In this document: positions 1-61,728 of the stretch, piece by piece
Position numbering within the stretch: position 1 is the stretch's first letter
Layout of the letters: every line of letters begins with the position of its first letter
From: a virus
Length of the DNA stretch: 61,728 nucleotides
Direction: 5' to 3' (one strand)
IMG/VR virus record: IMGVR_UViG_3300035661_000068
Coordinates: 1 to 61,728 of that record
Made by a program: the position numbers and the translations under genes
Notes under the pieces: generated by a model
The model's database searches: none
The model's input: the letters and a program-made list of their open reading frames with translations, nothing else
What the model was told of the DNA's origin: nothing

Positions 1-512
1 GCCGCCGCCGCCCTCGCCGCCCTCGCCCCCGCCGCCGCCCTCGCCTCCGCCCACTCATTACCGCCGACCACGTCACCCGCGATCTCACGATCGATGAGAC
101 GACGGACCTGTTCGACCGCCGCGATGACGTCAGGATAGCCTTCCGCGACCACGGCAAGACCGCCGTCCACGACCGGCGTCAGCAACCAAGCCTTGAACCG
201 CCACAACACCGTCCGCTGGTCCGCCTCTGTCATCCCGACGGGGAAGGCTTGCAAGAATTCCAGCGGGAACGTCATGGCCTGGCCGTTCGGTAATCCTTCA
301 AAGATTCCGTCTTCAAGGTGAGCGAATTCCTCCAGGATGCCGAGTTCTGTGGGATAGAGAGAGTGCTGGTATGCCTCCAGGGTGCAGCCGACGGCGCAGC
401 CTTTGCCCCGTTCCCACCCAGTGCCCTGGACGAGTTCGTCGGCCTGGGCGTGGCGGATCAGCCGGTCGGTGTACAGTTGTTTAATCGCTGGGTCGTTGTG
501 GAAAGCTTGCAT
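1..512 (-). CDS. Conserved phage hypothetical protein, truncated at the window start (copy 1)
   Basis: The reading frame starts at the ATG at 510-512 and runs off the left end with no stop. It encodes MQAFHNDPAIKQLY..., nearly the same protein as the complete 196-residue gene at 61094-61684. The last readable part (positions 1-60) is an alanine/arginine-rich, GCC-repeat tract that aligns with the Ala/Ser-rich linker of the other copy but has diverged from it. The N-terminal pattern (FHNDPAIK, GKGCAVGCTL) resembles a widespread phage/plasmid family of unknown function, by memory only. The truncation is due to the end of the sequence, inside low-complexity DNA, and need not be biological. It is either the second end of a circular contig or a diverged paralogue. 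Confidence 0.75.
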   Translation of the reverse strand, partial: MQAFHNDPAIKQLYTDRLIRHAQADELVQGTGWERGKGCAVGCTLEAYQHSLYPTELGILEEFAHLEDGIFEGLPNGQAMTFPLEFLQAFPVGMTEADQRTVLWRFKAWLLTPVVDGGLAVVAEGYPDVIAAVEQVRRLIDREIAGDVVGGNEWAEARAAAGARAARAAA

Positions 513-556
513 TGGGGCTCCTGGGTTGTCAGTTAGATGGACTGGATGGATATTTG
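63..556. repeat. Left copy of an imperfect terminal direct repeat
   Basis: About 494 bp match positions 61235-61728 at a constant offset of 61,172. I counted about 26 substitutions and no indels by eye, roughly 95% identity. Some differences are silent and some change residues of the encoded protein. Similarity stops at the left in a GCC-rich tract and at the right where the window ends. Confidence 0.9.
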
Positions 557-606
557 GGAATAATCATCACGCCGCAGGTGAAGTGTTGGGCAAAGAATTC
601 CTGCAT
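529..606 (-). CDS. Possible small protein downstream of thyX
   Basis: A 25-codon frame (MQEFFAQHFTC...) lies between the thyX stop and the repeated terminal gene. The same frame is open further upstream to about 640, so a longer form from a TTG codon is possible. No clear ribosome binding site precedes the ATG. Composition looks coding, but nothing else supports it. Confidence 0.25.
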   Translation of the reverse strand: MQEFFAQHFTCGVMIIPKYPSSPSN

Positions 607-637
607 AAAAATAGGACGATCCGGTGTACCTGTGTCA

Positions 638-1528
638 TCAGTTTCCTTTCTTAGCAACCAAGTAATCGACGCCGCTGTATCGCCTCAGTATCTCTTGCAA
701 GTCAACGCGAGTCCGGTTCTCACCCGGCAGCATCGATCGGTAACTCTGGTATCCCGGCACCAACCCCCTGGTCGCACCGCTCGCTCGCAACTGATGCTCG
801 GTCGGTGTAAAATGGCCGTGCCGGACACAGTCGTCGTGGCGGATCTGGGCACGCTCGAACGTCGAGTCCTTCGTGGGCGAGTTGTAGCTGCACCACGCGG
901 CCCTCGCGGTCGACCAGATGAGCGACTCTTTGACTGCCTCGACTGTTCCTACCGGGACGTGATCATCGACGAACGGCATGTGCCATTCACCTTCCCGCAG
1001 CGTCTGAGGCACGCTCTGACTGTAAAGTCTGAGCATCGTGATCGCGAGCCGCTGAATGTTCTGATCGGCGTTCTCGTCACACCGCTGAGCCCAGAAGTTG
1101 ACCAGTTGGTCGCGGCCCATGGTGAGGACACCCGTGATCCACCCCCACGGCTCATTGTAGCGGTTCGGGATCGCCTTGTGAGGGTTGAACCGCCGCACCA
1201 TCTCGTCGGTCCAGCGTCGCTGATCATGGAACCGTTCTTCGATGTAGCTGCGAAGCTCTGGTTCGTCATCGACGACCTCACCGGCCTGCATGCCCGAGAC
1301 GTTCTTGCCAAGGTGGAGGTGGCTCGCTGGATCCTGAGCGATCCACTCGTTCATCCGCTCGTACGGGATCGCCCGTGAGCTGCTGTAGTTCCGGCTCCAC
1401 CGGTGCGTCATGACTTCCGCGTGGATCATCCGTTCGTACGTCGCGAGCCACGTGATCGCCTCTTTGCCTTCGGCGATGGAGTGTTTCAGGATCCTGGCAT
1501 AAAAGTTGCCCGTGCTGTACTCTAGCAT
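638..1528 (-). CDS. thyX: Flavin-dependent thymidylate synthase ThyX
   Basis: ThyX makes dTMP from dUMP using FAD, NADPH and methylenetetrahydrofolate, supplying thymidylate for phage DNA synthesis in the cytoplasm. The 296-residue protein carries the ThyX signature at residues 41-52 (THRWSRNYSSSR), matching the family pattern (R)HR-x7-S that binds dUMP and flavin. Later conserved parts include a glutamine-rich helix followed by an RR-containing segment. Length is near the upper end for the family (usually 210-300). The start ATG lies inside the stop of a 17-codon leader frame, suggesting translational coupling. Together with Dam methylase, primase and polymerase it fits a phage controlling its own nucleotide supply. 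No thyA-type synthase or dUTPase was recognised nearby. Confidence 0.9.
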   Translation of the reverse strand: MLEYSTGNFYARILKHSIAEGKEAITWLATYERMIHAEVMTHRWSRNYSSSRAIPYERMNEWIAQDPASHLHLGKNVSGMQAGEVVDDEPELRSYIEERFHDQRRWTDEMVRRFNPHKAIPNRYNEPWGWITGVLTMGRDQLVNFWAQRCDENADQNIQRLAITMLRLYSQSVPQTLREGEWHMPFVDDHVPVGTVEAVKESLIWSTARAAWCSYNSPTKDSTFERAQIRHDDCVRHGHFTPTEHQLRASGATRGLVPGYQSYRSMLPGENRTRVDLQEILRRYSGVDYLVAKKGN

Positions 1529-1575
1529 GTCGCCTCACTGGTTAGTTGTTTGTATTCCCTCGTATCGTCGTTCAT
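1522..1575 (-). CDS. Short leader ORF overlapping the thyX start
   Basis: This 17-codon frame (MNDDTREYKQLTSEATC) is preceded by GGAG, and its TAG stop overlaps the ATG of thyX (ATGCTAG). The arrangement would let ribosomes finishing the leader restart at thyX. The ribosome binding site sits in a small hairpin (TTCCGA...TCGGAA, about 1576-1592). No homology is recognisable. Confidence 0.3.
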   Translation of the reverse strand: MNDDTREYKQLTSEATC

Positions 1576-1608
1576 TCCGACTCCTTCGGAAACTGAGTTG
1601 GTTTAAGT

Positions 1609-1647
1609 TCAAAGGATCATGTCCGACCTGATCGGTTCAAACTTCAT
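1609..1647 (-). CDS. 12-codon ORF echoing the start of the 1756-2202 gene
   Basis: The frame reads MKFEPIRSDMIL then TGA. It matches the start of the next gene upstream (MKFESIKPGMTL) at 7 of 12 positions, and a purine-rich stretch (GAAAGAAC) lies just before it. It may be the remnant of a duplicated gene start, or a leader peptide. It is unlikely to be a functional protein by itself. Confidence 0.25.
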   Translation of the reverse strand: MKFEPIRSDMIL

Positions 1648-1675
1648 GGTTGTTCTTTCAGAATCTGCGATTTGA

Positions 1676-1756
1676 TCACGACGCTCTAGCGTTCCACCTG
1701 ATTGGTTGGTCGCGAAATACGCCCGCATATCCGATCACTCTGTCGTTTACAATCAT
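1676..1756 (-). CDS. Possible 26-residue protein
   Basis: The ATG overlaps the stop of the upstream gene (TGATG), the coupling style used throughout this arm. The frame reads MIVNDRVIGYAGVF... and ends at 1676. There is no recognisable family; support is only from the overlap and from filling the gap between genes. Confidence 0.3.
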   Translation of the reverse strand: MIVNDRVIGYAGVFRDQPIRWNARAS

Positions 1757-2202
1757 CACACATGGATCGCCACGCGTCCAACTCTGAATGTGGGAAAGAA
1801 CGAACCCGAAGGTCCGTACCTCTCATACCTGACGCCGTTTGGGAGAGTCACGTGTTTCTCGTCGTATATCGCGACCTTGATAGCCGTCGGGTCAGAGTGT
1901 TGAAGCAGCACCCACCACGTTTCGTGTCGATCCGTCGCCTTCAGCAGTTCTTCCTGCCCCTTCAGCTCCCGAGACTCTTCCCTCGTGGCCCTGCGACGAC
2001 CGGTCTCCGTCAGAACCTGGAACGGTTTGGACTTCCGAAGCTTCCGTAGTCTCGCCTCAAACCACACCGACTCCCTGCCGCTAGTGGAGGTCACGGCGGT
2101 CCTCCGCTCAGGATCGACCGAAACGATCTCGAATTCGCGAGAGTTGCCCTTCCGGTCGACCGAGTAGAGCGTCATGCCGGGCTTGATCGATTCAAACTTC
2201 AT
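1756..2202 (-). CDS. Hypothetical protein (MKFESIKPG...)
   Basis: 148 residues from the ATG at 2202, chosen over a longer frame because AAGGAAAG sits at good spacing before it. The N-terminal half (SIKPGMTLYSVDR..., REFEIVSVDPERRTAVTS) has the alternating pattern of a small beta-barrel, similar in style to other phage proteins beginning 'KPGMTLY'. The C-terminal half is basic then beta-rich. The function is not recognised. The start overlaps the end of the interrupted gene at 2192-2426. Confidence 0.6.
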   Translation of the reverse strand: MKFESIKPGMTLYSVDRKGNSREFEIVSVDPERRTAVTSTSGRESVWFEARLRKLRKSKPFQVLTETGRRRATREESRELKGQEELLKATDRHETWWVLLQHSDPTAIKVAIYDEKHVTLPNGVRYERYGPSGSFFPTFRVGRVAIHV

Positions 2203-2426
2203 GGCTTTCCTTCTTTGTGAACACCTGAACCTTGACCATCCGCTCCTCCTCAGCACAATCGAGGTCGTACGCATCGTCGATCCATTCGACCACGCACGGC
2301 TCACCGTACTTGCCATCCTTCGGCTAAGACGCGTTGACCATCGATACCCTTAACCTTGAAAGACCAAGGCGTATGTTGAATCATGTCGTTGAATACCCAT
2401 GCCACCTGCCCAACCTCATAGCTCAT
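2192..2426 (-). pseudogene. Small gene interrupted by a single frameshift
   Basis: An excellent ribosome binding site (GGAGG) precedes ATG at 2426. The frame reads MSYEVGQVAWVFND... for 41 codons and meets TGA at 2301. In the next frame a strongly coding-like sequence (DGKYGEPCVVEWIDDAYDLD...) continues to a stop at 2192, which overlaps the next gene. The whole span is 235 nt, one base more than a multiple of three, so one base gain or loss would join the parts into a protein of about 77 residues. The cause may be a sequencing error, a recent mutation or a programmed shift. The function is unknown; both halves look like one small soluble protein. Confidence 0.5.
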
Positions 2427-2670
2427 CACGATCCTCCGATGGTTCTGAATACTCACAGGGATCACTGGACCCGCGACACATACATGATACCTGACTCGCT
2501 TCGATTGTCAAGCCACATTCCTGACATTCAGTGGAAATGAGCCGGTTAGCCTCGTCGAATGCCTCCCGATGCCGATCGTCGTCGATGACGATTTCGATGA
2601 CGTTCCGAAGCTTCTTTTTTCGGATCACTCCGATAACCGCCAATACGTTTGTATCTTTGCCTTCCGCCAC
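2416..2670 (-). CDS. Small putative zinc-binding protein
   Basis: 84 residues from a GTG at 2670. The C-terminal half has cysteines spaced C-x2-C-x9-C-x-C (CQECGLTIEASQVSCMC), suggesting a metal-binding knuckle, and the tail is acidic. The stop overlaps the ATG of the following gene, so it sits in the same overlapping operon. The ribosome binding site is weak, which lowers certainty about the start. No family is recognised. Confidence 0.5.
   Translation of the reverse strand: MAEGKDTNVLAVIGVIRKKKLRNVIEIVIDDDRHREAFDEANRLISTECQECGLTIEASQVSCMCRGSSDPCEYSEPSEDRDEL
2484..2511 (-). promoter_or_regulatory. Sigma70-like promoter
   Basis: Minus-strand TTGACA (2506-2511), a 16-nt spacer and TATCAT (2484-2489). 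It lies inside the 2416-2670 gene and would drive the small genes leading to thyX. Confidence 0.5.
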
Positions 2671-2723
2671 TTCTGGCGGTTAGCTCGCCGGTCGCCAGTC
2701 GCATGTTGTGGGCTGATATGTTT

Positions 2724-3218
2724 TCATGATTCGACTTGCTCCCTTCCTTCGCATGTCTTTGGTGGACTTGGATAAATTTCGATCCACTCGCCTCCCTTGC
2801 GACCGTAATTGAGATGGACTCGGGTTGGCCTTGGGGCGATAACGCCGAACCCTTCACCCCCGTTGCGTATCGCCTTCGGATTTTTACACTCGTTGTTATC
2901 AAGGAATTTGCATCCTTGACATATCGTCATTGCTCCCGCTTCTGGCGTGTTGGGATGCACTCTGGAATAGAGTCGAGGGTGTTTCTCAATCAACTTGTTT
3001 CCACAAGGCGTACAAAGCGTAACGATGATATTCTCGGGCTTGTCTGCCCAATTGTGTTCTCGCCATCTCTGGAGCGGCGGGATGATCTTATTTGCGATAT
3101 CGTGGGATTGGTCGGTAGTGCCAACTATACCGCAGCACTGGCAATTGTGGACCGTTTTCGGGTGGGCCAAGGTCTCGCTTAACCTTGGCCAGTGGTCCAT
3201 CTTTTTTGGTTCCATCAT
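2724..3218 (-). CDS. Two-part zinc-binding protein, HNH-like N-terminus
   Basis: 164 residues. The N-terminal part has C-x2-C (CQCCG), a histidine-aspartate (SHD) and C-x2-C (CTPCG) followed by 'HPRLYSRVH', a layout like degenerate HNH/zinc-hook proteins. The second part (from about residue 96, MTICQGCKFLDNNECKNPKA) is a separate cysteine cluster with an internal ATG that has its own GGGAG, so it could also be translated alone. It may be a fusion of two small phage genes. The catalytic HNH residues are not clear enough to call a nuclease. The start ATGATG overlaps the previous stop. Confidence 0.5.
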   Translation of the reverse strand: MMEPKKMDHWPRLSETLAHPKTVHNCQCCGIVGTTDQSHDIANKIIPPLQRWREHNWADKPENIIVTLCTPCGNKLIEKHPRLYSRVHPNTPEAGAMTICQGCKFLDNNECKNPKAIRNGGEGFGVIAPRPTRVHLNYGRKGGEWIEIYPSPPKTCEGREQVES

Positions 3219-3424
3219 CCGAGTGAAGCCCTCACAAAACAGTCCTTGGCCTCAAGTAATTTCCGCAAGCCTGCCGACTTCTCGGGACCATCGGGCAGGT
3301 TCAAGTCCATCGCAGTGGCAAGGTCTCCGATTGGCTTGGAAACCGCCTGTAGATTCTCCGGGAGATGGGCATAGGAGAAGTATTTGAGGATCGGTGAAGG
3401 GCCGAAATTTCTGGGAATGCTCAT
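3215..3424 (-). CDS. Short helical protein resembling the Acb2/Tad1 hairpin family
   Basis: 69 residues with GGAG before the ATG at 3424. The sequence has the pattern YAHLPENLQ..S.P...LA, then LP-x2-PEK, then ALRKLLEAKD-like 'GLRKLLEAKDCFVRA'. This two-helix pattern is common in phage small proteins. From memory it resembles the alpha-hairpin family grouped with Acb2/Tad1, which sequester cyclic nucleotides to block CBASS or Thoeris defence. The link is by motif recall only and not certain; many members have no tested role. The gene overlaps both neighbours by ATGA-type junctions. Confidence 0.5.
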   Translation of the reverse strand: MSIPRNFGPSPILKYFSYAHLPENLQAVSKPIGDLATAMDLNLPDGPEKSAGLRKLLEAKDCFVRASLG

Positions 3425-3642
3425 GATTCTTGCTCCGTTGTGAATTCGATCGGGCCGGAAAATAGGGCTTCGGGATACATTCGTAAGTATGCTTTCACAC
3501 TATCGCCTCCCCACTGTAATTCGTCGCCTTGCCGCTTGATAAAAATCTCGTGCGCATCTCCATCCGGGTAATACTTCCAGTAATATCGTCCAGGCTCAGT
3601 CGGCACGGTCCGCGATAGCAGGATCTTGTGGGGCTGGGTCAT
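3421..3642 (-). CDS. Small hypothetical protein
   Basis: 73 residues (MTQPHKILLSRTVPTEPGRYYWK...). The start at 3642 overlaps the stop of the upstream gene. The motif 'P.EPGRYYWKY.PDG' followed by alternating hydrophobic strands is typical of small phage proteins with a single beta domain, where the text after 'PG' often begins 'YYW'. The function is unknown. It belongs to the overlapping run between 3.2 and 5.6 kb. Confidence 0.55.
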   Translation of the reverse strand: MTQPHKILLSRTVPTEPGRYYWKYYPDGDAHEIFIKRQGDELQWGGDSVKAYLRMYPEALFSGPIEFTTEQES

Positions 3643-4298
3643 GCTTCGTCTTTCTCGCCTGTCGCGGGCAGGTTGGCTAGGCTGCGAATTCTCGCCACCA
3701 CATCGGCTGGAATAGGTCCGCCGCCGCACTGGAATGTACTTGTGATCGCATTCAGTGTCGTGTTGCTAAATCCGTCCGTCAGCATCCACGCGAATCTAAT
3801 TAGAATGTCCCTCTCTCGCTCGACCTTTTCGAGACGATCTTGAGTAATCAGCTTTCCGTCATCGTCATACGATTGAATCAACACTTGTTCGTCGATCAAC
3901 TTAATGCCGATCGTCTCACAACCTTCCACCCATGCCCCTGCGTCATGATCATATCGGCGGCAAGTCATCGACCGTTCGTGCAGTGGAGTGCCTTTTCCAT
4001 AGTCTTCAATTTCGGGAATAGTGTAGCTGTCGAAAGGGCCTCCGTATGTGGCTTGAGGAATGCCTTGCTCGTCTTTGATAATCATGAAAAACGGGCGGTT
4101 GGTGATCGGGCAAACTGGTGGAACGGTTCCCTCCCAAAAGCTTAGCACGGCCTCAACCTTGGCCAGCTTGGCGGCGGCTTGCGTGTCGATCTCGATTCCA
4201 TCTTCACAAGCGTTGGTTTCGAGGCACCATTCCCCGACGTTCGGCGAGAACCATGCCCAAAACTTCGCGGGCAGTTCTGGCTTCGGCTGGTCGCTCAC
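3639..4298 (-). CDS. Hypothetical protein
   Basis: 219 residues starting with GTG at 4298 (GTGA overlap with the preceding stop). The sequence is mixed alpha/beta with no recognised catalytic motif. A central stretch (VCPITNRPFFMIIKDEQG) looks like a beta-hairpin domain and the last 70 residues are helical. It is likely a soluble early protein; its role is unknown. Confidence 0.5.
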   Translation of the reverse strand: MSDQPKPELPAKFWAWFSPNVGEWCLETNACEDGIEIDTQAAAKLAKVEAVLSFWEGTVPPVCPITNRPFFMIIKDEQGIPQATYGGPFDSYTIPEIEDYGKGTPLHERSMTCRRYDHDAGAWVEGCETIGIKLIDEQVLIQSYDDDGKLITQDRLEKVERERDILIRFAWMLTDGFSNTTLNAITSTFQCGGGPIPADVVARIRSLANLPATGEKDEA

Positions 4299-4708
4299 TT
4301 GTATCCCCCTCTCGCTTCGTTTAATGCCGCTTGGGCTATCCGTAACGCTTGCGTCATCGCCAGAGGCTTGCTAGTTGTCACCGCGTTCACGAGTCTCTGT
4401 AGTGCGTCGTAAAGATCCGGTGCCACTTCGATCAAAAGTGCGTCCGGGTGGTCGATCGTTTGGAACCAATCCGAGTGATGTTCGCGGCCCTTCACGATTT
4501 TGGAATGCTGTTCGGCGCGAATCATGATGTTCGCTCTGTCACCGCCAGTTCTGAATCTGGGAGCTGCCCCTCCCATCCCCCAACGAACAAAATCGACAAC
4601 GGTCAGATCGTATCGTGGTCGTCCACCGCATATCGCTAGTTGCTTGTGCTTCTGGTTTAACTCCCATCGCCAAGGGCCTGGAGTGAATCGCGTAGGTTGC
4701 TCGCTCAC
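4295..4708 (-). CDS. TPGPW-type phage hypothetical protein
   Basis: 137 residues from a GTG at 4708 that overlaps the stop of the upstream gene (GTGA). The N-terminus has 'RFTPGPWRWE' and the C-terminal half has 'HPDALLIEVAPDLYDALQRLV', the two hallmarks of a very common family of small phage proteins of unknown function (TPGPW... then NA.L...APDLL.AL). The middle part, DRANIMIRAEQHSKI, is an atypical insert. It is probably accessory. Confidence 0.6.
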   Translation of the reverse strand: MSEQPTRFTPGPWRWELNQKHKQLAICGGRPRYDLTVVDFVRWGMGGAAPRFRTGGDRANIMIRAEQHSKIVKGREHHSDWFQTIDHPDALLIEVAPDLYDALQRLVNAVTTSKPLAMTQALRIAQAALNEARGGYK

Positions 4709-5334
4709 TTGCTGGCCTCCTGTCGCTTGAATTCTAAGACCCAGACCCACGGGTTTTTATCCCACGATCCGGGGCCGTTGATTTGATTCCAGAGGTTTGC
4801 GTACCAATTAATGCAGGCGTCATCACCGTCGCCGATCGCGTCAATCCAGACGCCTTTGGGGCAACCGTGACTGTCGGGCTTATTGGCTTCCAGCCATCCT
4901 TCGGCCAAGGCTCCGCGATGGTCGATGTCTTGCAATCGTTGCACGCGAACATTGACAATTTCCAGGGTGATCCGGCTGGCCCTTCGCGGCATGTGGATTG
5001 ATGGTTTCCAGGCAAAATCTCTTTGCTCGGAATCATCAAACCAATCCCAGTCTGCGCGATAGGTATACCCATGCTTTGCATGCTCATGATTCTCTGGATG
5101 CTCGCATGGTGCAAATGTCTCGCGAACCCAGAGATGACTTCCGACGTGACCGAATGGGCAGACGATCCCTGGGATTGCGGAATCGCAATATCCGTGAGCG
5201 ACACCATCATCGTCGACCGCAGGACGCACCCAGTCGCGTTGATGTCTAATGGGCCGTCGAAGCTGAGTCTTCTTCCCAGCCAGCAGTGCCTGTATCTCGA
5301 ACCGGCTGAAGTAGATCGGCTTGACAAGACTCAT
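4705..5334 (-). CDS. ASCH-like (PUA-fold) phage protein
   Basis: 209 residues from the ATG at 5334, which has AGGGAG upstream and overlaps the previous stop. It matches the pattern of a frequent phage family: PIYFSRFEIQALLAGKKTQ.RRPI at the start, WVRETFAP, YRAD, PSIHMPRRASRITLE, then NPWVWVLEF at the end. These proteins carry an ASCH/PUA-type fold proposed to bind RNA or modified nucleotides, but their role in phage is not established. A second, shorter ASCH-like gene is at 22499-22984. Confidence 0.65.
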   Translation of the reverse strand: MSLVKPIYFSRFEIQALLAGKKTQLRRPIRHQRDWVRPAVDDDGVAHGYCDSAIPGIVCPFGHVGSHLWVRETFAPCEHPENHEHAKHGYTYRADWDWFDDSEQRDFAWKPSIHMPRRASRITLEIVNVRVQRLQDIDHRGALAEGWLEANKPDSHGCPKGVWIDAIGDGDDACINWYANLWNQINGPGSWDKNPWVWVLEFKRQEASK

Positions 5335-5630
5335 ACTGGCAACTCCCTGGTGACGCACTCGTCACACATCACCGCGTCGCCGCTCGACCGTCCACATGCA
5401 CAGCGATCGGTAGAACCTCGTGACGTCAGGATGAACCGTGGGGCTGCAGCGTATCGACCATTGACGATGTCTCGCCAGATCTTAGCGTTATCGCCGTAGA
5501 GCGTGGCGATCACTTCTTTGTTGACGTAAAGGACGACGCGACCATCCTTTTCAAAAACGTACGCCAACACCAAATTGATGTTGACGCCGATCTCTAAACT
5601 CTTGTCATCTTCTTGGAAGTGTACGAACAT
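5331..5630 (-). CDS. Hypothetical protein with C-terminal zinc knuckle
   Basis: 99 residues. The C-terminus has C-x-C and C-x2-C (CACGRSSGDAVMCDEC), a likely single zinc site, and the N-terminal 65 residues are a small alpha/beta domain. It is the first gene behind the promoter at 5664-5692, and its stop overlaps the ASCH-like gene. No family is recognised. Confidence 0.55.
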   Translation of the reverse strand: MFVHFQEDDKSLEIGVNINLVLAYVFEKDGRVVLYVNKEVIATLYGDNAKIWRDIVNGRYAAAPRFILTSRGSTDRCACGRSSGDAVMCDECVTRELPV

Positions 5631-5663
5631 TTTGATCTCCCTGTGTCGTTGTGATCTATTAAC

Positions 5664-5692
5664 ACTTTACCAGCAATGGTTGTGCTTGTCAA
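5664..5692 (-). promoter_or_regulatory. Sigma70-like promoter
   Basis: Minus-strand TTGACA (5687-5692), 17-nt spacer and TAAAGT (5664-5669), 34 bp before the ATG at 5630. The -35 overlaps the end of the 5689-6063 gene. Confidence 0.6.
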
Positions 5693-6063
5693 TGGGATGG
5701 TGGTTTTTTCTTAGCTCGCTGCTCATCCACGTACTGGGCCGCTTCGAGTAGGCGGTTACCCACGACCTTGGCCCCGTCCCTGGACAGGATGAGATCGTGA
5801 TCACACAGGTGCAGCCGAACCGATTCGCCCGACACCGTCACCCTGAGTCCACCTTCGGAATCGCATTTGGGTGTATGCGTGTAACCGAGATCGACTTCGT
5901 GTGGGCATGACTGGTGAGGAATCCGAATTGCTGTCTTTTTCGCCACAGGATTCCTGACTAGCACGAAGGTGAGGAACGCCAAGAACGCCACCACGACCAC
6001 TGTGGGGCCGAAGTAGTCCGCGACCCTTGAACCGTTGCGGTCGAAGTAATGGTCTGGCTTCAT
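5689..6063 (-). CDS. Single-pass membrane protein
   Basis: 124 residues. A hydrophobic segment at about residues 20-38 (TVVVVAFLAFLTFVLV) should span the membrane, followed by a basic stretch, so the C-terminal domain is probably cytoplasmic if the positive-inside rule holds. The C-terminal part has several cysteines and histidines (SCPHE, TPKCD, LCDHD) that might bind metal, and ends in a lysine/proline-rich tail. The start overlaps the stop of the macro-domain gene. The function is unknown. Confidence 0.55.
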   Translation of the reverse strand: MKPDHYFDRNGSRVADYFGPTVVVVAFLAFLTFVLVRNPVAKKTAIRIPHQSCPHEVDLGYTHTPKCDSEGGLRVTVSGESVRLHLCDHDLILSRDGAKVVGNRLLEAAQYVDEQRAKKKPPSH

Positions 6064-6515
6064 GGGTAAATGTACACGATCTGCTCAACCGTACGAGCGA
6101 ACGCTTCCAGTAGTGGAATTACATCCTGTGTCCTCAAACCGCCATGACCACACCCAAGCATCGGCATCCCGATGGTTAATCCACCGTATCCACGATGCAG
6201 TTTGCTCTGAAGCCTCCCAAGCCCACGTTCAATCCATTCGATCTGGCTTGGATCAGAGAAGTGCCGTTTCGTTGGAAACAGGATGACTCCAGATCTCCAG
6301 TCTTCGATCTCGCTCAGGATGTGTGGCTCGCCGATCGCATGCTTCCCAGACTGGGTGAGGTAGCGGTGCATTTGGTCGATCCCGACGAATCGATTCTTGC
6401 ACTCCAGGGCTAAACCTGCACCCATGACGCCCGGCACGCAGCACGTCGGACACACGACTAGGTCGGTCTCGAAGATCTTGGAGGGTGTTCGCCCTCGTAC
6501 GTGAACGCCAAGCAT
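6060..6515 (-). CDS. Macro-domain protein (ADP-ribose binding)
   Basis: 151 residues from the ATG at 6515, chosen because GGGGGAAG precedes it. It shows the macro-domain order: a strand with C-x-P (VVCPTCC), the glycine loop PGVMGAGLALECK (residues 28-40), FPTKRHFSDPS (80-90), then the second loop GMPMLGCGHGG (116-126). Characterised relatives of this type (Poa1/ALC1/DarG-like) bind ADP-ribose or remove it from proteins, DNA or phosphate-ADP-ribose. A phage copy could reverse ADP-ribosylation-based defence or process NAD metabolites; that is inference. It overlaps by 58 nt a second, more divergent macro-like gene. Confidence 0.75.
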   Translation of the reverse strand: MLGVHVRGRTPSKIFETDLVVCPTCCVPGVMGAGLALECKNRFVGIDQMHRYLTQSGKHAIGEPHILSEIEDWRSGVILFPTKRHFSDPSQIEWIERGLGRLQSKLHRGYGGLTIGMPMLGCGHGGLRTQDVIPLLEAFARTVEQIVYIYP

Positions 6516-6979
6516 GATATCTTCCCCCACGTCGATTCGATCATTTCAACAGCATCTTTGGTAAACTGCTCGCATGGCCCATCGCCAAAGATAGGGCATG
6601 TCAAGTGGCGAAACTCTGGACGTTGATTCATTGTACTCGCGAGAGCGGATAAGGCAAGGCCCATCTTCTCACGACTACACCGATCCCGCTGGGTCTCGCG
6701 AACCGGCAACATCGCGACCCAAGCCTTAATCCCATCCGCCGATTCTACCTGGACCAACCTGCACTGGCCCAACGCGAGACCCATCCGGACATTCTCGTCC
6801 CGTATCGCGGTCAGAGATGGGAACTTCCGTTCGATCTGGCCAGCAACGCCCCAGTTCTTCCCCGTGAGACTGATCGTCCACACGATAACATCAAAACCCA
6901 TCGCCCAGATGTCAGCCTTGCCCTTGGGATATCGGGGCACGCCGGTATCCGATCGCTTCTTACGTTTCTTCTTCCTCAT
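6458..6979 (-). CDS. Second, divergent macro-domain-like protein
   Basis: About 173 residues from the ATG at 6979 (overlapping the stop of the 59-residue gene as ATGA); a start at 7000 is also possible. After a lysine/arginine-rich N-terminus it has a hydrophobic strand (DVIVWTISL), the loop GKNWGVAGQIERKFP (40-54), then LGQCRLVQV, a WVAMLPVRETQ segment and the late loop PIFGDG (129-134). This order matches macro domains in which GVA.QI.KKFP replaces the usual GGG loop. Binding residues are less typical than in its neighbour, so activity is uncertain. Pairing with a clear macro gene supports the assignment. Confidence 0.5.
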   Translation of the reverse strand: MRKKKRKKRSDTGVPRYPKGKADIWAMGFDVIVWTISLTGKNWGVAGQIERKFPSLTAIRDENVRMGLALGQCRLVQVESADGIKAWVAMLPVRETQRDRCSREKMGLALSALASTMNQRPEFRHLTCPIFGDGPCEQFTKDAVEMIESTWGKISCLAFTYEGEHPPRSSRPT

Positions 6980-15246: not shown

Positions 15247-15503
15247 GATCGCCTATCTACTATCTGGAAGTTCTGAAGGGAGCCATGATGAAGCTCATCA
15301 CTAAGGCTGTCGAGCAGTTCGACCTTCATACGATCCGGAATCAAAGCCAACGCTGCGAGCTTGATCTCACTTAGGTCTTCTGATGATGACGAAGCCTCAA
15401 TGATTTTCGCCACGAATCCGAAAAGTCCAATCTCTTCGATGAATCCGGATAACTTTTCGCAAGCTTCTCGCGTGGTCAGCGTCACGGTCGAGTATACACT
15501 CAT
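15237..15503 (-). CDS. Small hypothetical protein, first gene behind a promoter
   Basis: 88 residues, mainly helical, paralogous to the product of 14989-15246. The ATG at 15503 has AGGAGA upstream and lies 25 bp from the -10 of the promoter at 15528-15555. It opens an operon that continues through the phosphatase and downstream genes. Confidence 0.6.
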   Translation of the reverse strand: MSVYSTVTLTTREACEKLSGFIEEIGLFGFVAKIIEASSSSEDLSEIKLAALALIPDRMKVELLDSLSDELHHGSLQNFQIVDRRSWE

Positions 15504-15527
15504 CGTAATCTCCTGTGGTTATGATTC

Positions 15528-15555
15528 ATTGTACGATCATAGTCGCTGAAGTCAA
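15528..15555 (-). promoter_or_regulatory. Sigma70-like promoter
   Basis: Minus-strand TTGACT (15550-15555), 16-nt spacer and TACAAT (15528-15533). The -35 overlaps the stop codon of the polymerase gene, so the operon starts immediately after dnaE. Confidence 0.6.
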
Positions 15556-18500
15556 GCGTTATCCAAGTATCGCTTAACAATCGGCTGCGGACCCGTCGGC
15601 TTATCATTGTGTCCCACCAGTCTGACTTGGCCGATGGATCGAAACTTTGCCATCACGCTCACCTGCGGATCGACGTTGCCGATCAGGTATACGGTCCTGG
15701 GTACATCGTTGCCTTCACCGTACACGGGGATCTGACCAGGATTCTGTTTCACGATAGACGCGACACTGGAAATATGCTCTGTTTTGACTAGGATGCACCG
15801 GGCCAAATAGCCAGCCTCTTCGATCGGAACCCAGTCATCACAGTAGACCTGAATATCATCGCCCTTTCTGCGAACCTTACCGACGATGAAGCCGATCCTA
15901 TCCTCCCCGAGAAAACTTCGGCACTTGTAGAAACACTCCGACCACGCGACAGCTCGAACGCTTCCGTAGAAGTCGTCGAATACCATTGGGGCGAACTGGA
16001 CCATCGTTCCGCCGTGCGCGAACTGCTTAACCTCAAAGCTGCTGATCATGCCACCCAGGATGACCTGAGACTTGTCGCACAGCACATCCAGTTGGTCGCA
16101 CCGATGCGTAGAGAGTGGCTCGACCGCAGCCCTGTGTTCGTTCAATGGATGGCCTGACATGTAGAAACCAAGGACTCGCTTTTCTTCGGCGTAACGGATC
16201 TTGTCCGGCAGCTCTGGTATCGGTGGGAGCCACATCGAGGTGTCCTCACCGAGCAACTCTTCCATCGTCGTCTGACCACCGGCTTTACGCTTAGCCTTGC
16301 TTTTACCATGCTGCATCGCGGTGTCGGCAACGGCCAGCCACTGGGATCGTTTCTTACCAAGACTATCCAGGGCTCCGGAGTGGATCAAGGATTCGACCGC
16401 GCCACCTGTAACCTTCTGCTTGCGATCCTCTTTCCTCATCAAGCTAGCGAGGCTGCTTCGCTCAAACAAGTCCAGGATATCACCGTATGGTTGGTTGGCT
16501 GCGATCATCTCCGCCGCGTCACGACCAATGCCCTTCACGACCGAAAGGCCGAGTCGGATGACGTCGCCGTCGAGCTGGCAGTCAGCACCACTTCGGTTCA
16601 CATCCGGACACAGCACTTCAATGTCCATGCGACGGCAATCCAGAATGTGCTCACTCAGGTACTTCTCACGGTTCGCACCTTCTTGTTCAGATGATAAGAG
16701 GCATGTCATGTACTCGCGGGGATAGTGATGTTTCAGGTAAGCTGTTTTGTACGCCAAATCAGCATATGCTGCTGCGTGTGATTTGTTGAAACCATAGAGA
16801 CAAAACTTCTCAATCTTCTCAAACATCATGGTTGCGGCGAGATCGTTGATGCCCCGGTCAGCACACCCGCTGATGAATTTCTCCTTGGCAGATAGGATCA
16901 TGTCAAGCTTCTTTTTGGCGATAGCTTTGATGATCTTGTATGCTTCAGTCAGTGGTATTCCACCAAGCTTGTTGAGGATCTGCATGATATCCTCTTGATA
17001 GATCATTAAGCCGTATGACTCCGTGATGAATGAGTCGACATCTGAGTGAATCGGTTCAATGACCTTTCGACCGTGCCGACGATCTACGTAGTCGTCCACG
17101 ACACCACCGTCGAGAGGTCCTGGACGATACAAGGCAACGATCGCGATGATGTGGTCGATCACGTCAGGCTGCATCTTGATCAGCAACTCTCGCATGCCGG
17201 ACGATTCGAGCTGGAACACACCCTTCGTCTCACCCCGAGCCATCATCGCGTAGACACCTGGGTCGTCCATGGGGATTCGGTACTGATCAAAGGTCGTGCC
17301 GAGCGACGCCAGGAGTTTGCGACAAGCTTCCATGATGGTCAAGTTTCGCAACCCAAGGAAGTCCATCTTGAGCAGGCCGGATTTCTCAACGTCGCCCATC
17401 GCCCATTGGGTGGAGACGGCGTGCTGGCCGGTCGATTTGCCATCCTCTTTGACTTTGAGGCGTTGGAGCGGGCAGATGTTCATGATCGGCTGGTTGCAGA
17501 CGACGACTCCTGCCGCGTGCGTCCCAGCACTCTTCTCGATGCCTTCGATTCGCCTAGCCATGTCGATGACACGCTTGGCTAACGGATTCTCATCAATGAT
17601 CTTGCGGAGATCTTCCGATTGCTCGATCGCTGACTCGATCGTGCAGTGCAGGGTTTCGGGGACGCACTCCTTGAGCTTCTTCACATCGGACAGCGACATG
17701 CCAAGCACACGACCCACGTCAGCGATACAGGATTTTGCCGATAATGTGCCGTATGTTCCGATCTGACAGACTCGGTCCTCACCGTACTTATCCACGACGT
17801 ACTGGTAGATCTCGGCGCGACGCTCCGTGCAGATGTCGATGTCGATGTCTGGCGCTTCAGCGCGGCTCTCGTCAAGGAACCGCTCGAACAGAAGGCGGTA
17901 GCGGAGAGGGCAGACGCTGGAGATGTAGAGGGAGTAGGCCGTGATGGCACCACAGGCGCTGCCACGGGCGATGCAGGGAATACCTTGAGATCTCGCGTAC
18001 CGAACGACGTCCCAGAGGATGAGGAAATAGCTTGAGAAGCCAAGTTTCGAGATCACCTTTAGCTCACGGTTGAGGCGATCTAAGTGTTCTTGACCGACGA
18101 CCTCATAACGTTCACTCAGCCCCTTGAGACACAGCTCTCGCAGGTAGGAATCGACCGTGCCGCTCGGCACCTCAAACGAGGGGAATTGGCGTTTTCCGAA
18201 TTCGAGGCTCGTGTAGCTATCTTCGATCGAGTCGGCGATCTCTTGGGTCCGCTCTAACGCTTCTCGCTGATCCGGCATCGCGGCCAGCATCTCGGTCGGG
18301 TTCTTTACGTAAAACTGGTCTGTTGAGAATCTCATTCGGTTGACATCATCGTGGCGGGCACCCGTGTTGATGCACAGCATGATATCGTGCGGAATCGAGT
18401 CTTCCTGACGCATATAATGAGCATCACTGGTCCCGACAAGAGGAATCCCCTTGGACCTAGCAAGGTCGACCGCGCGGATCATGTGGGCAACCTGCGGCTC

Positions 18501-19046
18501 ATACCCATTATTCTGGATCTCGATGAAGAAGTCTTTGCCGAACGTCTTCTGAGCCCAGTCGCAATACCGACGAGCTTCGGAAAACTTGTCGCCCATGATG
18601 AGGTCGGAGAACTCAGACGAGATGCAGCCGCTCAGGCAGATCAGACCTTCCGAATGAAGCTCCAGCAGCTCTTTGTCCACGCGAGGCTTGTAGTAGTAGC
18701 CTTCGATGAACGCCTTCGACGAGAGCCGGAACAGATTCCGTACACCCTCGCCGTTCTTGGCCAGCATCGTGAGATGGAACGAATGCTCTTTGCCAGAACA
18801 TCCGCCTGTCCTGCCACGCTCGGTTCGGTGCCCAGGAGCCACGTAAAGCTCGATGCCAGCGATCGGCTTGACGCCCTGTTCCTTGCAGTGATGCAGGAGC
18901 TGAGGGAATGCGGCCATGTTGCCGTGGTCGGTGACGGCGATGGCGTCCATCCCGCTGGCTTTGACGTGTTTGACCAGCTCGGGGATCCGGTTGGCACCGT
19001 CGAGGAGCGACATCGTGCTGTGGCAATGAAGGTGAGCGTATTTCAA
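15552..19046 (-). CDS. dnaE: DNA polymerase III alpha subunit (DnaE type)
   Basis: 1164 residues, the normal size of bacterial DnaE. The start is TTG at 19046 within the previous stop (TTGA). It polymerises phage DNA. The N-terminal PHP domain (1 to about 220) keeps its metal ligands: HLHCHS, TDHGN, and TSDAHY, so it may be an active 3'-5' exonuclease. The catalytic acid pair is in PDIDIDI (about 398-404) and the third aspartate in MDFLGLRN (about 559). The tail holds an OB fold (VILGGMISSFEV, near 1000) and a C-terminal domain. No DnaQ-type proofreader, clamp or clamp loader is seen in this window. 'SAGTHAAGVVV' and the finger/thumb motifs are typical. Confidence 0.95.
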   Translation of the reverse strand: MKYAHLHCHSTMSLLDGANRIPELVKHVKASGMDAIAVTDHGNMAAFPQLLHHCKEQGVKPIAGIELYVAPGHRTERGRTGGCSGKEHSFHLTMLAKNGEGVRNLFRLSSKAFIEGYYYKPRVDKELLELHSEGLICLSGCISSEFSDLIMGDKFSEARRYCDWAQKTFGKDFFIEIQNNGYEPQVAHMIRAVDLARSKGIPLVGTSDAHYMRQEDSIPHDIMLCINTGARHDDVNRMRFSTDQFYVKNPTEMLAAMPDQREALERTQEIADSIEDSYTSLEFGKRQFPSFEVPSGTVDSYLRELCLKGLSERYEVVGQEHLDRLNRELKVISKLGFSSYFLILWDVVRYARSQGIPCIARGSACGAITAYSLYISSVCPLRYRLLFERFLDESRAEAPDIDIDICTERRAEIYQYVVDKYGEDRVCQIGTYGTLSAKSCIADVGRVLGMSLSDVKKLKECVPETLHCTIESAIEQSEDLRKIIDENPLAKRVIDMARRIEGIEKSAGTHAAGVVVCNQPIMNICPLQRLKVKEDGKSTGQHAVSTQWAMGDVEKSGLLKMDFLGLRNLTIMEACRKLLASLGTTFDQYRIPMDDPGVYAMMARGETKGVFQLESSGMRELLIKMQPDVIDHIIAIVALYRPGPLDGGVVDDYVDRRHGRKVIEPIHSDVDSFITESYGLMIYQEDIMQILNKLGGIPLTEAYKIIKAIAKKKLDMILSAKEKFISGCADRGINDLAATMMFEKIEKFCLYGFNKSHAAAYADLAYKTAYLKHHYPREYMTCLLSSEQEGANREKYLSEHILDCRRMDIEVLCPDVNRSGADCQLDGDVIRLGLSVVKGIGRDAAEMIAANQPYGDILDLFERSSLASLMRKEDRKQKVTGGAVESLIHSGALDSLGKKRSQWLAVADTAMQHGKSKAKRKAGGQTTMEELLGEDTSMWLPPIPELPDKIRYAEEKRVLGFYMSGHPLNEHRAAVEPLSTHRCDQLDVLCDKSQVILGGMISSFEVKQFAHGGTMVQFAPMVFDDFYGSVRAVAWSECFYKCRSFLGEDRIGFIVGKVRRKGDDIQVYCDDWVPIEEAGYLARCILVKTEHISSVASIVKQNPGQIPVYGEGNDVPRTVYLIGNVDPQVSVMAKFRSIGQVRLVGHNDKPTGPQPIVKRYLDNA

Positions 19047-19309
19047 GATTCAGTCTCTTGCTTGTATTGTCGGCATGCCTTGGTCAATAGCTCAATGAGC
19101 CGCTGAGGAATCTCAGGAGACGGGTTAGGATAAACGGCAACCGATCCGCAGCCGCCACAGCATCCGCACTGAACCGCATCATCGAGGTCAAACTTTCCAC
19201 CACCGATAGTGCCGTAACCGCCGCAGACGCTGCATTTCTCACGCAGTGGCCCGCCGATCCGTTTCTACGCGACCTCGATCAAAAGTCTCCAACCGTCCTG
19301 CTCAGTCAT
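19043..19309 (-). pseudogene. Zinc-ribbon-like small gene with an in-frame amber codon
   Basis: The ATG at 19309 overlaps the upstream stop and the frame runs to TGA at 19043, overlapping the dnaE TTG start. The product reads MTEQDGWRLLIEVA, then TAG (19265-19267), then an uninterrupted, clearly coding sequence with KCSVCGGYGTIGG, CGCCGGCG and PEIPQRLIELLTKACRQY. Cysteine spacing C-x2-C and C-x-CC-x2-C suggests a zinc-binding fold. Without the amber it would be 88 residues. Either it is a mutated gene, a base error, or read-through/suppression is used. Genes elsewhere here end in TAG, so amber is not globally reassigned. Confidence 0.6.
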
Positions 19310-19706
19310 CGCTGAACTTTCCGATCTGAGTCATGATCATATTGGCGAACCGGCTCGGCACGCCACGGTTGTGAGGAACGAGCCAAACTTCTGGATGGGC
19401 GACCAGGACGCCAGGATTATCCCGCTCGAACAGCGTCGTGAGATCTGGCAAGATCGTAACCTGAAACCATCCGTCATCGTTGGACCATTCGAGGCTGATA
19501 GGGTCAGCTAACGAGCCGCCAGTCCGCTTCGTCGATAACAGCGGAATCGGCAACGCTGTTCCGACCCGATCGTACACCGCCTGATTAACCTGTCCGAAAC
19601 GGATGACCGCCATCAGGTTGACTGCACCCTGGTCTGGACCACCTTTGGTCGTGCGGATCTTCTCGACCATCTTATCAATCTCTGCGTCTCGTTGTTTGCG
19701 TGTCAT
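19302..19706 (-). CDS. Hypothetical protein in the dnaE operon
   Basis: 134 residues from the ATG at 19706, which has AGGAG upstream and lies 31 bp below the -10 of the promoter at 19738-19766. The first 30 residues are charged helix (MTRKQRDAEIDKMVEKIR); the rest is beta-rich (WFQVTILPDLTTLFERD). It is the first gene of the transcript that carries dnaE, so it may be a replication accessory protein, but no motif supports a specific role. Confidence 0.55.
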   Translation of the reverse strand: MTRKQRDAEIDKMVEKIRTTKGGPDQGAVNLMAVIRFGQVNQAVYDRVGTALPIPLLSTKRTGGSLADPISLEWSNDDGWFQVTILPDLTTLFERDNPGVLVAHPEVWLVPHNRGVPSRFANMIMTQIGKFSDD

Positions 19707-19737
19707 ATCGGCTCCTAATGTTGAATGTGACAGCCAC

Positions 19738-19766
19738 ATCTTACAACGCCGATCACAACTTGTCAA
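19738..19766 (-). promoter_or_regulatory. Sigma70-like promoter for the dnaE operon
   Basis: Minus-strand TTGACA (19761-19766), 17-nt spacer and TAAGAT (19738-19743). The -35 overlaps the end of the 19753-20010 gene. Confidence 0.65.
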
Positions 19767-20010
19767 GGCATGGATGGCGATCGCGCAGAGATCTAGCCGA
19801 TTCGAGCGAGCATCCGAGCTTAAACAGCACGACTCGCTGCCTAATAAGATCTGTCCTGGCGAGTTCGACGGCTGACTCAAAATGGGCGATGGCGGCGTCG
19901 ATCGCCTGATCACGAGTTTCATAATACGCAGTACCGTGGATCTGCGGACCTTCGAGGAAGACGATTTCGACGTTGTCGTCTAGACACTGGACCCAATGAA
20001 GACCACGCAT
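19753..20010 (-). CDS. Small hypothetical protein behind the helicase
   Basis: 85 residues, starting at the ATG (20010) that overlaps the helicase stop. It begins MRGLHWVQCLDDNVEIVFLEG and continues with an acidic/alanine helix (QAIDAAIAHFESAVELA). The helix-strand layout resembles small single-domain phage proteins. The function is unknown. Confidence 0.5.
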   Translation of the reverse strand: MRGLHWVQCLDDNVEIVFLEGPQIHGTAYYETRDQAIDAAIAHFESAVELARTDLIRQRVVLFKLGCSLESARSLRDRHPCLDKL

Positions 20011-21323
20011 CAAAACACCACCTGATCACTCATGACTTTGAGGTTCTCGAATCGTTGTGAGTGAGCACGGAACGCGGTGAAGATATTACCAGGGGCACCG
20101 TGACGGTTCTTCGGCACGATGATCTCGGCGATCCCAGGCATGCTGTCAGGATCGTAGTATTCTGGCCGATGCAAGAGCAGGATCGTGTCAGCGTCTTGCT
20201 CGATCGCGCCTGACTCGCGGAGATCAGACATGACAGGGCGGTGCCCATCGCGACCCTCAGCTTTTCGGTTGAGCTGCGAGAGCATAATGACCGGCACGTT
20301 GAGTTCGCGAGCCATGATCTTGCCCTGGCGACTCATCTTAGATATCTGCTCTTGTCGCGAGTCTCGTGATTCCACGCTGCTGACGAGCTGCAGATAATCA
20401 ATAACGATCAAGCCGAGACCAGTGGTCCGCTTCTGCTTCCTCGCCATCGCCAGTATGTCGAGCATCGTCATGTTGGGATTATCCTCGATCAGCATAGGGC
20501 TTCTGCGTTTAACAAACCCCTCAGCACAATCTCGAAGCATCATCCGCTCAACATCGGTGAGCAAGACGGACTGCCTGATACTGTTGTACGGAACATCGGT
20601 CCAGAGCGAAAACAGCTTATTAAGAACTTCCGCTTTAGACATCTCAAGACTAAAGAAGAGGATCGGTTCGCCCAGCACCCACCCGACATAATCCATCAGA
20701 TTGAGCACGAATGAGGTCTTACCCATCGCGGGCCTACCCGCAACGATCGTGACCATGCCGTCGCAGAGTCCTCCGATGAGCTGATCTAGCTTAACAAGGC
20801 CAGTAGGTTTGCCCGGAAGGTAGACGCCAGACCTGATCCGCTCCTCGATCGCCGCGACGGCCCCCATGGCCTCTGACCGAACATCGACAACCGTGGAGAC
20901 AACTGATTCTTCAGCAATCGAGTTGAACGTGTCGGATGCCGTCTGAATCAACTCTCGTCCAGACACCTGCTCGTCCGCCGACATCTTGATCAATTCGCTT
21001 CCAAGCCGAGCCATTTCACGCTTGTTGGCGTGCTCGCGAACGATGCCAGCGTAGCCGCGAGCATTCCGGCCATTCAAAACCGACGAGAAAGCGTCGACCA
21101 GATAGGTCTCGCCGACTTCGCTGACTTTGCCCTTCCTTGACAGCTCGTTGAACAGCATGACGCTGTCGACGGGTGATCCGCTCTGGTACAGATCCAAGAC
21201 AGCCTGCCATACAATGGCGTTCCGCTCAGAATCCATGTGTGATGGCTTGACGTGTGATACGTCGTCCAACATGTCATTGTCATGCAAGACTGAGCCGATG
21301 AGGGCTAATTCGGCGTCGACCAT
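20010..21323 (-). CDS. dnaB: DnaB-type replicative DNA helicase
   Basis: 437 residues, normal for phage DnaB helicases. It unwinds the fork as a hexamer and would recruit the phage primase. The N-terminal DnaB domain (AELALIGSVLHDNDML) is followed by a linker and a RecA-like ATPase with Walker A GRPAMGKTS (about 195-203), Walker B LIVIDYLQL (about 304-312), 'PVIMLSQLNRKAE' and 'SDLRESGAIEQDADTILLLHRPEYY', all hallmark DnaB motifs. The ATG at 21323 has AGGCGG upstream. Between it and SSB lies a weak hairpin, so the two may be partly separate transcripts. Confidence 0.95.
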   Translation of the reverse strand: MVDAELALIGSVLHDNDMLDDVSHVKPSHMDSERNAIVWQAVLDLYQSGSPVDSVMLFNELSRKGKVSEVGETYLVDAFSSVLNGRNARGYAGIVREHANKREMARLGSELIKMSADEQVSGRELIQTASDTFNSIAEESVVSTVVDVRSEAMGAVAAIEERIRSGVYLPGKPTGLVKLDQLIGGLCDGMVTIVAGRPAMGKTSFVLNLMDYVGWVLGEPILFFSLEMSKAEVLNKLFSLWTDVPYNSIRQSVLLTDVERMMLRDCAEGFVKRRSPMLIEDNPNMTMLDILAMARKQKRTTGLGLIVIDYLQLVSSVESRDSRQEQISKMSRQGKIMARELNVPVIMLSQLNRKAEGRDGHRPVMSDLRESGAIEQDADTILLLHRPEYYDPDSMPGIAEIIVPKNRHGAPGNIFTAFRAHSQRFENLKVMSDQVVF

Positions 21324-21344
21324 ATTCCGCCTTGACCGCTAGAC

Positions 21345-21376
21345 GTGAAAACGCCTGACGGTGTTACCCGCCAGGC
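21345..21376 (-). terminator. Hairpin between SSB and helicase
   Basis: On the minus strand GCCTGGCGG/CCGTCAGGC forms a 9-bp stem (one G-T) with a 6-nt loop (21353-21376), followed by GTTTTC. The short T-run means it is a weak or partial terminator. Confidence 0.45.
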
Positions 21377-21404
21377 AGTTGATGTTACGTTTCGACCATC
21401 ACGA

Positions 21405-21890
21405 TCAGAATGGAATGTCTTCGTCAGACTCGCCAGTCGTGGGCGGAACGTGGCTGGATCGGGCTGGTGGTGCCGTGCGTCCGGGGCGAGTCGGAGGCGT
21501 CGCGGCCTTGGGCTTGTCGCCTGCGGGTGCGGCGGTGGCGGCGGATGCGTCCTTACGGTCGAGGAACTGGATACGTTCGGCCCGGATCTTCATCTTGGTT
21601 TTCTTTTCGCCAGTCGTCTTGTCGTCCCATGTGTCCAGCTTGAGTTTGCCCTCGACGTAGATGAGCGACCCCTTCTTGACGAACTGAGAGACCGTCTCAG
21701 CTTGACGATCCCATACGTCGATGTCGACAAACACCGTTTCTTCCTTGTCGTTGCCATCCTTGTCTTTCCAGCGTTCAGAAACAGCGAGACCAACATTGGC
21801 CGCTGGGGTTCCGCCTGGGGTGTAACGCAACTCAACATCACGAGTCACGTTTCCAATCAAAATCACCTTGTTAACTGATGCCACGATCAT
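21405..21890 (-). CDS. ssb: Single-stranded DNA-binding protein
   Basis: 161 residues. The OB fold opens with SVNKVILIGNVTRDVELRY and includes 'VFVDIDVWDRQAETV' and 'KKGSLIYVEGKLKLDTW', typical of bacterial SSB. A flexible Ala/Pro/Thr/Arg-rich linker leads to the acidic tip DEDIPF, close to the DDDIPF tail that binds replication partners. It coats single-stranded DNA at the phage fork. It lies upstream of helicase in the same direction. The ATG at 21890 has AGGAG upstream. Confidence 0.95.
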   Translation of the reverse strand: MIVASVNKVILIGNVTRDVELRYTPGGTPAANVGLAVSERWKDKDGNDKEETVFVDIDVWDRQAETVSQFVKKGSLIYVEGKLKLDTWDDKTTGEKKTKMKIRAERIQFLDRKDASAATAAPAGDKPKAATPPTRPGRTAPPARSSHVPPTTGESDEDIPF

Positions 21891-21959
21891 AGCTCCTGCA
21901 CGTCTGATCAGTACGACACACCCGACGTGGGCAAGATGCGTCGCTCCCGGACTGCCGGG

Positions 21960-22502
21960 TCAAATGAGGTTGATCTGTTCAGCCTCAATAGAAAACCCCC
22001 ACCAGACCCTGGTGACGGAACGGCCCCTGTCGACGGAGAGCAACGATTCGTGAGAACCATCGTCAACGCCGAAGTAGTCTCGTATCATTGTACGATCGGA
22101 AAAAGATTCGACAAGCCCTCCGTTCAACATTTTTTCCGACTCAATCCTCGCAGCTTCCGGATCGCCAAGTGGTCGATACGCGGAACAGGCGATCCGATTG
22201 AACTTTTCGCCCAGCGCCGCGACGGTTAGATCTTCGTTGGCAAAGAAATGGACGTCAAAGTCGGAACACGTGCGGAATTGATCTTGCAGTTCATAGCAGT
22301 AAGTGGCGTCCTCGTGACAGTCAATCCGGAGCAGCCTGCCCCTGGATTGTCGGGATTCACGCAGGTGGTATCGACGGATGCGTGATCCATCCTGGCGAGT
22401 CACCACGTCTGTGGAATAGCAAAGCCATGTTTCGGGTTGGTTCTTGATATTGTTGAAGTGGGGATCGTCTAGGATCTGTAGCATACGTCCGAGATTCATC
22501 AT
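21960..22502 (-). CDS. Hypothetical protein
   Basis: 180 residues from the ATG at 22502 overlapping the previous stop (ATGA); a start at 22511 is also possible. The sequence has short charged strands and several cysteines (CYSTD, CHEDATYCYELQDQF, RTCSDFD). A small GC stem (CCCGG-CAGT-CCGGG) lies about 10 bp past its stop but has no T-run. The function is unknown; it follows the ASCH-like protein in one transcript. Confidence 0.5.
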   Translation of the reverse strand: MMNLGRMLQILDDPHFNNIKNQPETWLCYSTDVVTRQDGSRIRRYHLRESRQSRGRLLRIDCHEDATYCYELQDQFRTCSDFDVHFFANEDLTVAALGEKFNRIACSAYRPLGDPEAARIESEKMLNGGLVESFSDRTMIRDYFGVDDGSHESLLSVDRGRSVTRVWWGFSIEAEQINLI

Positions 22503-22984
22503 GAGTACCATGGCTCCACGGGTTGACAGGCAAACAAACGAATGTTCGCTTCCTGTGCCTTAGTCAGAAGTGTAGTGCTGAACCTCGACGTGAATGGCTG
22601 CGGTTCAGATAATGGCGAGACGGAAGAAATTTTCAAGCAATATTCACCATTTCTCCACAATTGTTCGTCGTCGAGACCGAAGTACCGGTAGTCAAAATTA
22701 TCCTGCTTGAATTTGTCCGCATTCTGCATGTGCTCGACGTCATAAATCTCAGCCGCAGCCAAGATATGGTCGACCGGCATCAGCCTCCTCGATCTGACGC
22801 CAATTCCTCGTAGTATAACTTCGAGCGATTTGGCAACTTGGAGATTGCGATCCGTCCACGGGCCAGCCTGAATCGCGATCGGGCCAGGATGAACACCACG
22901 TTCGCACGGGAACATGGAGATCATGCCGACTGAAGCGAGTGTCGCGAACGGTTGCGGAACGACAACGGCTTTCATCTTTCTCAT
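22499..22984 (-). CDS. ASCH-domain-like protein, first gene of the leftward arm
   Basis: 161 residues. The N-terminus 'MKAVVVPQPFATLASVGM' then 'GPIAIQAG' matches the start of ASCH/PUA-fold proteins (MKAL.VRQPWA.LI..G..., ...GPLLIHAG). Such domains are thought to bind RNA or modified bases; no catalytic residues are claimed. The gene sits directly under a strong promoter, with its ATG about 7 nt from the -10 element, implying a nearly leaderless transcript if the first ATG (22984) is used; the second ATG is at 22975. Confidence 0.6.
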   Translation of the reverse strand: MRKMKAVVVPQPFATLASVGMISMFPCERGVHPGPIAIQAGPWTDRNLQVAKSLEVILRGIGVRSRRLMPVDHILAAAEIYDVEHMQNADKFKQDNFDYRYFGLDDEQLWRNGEYCLKISSVSPLSEPQPFTSRFSTTLLTKAQEANIRLFACQPVEPWYS

Positions 22985-22990
22985 AGCACC

Positions 22991-23019
22991 ATCCTACGTT
23001 GATCCCACATAATTGTCAA
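22991..23019 (-). promoter_or_regulatory. Strong leftward sigma70-like promoter
   Basis: Minus-strand TTGACA (23014-23019), 17-nt spacer and TAGGAT (22991-22996). It faces away from the plus-strand arm that starts at 23137. The ATG at 22984 is at the expected transcript start. Confidence 0.7.
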
Positions 23020-23136
23020 GTCAGCACTGAAGATATCCTCGTGTGTTTTTTTTATTACATTGCAAAGTAACGACTTATAAAAAACGAAAGACGACACCGT
23101 GGTCCAAAACGAGTTATGGTATACGGGAGGTGATTC
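23020..23136. promoter_or_regulatory. Divergent intergenic region
   Basis: This AT-rich 117-bp stretch separates the two arms. It holds a T-run (about 23046-23053) and TATAAA (about 23077). A strong ribosome binding site, GGGAGGTGA, precedes the GTG at 23137. No convincing -35/-10 pair was found for the plus strand, so rightward transcription may need an activator. Confidence 0.45.
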
Positions 23137-23553
23137 GTGAAATTTGCCCGAAGGTCACAAAACGGCGAAGAGGTTCATCTGACAGGCGATGAAAAAAGGT
23201 CCGAAGTCGTGGTAGACCGGGAGAGCAGCCGCATCAAACGGGTTAGGAATATCGCTGCGATCTTGATGGCTGAGGATGGCTGGACAACAGAAGAAGTTGG
23301 TTGCGAATTTGGACTGCATCGAGACTACGTCAGCAAACTGGTTCGATCAATTATCAAGGAAAACGACGGCGACCTGATGCGGTGGGATAAAAGCGGAAGG
23401 CCGCCTCGTAGAAGCAAAGAAATTGAGCTGGCCAGAGGCAAGATTATCAGGCGGCTGACACAGTCTGGCATCACGGCGGACGAAATCTTCGCCCTGTTCC
23501 ATATCACGAGAAACAAAATCGCGAGAATCCTCAATGATAAGTCGTATTCCTAA
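23137..23553 (+). CDS. Helix-turn-helix DNA-binding protein
   Basis: 138 residues from GTG at 23137. Two helix-turn-helix-like segments are visible: WTTEEVGCEFGLHRDYVSKLV (about 49-69) and ITADEIFALFHITRNKIARIL (about 111-131), joined by a basic linker. As the first gene of the rightward arm it is a good candidate for a late-gene regulator or a recombination/packaging DNA-binding protein. A small terminase role is less likely because a better candidate lies at 29141. Confidence 0.65.
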   Translation: MKFARRSQNGEEVHLTGDEKRSEVVVDRESSRIKRVRNIAAILMAEDGWTTEEVGCEFGLHRDYVSKLVRSIIKENDGDLMRWDKSGRPPRRSKEIELARGKIIRRLTQSGITADEIFALFHITRNKIARILNDKSYS

Positions 23554-23758
23554 GCCGGTTTGCGTCAATTTCGGTCGACCGGGATGGTCGCCAGAACGTG
23601 AACAGAAGCCTGATCTTGGCAAAACGTGCGACGTCTGCGGTGCGGTCAACGTATCAGGCACGATGACAGGCGGATCAATCAAAGATGGATCGAGACAATA
23701 CTGCGCGGCTTGTTGCCGCACTGGATTTGAAAACCAATTGAAACGAACCAAGCCATAA
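23534..23758 (+). CDS. Small zinc-ribbon protein
   Basis: 74 residues; the start overlaps the end of the HTH gene by 20 bases. It has C-x2-C (CDVC) and C-x2-C-C (CAACC), a likely single zinc site, with a basic C-terminus. The function is unknown; it may bind nucleic acid. Confidence 0.5.
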   Translation: MISRIPKPVCVNFGRPGWSPEREQKPDLGKTCDVCGAVNVSGTMTGGSIKDGSRQYCAACCRTGFENQLKRTKP

Positions 23759-23768
23759 AGAGGCAACG

Positions 23769-24200
23769 ATGGCCGATCCAACGGCACCAACACCCTGGTA
23801 TAAGAAAATTGATTTCGTACAAATTTTCATGGTCGGTTTTATGTCGTTCATGGCATATACGGTCTACGACCTAAAAACCAACGGAACAACCAATTACGCC
23901 GTCGCCGTCGACCCTGAAGCGATCAGGCTTGGCCAGCTTTATCTACCCCTGCACAACGACGCCTACTACCAGTCGGTCGAGGCTGAGGTGCAGGACATCT
24001 TGGCTGGCAAGTCGATCGAGGAGGCTCAGGCCCACCGGGCTCAGGTCGAGCAGTCGATTCGAGCAAAAGCCTACACCGATTTGGTCGGAAACAAGATCTT
24101 CAACATCATCCCTGCCGGGACCACGACGTTGACATCCGACCAGAAAGACCACCTCGCGTCTTTCCTACGAGGGACGGCCAAGCCGTTTAAGAAGCGATGA
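23769..24200 (+). CDS. Membrane-anchored protein of the lysis/envelope cassette
   Basis: 143 residues, RBS AGAGG. A hydrophobic segment at about 15-32 (FVQIFMVGFMSFMAYTVY) follows a charged start, so it is probably inserted N-in with the C-terminal 110 residues outside. That part is helical and acidic. Its stop overlaps the peptidase start (ATGA). It could be a spanin-like or holin-related partner; the sequence does not settle it. Confidence 0.5.
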   Translation: MADPTAPTPWYKKIDFVQIFMVGFMSFMAYTVYDLKTNGTTNYAVAVDPEAIRLGQLYLPLHNDAYYQSVEAEVQDILAGKSIEEAQAHRAQVEQSIRAKAYTDLVGNKIFNIIPAGTTTLTSDQKDHLASFLRGTAKPFKKR

Positions 24201-25102
24201 GCGAACACGACGAGCCTCAGGATCTTTCGCACTTAGGCGGATGGGACGAGCATAATCCGGATCGTATCGCGTTCGCGATGTCGCAGGATGCGTTCAGTGA
24301 CGTCGCGAGTCATCTGTTCCAAGGTTCGCCGCCAGAGACGGTTCTGCTTTACAAGGCATGGAAAGACGTGCTGGGTCAGTATCCGGCGTATCCGGCGCAG
24401 GAGATTGGCGATTGCACGAGCTTCGGAACCGGCCACGCCAACGACCTGCTCCAATGCGTACAGATCGCTATTGGCAAAAAACCGTTTGAATTCCACGAGA
24501 CTTGCACGGAAGCCATCTATGGCGTCGGTCGCGAGTTGGCCAACATGCTCGGCGGTGGTGATGGATGCTATGGCGGTGCCGTAGCTAAAGCAGTCTCTCA
24601 GGTCGGTGCTACCGATCGCAAGTCTGTCGGTCCATACTCTGGAAGCCGTGCGAAATCATGGGGACGATCTGGCGTTCCGGCTGACGTGAAGGCGAAGCTC
24701 GCCGCTCACAAGGTCGGTTCGATCGCTCTGGTCGCGACGACAGATGATGTCGTGACAGCCCTGGCTAATGGCAACCCTTGCATCGTGTGCTCCAACCAGG
24801 GGTTCACCATGACCCGCGATACTAACGGCATGTGTAGTGCCAAGGGGGCGTGGGCGCATTGTATGTGCATCATTGGATATCGCACACACAACGGAAACAA
24901 AGAATTTTGTATCGGTCAATCATGGGGTCCAAGCACTCCGTCGGGTCCAACCACAGACGATCAGCCTGACTTTAGCTTCTGGATCACCAGCTCAACATTA
25001 GCCTCCATGCTTCGTGGGCAAGACTCGTGGGCATTGAGTGCGTTCGACGGCTGGCCCGGCCAAGCGATTCCGGCCCACTGGACCATCGGAGGCTTCGCGT
25101 GA
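24197..25102 (+). CDS. Papain-like cysteine peptidase, possible endolysin
   Basis: 301 residues. The papain-family core is visible: Q68 then GDC at 71-73 (oxyanion Gln and nucleophile Cys), then AHCMCIIGY with His near 221, then GQSWGP where papains have NSWG, so the usual Asn appears as Gln. No signal peptide is seen. It sits between two membrane proteins and behind a late regulator, where a lytic enzyme is expected. It may cut peptidoglycan cross-links like CHAP or NlpC enzymes, or host proteins. No other endolysin was recognised in the window. Confidence 0.65.
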   Translation: MSEHDEPQDLSHLGGWDEHNPDRIAFAMSQDAFSDVASHLFQGSPPETVLLYKAWKDVLGQYPAYPAQEIGDCTSFGTGHANDLLQCVQIAIGKKPFEFHETCTEAIYGVGRELANMLGGGDGCYGGAVAKAVSQVGATDRKSVGPYSGSRAKSWGRSGVPADVKAKLAAHKVGSIALVATTDDVVTALANGNPCIVCSNQGFTMTRDTNGMCSAKGAWAHCMCIIGYRTHNGNKEFCIGQSWGPSTPSGPTTDDQPDFSFWITSSTLASMLRGQDSWALSAFDGWPGQAIPAHWTIGGFA

Positions 25103-25632
25103 TGATCCTAGCGTGCCTCATGATGTTCGACTGGGGCGTCGCGGGGTTTGGTGCCGACCCTAGCAAGATCGAACCTCCACCCAAGATCGCGGCCCTAAAC
25201 GATGGGTTCAAGTCGTTTGAGCCAATCGGATCGCTTCCTCCGTCGATCACCAAGACTGAGAATCCGCAAGCCGAATCTATCAAGGTTGATCCGATCAAGG
25301 TACATCCCCCTGAACACCGGCTGACCGCCAGAGACTTCGACCGGGCCAAACGCGGCAAGGCTGAAAAGCCACCCGAGTGCCGATGCGACAATTGCACCTG
25401 TGAAGTTTGCGAATGTGATGGCCAAGAGAGCCACGACACGTGGGTCTGGTCGACCAACGAGGGAGTCGCCGACTACCGATGGGGGCAGCTCCGAGACGGG
25501 ATGTTCTATCCGACCTCAACCGAACCATTGACGCCCAAGCCTCAACCACCCATCGCTAACGGCTACACCGTCACGGCAAAATCATGTGTCAACGGAACCT
25601 GCCAGTACACCACCAGATTTGTGAGGAATTGA
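25099..25632 (+). CDS. Exported protein with a cysteine-cluster motif
   Basis: 177 residues from GTG 25099 (or ATG 25102), overlapping the peptidase stop. The N-terminus (MILACLMMFDWGVAGFGA) is a short signal-like or anchor sequence. A long proline-rich region follows, then the cluster CRCDNCTCEVCEC (seven cysteines in 13 residues) and a C-terminal beta domain with CVNGTCQYTT. The cluster resembles metallothionein or iron-sulfur-like metal binding. In this position a spanin-like role is possible; the motif is not typical of spanins. Confidence 0.55.
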   Translation: MMILACLMMFDWGVAGFGADPSKIEPPPKIAALNDGFKSFEPIGSLPPSITKTENPQAESIKVDPIKVHPPEHRLTARDFDRAKRGKAEKPPECRCDNCTCEVCECDGQESHDTWVWSTNEGVADYRWGQLRDGMFYPTSTEPLTPKPQPPIANGYTVTAKSCVNGTCQYTTRFVRN

Positions 25633-25633
25633 C

Positions 25634-26053
25634 ATGTCAGACGAATTGAATCCTCAGCCCGTCCAGGCTGATCCAACGCCAACGCCAACGCCAACGCCAA
25701 CGCCAACGCCTGCGAAGCCGACTTGGTTCGAGAAGCTGGCCAAGGTCATCGACTTCTTGCTGAGCCTCTTGACCGCGTTGAAAGCTGCGATTGATCCAAC
25801 CGTGACGAAGCTCGCCGATCAGTACAAGCTTTTCGGCTCACCCGAAGGCGACACGAACGGCAAAGACTTGGTCGCCTCGATGAAGGCGGCAGTGCCGACG
25901 TCGGCCACACTGACCGCGATCCTGACGATCGTGCTCCAAGTGTTGGGCGTCGTGCTGACTCTGCCCCAGATCAGTGGATCATTCATCGCCGTGTTCATCA
26001 TCCACTTTATCATCAACATGATCCAGCGTTACGTCAACGGCCCAACCGTATAA
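25634..26053 (+). CDS. Thr-Pro-repeat membrane protein, holin candidate
   Basis: 139 residues. A PTPTPTPTPTPTP run (encoded by 25673-25708) is followed by two hydrophobic helices, FEKLAKVIDFLLSLLTALKA (about 32-51) and LTAILTIVLQVLGVVLT with IAVFIIHFIINMIQRY (about 92-132). Two to three membrane spans and a charged end fit a holin or similar. Genes just before and after are also envelope-related, supporting a lysis cassette. Confidence 0.5.
   Translation: MSDELNPQPVQADPTPTPTPTPTPTPAKPTWFEKLAKVIDFLLSLLTALKAAIDPTVTKLADQYKLFGSPEGDTNGKDLVASMKAAVPTSATLTAILTIVLQVLGVVLTLPQISGSFIAVFIIHFIINMIQRYVNGPTV
25673..25708 (+). repeat. CCAACG hexanucleotide tandem repeat
   Basis: Six perfect copies of CCAACG inside the 25634-26053 gene, each coding Pro-Thr. 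Such a tract can change length by slippage in whole Pro-Thr units without breaking the frame. Confidence 0.8.
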
Positions 26054-26063
26054 CGGAGGTCCG

Positions 26064-26324
26064 ATGACGACCGATGAGATCAAGAATCAGCTAGTCAAGA
26101 TCATCACCGAGCAGGCCAGGGATCATAAGGCTGACCTGCTCAGTGGGGTTCCGTTTCTAGCCAGAGGGATCGCCGGGAGAGTGTACGAGAAGGGCATCGG
26201 CATCATTCCAACGGTCGTCGAGAAGTTATTGATTCAGATCTCTGAGTCTTTTCTTTCTATGACCGGAGCTGACCTGCTCCGTCTACTCACCGAAATCAAA
26301 ATGAAAGCGGAATACAACCGCTGA
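26064..26324 (+). CDS. Small hypothetical protein
   Basis: 86 residues, GGAGG eight bases before the ATG. It is amphipathic and helical, with a possible weak membrane-associating stretch (GVPFLARGIAGRVYEKGIGIIP) and an acidic-basic tail. It belongs to the cassette of envelope genes by position; the function is unknown. Confidence 0.5.
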   Translation: MTTDEIKNQLVKIITEQARDHKADLLSGVPFLARGIAGRVYEKGIGIIPTVVEKLLIQISESFLSMTGADLLRLLTEIKMKAEYNR

Positions 26325-26331
26325 GGATAAC

Positions 26332-26751
26332 ATGATCGAGACCCAACAGATCCAGAATCACTTGACGATCTACGGCTGGCCGAAAGCGTTGGCCGCGACT
26401 ATGTTTTCCTGGTCCGGTACGCTGGTCGCGAACATCACAGAGGTTCCGTGGACTGGGATCTTCATGGCCGTGTGCGGCGTCATTCCACCGATCCTCAAGA
26501 TCATCTTCGACAACCGGCTCCGCAACCAGCAGAGCAACCTCGAATACATCGCAAGGCTGACGAAGGACCGTGAAGAGCAACTGCAACGAGCCAAGCAGGA
26601 TGAGGATGAGCTGGAGAAGCTGATCGACCACAATACCACGATCGAGCGATCGAATCAAGCCATCCTGGACTCAGTTCGCCAGAGTGGCCAGGATATCGAA
26701 GCGTTAAAGAGCGAAGTGCTGAAGCTCAAGGAAGTCAAACCGTATGAGTAA
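26332..26751 (+). CDS. Membrane protein with C-terminal coiled coil
   Basis: 139 residues. Two hydrophobic stretches (AATMFSWSGTLVANI and FMAVCGVIPPILKIIF, about 22-60) are followed by a long coiled coil rich in E/K/Q (LTKDREEQLQRAKQDEDELEK). This build recalls Rz-like spanins or tape/holin partners. Its stop overlaps the next ATG. Confidence 0.5.
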   Translation: MIETQQIQNHLTIYGWPKALAATMFSWSGTLVANITEVPWTGIFMAVCGVIPPILKIIFDNRLRNQQSNLEYIARLTKDREEQLQRAKQDEDELEKLIDHNTTIERSNQAILDSVRQSGQDIEALKSEVLKLKEVKPYE

Positions 26752-27415
26752 GCAAAAGATTCGCAACCGGATCATCGAACACCGTGACGTTCCGGCTGAA
26801 TTGATCAAAAACAATCCGAAGAACTATCGACTCCACCCGACCGAACAGCGAGATGCTTTAATTGGCGTACTCGAAGAGGTCGGGATCGTCGACACCGTCA
26901 TGCTGAGGGAGTTGGGCGACGGCACGTACGAACTCATTGATGGTCATCTTCGGAAGGATATCCTAAAAGGCCAGATGGTCCCGGCGACGATCGTCGACCT
27001 GACTGAGTCTGAGGCAGACCTAATCCTCGCGACCCATGACCCTTTGACCGGCATGGCCAAGCACGACCCCGAGAAGCTCGAAGAGCTATTGAAAGACCTG
27101 GAGACGAACAATCCCAGTATCGCAGATCTGTTGCAGCAGTTGGCTGACCAAGCCGGTATCGAGGAAGAGAAGGCGAAGTCTCACAAGAAGACCGACGGTG
27201 GATCTTTCACCGACCCCGACGAGAACTTCCGTGAGACCAAGATGATCATCCAGTATACGATGATCTTTGACGACGAAGAACAGCAGGCCGATTGGTTCGG
27301 GTTTCTCCGGTACTTAAAAGACCGGTTCCCTGAAGAAGAGTCGATCGGCGGCAGAGTTGCGTCACACTGCCGGTCTTTGCGGGAACGTGACGATTCGAGT
27401 GAAACACCATTCTGA
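26744..27415 (+). CDS. ParB-like nuclease-domain protein (first copy)
   Basis: 223 residues. The N-terminal 90 residues show the ParB/sulfiredoxin pattern: VPAELIKNNPKNYRLHP, QRDALIGVLEEVGIVDTVMLR, YELIDGHLR (the 'DGH.R' box) and VPATIVDLTESEADLIL. The C-terminal part is a separate alpha/beta segment with 'WFGFLRYLKDRFPE'. ParB-like domains bind or cut nucleotides or act as CTP switches. It is the outer member of a trio with the PAPS-reductase-like gene at 27613 and a second ParB-like gene at 28662. Confidence 0.75.
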   Translation: MSKQKIRNRIIEHRDVPAELIKNNPKNYRLHPTEQRDALIGVLEEVGIVDTVMLRELGDGTYELIDGHLRKDILKGQMVPATIVDLTESEADLILATHDPLTGMAKHDPEKLEELLKDLETNNPSIADLLQQLADQAGIEEEKAKSHKKTDGGSFTDPDENFRETKMIIQYTMIFDDEEQQADWFGFLRYLKDRFPEEESIGGRVASHCRSLRERDDSSETPF

Positions 27416-27422
27416 GGCAAAC

Positions 27423-27613
27423 ATGAGCGAAATGTCGCGTTTCGTACCAAGCACTGCAAAAAGTCAGCAAGCATCGCGATTGGCATTGGCAAAAACGATC
27501 AAGCGGATATTGAAATAACTTCCGATACTGGAAGCTTTCACAGGTTGACTTTCGATGAACTGATTCTAGCAGTGACTGAATTTGAAAAGCGAAAGAACTC
27601 TGAGATTCAGTAA
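27423..27613 (+). pseudogene. Small gene with an apparent one-base deletion in an A-run
   Basis: GAGG precedes the ATG at 27423. The literal frame gives only 31 residues. If one A is restored in GAAATG near the start, the frame reads MSENVAFRTKHCKKSAS..., continues with a coding-like sequence (ADIEITSDTGSFHRL) and ends at TAA 27611-27613 overlapping the next ATG. The span is 191 nt, one short of 64 codons. This is most simply a sequencing or recent deletion in an A homopolymer; the function is unknown. Confidence 0.5.
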
Positions 27614-28662
27614 TGCCCAAGGCAAAGCAGTACCTCGACATTGATGTCTTGACGGCGGCGAGACGAAGAATCCGCCATGCCTTCGACGCGTACGACACCG
27701 TCGCGGTCTGCTTCTCTGGCGGCAAGGATTCGACCGCCGCACTGTGGCTCGCAAAAGAGGTCGCGGAAGAGCGTGGTCTCGGCAAGGTCAATGTCGTGTT
27801 TCGTGACGAAGAGTTAATTCCAGACGCCGTGATCGAACATGTTCAATCAGTCATGAGTCTGCCATGGGTGCGACCACATTATTTCACTGTTCCACTGAAG
27901 AGCAGCAAGTTCATCCTGGGGAAGTCGTACCAGTATACACAGTGGGGACCAGGACGACCATGGGTGCGGGAAAAGCCAGCCAACGCGATATCGCTACCCG
28001 TGGGCGACACCAGGACGTTCGACCAGTACACGATCGATGCGTTTACGGCGGAGCGGTTCAAGGGGTCGGTGATGTTCGTGACCGGCATCAGGGCTGATGA
28101 AAGCTTAACAAGACTAAGATCCGTACTGAACAAGCTCAACATGCCTTGGGTGACGAACACCGACACGTCAGCCGCCAACGTCCGGCTCGGCAAGGTCATC
28201 TACGACTGGACCGAGAATGATGTATTGAAGTTTCTGCATGAGTCAGGTGCCCCGCTGTGTCAGTGGTACTGTTGGCAGCACTGGGCCGGATGCGGACTCA
28301 GAGTGTCGACGCCGATCCATTCCGAGCAAGCCAAGCGTCTCAGCAAGGTAAAGGAACTGGACCCAGAGTTCTACGACCGAATTCTCAAAGTCTTCCCAGA
28401 GGTCGAGGCCCAGGCCCGCTACTGGGGAGAGCTGGACAAGGAAGCGTTGCGACGCCAGTATGGCGAATCGCTCGAAGGCGTTCAGGCATACTTGGATGAG
28501 TTTCTGGTCGACGAGGCTCAACTGGCCATGGCCCAGAAACGGTTCGACCAAGCGTGCGTGTTCCATCAGAAGTCGCCCGAAGCTTACCCGGTCAGGCACA
28601 TTCTCGACCACTTCATCGGCGGCGGTTACAAACGGTCTGTCATGGCAATGAAGGTGAAGTGA
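27613..28662 (+). CDS. PAPS-reductase/adenine nucleotide alpha hydrolase family protein
   Basis: 349 residues. A PP-loop SGGKDST at 35-41 follows a hydrophobic strand (VAVCFSGGKDST), with ADESLTRLR, the motif 'VIYDWTENDVLKFLHE' and a C-terminal cysteine-rich part (CQWYCWQHWAGCGLR). The layout (PP-loop, DW.E.DV, distal cysteines) matches phage CysH/IbrA-type and DndC-like proteins, which activate substrates by AMP transfer or transfer sulfur. Flanking ParB-like genes make IbrA/IbrB-type pairing the best parallel. Its true reaction in phage is unknown; DNA sulfur modification is a speculative option. Confidence 0.75.
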   Translation: MPKAKQYLDIDVLTAARRRIRHAFDAYDTVAVCFSGGKDSTAALWLAKEVAEERGLGKVNVVFRDEELIPDAVIEHVQSVMSLPWVRPHYFTVPLKSSKFILGKSYQYTQWGPGRPWVREKPANAISLPVGDTRTFDQYTIDAFTAERFKGSVMFVTGIRADESLTRLRSVLNKLNMPWVTNTDTSAANVRLGKVIYDWTENDVLKFLHESGAPLCQWYCWQHWAGCGLRVSTPIHSEQAKRLSKVKELDPEFYDRILKVFPEVEAQARYWGELDKEALRRQYGESLEGVQAYLDEFLVDEAQLAMAQKRFDQACVFHQKSPEAYPVRHILDHFIGGGYKRSVMAMKVK

Positions 28663-29168
28663 TGCCCGACCCGATCGACTCAGTTGAGTGGCGAGCATCC
28701 CGCGACCTTCGTGGCAACGACTACAATCCCAACTACGTCCTGCTACCCGAGTTGAACCTCCTGGAGCGGTCGATCCTCAAGACGGGATGGACAGCCCCTG
28801 TGACGATCCTGCAGGATGGGACCATCGTGGACGGCTTTCACCGCTGGCGACTCTCCCTGGACAGCCGTAGGCTGCGAGAGCGGTACTCGGAGCGTGTCCC
28901 GACGGTGACGATCGACGCAACGCCTGAACAGGCGAAGGCCGCGACGGTTCGCCTTAACCGGGCTCGCGGGACACACGTGGCGATGCGGATGTCCCAACTG
29001 GTCCGCCAGCTTCTCGAAGACGGCCTGGACTCGCAAGAGATCGCGGCAGAGCTTGGGATGGAACCGAATGAGGTTGAAACGCTCTCCCAAGACTCAATTT
29101 ACAAGGCCCGAAACCTCGATCAATACAGGTACAGCCGCTCATGGATCCCGATCGAAAAAACGAAATAA
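28662..29168 (+). CDS. ParB-like protein with helix-turn-helix (IbrB type, second copy)
   Basis: 168 residues, start overlapping the previous stop (TGATG). The core has RDLRGNDYNPNYVLLPELNLLERSILKTGW, then 'TIVDGFHRWRLS' (the ParB 'DG.HR' box) and 'RVPTVTIDATPEQAKAATVRLNRARGTH', followed by a helix-turn-helix (LDSQEIAAELGMEPNEVETL). It matches IbrB/phage ParB-family partners of PAPS-reductase-like proteins better than the first copy. Role: probably a nucleotide-binding or DNA-binding partner of the preceding enzyme. Confidence 0.75.
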   Translation: MPDPIDSVEWRASRDLRGNDYNPNYVLLPELNLLERSILKTGWTAPVTILQDGTIVDGFHRWRLSLDSRRLRERYSERVPTVTIDATPEQAKAATVRLNRARGTHVAMRMSQLVRQLLEDGLDSQEIAAELGMEPNEVETLSQDSIYKARNLDQYRYSRSWIPIEKTK

Positions 29169-29866
29169 AGCTCTCGACGAAACAAGTCATCTTGCCGTGG
29201 GAGCAACAGATCTATGAGGGCGAGACAGATAAGAACTTTCGCATGTTCTGTATCTATCGCGATCTCGGCCAGCAACGAACCCTCTCCGAAGCCAGCGAGA
29301 AGATCTGCCCACCTGATCCTGAGAAGCCTCGTCAAAACAAGATCGTCGGCCATGTGGCGCACTGCTGTAAGAAGTTTCGCTGGCGAGAGCGGGCCAGCAT
29401 GTGGGATGGGGAGATCGACCGCAAACTCCGCCACCAAGAGGTCGTAGAGATCAAGAAGATGAAAGAACGGCACATCTCCATCGCGAGCCAACTGATCACG
29501 AAGGCGTTGGAGCGACTCCTGACGCTCAATATCGCCGATATGGGGCCGACCCAACTGCTCAACTTCATCACGGAGGCGATTCGCATTGAAAACGACGCCC
29601 GTGGCGTGAAGAACATCGTCCAGGTTGAACATGTCCAGTCCGATCCGGGCGAACAGAGTGTCAGCCAGGAAGAGACGCCCGAGAATCTCCAGCTTATCCT
29701 CGACACGCTGGCTCGGATCGGTGCCGTTCCGCCACAAGCCATGGGCGTTCTGAGAGGGTACGGCGGTGGCAGCGAAGCTGACGATCAGACCATCGCCGAC
29801 AGCGACGTCGTGGATGTGGAGATCGTTCGCGATCAATCCAATCTGGAGGAATCGGATGAGTCTTGA
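29141..29866 (+). CDS. terS: Terminase small subunit-like protein
   Basis: 241 residues. It sits directly before the large-terminase genes. The N-terminal helices (WEQQIYEGETDKNFRMFCIYRDLGQQRTLSEASEK) and 'KFRWRERASMWDGEID' match small terminases of phages of this type. The following helical middle and acidic C-terminus fit an oligomeric DNA-recognition subunit that binds the packaging site. The start at 29141 overlaps the IbrB-like gene by 28 bases. The assignment rests on position and pattern. Confidence 0.65.
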   Translation: MDPDRKNEIKLSTKQVILPWEQQIYEGETDKNFRMFCIYRDLGQQRTLSEASEKICPPDPEKPRQNKIVGHVAHCCKKFRWRERASMWDGEIDRKLRHQEVVEIKKMKERHISIASQLITKALERLLTLNIADMGPTQLLNFITEAIRIENDARGVKNIVQVEHVQSDPGEQSVSQEETPENLQLILDTLARIGAVPPQAMGVLRGYGGGSEADDQTIADSDVVDVEIVRDQSNLEESDES

Positions 29867-30551
29867 GACGATCGCCAAGTATTGTGCCCTCAGCCCTACG
29901 ACGCCGCAAGCAGAATTCTGCGAGTCAGACCGCTTCGTCACGACAATCAGCGGCCCCATGGCGATGGGAAAGACCACAGCTCTTATCATGTCGGCCCTGC
30001 GGTTCGTCGACGACCCCCGCTACAACGCCATGATCTTCCGTCGCCGATTCAGCGATCTGAAGATGCCCGGAGGGATCGTTGATAATGCCAAGCGGATCAT
30101 CGGGGGTGATGCTGCTTGGTCAGAAAAGCATAAGCGATTCACCTTCCCCAGTGGTGCCAGACTTTCATTTGGATACGCCGAAACGGAACGTGATCTTACT
30201 CGCTATCTCGGCGATGAGTTTCAGTACATCGGCATCGACCGAGTGAATGAATTACATACCAAGAAGGATGCGGTCGGGGAGATTCCAGAAGCGGTGTTAC
30301 ATTTGATATGTCGGCTCCGGGAGGCACAACCCAGGCGGATCCCGCTCCGACTTGCCATGACGATCTCTGACGTTGATGAGTCAGTGGAGTGGTTGCGATG
30401 TCGGCGATTCAGGACAGAGTTCGCCGGGAAGCAGCACCACGTCAAGGCACCGTGGCTCAGTAATCCCCACGTAGATCATGATGGCCTCATGAGACAGCTC
30501 GAATCACTCGATCCGGTGACGCGAGATTGTCTGATGGGAGAATGGCTTTGA
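29856..30551 (+). CDS. Large-terminase ATPase-only paralogue
   Basis: 231 residues, RBS GGAGG. It aligns with residues about 40-250 of the true large terminase downstream: Walker A GPMAMGKTT (33-41), 'MIFRRRFSDLKMPGGI', 'SEKHKRFTFPSGA.LSFGY', 'LGDEFQYIGID'. The Walker B ends IGID at 128 followed by R129 where TerL has E146, so the catalytic glutamate is replaced. The NPGG motif after the ATPase (residues about 185-195 in TerL) is absent, and the frame stops exactly where the ATPase domain ends (RDCLMGEWL matches RARMLYGDW). The nuclease domain is missing. It is either a regulatory or dominant-negative subunit or a remnant of an ancestral duplication. Confidence 0.75.
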   Translation: MSLETIAKYCALSPTTPQAEFCESDRFVTTISGPMAMGKTTALIMSALRFVDDPRYNAMIFRRRFSDLKMPGGIVDNAKRIIGGDAAWSEKHKRFTFPSGARLSFGYAETERDLTRYLGDEFQYIGIDRVNELHTKKDAVGEIPEAVLHLICRLREAQPRRIPLRLAMTISDVDESVEWLRCRRFRTEFAGKQHHVKAPWLSNPHVDHDGLMRQLESLDPVTRDCLMGEWL

Positions 30552-30608
30552 TTGCCAACCGAAGCCTCAGCGTTCGACTCCTAAGATTGCAAGCAAACTG
30601 AAGGCCAT

Positions 30609-32078
30609 ATGGCTCAAAACATCAGCATCAACGATCAGGCCGAGCTGGCAAAACTTCTGAAGCCCAGGCTGACGAAATATGTCATCCACAAGCCGCATCC
30701 CAAGCAGGCCGCGTTCTTACTCCTTAACCAGCAAGAGGTTATGTTTGGAGGGGCGGGCAGTTCGGGCAAAAGTGATTCCTTGTTGATGGCTGCTTTGCAG
30801 TACGTGGATGTGCCTGGATACTCGGCTCTAATCTTGCGTCGAACATTCGCCGACCTTTCGTTGCCCGGTGCCATCATGGACCGAGCCCGCGAATGGATGT
30901 CGAGATTTCCTGAAGTCCACTGGTCAGAAAAACAGCACCGATTCACCTTCCCGAGTGGCGCAACGCTGCAATTCGGTTATCTCGAAACCGCCAATGACAA
31001 GCACCGATATCAGGGTGCTGAATTTCAATATGTGGGATTCGACGAATTGACCCAATTCCCGAAGGCGGATTACGAATACCTCTTTACCCGCTTGCGACGC
31101 ACTAAGAATTTGTCAGTTCCGCTCCGAATGAGATCAGCGACGAACCCTGGTGGACCACACGGAATCTGGGTGCGTGAGCATTTTGTTGACAAGCCGGACC
31201 CAAGCAAACGAATTTTTTTGCCAGCAACGGTGCATGACAATCCGACAGTAAGCTACGAGGAATACGCCGCGACGCTTGAACGGGTAAACGAAGTCGACCG
31301 TGCCCGTATGCTCTACGGCGACTGGGATATCCAGCCCGAAGGTCTCGTGTATCCCGAGATGGACAAGACGATCTTCGACTCTTCCGAGAAGTTCAAGAAC
31401 GGCATGCCTCCGGGAGAGCATTACGGCGGAATCGACTGGGGGTTTACTAGCCCTGCGGTGTTTTTGATTGGAGTCTTGGACGAGAACAAACACTTTTGGA
31501 TATACTACGAGCGATACGTGCGGGGAAAAACGGTCGCGGAACACGCCGCCGCGTTGCCGAGAGAGAACGAAGTCCTTTATTTCGCCGACTCTGCTGATCC
31601 TCAAAGCATTGCTCAGCTTAAAAAGGAAGACTTTATTGTCCGAAAGGCCAACAAGGACATCAAGTTTGGCATCAACATTGTCCACGAATGGATAAGGTCG
31701 GGACGACTCCATATCAGCTCAGATTGCAAAGCATTGTTTCAAGAAGCAAAGCTCTACCGAAGAAAATCGACACAAGTTAAGGAAGAGCACGAGGTTGGAG
31801 ACCACGACGGTGGCGATCCAGACATCCCGATCAAGAAGAACGATCACGCGCTGGACAGTTTACGCTACACCTTAGTGGGCGTACATAAGCTAATTGGCGG
31901 CTTACCAAAGCACGAGAACGACGTCGAAGAAGTGTCGCTCCCAGAAAATCAAGTCGAGATTAAGAAGCAGTGGAAGTCAAGCGAGTCGCCCTACCGTAAC
32001 TTCGATCTCGGCGTGCCCGACAAGGAAGAAGTCAAGCGTCATCACGACTGGAATAACCCTCGCTGGTGGAACAAATAA
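30609..32078 (+). CDS. terL: Terminase large subunit (packaging ATPase-nuclease)
   Basis: 489 residues. TerL cuts concatemers and drives DNA into the prohead. Walker A is GGAGSSGKS (47-55), Walker B VGFDE (142-146), followed by 'RMRSATNPGG', and the RNase H-like nuclease shows acidic residues in IDWGFTSP (about 275), FADSAD (about 324) and NDHALDSLRY (about 413). Length is normal for this class. RBS GAAGG. It follows the ATPase-only paralogue with a 57-bp gap and precedes portal by two bases after its stop. Confidence 0.95.
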   Translation: MAQNISINDQAELAKLLKPRLTKYVIHKPHPKQAAFLLLNQQEVMFGGAGSSGKSDSLLMAALQYVDVPGYSALILRRTFADLSLPGAIMDRAREWMSRFPEVHWSEKQHRFTFPSGATLQFGYLETANDKHRYQGAEFQYVGFDELTQFPKADYEYLFTRLRRTKNLSVPLRMRSATNPGGPHGIWVREHFVDKPDPSKRIFLPATVHDNPTVSYEEYAATLERVNEVDRARMLYGDWDIQPEGLVYPEMDKTIFDSSEKFKNGMPPGEHYGGIDWGFTSPAVFLIGVLDENKHFWIYYERYVRGKTVAEHAAALPRENEVLYFADSADPQSIAQLKKEDFIVRKANKDIKFGINIVHEWIRSGRLHISSDCKALFQEAKLYRRKSTQVKEEHEVGDHDGGDPDIPIKKNDHALDSLRYTLVGVHKLIGGLPKHENDVEEVSLPENQVEIKKQWKSSESPYRNFDLGVPDKEEVKRHHDWNNPRWWNK

Positions 32079-32080
32079 AC

Positions 32081-33556
32081 ATGGGAATATTTGATCGAGT
32101 CATGGATCGCATCCGTGGCAAGTCAGCACCGTCCAGCAGTCCCAGCAGCGGTCCATTCCTGGGCTTCATGGATGCGTACAAGAGTCGGCGATCACCATTG
32201 CCGCTGGAGTTGCTCCAGAGTCACAAGAACGTAGCCTACGCGTGTGCCAGTATCAATGCTCAGGCGTTCGCATCGGTCCCGTTGCGACTCTACCACGTTA
32301 CAGCCCCTGGCCAGCGTGGCCCCAAAAACTTTCCAGCCAAGATGGTTGATACTAGGCGGCTCGAATGGCTGAAGAGTAACAACAACTTCACGCCAATCAT
32401 GGCCAACGACGTCACGATCCGAGAAGTTGCCGACCACCCACTGATGAAGCTCCTGCACAACCCCAATCCATTTCATGGCGAGTTTGACTTGCTCGAATGG
32501 ACCATGACGTCGATGGATATCATGGGCGACGCCTATTGGTCGTTCACGTTCGTCGATATCGGTGGATCAAAGGTTCCGACGCAGATCTGGCCGCTCCAAG
32601 CTCATCTGATGCGACCAATCCCTGACTACACCGATGGCAACATCCTGAGCCATTACGAGTACAGCGGCACGACTGGAAAAATCGTGTATCAGCCTGACGA
32701 AGTTATCCATTTTAAGCATGTTGGCCTAACTGATCCGTACCTGTATGGACTATCGCCGATGCGAGCTGCGTTCGAGCAGGTCACGGTCTCGGATAAGCTG
32801 TTGGCATACGAAGAAGCGATCCTCGACAACCGTGCTCGACCAGACATGATTATCAGCCCCAAGGAAGCGATCGGTCAGCAGGAAGCCAGACGTCTTGAGC
32901 GTAAATTCCAAGAACAGTTTCGTGGCGGCGGGAGTGGCGGCATCGTCATCGCAGAGTCCGGGTTCGACTACAAGAGCATGAACTTTCCGCCTGCCGACTT
33001 GGCCGCACTTGAGATCCGCAAGGTGTCCAAGGAAGAGATCGCCAACGCGTTCAAAGTTCCAGTCTCAATGCTCCAATCCAGGGATGTGAATCGGGCCAAC
33101 GCCGAAGCCGGTGCGTACCAACACGCCAAGGGGGCGGTGCTGCCACGATGCAGGACGTTCGAGCAGTTTCTGAACATGAAGCTAACCCCGCTGTACGACG
33201 AACGTATCTTCCTAGCCTTCGACAATCCTGTCATGGAAGACGCCGCTGAGGCTCGTGAGTCTCGCAAGGTCAATGTCCAAACCGGCATCTGGACGATCAA
33301 TGAAACGCGACGAGTCGACGGCCTGCCTCCGGTCGACGGCGGCGACGACGCCTACATGCCGTCGAATTATGCACCGATTGCGTTGCTAAAAGAAAACGCA
33401 CAAGCGATCATCGATAGGAACCGTGACTCGGCCACCACGCCACCGGGTATTTCCGAGCTTCCAAAAAAGAAACCAAAACGTAAACCTAAGAAGCCAAAGA
33501 GTTTAAGATATCGCATCGCTAAGACGGCCAAGGATATCGATGGAGAAAAGACGTAA
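32081..33556 (+). CDS. Portal protein (HK97 family)
   Basis: 491 residues from the ATG at 32081. Portal forms the dodecameric vertex through which DNA enters. The pattern fits HK97-type portals: MGIFDRVMDRI, 'AYACASINAQAFASVPLRLY', 'HPLMKLLHNPNP', 'GDAYWSF', 'GLTDPYLYGLSPM', 'SKEEIANAFKVPVSML' and the acid/Glu pattern in 'INETRRVDGLPPVDGGD'. The C-terminus ends in a lysine/proline-rich stretch (KKKPKRKPKKPK), often seen in virion proteins that contact DNA. It is part of a close terL-portal-protease order. Confidence 0.9.
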   Translation: MGIFDRVMDRIRGKSAPSSSPSSGPFLGFMDAYKSRRSPLPLELLQSHKNVAYACASINAQAFASVPLRLYHVTAPGQRGPKNFPAKMVDTRRLEWLKSNNNFTPIMANDVTIREVADHPLMKLLHNPNPFHGEFDLLEWTMTSMDIMGDAYWSFTFVDIGGSKVPTQIWPLQAHLMRPIPDYTDGNILSHYEYSGTTGKIVYQPDEVIHFKHVGLTDPYLYGLSPMRAAFEQVTVSDKLLAYEEAILDNRARPDMIISPKEAIGQQEARRLERKFQEQFRGGGSGGIVIAESGFDYKSMNFPPADLAALEIRKVSKEEIANAFKVPVSMLQSRDVNRANAEAGAYQHAKGAVLPRCRTFEQFLNMKLTPLYDERIFLAFDNPVMEDAAEARESRKVNVQTGIWTINETRRVDGLPPVDGGDDAYMPSNYAPIALLKENAQAIIDRNRDSATTPPGISELPKKKPKRKPKKPKSLRYRIAKTAKDIDGEKT

Positions 33557-33978
33557 TGGATATACAGATCGAAGATTCTGACATCATGTTTGCACCTGCG
33601 GACGCGATGATGATCGCCAAAATCCTGCCTCCGTTGATCGTAGGTAACGTCGCGATACACCCCATGGTGTTCGACTTCACCAAGATCGATCCGGTGGTCA
33701 AGTTTCGGGGAAAGCCGGTCGCGAAGATTGACATCATCTCGCTCGACCCAGCCCGGTACGCGGTATCAGCGAAGATCACGTTCAACAAAGATAAGGCATC
33801 AAAAGCTATTTATAAGCTATTCACTGGCGGAATACTGTGGTCGTTCGTGACACGCGTTACCATCACCGCTGTATCGCGAGTCGAGGAAGGCGATGATCGT
33901 TTTCCTCTCCATTGCAAGTCGTACTCGCGGGCCGGATCGATTGAGTCTCTGGCCATCGACCCCTACGCACCAATCTGA
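33556..33978 (+). CDS. Hypothetical virion-module protein
   Basis: 140 residues, start overlapping the portal stop (TAATG). Beta-rich with 'VGNVAIHPMVFDFTKIDPVVKFRGKPVAKIDIISLDPARYAV'; the regular strand pattern and position between portal and protease suggest a small head-associated protein. No recognised family. Confidence 0.5.
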   Translation: MDIQIEDSDIMFAPADAMMIAKILPPLIVGNVAIHPMVFDFTKIDPVVKFRGKPVAKIDIISLDPARYAVSAKITFNKDKASKAIYKLFTGGILWSFVTRVTITAVSRVEEGDDRFPLHCKSYSRAGSIESLAIDPYAPI

Positions 33979-33988
33979 AAGGTAAACG

Positions 33989-35257
33989 ATGGCAGATATC
34001 TTGATTCCGAAGTTCACTGCTGGCGAGCGATACTACAAGACCTACCCGAGCGAGATCCAAGCCGTCAAGGTCAAGGGTGAAGCCCGTACCGTCTTGGCTG
34101 CGGTGTCGACGGATTCGGTTGACCGCGACTCCGAAGTGGTCGTTCAGAACGGCATCGATCGCAAGGCGTTCAGCAGGACACCTAGCGTTTTGTGGGCTCA
34201 CGACTACTCGAAGCCTCCGATCGGCAAGGCGCTCTGGACCAAGGTTCCGAGCGACCGCAGACGCCTGTTGGCTCTGACGAAGTTCGCCGATAACGAGATG
34301 GGTGATCTTTGCTACAACATGTACAAAGACGGCTACATGAACGCGTTCTCGATCGGCTTCCGAGTCCACGAATACAGCCCTCCGTCGGCGGATGAATGTG
34401 CATTGCGGCCCGAATTGGCCAACTGCCGCATGATGCTTCGGAAGACCGAACTGCTCGAATACTCAGCCGTTCCGGTTCCGTGCAACCCTGACGCGTTAGC
34501 CATCGAAGTCAAGGGGTACAGCGACCTTGAGAAAGAGATCCGCAAGGCCCTGAAGGCTGGGATCACCAGCCCTGTGAGTGTGAACGTACCGATCTCACTG
34601 TTGCCAACTGAGGAAAAGGGCGAAGACCTGATTCCTTGTGGCGAGACGGTGATCGACGACACTGAGAAGACCGTCGCGGGTGATGCTGAGGACGTCGAGA
34701 CCAAAACTGGCGACGCGTTTGATGCTGCAGTGGGCGTGGTCGAAACGACCCAGAAGACTGAAATTGAACCAGCCGATCTGGCCATCCTGGAAGTCAAGAC
34801 CGAAGCGAAGGAAGATGTCGCCAAGAAGCTCGATGTTCCAGTCTCAGCGATGGACGAATCCAAGACCGCTGAAGAAAAAACAGGTACGACCGAATTGCCA
34901 AATGAACTCAAGGTCGGCGAGGCAAGATTCGTTACGATCGACGACCTACAACGGATCGTGTCCGAGCCCCTGAAGTGCATCCAGGAGCTGGCAGGTTGTG
35001 TACGAGACTTGATGAAGCTCAACACTGATCTCAACGCCAGTATACAGAAGAACGCCGAAACAGTCAAGGCTGAAGCGAAAGAGATCGTGAAAGAAATCGC
35101 CAAGGAAGAGCCGAAGACGCCCAAGTTCGCCTTCAAGACCGAAGAGACCGTTCAGTCCCAGATCATCCAGGCGATCTACCAGAGCAATCAGAACATCAAG
35201 AACAGCACGAGCGATATCGCCAGACAGGTCATCGAACGCGTGAAAGGCATCGTGTGA
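33989..35257 (+). CDS. Prohead protease fused to a scaffold-like tail
   Basis: 422 residues. The first 175 residues match HK97-type (S78) prohead proteases: AAVSTDSVDRDSEVV, VLWAHDYSKPPIG, NAFSIGFRVHEY (Ser active-site region) and LLEYSAVPVPCNPDA. The remaining about 240 residues are Glu/Lys/Ala-rich with predicted coiled coil (EAKEIVKEIAKEEPKTPKFA) and a helical end, the usual build of a scaffolding domain that is cut away during maturation. It lies just upstream of the MBL gene and close to the capsid genes. Confidence 0.85.
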   Translation: MADILIPKFTAGERYYKTYPSEIQAVKVKGEARTVLAAVSTDSVDRDSEVVVQNGIDRKAFSRTPSVLWAHDYSKPPIGKALWTKVPSDRRRLLALTKFADNEMGDLCYNMYKDGYMNAFSIGFRVHEYSPPSADECALRPELANCRMMLRKTELLEYSAVPVPCNPDALAIEVKGYSDLEKEIRKALKAGITSPVSVNVPISLLPTEEKGEDLIPCGETVIDDTEKTVAGDAEDVETKTGDAFDAAVGVVETTQKTEIEPADLAILEVKTEAKEDVAKKLDVPVSAMDESKTAEEKTGTTELPNELKVGEARFVTIDDLQRIVSEPLKCIQELAGCVRDLMKLNTDLNASIQKNAETVKAEAKEIVKEIAKEEPKTPKFAFKTEETVQSQIIQAIYQSNQNIKNSTSDIARQVIERVKGIV

Positions 35258-35985
35258 AGTTTTCCGTCTTGGCAAGTGGCTCGCGAGCCAACTGTGCGGT
35301 GATCGAACATCAAGGAAAACTCTTGCTCATCGACAATGGGCTCGGTCCAGTGCTGCTGAGAAAGAGACTCGAATCGATCGGACTCTCGGTTGACAACGTC
35401 GTCGCTACCATCCTGACCCACACTCATTGCGATCACCTGAATCAAGCGACGGTCAAACGACTGGGCGTCCCGGTGTGGTGCAGGGCAGAACACGCGGAAG
35501 GCTTTGACGAGTCAGCATCGCTACATCATTACACGGACGAATCGTTCAGCCCCACAGATGGCATCACGGTAACACCAATCCATCTGTTTCACGATTCGCC
35601 TGCCACGCATGGTTTCCGCATCGATGTCGATGATAAATCGATCGGGTACGTCGCGGACACCGGGGCCTGGACGATCAGGATGGCGAGACGCTTGGCTGGC
35701 GTCGACATCTTGGCGATTGAGTCGAACCACGACGTCGATCTGCAGAAGACGAGCGACCGCCCACCGTCGCTGATTGATCGAGTCTTGAGTAATCTCGGTC
35801 ACTTGTCCAACGAGCAGTCAGCGGCCTTTGTTAGAAAAATCATAGAGCTTGGATCAGCACCAAAACGAATCATCGTCACGCACATCTCGCACTCGTGCAA
35901 CGACGAGCAAAAAATCAGATCAGCACACGATTATGAAGTCGTGATCGCGACGCAAAACGAGGCGACGGAACTGTTTGAAATGTGA
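35254..35985 (+). CDS. Metallo-beta-lactamase-fold hydrolase (YycJ-like)
   Basis: 243 residues. It shows the full MBL metal-binding set: strand-loop VLASGSRANC, LLIDNG, HTHCDH (56-61), 'HDSPATHGFRI', 'GYVADTGAW', 'LAIESNHDVDLQ', 'GHLSNEQSAAFV' and 'VTHISHSCND'. This order (ASGS..N, IESNHD, GHLSN) is that of YycJ/WalJ-like exo/endonuclease-like hydrolases. It sits inside the head gene cluster between protease and structural proteins, where such a gene is unusual. Its substrate is unknown. Confidence 0.8.
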   Translation: MKFSVLASGSRANCAVIEHQGKLLLIDNGLGPVLLRKRLESIGLSVDNVVATILTHTHCDHLNQATVKRLGVPVWCRAEHAEGFDESASLHHYTDESFSPTDGITVTPIHLFHDSPATHGFRIDVDDKSIGYVADTGAWTIRMARRLAGVDILAIESNHDVDLQKTSDRPPSLIDRVLSNLGHLSNEQSAAFVRKIIELGSAPKRIIVTHISHSCNDEQKIRSAHDYEVVIATQNEATELFEM

Positions 35986-36028
35986 CAGTGGCGAAGTCAA
36001 CACTTTTACGCAACGCACCAGTTGAGGA

Positions 36029-36550
36029 ATGGACACGATGTATTTTCTGAGCCCGTCAGAAATCCTGGTCTTAACAGAAGAACTGGCTAAGCCCGTCTAC
36101 ACCAGCATGACTGATCAAGAGCGGTCAGACTACATCTGTCGCCCTGAAGACGCCGTGACCAACCCGACGCCGCAAGGCCAAGTCCCGATCGTCATAACAG
36201 TGGATGACCTTTTGACACGGCTCAAAGATCCAGCAAATCACTCGATCGGAAAGCTCGCCGCGTGCCCATCAGCACCAGCTTTGCGTGACGATGTTTTTGC
36301 GAACGACATCTCCAAAGTCAAAGGTTGGGCAAAGTTTTTCGTAGGTGCCGGAATCATCACCGTCGGAGAATATACCGATGTGATGGTGTATCTAAACTCG
36401 ACCGTTCCGGACCCGAGCTATTCCGCAACGATCCCAGCTCCGACGCCGCTGTTTCGTCTGTTTGGTGGCAAGGTGTGGTCTTTGGATGGGCCTAATCCGA
36501 ACAGCTACGACCGCATAACGATCGAAGACATCGCACTGGCGAGGAGTTAA
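36029..36550 (+). CDS. Head-module hypothetical protein
   Basis: 173 residues (ATG at 36029 or 36038; GAGG fits the second better). It has a helical N-terminus (FLSPSEILVLTEELAKPVY), a middle with 'VPIVITVDDLLTRLKDP' and a proline-rich C-terminus with 'FRLFGGKVWSLDGPNP'. Not recognised. Being between the protease and capsid genes it is probably a virion or assembly protein. Confidence 0.5.
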   Translation: MDTMYFLSPSEILVLTEELAKPVYTSMTDQERSDYICRPEDAVTNPTPQGQVPIVITVDDLLTRLKDPANHSIGKLAACPSAPALRDDVFANDISKVKGWAKFFVGAGIITVGEYTDVMVYLNSTVPDPSYSATIPAPTPLFRLFGGKVWSLDGPNPNSYDRITIEDIALARS

Positions 36551-36551
36551 C

Positions 36552-37031
36552 GTGGCGACAACCTTTAAGGCCCAGTACGGCACAAACGGCCAGGCTATCA
36601 CTGTTACGCTGGCATCACTTGCGAGTGCTGCATCACGGGCAAGCACAGCCGTTGATAACACCACAAATCTATTCCTCGACGCATTGGTCCAGATCGGCAT
36701 CAAGACCGGCACAGTAGCGGGAACAGCCTATATCGCCGTGTACGCATACGGGACAGCAAACAACGGGACAAACTACATCGAAGGTGTTTCCGGCACCGAC
36801 GCTGGCATTACGCTCACCAGTCCAACGAATTTGAAGCTGCTTGGCATCCTAAACACACCGATCCTAAACACGACATACAACGGCATGTTTAACGTCGCCG
36901 CAGCGTTTGGCGGGCAACTACCTGCGAGCTGGGGAATCGTAATTCAAAACAATACGGGCGGCACACTGGACGCCACTGAAGCGAACCACCTCAAGGTTTA
37001 CCAAGGCTTATACGCCCAGGGCACTCCGTGA
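36552..37031 (+). CDS. Small beta-rich structural protein
   Basis: 159 residues from GTG at 36552, overlapping the next gene by four bases. It is rich in Thr, Ala, Gly and Asn (TVTLASLASAASRASTA, TGTVAGTAYIAVYAYGTANNG), typical of decoration or fibre-like virion proteins; no signal peptide is present. Probably a head or head-fibre protein. Confidence 0.5.
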   Translation: MATTFKAQYGTNGQAITVTLASLASAASRASTAVDNTTNLFLDALVQIGIKTGTVAGTAYIAVYAYGTANNGTNYIEGVSGTDAGITLTSPTNLKLLGILNTPILNTTYNGMFNVAAAFGGQLPASWGIVIQNNTGGTLDATEANHLKVYQGLYAQGTP

Positions 37032-37861
37032 TCTCCATCACGACCCGCAAGCCATCTTTGGGAAAGCTACCGCTCGGCTATTCGGTCGACTGGTCGCGGA
37101 GCGTCACACAAGGGCTTGTCGGCGACTGGAACTTGGCCGAAGGCGGCGGGCTCACAACGGTAAACAGTGGAGCCGCAGCGAGCAGCAACGGAACACTCTC
37201 AGGCTCAGTCACACGCATCCAAGGACCGGGAGGCCAGGGCCTTAATTTTGCAGGATCAACCGCCCAGGCCAATTGCGGCACATCAGCGGCTTTTGAATGC
37301 GATGCTGCCGGAACCGCTTGTACGTTGGAGTCATGGGTAAGGCTGACCACGACGGGGGCCGGAAATGACCTTTATTTTCTAACGAAGGCTGCCAATACCT
37401 CATCGTCCAGCCCTGCGATCGGGATCGGGTACAACGATACCGCTTTCCGCATGAGAGCCTACTATGGCGGGTCAACGGTAAACAATTCAGCCTGGGTCTT
37501 CACGCAAAACGCTGTCCAGCATTTCATCGCGACGTTTACCAAGGGTGGCAACGTATCGATATACCTGAATGGAATACTTGTAACGACTCAGTCCATATCA
37601 GCCACGACTATCGCGACTACCGGATCGGTCACCGCGATCGGCGGTCACTATCGCACGACAATCGGTGCAGGATTTGGAATGGTTGGCGATCTCTACCGAA
37701 GTCGATGGTGGAACCGAGCACTGCAGCCTGCAGAAATTCAACAGCTCTATCGTGACCCAAATTCACTGTACGTCGCCCAGCGGTCGCGATACTTCGGCAT
37801 CGGTACAGCGGCGGCGGCTGGTGTTCCGAACTCAATGATGCTTATGGGATGCGGAATCTGA
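37028..37861 (+). CDS. LamG/concanavalin A-like virion protein
   Basis: 277 residues. A LamG-type jelly-roll is visible from about residue 30 to 250: 'GLVGDWNLAEGGG...NSG', 'TLESWVRLTT', 'VQHFIATFTKGGNVSIYLNGILV' and the closing signature 'GDLYRSRWWNRALQPAEIQQLYRDP'. Such domains bind carbohydrates and are common on virions of phages infecting glycan-rich hosts. It sits directly upstream of the major capsid gene and is probably a head fibre or decoration protein for host-surface contact. Confidence 0.75.
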   Translation: MISITTRKPSLGKLPLGYSVDWSRSVTQGLVGDWNLAEGGGLTTVNSGAAASSNGTLSGSVTRIQGPGGQGLNFAGSTAQANCGTSAAFECDAAGTACTLESWVRLTTTGAGNDLYFLTKAANTSSSSPAIGIGYNDTAFRMRAYYGGSTVNNSAWVFTQNAVQHFIATFTKGGNVSIYLNGILVTTQSISATTIATTGSVTAIGGHYRTTIGAGFGMVGDLYRSRWWNRALQPAEIQQLYRDPNSLYVAQRSRYFGIGTAAAAGVPNSMMLMGCGI

Positions 37862-37894
37862 CATGGACGCAAAAGACAAGGCTTAATCTAAATT

Positions 37895-37922
37895 TTGGCG
37901 ACCACGTGGTGGCCATTATATA
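37895..37922 (+). promoter_or_regulatory. Possible promoter before the capsid gene
   Basis: TTGGCG (37895-37900), 16-nt spacer and TATATA (37917-37922), 114 bp before the capsid ATG. The match is only 4 of 6 in each box. The spacer contains the near-palindrome ACCACGTGGT. Confidence 0.3.
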
Positions 37923-37950
37923 TCGGTCAGGGTCATCGGTAGATCCGCCA

Positions 37951-38000
37951 GCCTTCGCGAAAGCGTCGGTGGAGGTCGGAAGCCAAACCTGGAGACCGCC
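37951..38000 (+). promoter_or_regulatory. Structured 5' leader of the major capsid gene
   Basis: Two adjacent hairpins can be drawn by eye: CGC-GAAA-GCG (37956-37965), a GNRA tetraloop, and GGAGGTC (37971-37977) with GACCGCC (37994-38000), one mismatch. They lie in the 174-bp gene-free stretch before the capsid start, whose ribosome binding site is AAGGG. Confidence 0.35.
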
Positions 38001-38035
38001 GTGGTGATCGTAACGCACAAACAAAGGGTATTAAA

Positions 38036-39346
38036 ATGGAAAAGTGGTTTGAACTTGTGAAGGAATACGAAGGCCAGAGCGTTGGCAAGCGTATCCTGTT
38101 GGACGAGGCAAATGGCAACGCCCTCAAGCAGCTTGGCATCGCCAAGGACGCTGCTCAGGACGTCAACGCCGAGATCGTCGCAAAGGCAACCCAGGACGGC
38201 ATTTCGACCGTCACGGCTTCGGTGTCGAAGAGCATCGAGACGCTGGTTAACGAGCTGACGGCTCAGATCAAGCGTCCTTCCGTCATCACCGTTACGGCTG
38301 GCGAAGAAGACAAGACCAAGTGTTTTGCCGACTTCCTCCGTCGAATGGCTTGCGGCGACCGTGAAGGTTTGATCAAGGTCTACAAGGCTCAGAAGTCTGC
38401 CCTCGCGGAAGCTTCTGGCGTGACCGGTGGTTACCTGGTTCCGCCTGAGTACCTGAGCGTCTTGATGCAGCTTGCTGCCGAAGATGCCATCGTCCGCCCC
38501 CGTGCCGACGTGATCCCGATGAACAGCCGATCGATCGACATCCCGATGCTCGACCAGACGACCGTTCAAGCTGTCGGCACGACCCCGTACTTCGGTGGTG
38601 TCATCGCCAAGTGGACCGCTGAATCGGCCACACGAAACGAAACCGAACCCACGTTCAAGCAGATCCAGTTGGTCGCTCACGAACTCGCCGGTATGTCGTA
38701 TGTCAGCCGTGTCCTCATGGCCGACTCGATCATCTCCGTCGACAAGCTCCTGACGAACAACTTCGGTCGTGCTCTCGGCTGGTACGAAGACTACGCCTTC
38801 TTGCAGGGTGACGGTATTGGCAAGCCTAAGGGTGTCCTGAACAGCCCTGCCTGCATCTCGGTTACTCGTGCCAACACGGGCTCGGTTCCATTCTTGCTCG
38901 TCGATGTCGCGAAGATGTACAGCAAGCTCCTGCCCCGCTCTGTCAGCAAGGCTTGCTGGGTTATGTCGCAGACCGTGCTTCCTTACCTGATTCAGCTCGC
39001 TGACGCTTCGGGCCGCACCGTCTACCTGCCGAACCCGACGTACAACACCGACGGTGGCGCAGCTACCAAGTCTGTCCCGATGACCTTGCTCGGCTTGCCG
39101 GTCATGTTCACCGAGAAGCTTCCTGCGGCTGGCACCGCTGGCGACGTCCTGTTGGCCGACTTCAGCCAGTACCTGATCGGTGATCGTAACGGCTTCGAGA
39201 TCGCATCCTCGACCGACTACGCCTTCACCAGCAACCAGATCGTCTGGCGGTTCATCCACCGTGTCGATGGCCAGCCTTGGCTCGATGCCCCGATCACCTA
39301 CCAGGACGGTTCGACTCAGGTCAGCCCGTTCGTCAAGCTCTCCTAA
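38036..39346 (+). CDS. Major capsid protein (HK97 fold)
   Basis: 436 residues. HK97-type features: a helical N-terminal region of about 110 residues that could act as delta/scaffold domain, then 'GGYLVPPEYLSVLMQLAAEDAIVRPRADVIPM', 'WTAESATRNETEPTFKQIQLVAHELAGMSYVSRVLMADS', 'EDYAFLQGDGIGKPKGVLNSP' (E-loop/G-loop patterns typical of these capsids), 'VMSQTVLPYLIQLADASGR' and 'NQIVWRFIHRVDGQPWLDAPI'. It is followed by a clear hairpin terminator. Codon use is noticeably more biased (few rare codons), as expected for the most abundant virion protein. Confidence 0.9.
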   Translation: MEKWFELVKEYEGQSVGKRILLDEANGNALKQLGIAKDAAQDVNAEIVAKATQDGISTVTASVSKSIETLVNELTAQIKRPSVITVTAGEEDKTKCFADFLRRMACGDREGLIKVYKAQKSALAEASGVTGGYLVPPEYLSVLMQLAAEDAIVRPRADVIPMNSRSIDIPMLDQTTVQAVGTTPYFGGVIAKWTAESATRNETEPTFKQIQLVAHELAGMSYVSRVLMADSIISVDKLLTNNFGRALGWYEDYAFLQGDGIGKPKGVLNSPACISVTRANTGSVPFLLVDVAKMYSKLLPRSVSKACWVMSQTVLPYLIQLADASGRTVYLPNPTYNTDGGAATKSVPMTLLGLPVMFTEKLPAAGTAGDVLLADFSQYLIGDRNGFEIASSTDYAFTSNQIVWRFIHRVDGQPWLDAPITYQDGSTQVSPFVKLS

Positions 39347-39354
39347 ACCGAACG

Positions 39355-39383
39355 GACCCTACTTCGCCCGTCGGGGTAGGGTC
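39355..39383 (+). terminator. Rho-independent-like terminator after the capsid gene
   Basis: GACCCTAC (39355-39362) pairs perfectly with GTAGGGTC (39376-39383) around a 13-nt loop, with a weak T-rich tail (TGCTTGATTCT). Likely attenuates rather than ends transcription. Confidence 0.6.
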
Positions 39384-39417
39384 TGCTTGATTCTCAACAC
39401 ATACGAAAGGGGAAACG

Positions 39418-39873
39418 ATGGCTTTTCAAGAAAATATGACGCAGGAGTTGGCTCTCGTCGGTCAGATCGCTCCCGCGAGCTTTTCTGCCGGTACGACTGA
39501 GATCTCGGCGATCGACATGAGCTATTTCCGCAGAATTATGTTCGTCATTCAGTGTGGCGTTCTGACTTCCGCGACCGTCGACTTCAAGGTTAAGGCATGC
39601 GCTACCTCTGGCGGAACGTACGTCGACGTAGCTGGGCCTTTGTCAATCACTCAGATCACGACCAGCACGAAGATTGCCGAACTCGAAGTTAAGGATGAGA
39701 CCTTGGCTGCCGCATCCAGCACGGCTGGTGTGAGCTATCGATTCGTCGGTGGCCGTCTGACCGTTGGCGGTACGAGCGCCTTGGTCGCGGTGACCGTTTG
39801 GGGCTCGGTTGCTCGCAGCAAGCCACTCACTCCGCAGAACCTCGCAGCCGTTACTCAAGTTGTGGTCTACTAA
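39418..39873 (+). CDS. Capsid-associated decoration-like protein
   Basis: 151 residues, RBS AAAGGGG. A beta-rich protein with many Ala/Thr/Val (MSYFRRIMFVIQCGVLTSATVDFKVKACATSGGTYVDVAG), no signal. Codon bias is as strong as in the capsid gene, suggesting high expression. Terminators lie on both sides. It resembles in style small decoration or head-stabilising proteins. Confidence 0.6.
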   Translation: MAFQENMTQELALVGQIAPASFSAGTTEISAIDMSYFRRIMFVIQCGVLTSATVDFKVKACATSGGTYVDVAGPLSITQITTSTKIAELEVKDETLAAASSTAGVSYRFVGGRLTVGGTSALVAVTVWGSVARSKPLTPQNLAAVTQVVVY

Positions 39874-39880
39874 ACCGATT

Positions 39881-39907
39881 CAGTGGGGTAGCGACCCTGC
39901 CCCACTG
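39881..39907 (+). terminator. Second terminator in the capsid region
   Basis: CAGTGGGG (39881-39888) and CCCCACTG (39900-39907) form an 8-bp perfect stem with an 11-nt loop, followed by ATCATTCT. With the previous one it insulates the decoration gene. Confidence 0.65.
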
Positions 39908-39927
39908 ATCATTCTACTGGAGATGAC

Positions 39928-40065
39928 GTGGAAAAGCAAGACAAACAGATGACGCCTGAACGCAAGGTCCAGAACGAAACCTTGGCCCGCACAAAAGCGA
40001 TCATGGATACGCAAACCAGTCCGAAGCAGCCATGTAGCGAATCATGCAAGTGTAACGAGAAGTAA
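39928..40065 (+). CDS. 45-residue hydrophilic protein with C-terminal cysteines
   Basis: GTG at 39928 with GGAGATGAC upstream; ends at TAA 40063-40065. It encodes MEKQDKQMTPERKVQNET..., highly charged, ending CSESCKCNEK (three cysteines in six residues). Plausible small head or assembly protein; function unknown. Confidence 0.5.
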   Translation: MEKQDKQMTPERKVQNETLARTKAIMDTQTSPKQPCSESCKCNEK

Positions 40066-40074
40066 AGGGTACAG

Positions 40075-40995
40075 ATGACCGCACCACTGACGACGGTAGC
40101 ACGATTCCTTCCGGCGATTCCGGGTGCGACGCAATCTCAGCTTACGATCGTTCCGAATCTCATCCAGGCGGCGTCGAACATCGCCGTGCGGTACACGAAC
40201 CGCCAATTTTGGCAAGCCGACTACACAGAATACCGCGACTCGTCGCTGAGCAATTCGATCATCCTACGACAGTTCCCGGTAAACCAAATCACACGCATCT
40301 CGTTTAACCTCCAGCCCGTCCTGACTATCACGTCGACCAACACCTCGTATCAACGAGCACTGGCCCAACTGGATACGAGTGGCACGCTCGAAACGGGGCT
40401 GACGGTCAACGGAATCCGACTCTCGTGGCTCAACTCGGGTGTCGCCGGAACCACGCTGATCGACACGTCTACTCTCTTGACTCTACAGAGTGTGGCTGAC
40501 GCGATCACCGCCCTTGGCAATGGTTGGTCCGTGAATGTTCTGGCCGGATTCAGCCAGTATCCGACGACCGACATCTGCCCGATCCGTGGCGGAGGCTCAT
40601 GTAGGGGAACCGGATGCGACTTCTCCATCTACACGCAAGATGCCAACAACTATCAGGTCGATCCAGGTATCGGCGAAATTAAGCTGATCGACCGCACGAA
40701 CGCGAACTTCTTCGCATTCACCAGCTACCCTTGGACGAACAGTTGGGGTAACCCTGGATACCGAAATATCCGCATCGACTATAACGCCGGGTTCGTCGCG
40801 ATCCCCGAAGATGTCCAACAGGCGGTCGTCCTGATAGCACAAATGCTGTATGAGATCGGCGACCAGACGCTCGTGACGAAGATGGTCAAGGTGTTCGACT
40901 ATCAAGAAGAGACTGACGCCGACCTGATCGCGATTCCGGACGCGGCGAAGGAAATTCTCAACCTCTACCGCAATTTCCGCTCTTCGGGAGAATAG
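40075..40995 (+). CDS. Head-tail connector protein (gp6-like)
   Basis: 306 residues. The first and last thirds have the pattern of HK97 gp6-type adaptors: 'LPNLIQAASNIAVRYTNRQF', 'YRDSSLSNSIILRQFPVNQITR' and the C-terminal helical bundle 'DVQQAVVLIAQMLYEIGDQTLV'. It has an insert with a cysteine cluster (CPIRGGGSCRGTGCD), which is unusual. It binds under the portal to join head and tail. It ends with TAG two bases before the next ATG. Confidence 0.7.
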   Translation: MTAPLTTVARFLPAIPGATQSQLTIVPNLIQAASNIAVRYTNRQFWQADYTEYRDSSLSNSIILRQFPVNQITRISFNLQPVLTITSTNTSYQRALAQLDTSGTLETGLTVNGIRLSWLNSGVAGTTLIDTSTLLTLQSVADAITALGNGWSVNVLAGFSQYPTTDICPIRGGGSCRGTGCDFSIYTQDANNYQVDPGIGEIKLIDRTNANFFAFTSYPWTNSWGNPGYRNIRIDYNAGFVAIPEDVQQAVVLIAQMLYEIGDQTLVTKMVKVFDYQEETDADLIAIPDAAKEILNLYRNFRSSGE

Positions 40996-40996
40996 T

Positions 40997-41350
40997 ATGT
41001 CACTCGGAAGACTCATGATCCACCGGGCCGACGTCGAACACGCCACCGTGACGAGTGGCAAATCGATGACGTCGGTGCAGGAATGGAAAAAGCGGGCCGT
41101 GCAGTGCCCGTGCCGGGTCCAGCCGGACAAGAGCTACGCGACCGCATCATTCAGTGCGACTGGCAAGGAAACGTACGCCAGGATCCACTTTTGTCCGCCT
41201 GTCCAGTGCGAACGCGACGACCGAATCCACATCGTCGACGGTCCTGGTCGGATCGGACAGATCTGGGAAGTCGTGGGCGAATTTGAGGCCGATACGATGG
41301 GTACGTTCACGGTCGTGTTCGCCAAGCTCTACGGAGCGGGAGTCGTCTGA
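40997..41350 (+). CDS. Head closure/stopper-like protein
   Basis: 117 residues. The pattern (MSLGRLMIHRADVEHAT..., a beta barrel with 'DDRIHIVDGPGRIGQIWEVVGEFEAD') fits HK97 gp7/SPP1 gp16-like head completion proteins, which seal the connector after packaging. Its position directly after the adaptor supports this. One CPC motif is present. The stop overlaps the next start. Confidence 0.6.
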   Translation: MSLGRLMIHRADVEHATVTSGKSMTSVQEWKKRAVQCPCRVQPDKSYATASFSATGKETYARIHFCPPVQCERDDRIHIVDGPGRIGQIWEVVGEFEADTMGTFTVVFAKLYGAGVV

Positions 41351-41820
41351 TGGCTTGGAACCGTGGTGGCAAGCCTGCAGAGAAGAACTTTGTCTGGTAC
41401 GGTGACCAGCTTCTGAAATACTGTGCTGACGCGGGGTTCTATGGATGCGTCAGGGCCGCGTACTTCCTCAGGGCTTACATCCGAAACATGATCGGCATCC
41501 CAGGGTTTGGCGTGCCGAGCGAAAAGGGTGATCCGCCACATCTGCAGTCAGGTAAGCTTAAAAAATCGATCAAAGTCCTGGTCAGCAATCAGATGGATGA
41601 AGCCATCGTCTACAGCGACCAAGAGTATTGGTTCTATCTTGAGTACGGAACAAAGAACGCTGATGGGTCAGAACGTATGGCTAAGCGTCCATTCTGGCGA
41701 CGATCGATCGACGAGACACAGTTGACGATCCAGCACGTCACAAAGTCGGCGATCTTGGAATACATGTCGGGGCACATTAAGAGTTTTGACCCGCACGAGG
41801 ATCCCTTTCCAGAAGCATAG
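41350..41820 (+). CDS. HK97 gp10-like neck/tail protein
   Basis: 156 residues. Typical marks of gp10-family proteins: a helical N-terminus (RAAYFLRAYIRNMIGIPG), 'GDPPHLQSGKLKKSIKV', 'YWFYLEYGTK' and 'AKRPFWRRS'. These proteins connect the head completion proteins to the tail tube. It sits in the expected order between stopper and tail genes. Ends with TAG. Confidence 0.75.
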   Translation: MAWNRGGKPAEKNFVWYGDQLLKYCADAGFYGCVRAAYFLRAYIRNMIGIPGFGVPSEKGDPPHLQSGKLKKSIKVLVSNQMDEAIVYSDQEYWFYLEYGTKNADGSERMAKRPFWRRSIDETQLTIQHVTKSAILEYMSGHIKSFDPHEDPFPEA

Positions 41821-41828
41821 GAACGGCT

Positions 41829-42032
41829 ATGGCATACGTCACAAAGATTGTCATCCTGATCGCAACGATCATCATCCTTCTCTACGACGGGTACGTCTGG
41901 GCTCGCTACGGATCTGACAGCACAGTCAGTTGCGTGATCCTGAAGCTCTCCATGCAGTACCCGTTCGTCCCGTTCGCCGCAGGTGTCCTGTGTGGTCACC
42001 TGTTCGCCCCGATCCGAATCACGAATAAGTAA
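41829..42032 (+). CDS. Small two-helix membrane protein
   Basis: 67 residues with two hydrophobic helices (IVILIATIIILLYDGYVWARY and MQYPFVPFAAGVLCGHLFAPI) separated by a short acidic/serine loop. A holin-like layout inside the structural module, so it may be a second membrane factor. RBS is weak (GGAACGGCT). Confidence 0.55.
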   Translation: MAYVTKIVILIATIIILLYDGYVWARYGSDSTVSCVILKLSMQYPFVPFAAGVLCGHLFAPIRITNK

Positions 42033-42042
42033 AGGCCAAAAC

Positions 42043-43650
42043 ATGCCAGATGGCGTATACTATGTAGATCCAGGAGCAGGGACGGGAAACAAGCTGATCG
42101 GCGTGGAATTCTGCACCGTGAACAGCGTAGCTAACACGGGGATCTCGCTCGGCAAGGTTGGGTTTGGAGGTGCTGATGTATTCACATACGTGACGAGTTC
42201 GGTAGGATTGCCGGTTAATGTTCTGAATACCAGCATCGCGGTGACGGCTGCTTCGCTCCCACTGCCATCTGGGGCCTCTACGTCGGCCTTACAGACGACT
42301 GGAAACGCATCGCTCAGTTCGATTGATGGAAAAGTGCCCGCGTTAGGCCAAGCGGCGTCTGCGGCGTCTTTGCCGGTTGTGCTGCCTGCGGCCCAGATCA
42401 CAACCCTGACGCCTCCAGCGGCCATCACTGGCTTTGCCCTCGACGCGACTCTCTCGACGCTCAGCGGTAAGATTACGGCTTGCAACACAGGATCGGTCAC
42501 GGTTGCGTCTTCGGCTTTACCGACAGGTGCGGCCTTGGACGCGACGGTGTCGACGATGTCGGCCAAGATTCCCGCGTTGGGTCAAGCAGCATCTGCGGCG
42601 TCGCTGCCGGTCGTGCTGCCCGCCACACAGATCACCACGTTGACACCGCCCGCCGCGATCACCGGTTTTGCCCTTGAGGCTGGAAATCTCGCGACGATCG
42701 CTGGTAAGGACTTTGCGACCCAAACGACCTTGTCGGCGTTGAACACGAAGGTCACGACATGTAACACCGACGCGGTAGTGTTGGCTGCGGGCGCTGCGGC
42801 GATCGGCTCGATCACCAATACGTCTTTTGGTGCCACGGGTGCTGCGGCGTCTGGTGCTACGAAGTCTGGTAATCCAGTCCAGGTCGGCGGAGTCTTCAAC
42901 ACGACCCAGCCAACGGTGACGACAGGCCAGGCTGTAGAGTCGCAGTCGACCGCTCGCGGTGCTTTGATTGTCGCGACAGGCGTCGATACTTTTAACGTAA
43001 CGGTCAACGCAGCCCTCCCAACGGGTGCCAATACGATCGGATCGATCTCGAACGTCAGCGGAACCATCAGTCTTCCGACGGGAGCCGCAACAGCTGCGAA
43101 GCAACCCGCACTCGGAACTGCAGGATCGGCCTCTACCGACGTGATCACGATCCAGGGCATTGCGTCCGCGACACCAATCATTGTCAATCAGACGCAACTC
43201 AACGGTGTTGCTCACCTTGCTGGCAACGGCGTCACTGGCACCGGGTCTCCGCGAGTCACGATCGCGTCTGACAACACGGCGTTCTCGGTGAACAATTATC
43301 CAGCCGGTGATACGATCAGCATTGCTGGAACCGCATATACGGTTAAGCAGGCTTTTGTCTTGGCAGCGTCTGGAACCACGACCGTCGTGGCAGCGGTCGC
43401 GTCTAAGAAGATCAGGGTGTTGAGTTACTCGATTGGGCCAACGTCTGCGGCGGCGAACATTTATCTGACCAACACGACGGCTGGTGCGACCGGCATCTGC
43501 TCGACCAAGTATCTTCCAGCGAATGGTGGCCTCGTGGCTCCACTGAACCAGTATGGGTGGTTTCAGACAACCGTTGTCAACGAACCCCTCCAGATCGTCC
43601 TTTCAGCTGCTGCGAATGTTGGTATTGACGTGACGTACATCGAAGTCTAA
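42043..43650 (+). CDS. Repetitive virion protein (baseplate/fibre-like)
   Basis: 535 residues. From about 70 to 290 it consists of repeated Ala/Thr/Pro/Leu units such as 'GQAASAASLPVVLPA.QITTLTPPAAITGFAL' (at least two close copies) with 'LPTGA', 'SLSSI' blocks. The N-terminal 65 residues and C-terminal 130 residues (SVNNYPAGDTISIAG..., TSAAANIYLTNTTAGATG) are distinct domains. Such 'LPSGASTSALQTTGN...' proteins are common virion surface proteins in large-genome siphoviruses. Likely a fibre- or tail-associated protein. Confidence 0.6.
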   Translation: MPDGVYYVDPGAGTGNKLIGVEFCTVNSVANTGISLGKVGFGGADVFTYVTSSVGLPVNVLNTSIAVTAASLPLPSGASTSALQTTGNASLSSIDGKVPALGQAASAASLPVVLPAAQITTLTPPAAITGFALDATLSTLSGKITACNTGSVTVASSALPTGAALDATVSTMSAKIPALGQAASAASLPVVLPATQITTLTPPAAITGFALEAGNLATIAGKDFATQTTLSALNTKVTTCNTDAVVLAAGAAAIGSITNTSFGATGAAASGATKSGNPVQVGGVFNTTQPTVTTGQAVESQSTARGALIVATGVDTFNVTVNAALPTGANTIGSISNVSGTISLPTGAATAAKQPALGTAGSASTDVITIQGIASATPIIVNQTQLNGVAHLAGNGVTGTGSPRVTIASDNTAFSVNNYPAGDTISIAGTAYTVKQAFVLAASGTTTVVAAVASKKIRVLSYSIGPTSAAANIYLTNTTAGATGICSTKYLPANGGLVAPLNQYGWFQTTVVNEPLQIVLSAAANVGIDVTYIEV

Positions 43651-43665
43651 CGAGGGCAAGCGATC

Positions 43666-45633
43666 ATGTCGACCATCATATATAACGGCACATTTGCAGT
43701 CGCCGACACAACTGCCAACGCGACCGCTGGATCGACCGCGACATCGATCAAGGGGCTGTGGGATGCGGTCACGGTCGGAACGCAGGGTGCCTGGATTGAC
43801 TCGTCTGGCTCCAGCAACTTTGTGTCGTCGAATCGTGGTGTCGTCAGCAATCTTTTTACCAACGCGGCGACGAAGCGACCGGCTGGCGACGCTGCCCGTG
43901 ATCAACAGATCCAAGTCATTCTATCCGCGAGCGGCAACCAAAGCAACTGCATTCTTGACTTAAAGCTACGTGATTCGTCCTCGACCGCCGCAACTTCAGG
44001 CCCGTGCTACACTTGCGAAATTGGCTATGCTGGCTCGTGTAAGTTCTGCAACGACTCGCTCACACAGATCGGGGCGACCCAAACCCTCACTGGTGCGATC
44101 GATCCTGCTCAGACCTGCACGGTCACGTTCAAGGCGGTTGGCACAACTTCGGTCGTCTTAACACTGACGGTCGTGCAGAACGGAGCGACTCTCGGATCGT
44201 TTACCGTCACCGATTCTTCGCCGTCGGTAGCTCTTCAGGGATCTGGTGTCGCCGGTATCGCCCATGCGTCGCAGAACATTTATTTCGATCAGGTTGTGAT
44301 CACGAACATCACCACGACCTCGATCTCACTTTCACCCAACACTGGCACGACCGGAACGTCCGGAACGGTGGCGGTCACCGGAACTGGAACAAGCTTTAGC
44401 GGTTCACCGTTCAGTTTGACTGGTGGAACCGGGGCGTCGATCACAAGCCAATCAGTAAGTTCCGCCACCGCCGCATCGATCAATGTCAACTATGGATCCG
44501 CTACCGGCACACTCACGGTCTCGGACGGAGCTGGTGATACAGCCAACATCACCGTGTCAGCACCATCGGCGTTGGCACCGGGCGTCGTTTCGCTGACATC
44601 GGCGACCACGACAACGATCAGCCTTACGTCGACTTCGCCCACGGGCGGCACGGCCCCGATCACTCAACAGTGGTACAGGGGGACGACGTCGGACTTTACT
44701 CCAGGGACTGGAAATTTACTCGCCGGTAAGACCTCGCTAACGCTCACCGACACCCCTCCGACGAGCGGGGTCTACTTCTATGCTCTCAAGTTCACCGATT
44801 CTGCGGGCTCGCCCGCGACGGTGTACGCGACGCCCAGCGGGGCAGCCTTCGTATATGTCGCCGGTGCCGTCGGTACGCCGTATCCCGCGTCGACGTGGGC
44901 GACGCCGATCAGCGTCTACGAGATTGGTGACTCTGTCACGTACTACGGAGCGAACTATTCATCGTACGCTCAAAACATCATCAAGTTCGCAGCGGGGAAC
45001 CCTCGCGCCGTAACCTACACGACCAACGGTATCAGCGGGACAGCGACGATGGATTGGCTCCCAGCGGGCAATCCACGATCGACCAACGCGGGAAACATCG
45101 ACCCAGCCGTGACGGCAGCGATTGCGGCAAACGCGACGCATATCTCGATTCGGCTCGGAGCTAACAATCTCAAGACGAGCTTCAACTCGACCGCAGGACC
45201 GCTGACACCAGCCGCGACGTGGCTAAGCGACATTGTGGCGATCGGGACGTACATTCGAGCAGCGTTCGTAACCGCTGGTAAGACAGCCCCGTCGATCCTG
45301 GTGCATGCACCGAGCTACATCGTTCCTAATGTTCTGCAATTCTCAGGGCAGGTTACTCAGTGGGATGACAATTCCGACGCAATGAACCTTGCCTATAACG
45401 CCATCGTTGGGGCTGGTGGAATCGGCACAGGATTCTACCCTGGAGACACCGCATCCTACCATTACTTCGCAAACAATCCAGGGCTGATGGATTACGCGGG
45501 CGTCCACCACAACACCCAAGGCTATCAAGACCACAACAGCAACGTCGGTTCAGCATTCGTAGCAGCTTTCCTATCATCGGGCGGGACAGGCGGAATTGTC
45601 AATCCTCTTTGTAATAATGTAATTCAGGGGTAA
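43666..45633 (+). CDS. Tail protein with Ig-like domains and SGNH hydrolase
   Basis: 655 residues. Order: an N-terminal beta-domain (to about 215), an Ig-like segment near 220-300 (LSPNTGTTGTSGTVAVTG), an Fn3-like segment near 305-385, then an SGNH/GDSL hydrolase. In the latter the blocks are visible: GDS (YEIGDSVT, near 420), a Gly in NGISG, GAN (RLGANNLK, near 498) and D-x-x-H within DYAGVHHN (near 610). SGNH enzymes commonly remove acetyl groups from polysaccharides, so this tail protein probably de-acetylates the host capsule or surface glycan. Confidence 0.75.
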   Translation: MSTIIYNGTFAVADTTANATAGSTATSIKGLWDAVTVGTQGAWIDSSGSSNFVSSNRGVVSNLFTNAATKRPAGDAARDQQIQVILSASGNQSNCILDLKLRDSSSTAATSGPCYTCEIGYAGSCKFCNDSLTQIGATQTLTGAIDPAQTCTVTFKAVGTTSVVLTLTVVQNGATLGSFTVTDSSPSVALQGSGVAGIAHASQNIYFDQVVITNITTTSISLSPNTGTTGTSGTVAVTGTGTSFSGSPFSLTGGTGASITSQSVSSATAASINVNYGSATGTLTVSDGAGDTANITVSAPSALAPGVVSLTSATTTTISLTSTSPTGGTAPITQQWYRGTTSDFTPGTGNLLAGKTSLTLTDTPPTSGVYFYALKFTDSAGSPATVYATPSGAAFVYVAGAVGTPYPASTWATPISVYEIGDSVTYYGANYSSYAQNIIKFAAGNPRAVTYTTNGISGTATMDWLPAGNPRSTNAGNIDPAVTAAIAANATHISIRLGANNLKTSFNSTAGPLTPAATWLSDIVAIGTYIRAAFVTAGKTAPSILVHAPSYIVPNVLQFSGQVTQWDDNSDAMNLAYNAIVGAGGIGTGFYPGDTASYHYFANNPGLMDYAGVHHNTQGYQDHNSNVGSAFVAAFLSSGGTGGIVNPLCNNVIQG

Positions 45634-45635
45634 CG

Positions 45636-46214
45636 ATGACATACAAGCCAAGCCAGCCCTACCATAAGGTGTTCACGATCAATGGCGACGCAGGGGCGAC
45701 GAATGCCGACTCGCTTCCAACCGCGACCGCCAATCGGAACGGGACCGACGACGGAGCATTCGCACTCACGGTGGCGAATCTGGCGACCGGAGTCTACGCG
45801 ATCAGCGGGACAGTGCCCTCTGGGTACGCCCTCGCGGATATCGTGCAAATCCGAGTCGCCGCCACGGTCAGTAGTGTCGGGTACGTGACGAACGTGGACT
45901 CGTTCCCCATCGACACCAAGTACCTTGGTAACCTCAACGATATCGCGAATCCGGTGACCGTGGCTGGCATCAGCAACCTCACCACGGGAGCCGTCGTGAC
46001 TGGATCCACCACGACTACGGTTATCGTATCGGGTCTCCCGACCGGATATAACTATGTCAATCAGAAGATCTTCAATCTCACGACGGTGGAGCAGCGGTAC
46101 ATCGCATCGCAATCGACCAGCGGAAGTAACTACATTTTCACCATCGGAACAGGATCGAACGACTTGGGACCATTCACTGCCGTCGCGGCAGGCAACATCA
46201 TCGCGGTCGTCTAA
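45636..46214 (+). CDS. Tail-associated beta-rich protein
   Basis: 192 residues, start two bases after the previous stop. Rich in Thr/Ala/Val strands (SLPTATANRNGTDDGAF, TVAGISNLTTGAVVTGS), with 'NYVNQKIFNLTTVEQRYIASQST' near the end. Resembles the repeating domains of the virion proteins at 42043 and 43666 in composition. Probably a fibre or tail accessory protein; no family is recognised. Confidence 0.5.
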   Translation: MTYKPSQPYHKVFTINGDAGATNADSLPTATANRNGTDDGAFALTVANLATGVYAISGTVPSGYALADIVQIRVAATVSSVGYVTNVDSFPIDTKYLGNLNDIANPVTVAGISNLTTGAVVTGSTTTTVIVSGLPTGYNYVNQKIFNLTTVEQRYIASQSTSGSNYIFTIGTGSNDLGPFTAVAAGNIIAVV

Positions 46215-46225
46215 GGAGTAAAGGT

Positions 46226-46765
46226 ATGTTTACCAACCTAATCCTCCTGTTCAGTAATCAATCCGCCAGCACCGCGACCGCACCGGTTCCGCTGATCGGA
46301 AACAACCTGCTGCTGTTGTTTGGCCAAAAATCAAACATCGCGTATCCAGATGGGATCTTGGAAGGTATACGACAGTTCTTTCTCAGTGATTCAGAGATGG
46401 TCGCGAAGTTCACCGGAGGCATCTACCTGCACGACATGCCAGTGGGGTCACCACTACCGACGTTGGTGGTGGATTCACTGACGAGCGTCCCACACTTTTC
46501 AACCTCTGGCCCCTACTTCACAGTAGATGCTGTCACTTTCTCGATCTGGCACACCGACGCCGATGAAGCTAGGAAGGCAGGTGTCCTGTTGAAAAGGAAG
46601 TTTGATCGGACCCTCTCGATTCAGTTGCAAGACGCGATCGTTACCACGTTTTACCGAAAGAGAGAGATGTTGGTCGGAAGCGACGTGCGAGGACCAAACG
46701 ACCAGCGTATGTATCAGCTTGTTATCGATTACCACGCATACACCTCCATGAATCTAAACACGTAA
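46226..46765 (+). CDS. Tail terminator/completion-like protein
   Basis: 179 residues, RBS AAGGAG. After a hydrophobic start the core has 'LEGIRQFFLSDSEMVAKFTGGIYLHDMPVGSPLPTLVVDSLTS', 'VTFSIWHTDADEARKAGVLLKRKFD' and 'MYQLVIDYHAY', the layout of tail completion proteins (gpU/DUF3168 style). Located just before the tube genes as expected. The first 45 residues (LILLFSNQSASTATAPVPLIG) are an unusual extension. Confidence 0.65.
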   Translation: MFTNLILLFSNQSASTATAPVPLIGNNLLLLFGQKSNIAYPDGILEGIRQFFLSDSEMVAKFTGGIYLHDMPVGSPLPTLVVDSLTSVPHFSTSGPYFTVDAVTFSIWHTDADEARKAGVLLKRKFDRTLSIQLQDAIVTTFYRKREMLVGSDVRGPNDQRMYQLVIDYHAYTSMNLNT

Positions 46766-46774
46766 GGGGAAAAC

Positions 46775-47302
46775 ATGCCTCTGACCACGACCCTGGCTCC
46801 GACGGTATCCTCGATCCTGTCGATCAACTACACCGACACCGCGTTAATTACGGGTGCCACCCCGACTACCAACATCAACAAGGCGCTGTCTGTCGGATAC
46901 GCCAACGGAACCGCAACCGGTCAGGTTGACAGTATGTACGTTCGTTCCGGAACTTTCACCGCATCAACCGCAATCGCTGTTAAAGTTGTGACCGCAGGAA
47001 GCATCTTTGACGTGTACGGTCACCAGATCAACATGGTAAAGGTAAAGACGCTTTACTTTGCCAACCTTGCGACGACCGACACATCTGCTGATGTCGTGAC
47101 GATTGGCGCTGGATCCCAGCCGCTGACGACGATGTTTCCCAGCACTTCGACGATCGTGGTTCGTGGAGGCGGGTCGATCCTACTCAACGCCCCACTGGCC
47201 ACCGCGTACGGCGTGGCGTCCGGAACCAATGACACCATTACGTTCACTCCAGGTGCCGGAACTCCAGCATACGAGATGATCATCATGGGATGCTCTGCTT
47301 AA
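46775..47302 (+). CDS. Structural tail/neck protein
   Basis: 175 residues, beta-rich, no signal. High Thr/Ala/Gly, with 'SSILSINYTDTALITGATPTTNIN', 'TAYGVASGTNDTITFTPGAG' and codon bias similar to capsid genes, suggesting an abundant virion protein. Between the terminator and tube proteins. Confidence 0.5.
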   Translation: MPLTTTLAPTVSSILSINYTDTALITGATPTTNINKALSVGYANGTATGQVDSMYVRSGTFTASTAIAVKVVTAGSIFDVYGHQINMVKVKTLYFANLATTDTSADVVTIGAGSQPLTTMFPSTSTIVVRGGGSILLNAPLATAYGVASGTNDTITFTPGAGTPAYEMIIMGCSA

Positions 47303-47335
47303 TCCTAACTGAAACCATCATAAGAAAGGCACGAC

Positions 47336-47722
47336 ATGCCAACGAGTTATGTTCACGGCTCAACCGGATCGGCGACCAGCAACGCCACGACGGTCTGCTT
47401 GACCTCCTGGGAAGGCGAGGATACGGTCGAGCTGGCCGACGTCACGTCAACTTGTTCGAGCGGCTGGCACGAGTCGGTCCCCGGCCTGAAGAGCTTCAAC
47501 GGCTCGATCAACGGAAACTTCGACTCCAGCTCGCCACCTGAAGCGACCTACGCATTCACCCCCGGAACGCTCGTCACACTTGTTCTGCGAGTGTCGAACG
47601 CCGCCTACTACAGCATGTCGGCGTACATTGAATCGTTCAAGGCGACCGTCGATGTCGGCGACGTTGTAAAGTGGACGGCCTCGTTCAAGAGCAACGGTGT
47701 CGTGACTCGCGTTGGAATGTAA
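47336..47722 (+). CDS. Major tail tube protein
   Basis: 128 residues. 'CLTSWEGEDTVELADVTSTCSSGWHESVPGLKSFNGSINGNFDSSS' and 'TLVTLVLRVSNAAYYSMSAYIESFKATVDVGDVVKWTASFKSNG' match siphophage tail tube proteins with a single beta-barrel. Small for the family but complete. A strong hairpin terminator follows it, and the chaperone and tape measure genes come next, as in other siphophages. Confidence 0.75.
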   Translation: MPTSYVHGSTGSATSNATTVCLTSWEGEDTVELADVTSTCSSGWHESVPGLKSFNGSINGNFDSSSPPEATYAFTPGTLVTLVLRVSNAAYYSMSAYIESFKATVDVGDVVKWTASFKSNGVVTRVGM

Positions 47723-47728
47723 TCTAGC

Positions 47729-47764
47729 TGACCCGCACGCCATAAGGCTGTGACGTGCGGGTCA
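47729..47764 (+). terminator. Terminator after the tail tube gene
   Basis: TGACCCGCACG (47729-47739) pairs perfectly with CGTGCGGGTCA (47754-47764), an 11-bp GC-rich stem with a 14-nt loop. The T-run is poor, so it may reduce expression of downstream genes relative to the tube protein. Confidence 0.7.
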
Positions 47765-47804
47765 AGTCACCTTAACCTGAAATCATATTATCAAAGAGCG
47801 TTCA

Positions 47805-48269
47805 ATGTCACTCACAGCACTCATCGGCGGCTCAGCAGACTACATTATCGGCACCAAGACGATCAAAGTCAAGGCATTCACGATCAATGAGATCGCCCGC
47901 CTGCAGGATTGGGTCAACCGCAGCTACCGGAATCCACTCCTAGATCTCCTGCCCGTGCTAGGCCAGACGGATCCTGATACCCGACACGCGATCATCTCGC
48001 AGGCCAAGACCTGGACCGCCCCGCAGTTCGGCACCCCCGAAGCCGAGACCATTCTCAGCACGATCGGCGGAATGAAGGAAGTCTTCCGAATCCTCGTCAC
48101 GGCTGGCGATTCGAGTAAAACGGACAAGGACGTCGACGCCATCGTGGGCGAAATTTCCGTCGATGGATTCATTGACGCCATGGGCGAGTTGATGATCGTC
48201 GCGTTTGGCAAGTCAGAGGGCGTCGACCCAAAAAAGGACCAGGAAAGCCCATCGACTGGGAAGGAATAG
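47805..48269 (+). CDS. Tail assembly chaperone G
   Basis: 154 residues: 'SLTALIGGSADYIIGTKTIKVKAFTINEIARLQDWVN' and a helical C-terminus, as in gpG-type chaperones. Near the end the DNA has A AAA AAG (48230-48236), a canonical -1 slippery site in the right frame (CCA AAA AAG). The zero frame ends after 'GVDPKKDQESPSTGKE' with TAG. Chaperones of this type recruit tail tube subunits to the tape measure. Confidence 0.8.
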   Translation: MSLTALIGGSADYIIGTKTIKVKAFTINEIARLQDWVNRSYRNPLLDLLPVLGQTDPDTRHAIISQAKTWTAPQFGTPEAETILSTIGGMKEVFRILVTAGDSSKTDKDVDAIVGEISVDGFIDAMGELMIVAFGKSEGVDPKKDQESPSTGKE

Positions 48270-48439
48270 CCCGCTTTCTCGCGGAGAAATACGGCTGGAC
48301 CCCAGAGCACATGAGTAAGCTTACTCTGGCTCAGCTCAGAGTCTACGCGAGGGAAGAGAAGCGTGGCGGTGACACCATGTCGCACGCTGAGATGAATTCC
48401 TTCTTAGAACGAAAACGAATCGAGCGTGGGCTCGCCTAA
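48230..48439 (+). CDS. -1 frameshift extension of the tail chaperone (GT product)
   Basis: From the slippery A AAA AAG at 48230-48236 the -1 frame continues GPGKPIDWEGIARFLAEKYG, then WTPEHMSKLTLAQLRVYARE and on to TAA at 48437-48439, adding 67 residues after residue 144. 'IDW..IARFLAEKYGWTP..M..LTLAQL' is the hallmark of T-domains of phage tail chaperones. The frame has no start codon near its beginning with a ribosome binding site, so it is only reached by frameshifting. The fused product should be 211 residues and made at low ratio. It ends 17 bases before the tape measure start. Confidence 0.85.
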   Translation, partial: KKGPGKPIDWEGIARFLAEKYGWTPEHMSKLTLAQLRVYAREEKRGGDTMSHAEMNSFLERKRIERGLA

Positions 48440-48456
48440 CACGACAGGACAGCACC

Positions 48457-51400
48457 ATGGACTTCAGATTACTTAACGCTTTTGTCCAGATGCGTGTCAA
48501 CACACAGCCGCTTTCCTATGCGTTGGACCGCATGGGGATGCGGCTTGCTCGTTTTGAACAGCGATGGGGGTCGATTAAGCTTGGAATGAACGTGCGTGCG
48601 GCGGGCCAGCTCGGTTCGGCCTTCGACGGCATGGCGAGGTCGACGGCGAAGATTGCGGCGAACATGGGACGTGCGACGGCTGAGAACATGAAGGCGTATC
48701 GGGTGCAGTCCCGTATACAGAATGAAGCAAACCTTCATGCAAAAAGAATGGCAGCGACAAAGACCAAGGAAGCGTATCAGCAGGCGTTGATCAATCGTCT
48801 CGAAAAAACAAAGGTCGCATCTCAGAGCCTGACTCGCGGAATCAATGCTGGGCAAAAACAATTAGCGGCTGCCAAGGCTGCACGCTATCAGAAGATCAAG
48901 AAGGCTAGTGATACCGGAAAGAAGGCGATCGCCGATCTCCAACAAGCAAAGCAAGATCGAGACGATGCGAAGCGTAGGGCAAATTCAGATTTCAACAAGT
49001 CTCACCGGTCTATCCTCAGACGTCGAGCTATCGCTGACCTGACGCACAGAATCGGCGTCAGTAGGACTGCGATCGGATCGGATGAAAGACAAAGGGTGAA
49101 TGCACAGCATGCTCACTCTATCAGCTCACTTGGCGACCAATCAGGCACAATACTGCGTCGTCGATCAGACGCCCATAAACAGGCAGATGGCCGAGTAGCA
49201 AAGGCCAGAGGTAGAGTGCAAGACTTAGTATCGGCCTTCGGAGCTATCACGAGACAGGCGAACAACGTATATCAGGGGGTAGTGGGCAAGGTAGGCGGTC
49301 ACATCGACATGTTGCGTCAACGGAGAGACTCAACGCAGGAGCGTGGCGATCGAAATGTCAACAAGACAGGTCTAGCTGACGCATTAGCACAAGGACGTGT
49401 AAAGAAAGCTCAAAAGGCTGCAGACGTCGCGAAGATCGGTCGCGGCTTCTCCTACGCCGCCGAATTCGCCGGTCGCTTTGCCCAACAACTTGGCAACGTC
49501 ACCGCGTGGACGATCAAGGTGATTCAGCCGCTCAACCTTCTCGGATCACTCCTGGACGGTTTGTTCAATAGTTTCACCAGCCTCATCGGGACCGCGTGGA
49601 ACCTTGGCGTTGCGTTGACCAAGGGTATCGGGGCGGCAGCGATCGGCGTCGTGGCCACGTTGGGATTCTCAGTCAAAGCGGCGGGCGACCAGGAAGCCGC
49701 GATGGTGAACATTGGACGCGTTTCGGGCTTGATCGGTAAAGATCTTGACGTGCTGAAAGACAAGATTCTTGCTTTAGCCGAGACGTCTGCGGGCGCATCC
49801 CTGAAAGAATTGAATGATATTGCGGAATTCGGTGCCCGCTTGGGTATCGGCGACGGCATGGCCGGAATTGACAAGGGCGGTGCGATTGCCAAGTTCACCA
49901 AGGACGTGTCGAAGCTCCGTTTGGCCTTGGACGATATCCCGGCTGAAGAAGCCGCGACGAAGATCGTCCGTATCTTGAAGGTGTTCGGCGAAGGCCCAGA
50001 GAAGATCAACAACTTCGCTTCCGCGTTGGTCTACTTGGACAACTCCAGTACCGCAACGGGCCGCGACATCCTTGAGCTTACTCGTCGGTTGTCCGGCATC
50101 ACGGCGACGATGGGGATGTTGCCTGAGGATGTCATGGCACTAGCCAGCAGCATGCGTGACGTCGGCATCGAGGTTCACGTCGGTGGTACGGCAGTGCAGC
50201 AGCTCTTCCTCGCCATGGGTGCCAGGACGAAAGACTTCTCGAAGGTGCTGAAGATCAATCAGGCTGACCTGAAGCACGCTATGGACACGAGCCCGGTCGA
50301 TGCGTTGCGAATGGTCTTGGGTCGGCTCGCCAAGTACAAACCGACAGCCAAGATGCAGTTCTTGACCCAGCTTCACATGCAAGGACGTCAGTCAGCCTCC
50401 ACGATCTTCCAGCTTTCCAGTGCGTTCAAGACGCTGGATAAGGCGACCGACGGTGCTCGTAGGGGATGGATAAGCCAAGAGTCGGTCGAGGCGGCGGTCG
50501 AGGCCCGGAGTCAGACCCTGTGGGCAAAGATGCACATGCTGTGGAACCAAGTGTTGGTTCTGGGTGAAGCCATCGGCAAACACTTCCTTCCGGTCGCGAA
50601 GGAGATGGTCGCGTTGTTTGGCGACTTGGTCGCGGGGGCGAAAGACTTCGTCGGTGCCAACACGGCGATGTTCCAGACCGTCGCGAACAAGATGATCGCG
50701 TTCATCCGCATCCTCAGGGGCATGTTTAAGAATCTGCCCGAGACGATCCAGATCCTTTGGAGCCTGTTTAGCAACCTGCTCGAAAGAATCAAGGATGGAT
50801 TCATCGGAATCGTTCCAAAGATCATGACCACCATCGGCACGATCGTAAAAAAAATCGCAGAAGTCTTAATGGCTGGATGGGACATCTTAGTCCCGTCATT
50901 CGTCGCTATCGGCGAGATGATCGGCGAAGCGATCTACGAAGGTATCAAGAATAGTGCATTGTTTACGATCGTCGATAAGATAATCACCATGATGGGCGGG
51001 GAGTCGATGAAGGATGAAATACAAAAAACTAGCGAACGGCTCACCAAGACAGGACAGGCCATCCAGGATGCTGAAAATGGAACATTCCCAGGCCCAAATG
51101 GTGTAAAAAACAAAGAGAATGCAGTTAAAGCGGCCAATGATGAGTTCGATGCTGCCCAGCGTGCCCACCAAGGGGCAATCGAAAACAAGAAGATGCGAGA
51201 CCTTCAACGGCGAGACCGGATCAAGAAAGGACTTGGCGGAGTCGGAGAGATGCTGATCAAACCGAATGAAGCAGAACAGAAGGCGATCAATGATCGGGCC
51301 GATCTTAGGAATCGCCGACACGACGCCGCAGTCAAGAGATTGAACGAGATGGGCGAAGAGGTTGGTGCGGACGACGCAAGATCAGCAGGAATTCCAAAGG

Positions 51401-52122
51401 TCGCTGAGAAGTCATTCAATCCGCTGGCCCGATTCAAGGATATCAAGGGTAAAAAAGAACTGGTCACGCCGGGAGGTGTATCGCTTGGCATGTTCAGAAC
51501 TGACCAGAAGAATACGGAAAAAATGAGAAAGATGCTTCTGGACCAGATGCCAGCGAGCGAGCATGACGCATTCAAGGCAAAGAACTCTGAAATCTTTGAG
51601 CCGCAGATGCCGTACACGCCAAACATGTCGGGCTACTCAAGGGTAAAACAGAAGCAGCAGGAGTTGCAAACCGCAAACGCCGAACGCAGAGAAGCTACGA
51701 GGCAGCGTGGTTTGCAGAATAAGCAGAGTGGCGTCGCCCAGTTGACTGAGGAGCAGAAAGCGGCTCCAGAACGCATGATGGCCGCGTTGAGTGTCGGAGG
51801 CGTTGGTATCGCGGGGGCACTCTTCGGCACACAAACTCGTCTGAAGAAACGGATGCCACCCGGAGGCACCGGACTCGACGCCCCGATGATCGACAAGGAT
51901 TATAAGCCCGAGTTCCATGGTCTCGAAGAGTTCAGCAAGAAGATTCAGAACGACCTCTTTGACCCCAAGAAGCAGAATGAAGATCGCGCCTTGACTGCAG
52001 CAACCGAGACGTCGTCCAACACGAAAAACATAAACAAGAACATCGAGCAGATTTCACAAGAAGTGCTCAAAATGTCCCTCAATATGGATGAGAAGAAAAA
52101 AGCAGCAGTCATGGTCGCCTAA
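48457..52122 (+). CDS. Tail tape measure protein
   Basis: 1221 residues, which predicts a tail of roughly 170-185 nm at the usual 0.15 nm per residue. It sets tail length. The N-terminal about 320 residues are Arg/Lys/Ala/Gln-rich coiled coil; the middle holds the TP901-type core ('DQEAAMVNIGRVSGLIGKDLDVLKDKILALAETS', 'TGRDILELTRRLSGITATMGMLPEDVMALASSMRDVGIEVHVGGTAVQQLF') and hydrophobic segments (LGSLLDGLFNSFTSLIGTAW, 'FRGMFKNLPETIQILWSLFSNLL'). A second part from about residue 850 is hydrophilic and helical with many K/E. Codons near 51,000-51,700 are more AT-rich. Confidence 0.9.
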   Translation: MDFRLLNAFVQMRVNTQPLSYALDRMGMRLARFEQRWGSIKLGMNVRAAGQLGSAFDGMARSTAKIAANMGRATAENMKAYRVQSRIQNEANLHAKRMAATKTKEAYQQALINRLEKTKVASQSLTRGINAGQKQLAAAKAARYQKIKKASDTGKKAIADLQQAKQDRDDAKRRANSDFNKSHRSILRRRAIADLTHRIGVSRTAIGSDERQRVNAQHAHSISSLGDQSGTILRRRSDAHKQADGRVAKARGRVQDLVSAFGAITRQANNVYQGVVGKVGGHIDMLRQRRDSTQERGDRNVNKTGLADALAQGRVKKAQKAADVAKIGRGFSYAAEFAGRFAQQLGNVTAWTIKVIQPLNLLGSLLDGLFNSFTSLIGTAWNLGVALTKGIGAAAIGVVATLGFSVKAAGDQEAAMVNIGRVSGLIGKDLDVLKDKILALAETSAGASLKELNDIAEFGARLGIGDGMAGIDKGGAIAKFTKDVSKLRLALDDIPAEEAATKIVRILKVFGEGPEKINNFASALVYLDNSSTATGRDILELTRRLSGITATMGMLPEDVMALASSMRDVGIEVHVGGTAVQQLFLAMGARTKDFSKVLKINQADLKHAMDTSPVDALRMVLGRLAKYKPTAKMQFLTQLHMQGRQSASTIFQLSSAFKTLDKATDGARRGWISQESVEAAVEARSQTLWAKMHMLWNQVLVLGEAIGKHFLPVAKEMVALFGDLVAGAKDFVGANTAMFQTVANKMIAFIRILRGMFKNLPETIQILWSLFSNLLERIKDGFIGIVPKIMTTIGTIVKKIAEVLMAGWDILVPSFVAIGEMIGEAIYEGIKNSALFTIVDKIITMMGGESMKDEIQKTSERLTKTGQAIQDAENGTFPGPNGVKNKENAVKAANDEFDAAQRAHQGAIENKKMRDLQRRDRIKKGLGGVGEMLIKPNEAEQKAINDRADLRNRRHDAAVKRLNEMGEEVGADDARSAGIPKVAEKSFNPLARFKDIKGKKELVTPGGVSLGMFRTDQKNTEKMRKMLLDQMPASEHDAFKAKNSEIFEPQMPYTPNMSGYSRVKQKQQELQTANAERREATRQRGLQNKQSGVAQLTEEQKAAPERMMAALSVGGVGIAGALFGTQTRLKKRMPPGGTGLDAPMIDKDYKPEFHGLEEFSKKIQNDLFDPKKQNEDRALTAATETSSNTKNINKNIEQISQEVLKMSLNMDEKKKAAVMVA

Positions 52123-52136
52123 CCTGAGGAATAACG

Positions 52137-52946
52137 ATGCCCGCAACCATAACAGTCCCGTACAGTATCATGCACAACGGAAGGAACGAATCCGTCGACA
52201 CGAACGGTGTCTACGCGACCATGGTGTTCCTTGTCGATTGGAGCGACCGGTGGCAGTTCATCCGCGACGTCGCGGGCAAGAGCGTCATCGTCGGGCCGTC
52301 GTCGGGACCAACGATCGTCCGCAGTGCACCGCTCCAGTACCCGGATAACAAAAACCTCTACGCGAACGGGGTCTCGGTCGAACCGATCGGCGTCTCGTAC
52401 TGCACGACTTCCGGTGCGTACGCGAAGGCCGAAATCACCGTCACGTTCGGCACGCTTTCGTTCGACTCCGAAGTCTCGCAGGGCACGCAGAACACCGTCT
52501 ACCGATCCATCGAGATCGACATGTCGGCCCAGCTCATGAGTCTCCCCACGAGCCCGTTTGAGTTCGCAACTCCTTCGGGTGGATTCAAGCCGAACACCAA
52601 TCAGGTCAATCCTGGCCTCCTGATGCCTCAGGCCCAGATTACCATCACGAGCCATCAGGTGCCGTACTTGGACACCGAACTGATCTTCGGATTCATCGGA
52701 TCGATAAACCTCTACACGTTCTACGGCATGGCCCCCGGCACGTGCCTGTTCCTTGGGGTTCAGTGTCGGCGACAAGCGACGTCGGAGGGTTTGCAGGCGT
52801 GGGAGATCAGCTACAGATTCTCGTTCCGCCCGATCGACTGGAACAAGTTCTACAGCCCGACACCTGGAGTTGGGTTCGACTTCCTGTATCACAAGGCTAC
52901 CTCGACGACCATCTACAGCTACATGGACTTCACCTTCATTCCGTAA
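52137..52946 (+). CDS. Tail tip/distal tail-like protein
   Basis: 269 residues. 'MPATITVPYSIMHNGRNESVDTNGVYATMVFLVDWSDRWQFIRDV' opens a beta-rich protein, later 'FEFATPSGGFKPNTNQVNPGLLMPQAQITITSHQVP'. The position directly after the tape measure is that of the distal tail protein or baseplate hub. The sequence does not show a clear Dit family hallmark, so the call is mainly positional. Confidence 0.55.
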   Translation: MPATITVPYSIMHNGRNESVDTNGVYATMVFLVDWSDRWQFIRDVAGKSVIVGPSSGPTIVRSAPLQYPDNKNLYANGVSVEPIGVSYCTTSGAYAKAEITVTFGTLSFDSEVSQGTQNTVYRSIEIDMSAQLMSLPTSPFEFATPSGGFKPNTNQVNPGLLMPQAQITITSHQVPYLDTELIFGFIGSINLYTFYGMAPGTCLFLGVQCRRQATSEGLQAWEISYRFSFRPIDWNKFYSPTPGVGFDFLYHKATSTTIYSYMDFTFIP

Positions 52947-52956
52947 CGGGGGATCG

Positions 52957-53349
52957 ATGGCAAAACTCGACATCCCTGACTTCAAAGCCGGTGATCCGAT
53001 CTCGGCGGCGAAGCTGAATAAGCTGCTGATGTGGCTGCGTCAGTACAAGATAACCGCGTCTCCGCCGCTAGATGTCATGGAAACCAAGGCCGGGATCAAT
53101 ATTCGGATCGCAAGACCGAAACCTATATGGGCGAAGATCACCAGCGGGTCGAATCCATACGCCTGGACCATGCAGGTCAGGAGTGCAATCAATGTGTTCA
53201 CCGACGACCCTTGCGGGCTAAGCGGCACGACGACGAACGATCCGGCGTACGAGTGGAACGGTTTAAGTTCCGTCTCCCCTGGCCGGATCGTGCTGCTCGA
53301 AACCGATCCCGGTACGGGCCAACGAATCTTTCAACTCGATACCTGTTGA
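52957..53349 (+). CDS. Small tail protein, paralogous to the head of the next gene
   Basis: 130 residues from ATG 52957. 'LDIPDFKAGDPISAAKLNKLLMWLRQYKIT' is a typical start of virion adaptor domains, followed by 'IWAKITSGSNPYAWTMQV' and 'YEWNGLSSVSPGRIVLLETDPGTGQRIFQLD'. The latter aligns with 'FFAKLTAGSGPYTWTEV' and 'YEVNGTVVPANRVVKLYQGAQNEYIFRY' in the next gene. Thus it looks like a head-only copy of the larger protein; probably baseplate or tail fibre attachment. Confidence 0.6.
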   Translation: MAKLDIPDFKAGDPISAAKLNKLLMWLRQYKITASPPLDVMETKAGINIRIARPKPIWAKITSGSNPYAWTMQVRSAINVFTDDPCGLSGTTTNDPAYEWNGLSSVSPGRIVLLETDPGTGQRIFQLDTC

Positions 53350-53355
53350 GTCATT

Positions 53356-54990
53356 ATGCCAAAAGATGCAGCGTTTGTCAAGGGACATCCGGTTTCTGCC
53401 GGTCTCCTGCAGTCGATGTCGAACCGGATGCGTCAGCTTTCCAACTGGAGAGGTGACGACTACATCAGTACGGTCGCGAATGACAAGGGAACCACGCTGG
53501 CCTACAACCAGGGCGGCGGATTCTTTGCCAAGCTGACCGCCGGGTCCGGACCATACACGTGGACAGAAGTTCAGCGTTCGGGAACCACGTGGGTCACGAG
53601 CACCAGCGGCAGAACCGGGACGTTGAACGCCTACGAGGTCAACGGTACGGTCGTACCGGCGAATCGGGTGGTTAAGCTCTACCAGGGTGCTCAGAACGAG
53701 TATATCTTTCGGTACATGCGGGAGTTTAGGCCATGCACGGGGTATGTTTGTGTGACCGTCAGTGGATGTGGCGACTACATCAACGGTGCCACGTTCACAC
53801 TCAAGGATCACGCGACCGGCACGACCATCGGAACCTGCACGACAGGCGGGCATCACGGCGGATGCTGTATCGCAATCACGACAAATGGCTTGTACGATAT
53901 TACAGTTTCAGCATCTGGATACAACACCAAAACTGTTACGCAATCATGTTACTGCGGAACCAACAGTATAGAACTGACGCTAAATCCGGACTCGATCACC
54001 GTCCAGTATCACGGATGCACCTCCGCTTTTCCAACATCACACGGAAAAACGGCGACGTTATACAAGAATGGAACATCAGTAGCGACCGCCACCATTGACA
54101 GCTCATCTGTCGCAACTTTTACTGGATTGACAGGTTTTGGATATCCAGACATATACACAACGTCGGTTTCATGCCCAAGATATCTTACGACGCATGTATA
54201 CATCACAAACTCATCTTCTGGCATATACTTTGGAAACGTCCAAGCAAGCGTGTGTAGCTATGAGGCAATGATACCATATGATGACACCAACTATATCTGC
54301 TGTTCGTGCGATCCGCCAATACCCAAAACGCTCAACGCAACTATCGATGGAACCTCATGCGTCCTCACACTGATAAGTGCGGGGTATGGATCCGGAGGCT
54401 ATACCGGATGTATAACCAAGACAGTCACGGGTATAGATGTGACACTTCTGTCATGCACGACGTTCACCCCAGTGTCGTCCGCCATAACCAGTATTACGAT
54501 ACCATTCTGGATCGTATTCAACTGCCGCAACTTTTCCGGAAACGCAGCCCTGTCCATTTATTACTTGTGTTACGATGGACGGGCGTATTGCGATGGCCCC
54601 GCAGAAACAGCTTTTTATGCCGGATGGCCATCAAACGCAAAAGATATATCTTATCCAAGCGGAAATTTTAACCAACCAGTGTGTGTTGGGCCAACCAATC
54701 CGACGTGCCAATCACAGCCTGCTGATTATAGCCTTGGATGGCCGCTGTTTACAGGATGCTACGGAGGGGCTAGCGGACTATACCTTCCAGATAACGGCAC
54801 TGGGCATAATTGGATACCCTATCAGAGGCCTAATGCTGGGGCTGTGATCGCCGGGTCAGGAGGAGATTCGACATCGAGAACCTGTGCTGGATTCTCAGCA
54901 TCAGGAACAGCGGTCAACATGTTGAATTTGGGATATTCAGCAGAATTCCAGAGTAATATGCCGAGTTGGAACTGGACGGTGACTGAATGA
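53356..54990 (+). CDS. Cysteine-rich tail tip protein
   Basis: 544 residues. The N-terminal about 130 residues are a tail-attachment domain shared with the preceding gene. The remaining about 400 residues contain around 30 cysteines (for example PCTGYVCVTVSGCGDY, GGCCIAI, CYCGTN, ICCSCDPP, CQSQP), Thr/Ser/Gly-rich strands, and carboxypeptidase-regulatory-like beta units. Codon use changes here: AT-rich third positions and short runs such as TATACAAG or TTTGGATATCC, unlike the GC-rich neighbours, between about 53,880 and 54,950. This points to a recent or fast-evolving module, probably the receptor-binding part. Confidence 0.65.
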   Translation: MPKDAAFVKGHPVSAGLLQSMSNRMRQLSNWRGDDYISTVANDKGTTLAYNQGGGFFAKLTAGSGPYTWTEVQRSGTTWVTSTSGRTGTLNAYEVNGTVVPANRVVKLYQGAQNEYIFRYMREFRPCTGYVCVTVSGCGDYINGATFTLKDHATGTTIGTCTTGGHHGGCCIAITTNGLYDITVSASGYNTKTVTQSCYCGTNSIELTLNPDSITVQYHGCTSAFPTSHGKTATLYKNGTSVATATIDSSSVATFTGLTGFGYPDIYTTSVSCPRYLTTHVYITNSSSGIYFGNVQASVCSYEAMIPYDDTNYICCSCDPPIPKTLNATIDGTSCVLTLISAGYGSGGYTGCITKTVTGIDVTLLSCTTFTPVSSAITSITIPFWIVFNCRNFSGNAALSIYYLCYDGRAYCDGPAETAFYAGWPSNAKDISYPSGNFNQPVCVGPTNPTCQSQPADYSLGWPLFTGCYGGASGLYLPDNGTGHNWIPYQRPNAGAVIAGSGGDSTSRTCAGFSASGTAVNMLNLGYSAEFQSNMPSWNWTVTE

Positions 54991-55379
54991 CCACTGAAGA
55001 AGCATTAGAGATTGTGGTCAGACGAACTGGTCATGCGAGGTATCGCGAGCTGGTCAAGGAAAACGACTCGTATGCCCAACTGATTCATAATCTCGCCAGG
55101 AGCTACGAGGGTATACCTGAGCCCATGGTCGTTCAGGTGGTCGAATCTACCACCCCAGCCTCACCGATGACGCCAGAGGCTCGCCAGGAGCTTTTGATCA
55201 CGATCGAGCAAGTCAAGGCAATCAGCTTGTGTCGGCAGAGGTCCGTTGAAGGCTGTGGATGCGGCGGACAAGGTCGGTGCGGGCTCGGCAAGGGACGAGC
55301 AGGAATCGTGTATCACCCAGACTGCCTGGAGTGTATCAGATCGGGACAGGCCGACTTGCCACGAGGCACGTTGACATGA
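54987..55379 (+). CDS. Hypothetical protein with glycine/cysteine cluster
   Basis: 130 residues, start overlapping the previous stop. A helical acidic start (TTEEALEIVVRRTGHARYREL), then C-terminal cluster CRQRSVEGCGCGGQGRCG plus 'HPDCLECI', probably a metal-binding knot. Similar small proteins appear near tail genes of planctomycete-type phages (impression only). Function unknown. Confidence 0.5.
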   Translation: MTTEEALEIVVRRTGHARYRELVKENDSYAQLIHNLARSYEGIPEPMVVQVVESTTPASPMTPEARQELLITIEQVKAISLCRQRSVEGCGCGGQGRCGLGKGRAGIVYHPDCLECIRSGQADLPRGTLT

Positions 55380-55397
55380 TCTGGGAGGGACGGATTC

Positions 55398-55478
55398 ATG
55401 AACATCGCCGCAGGCGAACGTGAATGTGCTTGGCCCGTTGGGCCAATCCGCCAAGTAGGGCGTACGGCAACCACCTAA
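55398..55478 (+). CDS. Possible 26-residue peptide
   Basis: ATG at 55398 with GGGAGGG nine bases upstream. The frame (MNIAAGERECAWPVGP...) ends at TAA 55476-55478, just before phoH. The strong ribosome binding site is the only support. Confidence 0.3.
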   Translation: MNIAAGERECAWPVGPIRQVGRTATT

Positions 55479-55502
55479 TCATCCCACCCAAGGACCACAG
55501 CT

Positions 55503-56393
55503 ATGAGCAAGCGACACGCCAAGACAACCTATGGCAGTCTTGCGAAGGCAGAGCAGGTTCTGATTGAAAAGCAGGGAAAGCCGGTTCACCAAAGCGGAAG
55601 CCTCAAACTCAGGCCCGTCCTGGAACCAAAGACCCCAGGGCAAGAGCGGTACATGAGTGCGGTACGCCAGAGCGACGTCACGTTATGCGAAGGCGTCGTG
55701 GGGACTGGAAAGACTTTTATCGCCGTTGGGATGGCGGCTCACGATATCCTGGAGCGGAAGAGCAAGAGGACGCGACTCGTCATCGCTCGCCCGATCGTGC
55801 CTGCAGGGGAAGACATGGGATTCCTTCCAGGCGAGATCGCGGACAAGGCCGGACCCTACATGGAGCCGATCTATGACGCGTTCCGCCAGTTCTGCCGCGA
55901 TGACAACGAGTACAAGGAAGCGTTGGCCAACAAGGCGGTCGAGTTGAAGCCGATCGCGTTCCTTCGAGGCATGACGTTGAAGAACTGCTGGGTCATCGTC
56001 GATGAGTGCCAGAACGCGACTCGAAAGCAAATCGAGATGATCCTGGGACGATTGGGCGAGAACAGTCGCATGATCCTGTGTGGCTCATCCCAACAGTGCG
56101 ACATCGGTGAACCCCTGGGCTGGCTGCACGCGTGCGACAAACTCTCCGGTGGCGGCTACCGCAAAGGTAAGGTCACGGTCTGCCGACTCGGCATCGAAGA
56201 CATCGTCCGCCACGACTTGATCGCCGAGATGATCCGTCGACTCAACGATATCCCGGAGCCGGGTTCTGAACCGACTGATCTGGATGAGTACGAAGAGCCG
56301 GACCGTGCAAACCGCTACGGTGTCGAGAGAGAAGCCACAGAAGACCTGGATTGGCTGGATTCACGAGTATCGAGCCAGTGGTGCCGATCTTAA
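55503..56393 (+). CDS. phoH: PhoH-like ATPase
   Basis: 296 residues. PhoH family ATPases/RNA helicase-like proteins have the core seen here: Walker A GVVGTGKT (64-71), 'TRLVIARPIVPAGEDMGFLPG', 'PIAFLRGMTLKNCWVIVDECQNATRKQIEMILGRLGENSRMILCGSSQQCD' (Walker B VIVDE). Their role in phage is unclear; proposed links are RNA metabolism or nucleotide scavenging. It is embedded in the late tail region, which is unusual since phoH often sits near replication or metabolic genes. Confidence 0.9.
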   Translation: MSKRHAKTTYGSLAKAEQVLIEKQGKPVHQSGSLKLRPVLEPKTPGQERYMSAVRQSDVTLCEGVVGTGKTFIAVGMAAHDILERKSKRTRLVIARPIVPAGEDMGFLPGEIADKAGPYMEPIYDAFRQFCRDDNEYKEALANKAVELKPIAFLRGMTLKNCWVIVDECQNATRKQIEMILGRLGENSRMILCGSSQQCDIGEPLGWLHACDKLSGGGYRKGKVTVCRLGIEDIVRHDLIAEMIRRLNDIPEPGSEPTDLDEYEEPDRANRYGVEREATEDLDWLDSRVSSQWCRS

Positions 56394-56441
56394 TCTCTTG
56401 AAATCCCAACATATCATAGCCGAAAAGGCTGGCAAGTCAAC

Positions 56442-61728: not shown

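Follow-up and report, generated by a model that had tools for sequence, protein, structure and literature searches.

To our knowledge, viral terminase rings have been described as homomeric. In phages with a split terL gene, the ATPase and the nuclease each have an ORF of their own, often with an intron or intein at the break, and the two halves are the sole TerL. A non-catalytic ring partner is familiar from F1-ATPase, whose alpha subunit keeps its nucleotide-binding site, has lost the catalytic glutamate and offers an arginine to its neighbor.

Among packaging motors, the ring of phi29 has a ‘special’ regulatory subunit, which is an identical copy of gp16 and hydrolyses ATP (PMC8187434). In the TerL of D6E the trans-acting arginine finger is Arg158, 15 residues past the catalytic Glu143; the finger mutant R158A regains part of its ATPase activity with the Glu-dead variant E143A, and 4-5mers can assemble from the isolated ATPase domain (PMC5727402). 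Whether all terminase subunits must fire has been probed by artificially mixing active with dead subunits, and T4 motors containing inactive subunits still work, slowly, engaging DNA less and pausing more (PMC8589836). In the openly accessible literature, we found no description of a terminase paralogue or heteromeric packaging ATPase of the build reported here.

Gene neighborhood and domain content of P0001

The window, by which we mean the whole stretch of DNA analyzed, is a 61,728-base viral record from a tailed phage; among its genes are those for portal, capsid, protease and tape measure. Its packaging genes are ordered terS, P0001, terL, portal, where P0001 denotes the ATPase-only TerL paralogue. 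The features of this cluster are:

29141..29866, + strand: terS, small terminase subunit (phrog_6299, E 1.1e-17)
29845..29849, + strand: GGAGG ribosome-binding site of P0001, 6 bases upstream of the ATG (read from the sequence)
29856..30551, + strand: P0001, ATPase-only TerL paralogue, 231 aa (BLASTP, Pfam, phrog, AlphaFold, fold search)
29952..29975, + strand: Walker A GPMAMGKT of P0001, residues 33-40; Lys39 kept, Ser changed to Thr at 40
30237..30242, + strand: Walker B Asp128-Arg129 of P0001; Arg replaces the catalytic Glu
30312..30320, + strand: Arg153-Leu-Arg155 of P0001, kept (69-TerL alignment; finger position per PMC5727402)
30366..30377, + strand: SDVD of P0001, at the NPGG site (Asn-Pro in 69/69 TerLs)
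30609..32078, + strand: terL, complete (ATPase and RNase H-like nuclease), 489 aa (Terminase_6N 1.5e-13, Terminase_6C 1.2e-4, phrog_979 1.6e-63)
32066..33556, + strand: portal protein (PF04860 1.2e-58)

The 3’ end of terS overlaps the start of P0001 by 11 bases, and 57 bases separate the P0001 stop from the terL start. P0001 is 35% identical to the phage’s own TerL over 229 residues (BLASTP, E 7e-39) and matches Pfam Terminase_6N (E 1.1e-6) and the TerL family phrog_979 (E 1.5e-27). It spans the entire TerL ATPase domain, without the linker and without the C-terminal RNase H-like nuclease domain: its last residues, MGEWL, align to TerL Trp239, ahead of both. The initial annotation had described a 231-residue ATPase-domain gene directly before terL that ends with the ATPase domain, and the intact ORF together with these matches bears this out. 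The motifs that it named were likewise found as described, namely GPMAMGKT, YIGIDR where TerL has YVGFDE (Asp145, Glu146), and SDVD in place of NPGG. A split terL gene is ruled out by the complete, uninterrupted terL at 30609-32078, and no second nuclease ORF was found in the window.

Three + strand genes stand in a row before terS: a ParB-like gene (26744-27415), a PAPS-reductase-like gene (27613-28662) and another ParB-like gene (28647-29168). The replication genes of the phage include a bacterial-type Pol III alpha of 1164 aa (15552-19046, - strand) and DnaB (20010-21323, - strand); further genes encode a DnaG-like primase (7109-8728, - strand) and a ThyX-like protein (638-1528, - strand), and a papain-family (Peptidase_C1) match lies at window positions 24197-25102 (+ strand, E 1.6e-4). 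Long antisense ORFs run opposite terS (29120-29989, - strand, 289 aa) and opposite the capsid gene (37916-39259, - strand, 447 aa); both probably arise only because third positions are GC-rich.

Residues, origin and integrity of P0001

We compared P0001 column by column with 69 related TerLs. The catalytic position is Glu in 68 of them and Gln in one, and the replacement by Arg129 in P0001 is therefore not an alignment slip. Asn-Pro, present in every one of the 69, is Ser171-Asp172 in P0001. Retained are the adenine-motif Gln18, Walker A Lys39, Walker B Asp128, Arg153 and Arg155. Twenty-five columns are at least 95% invariant among the TerLs, and P0001 keeps 18, including the Walker A Gly-Lys and Arg153/Arg155; the seven that it has lost include all three of the catalytic Glu, the Asn and the Pro (P 0.015 if losses were random). 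By alignment only, Arg153 and Arg155 correspond to Arg161 and Arg163 of TerL. Counting 15 residues from Glu146 of the window TerL leads to Arg161, the column of P0001 Arg153, which is the same spacing as in D6E. Such a residue set would be expected for a subunit that binds nucleotide and serves its neighbor’s active site, not its own. The earlier suggestion of a protein that binds ATP and does not hydrolyse it fits these residues, the binding elements being kept and the Glu and Asn-Pro lost, and fits the predicted ATPase fold.

The identity of P0001 to its own TerL (35%) does not exceed that to other TerLs (up to 39%), and its branch in the tree has a length of 4.3 against a median of 0.53. 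Silent sites between P0001 and its own TerL are saturated, with 28 of 76 codons identical and 29.0 expected from codon usage. Saturation and equal closeness to other TerLs point to a paralogue that is either old or foreign, and on these grounds we rejected a recent tandem duplication of terL. The picture of a ‘twin’ that arose in situ as a local duplicate of TerL is not supported. The decaying duplicate that the initial annotation offered as the plain alternative loses its recent, local form as well, and persists as the remnant of a displaced, different TerL, which is weighed below.

The codon usage of P0001 is phage-like, since its score (0.657, compared with 0.671 for TerL) exceeds that of every synonymous shuffle (mean 0.556, maximum 0.606). 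AlphaFold predicted a full ATPase fold with a pLDDT of 88 and a pTM of 0.87, from an alignment that consists of TerLs, which aids the fold. The best solved fold matches were the TerLs of D6E (1.1e-7), Sf6, T4 and P74-26; these came from the fold search, while a search of the PDB by sequence gave no match. When neutral drift was simulated from a TerL-like sequence to the present match of P0001, the frame stayed free of stops in about 2 of 100 runs, indels not being counted. Given that the simulation starts from a typical TerL, this argues against plain decay.

Search for relatives and a second phage with ATPase-only copies

No orthologue of P0001 was found in viral_contigs, phages or plasmids with P0001, TerS, the portal, P0003, an alignment of P0003 and P0004 (both described below) or a DNA pattern of the Walker B variant as queries. 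The phages closest by TerL in the viral scan (47-50% identity, L003-L006) do not have the P0001 gene. Among about 150 related TerL loci, a second ATPase ORF occurs in one only, contig RXKB01000009.1; the tandem pair to which the initial annotation had drawn attention is thus absent from these loci bar this one, where terL and P0003 are neighbors. In the phage collection, P0001 matched 754 records at 755 places and TerL matched 1,986 records at 1,988 places. Since the counts of places and records nearly coincide, TerL pairs are nearly absent from that collection at that sensitivity. No further pair was found in 101 genomes of the Dependentiae phylum or in four other phyla, each sampled with about 390-400 genomes. 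The ATPase-only TerL paralogue is a rare feature.

Several candidates were rejected in the course of these searches. Three genomes (G538, G727, G214) had short frames that proved to be contig ends. Pakpunavirus K5 and Nankokuvirus RP7 gave partial matches and a Peribacillus plasmid had two match places; the TerLs inspected there are single and full length. Seven other loci (L010, L016, L046, L048, L059, L062 and L157) have TerL ORFs about 580-870 aa long, with several hundred residues interrupting the ATPase domain; these insertions are probably inteins.

The phage contig RXKB01000009.1 (G007:C73) comes from a Dependentiae MAG and has portal, tape-measure and head protease genes. It encodes a complete TerL plus two divergent ATPase-only paralogues:

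L160:7511-8182, + strand: P0003, ATPase-only paralogue, 224 aa, directly after terL of RXKB01000009.1
L172:1354-2163, - strand: P0004, ATPase-only paralogue, 269 aa, on the strand opposite terL and about 30 kb away

Profiles that contained neither protein matched P0003 at 6.6e-15 and P0004 at 5.1e-15, and the matches to phrog_979 were 1.4e-13 and 2.4e-6, respectively. The model of P0003 is TerL-like (pLDDT 80.6). P0003 has lost the Walker A Lys, has Asn-His for Asp-Glu at Walker B and keeps both arginines of the finger segment; P0004 has Asp-His at Walker B, keeps one arginine, the invariant one, and is extended at its N terminus by a Cys-rich stretch (CxxC). In P0001, P0003 and P0004 alike, the catalytic Glu is replaced by a basic residue and the Walker A Ser by Thr, and all three keep the finger-segment arginine that is invariant in the 69 TerLs.

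The three proteins are only about 21-25% identical to one another, and in the tree all are fast-evolving and sit on very long branches; they are not demonstrably one family, and their common features may reflect convergence. Because P0003 is without the Walker A Lys, ATP binding cannot be a trait common to all three. Three cases in which a basic residue replaces Glu while the arginine is kept nevertheless speak more for an accessory subunit that donates an arginine and does not hydrolyse ATP than for simple decay, and the presence of two ATPase-only paralogues in a second, unrelated phage makes a kind of protein likelier than one decaying duplicate. The ATPase-only copy is probably a rare working part, not simple junk.

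Possible role, rival explanations and known systems

The reading to which we tentatively lean, short of even confidence, is that P0001 is a folded ATPase-only paralogue that would bind but not hydrolyse nucleotide and would act as a non-catalytic partner of the packaging motor, regulating TerL. Judging from its residues, it may bind ATP without hydrolysis. It could join or cap TerL rings, or TerL before assembly, and its arginine finger would then be offered to the active site of a neighboring TerL. With no catalytic Glu, coupling motif or nuclease domain, it might slow, pause or gate either initiation or the switch from nuclease to motor. Precedents for such a partner are the complementation of Glu-dead and finger-dead D6E mutants and the T4 motors that run with inactive subunits. 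The analysis shows that the gene is intact and lies in the terS-terL-portal cluster, which domains it contains, which residues it has lost and kept, and that two like-built paralogues exist elsewhere; ATP binding, TerL contact, the regulatory effect and the role in packaging are inferred. Against a regulator, the pair is extremely rare, with none like P0001-terL among the related TerL loci; inactive subunits only impaired the T4 motor (PMC8589836); and the copies of the two phages cannot be shown to form a single family, P0003 being without the Walker A Lys as well. We are doubtful about the wider proposal that ATPase-only TerL paralogues are a recurrent class and build hetero-oligomeric packaging motors in which a non-hydrolysing subunit donates an arginine and sets the timing of the motor. 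If a phage does naturally encode a partner that is Glu-less, finger-keeping and nuclease-less, it would provide a natural experiment on subunit firing and a tool for mixed-ring biochemistry.

The main rival is the remnant of a displaced older TerL: a new, complete terL would have been acquired and the 5’ half of the older one left after terS, decaying or awaiting loss. P0001 sits at the usual place of terL, overlapping terS just as the terL of psiM2 overlaps its own terS, and a displaced TerL is therefore a fair rival; its lack of particular similarity to the present TerL, its very long branch and its loss of catalytic residues would also suit a remnant. However, P0001 is open over 231 codons, stops at the domain border, and has a strong ribosome site and phage-like codon usage, and the drift simulation speaks against decay. 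A remnant would also leave unexplained why the same build occurs twice in another phage, after terL and 30 kb off. We regard this history as a real possibility, if somewhat on the unlikely side.

That the ATPase domain was co-opted for work outside the phage’s own packaging, for example as a nucleotide-binding scaffold or a DNA-binding factor, appears improbable. The distance of P0004 from terL, its opposite strand and its Cys-rich extension would agree with another job, as would the Walker A Lys lost from P0003 and the fast evolution of all three copies, but two of the three adjoin terL, P0001 lies inside the terS-terL-portal cluster, and PADLOC and NCBIfam families gave no match. We give very little credence to a dominant-negative poison that mixes into the rings of competing phages’ or satellites’ TerLs and stalls them. 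It is true that P0001 is about as near to foreign TerLs as to its own and that a single inactive subunit makes a T4 motor less apt to engage DNA and more prone to pausing (PMC8589836), but the phage’s own motor would be poisoned too unless specificity exists, and the gene belongs to the late packaging cluster, not to the early host-takeover genes. Slimmer still is the chance that P0001 is an active ATPase with a relocated catalytic acid, Glu132. All three copies do have a nearby acid, in P0003 and P0004 a Glu three residues past the Asn/Asp, but most TerLs have Thr/Gln at position 236/237, Asn-Pro is lost as well, and P0003 no longer has the Walker B Asp or the Walker A Lys.

Compared with TerLs of the psiM2 / PhiF3 type (phrog_979; Terminase_6N plus Terminase_6C), P0001 has an ATPase domain that is homologous over its full length (35% identity to psiM2 TerL), the same gene neighborhood and the same predicted fold; it differs in having no linker, nuclease, catalytic Glu or Asn-Pro, and in being additional to a complete TerL. 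Split terL genes likewise include an ORF of ATPase-domain length, to which BFVD entries of 195-272 aa can be likened by length alone, whereas in the window a complete terL follows P0001 and a second nuclease ORF is absent. The special subunit of phi29 has in common with the proposed role of P0001 that one ring member does not translocate (PMC8187434), although it is identical gp16 and not, as P0001 is, the product of a separate gene. P0003 and P0004 are, like P0001, ATPase-only TerL paralogues alongside a complete TerL, P0003 differing from P0001 in the absent Walker A Lys. The alpha subunit of F1-ATPase belongs to another ATPase family, of which P0001 is not a member; with a putative place in the TerL ring and a finger arginine kept by alignment, P0001 would nonetheless work like it.
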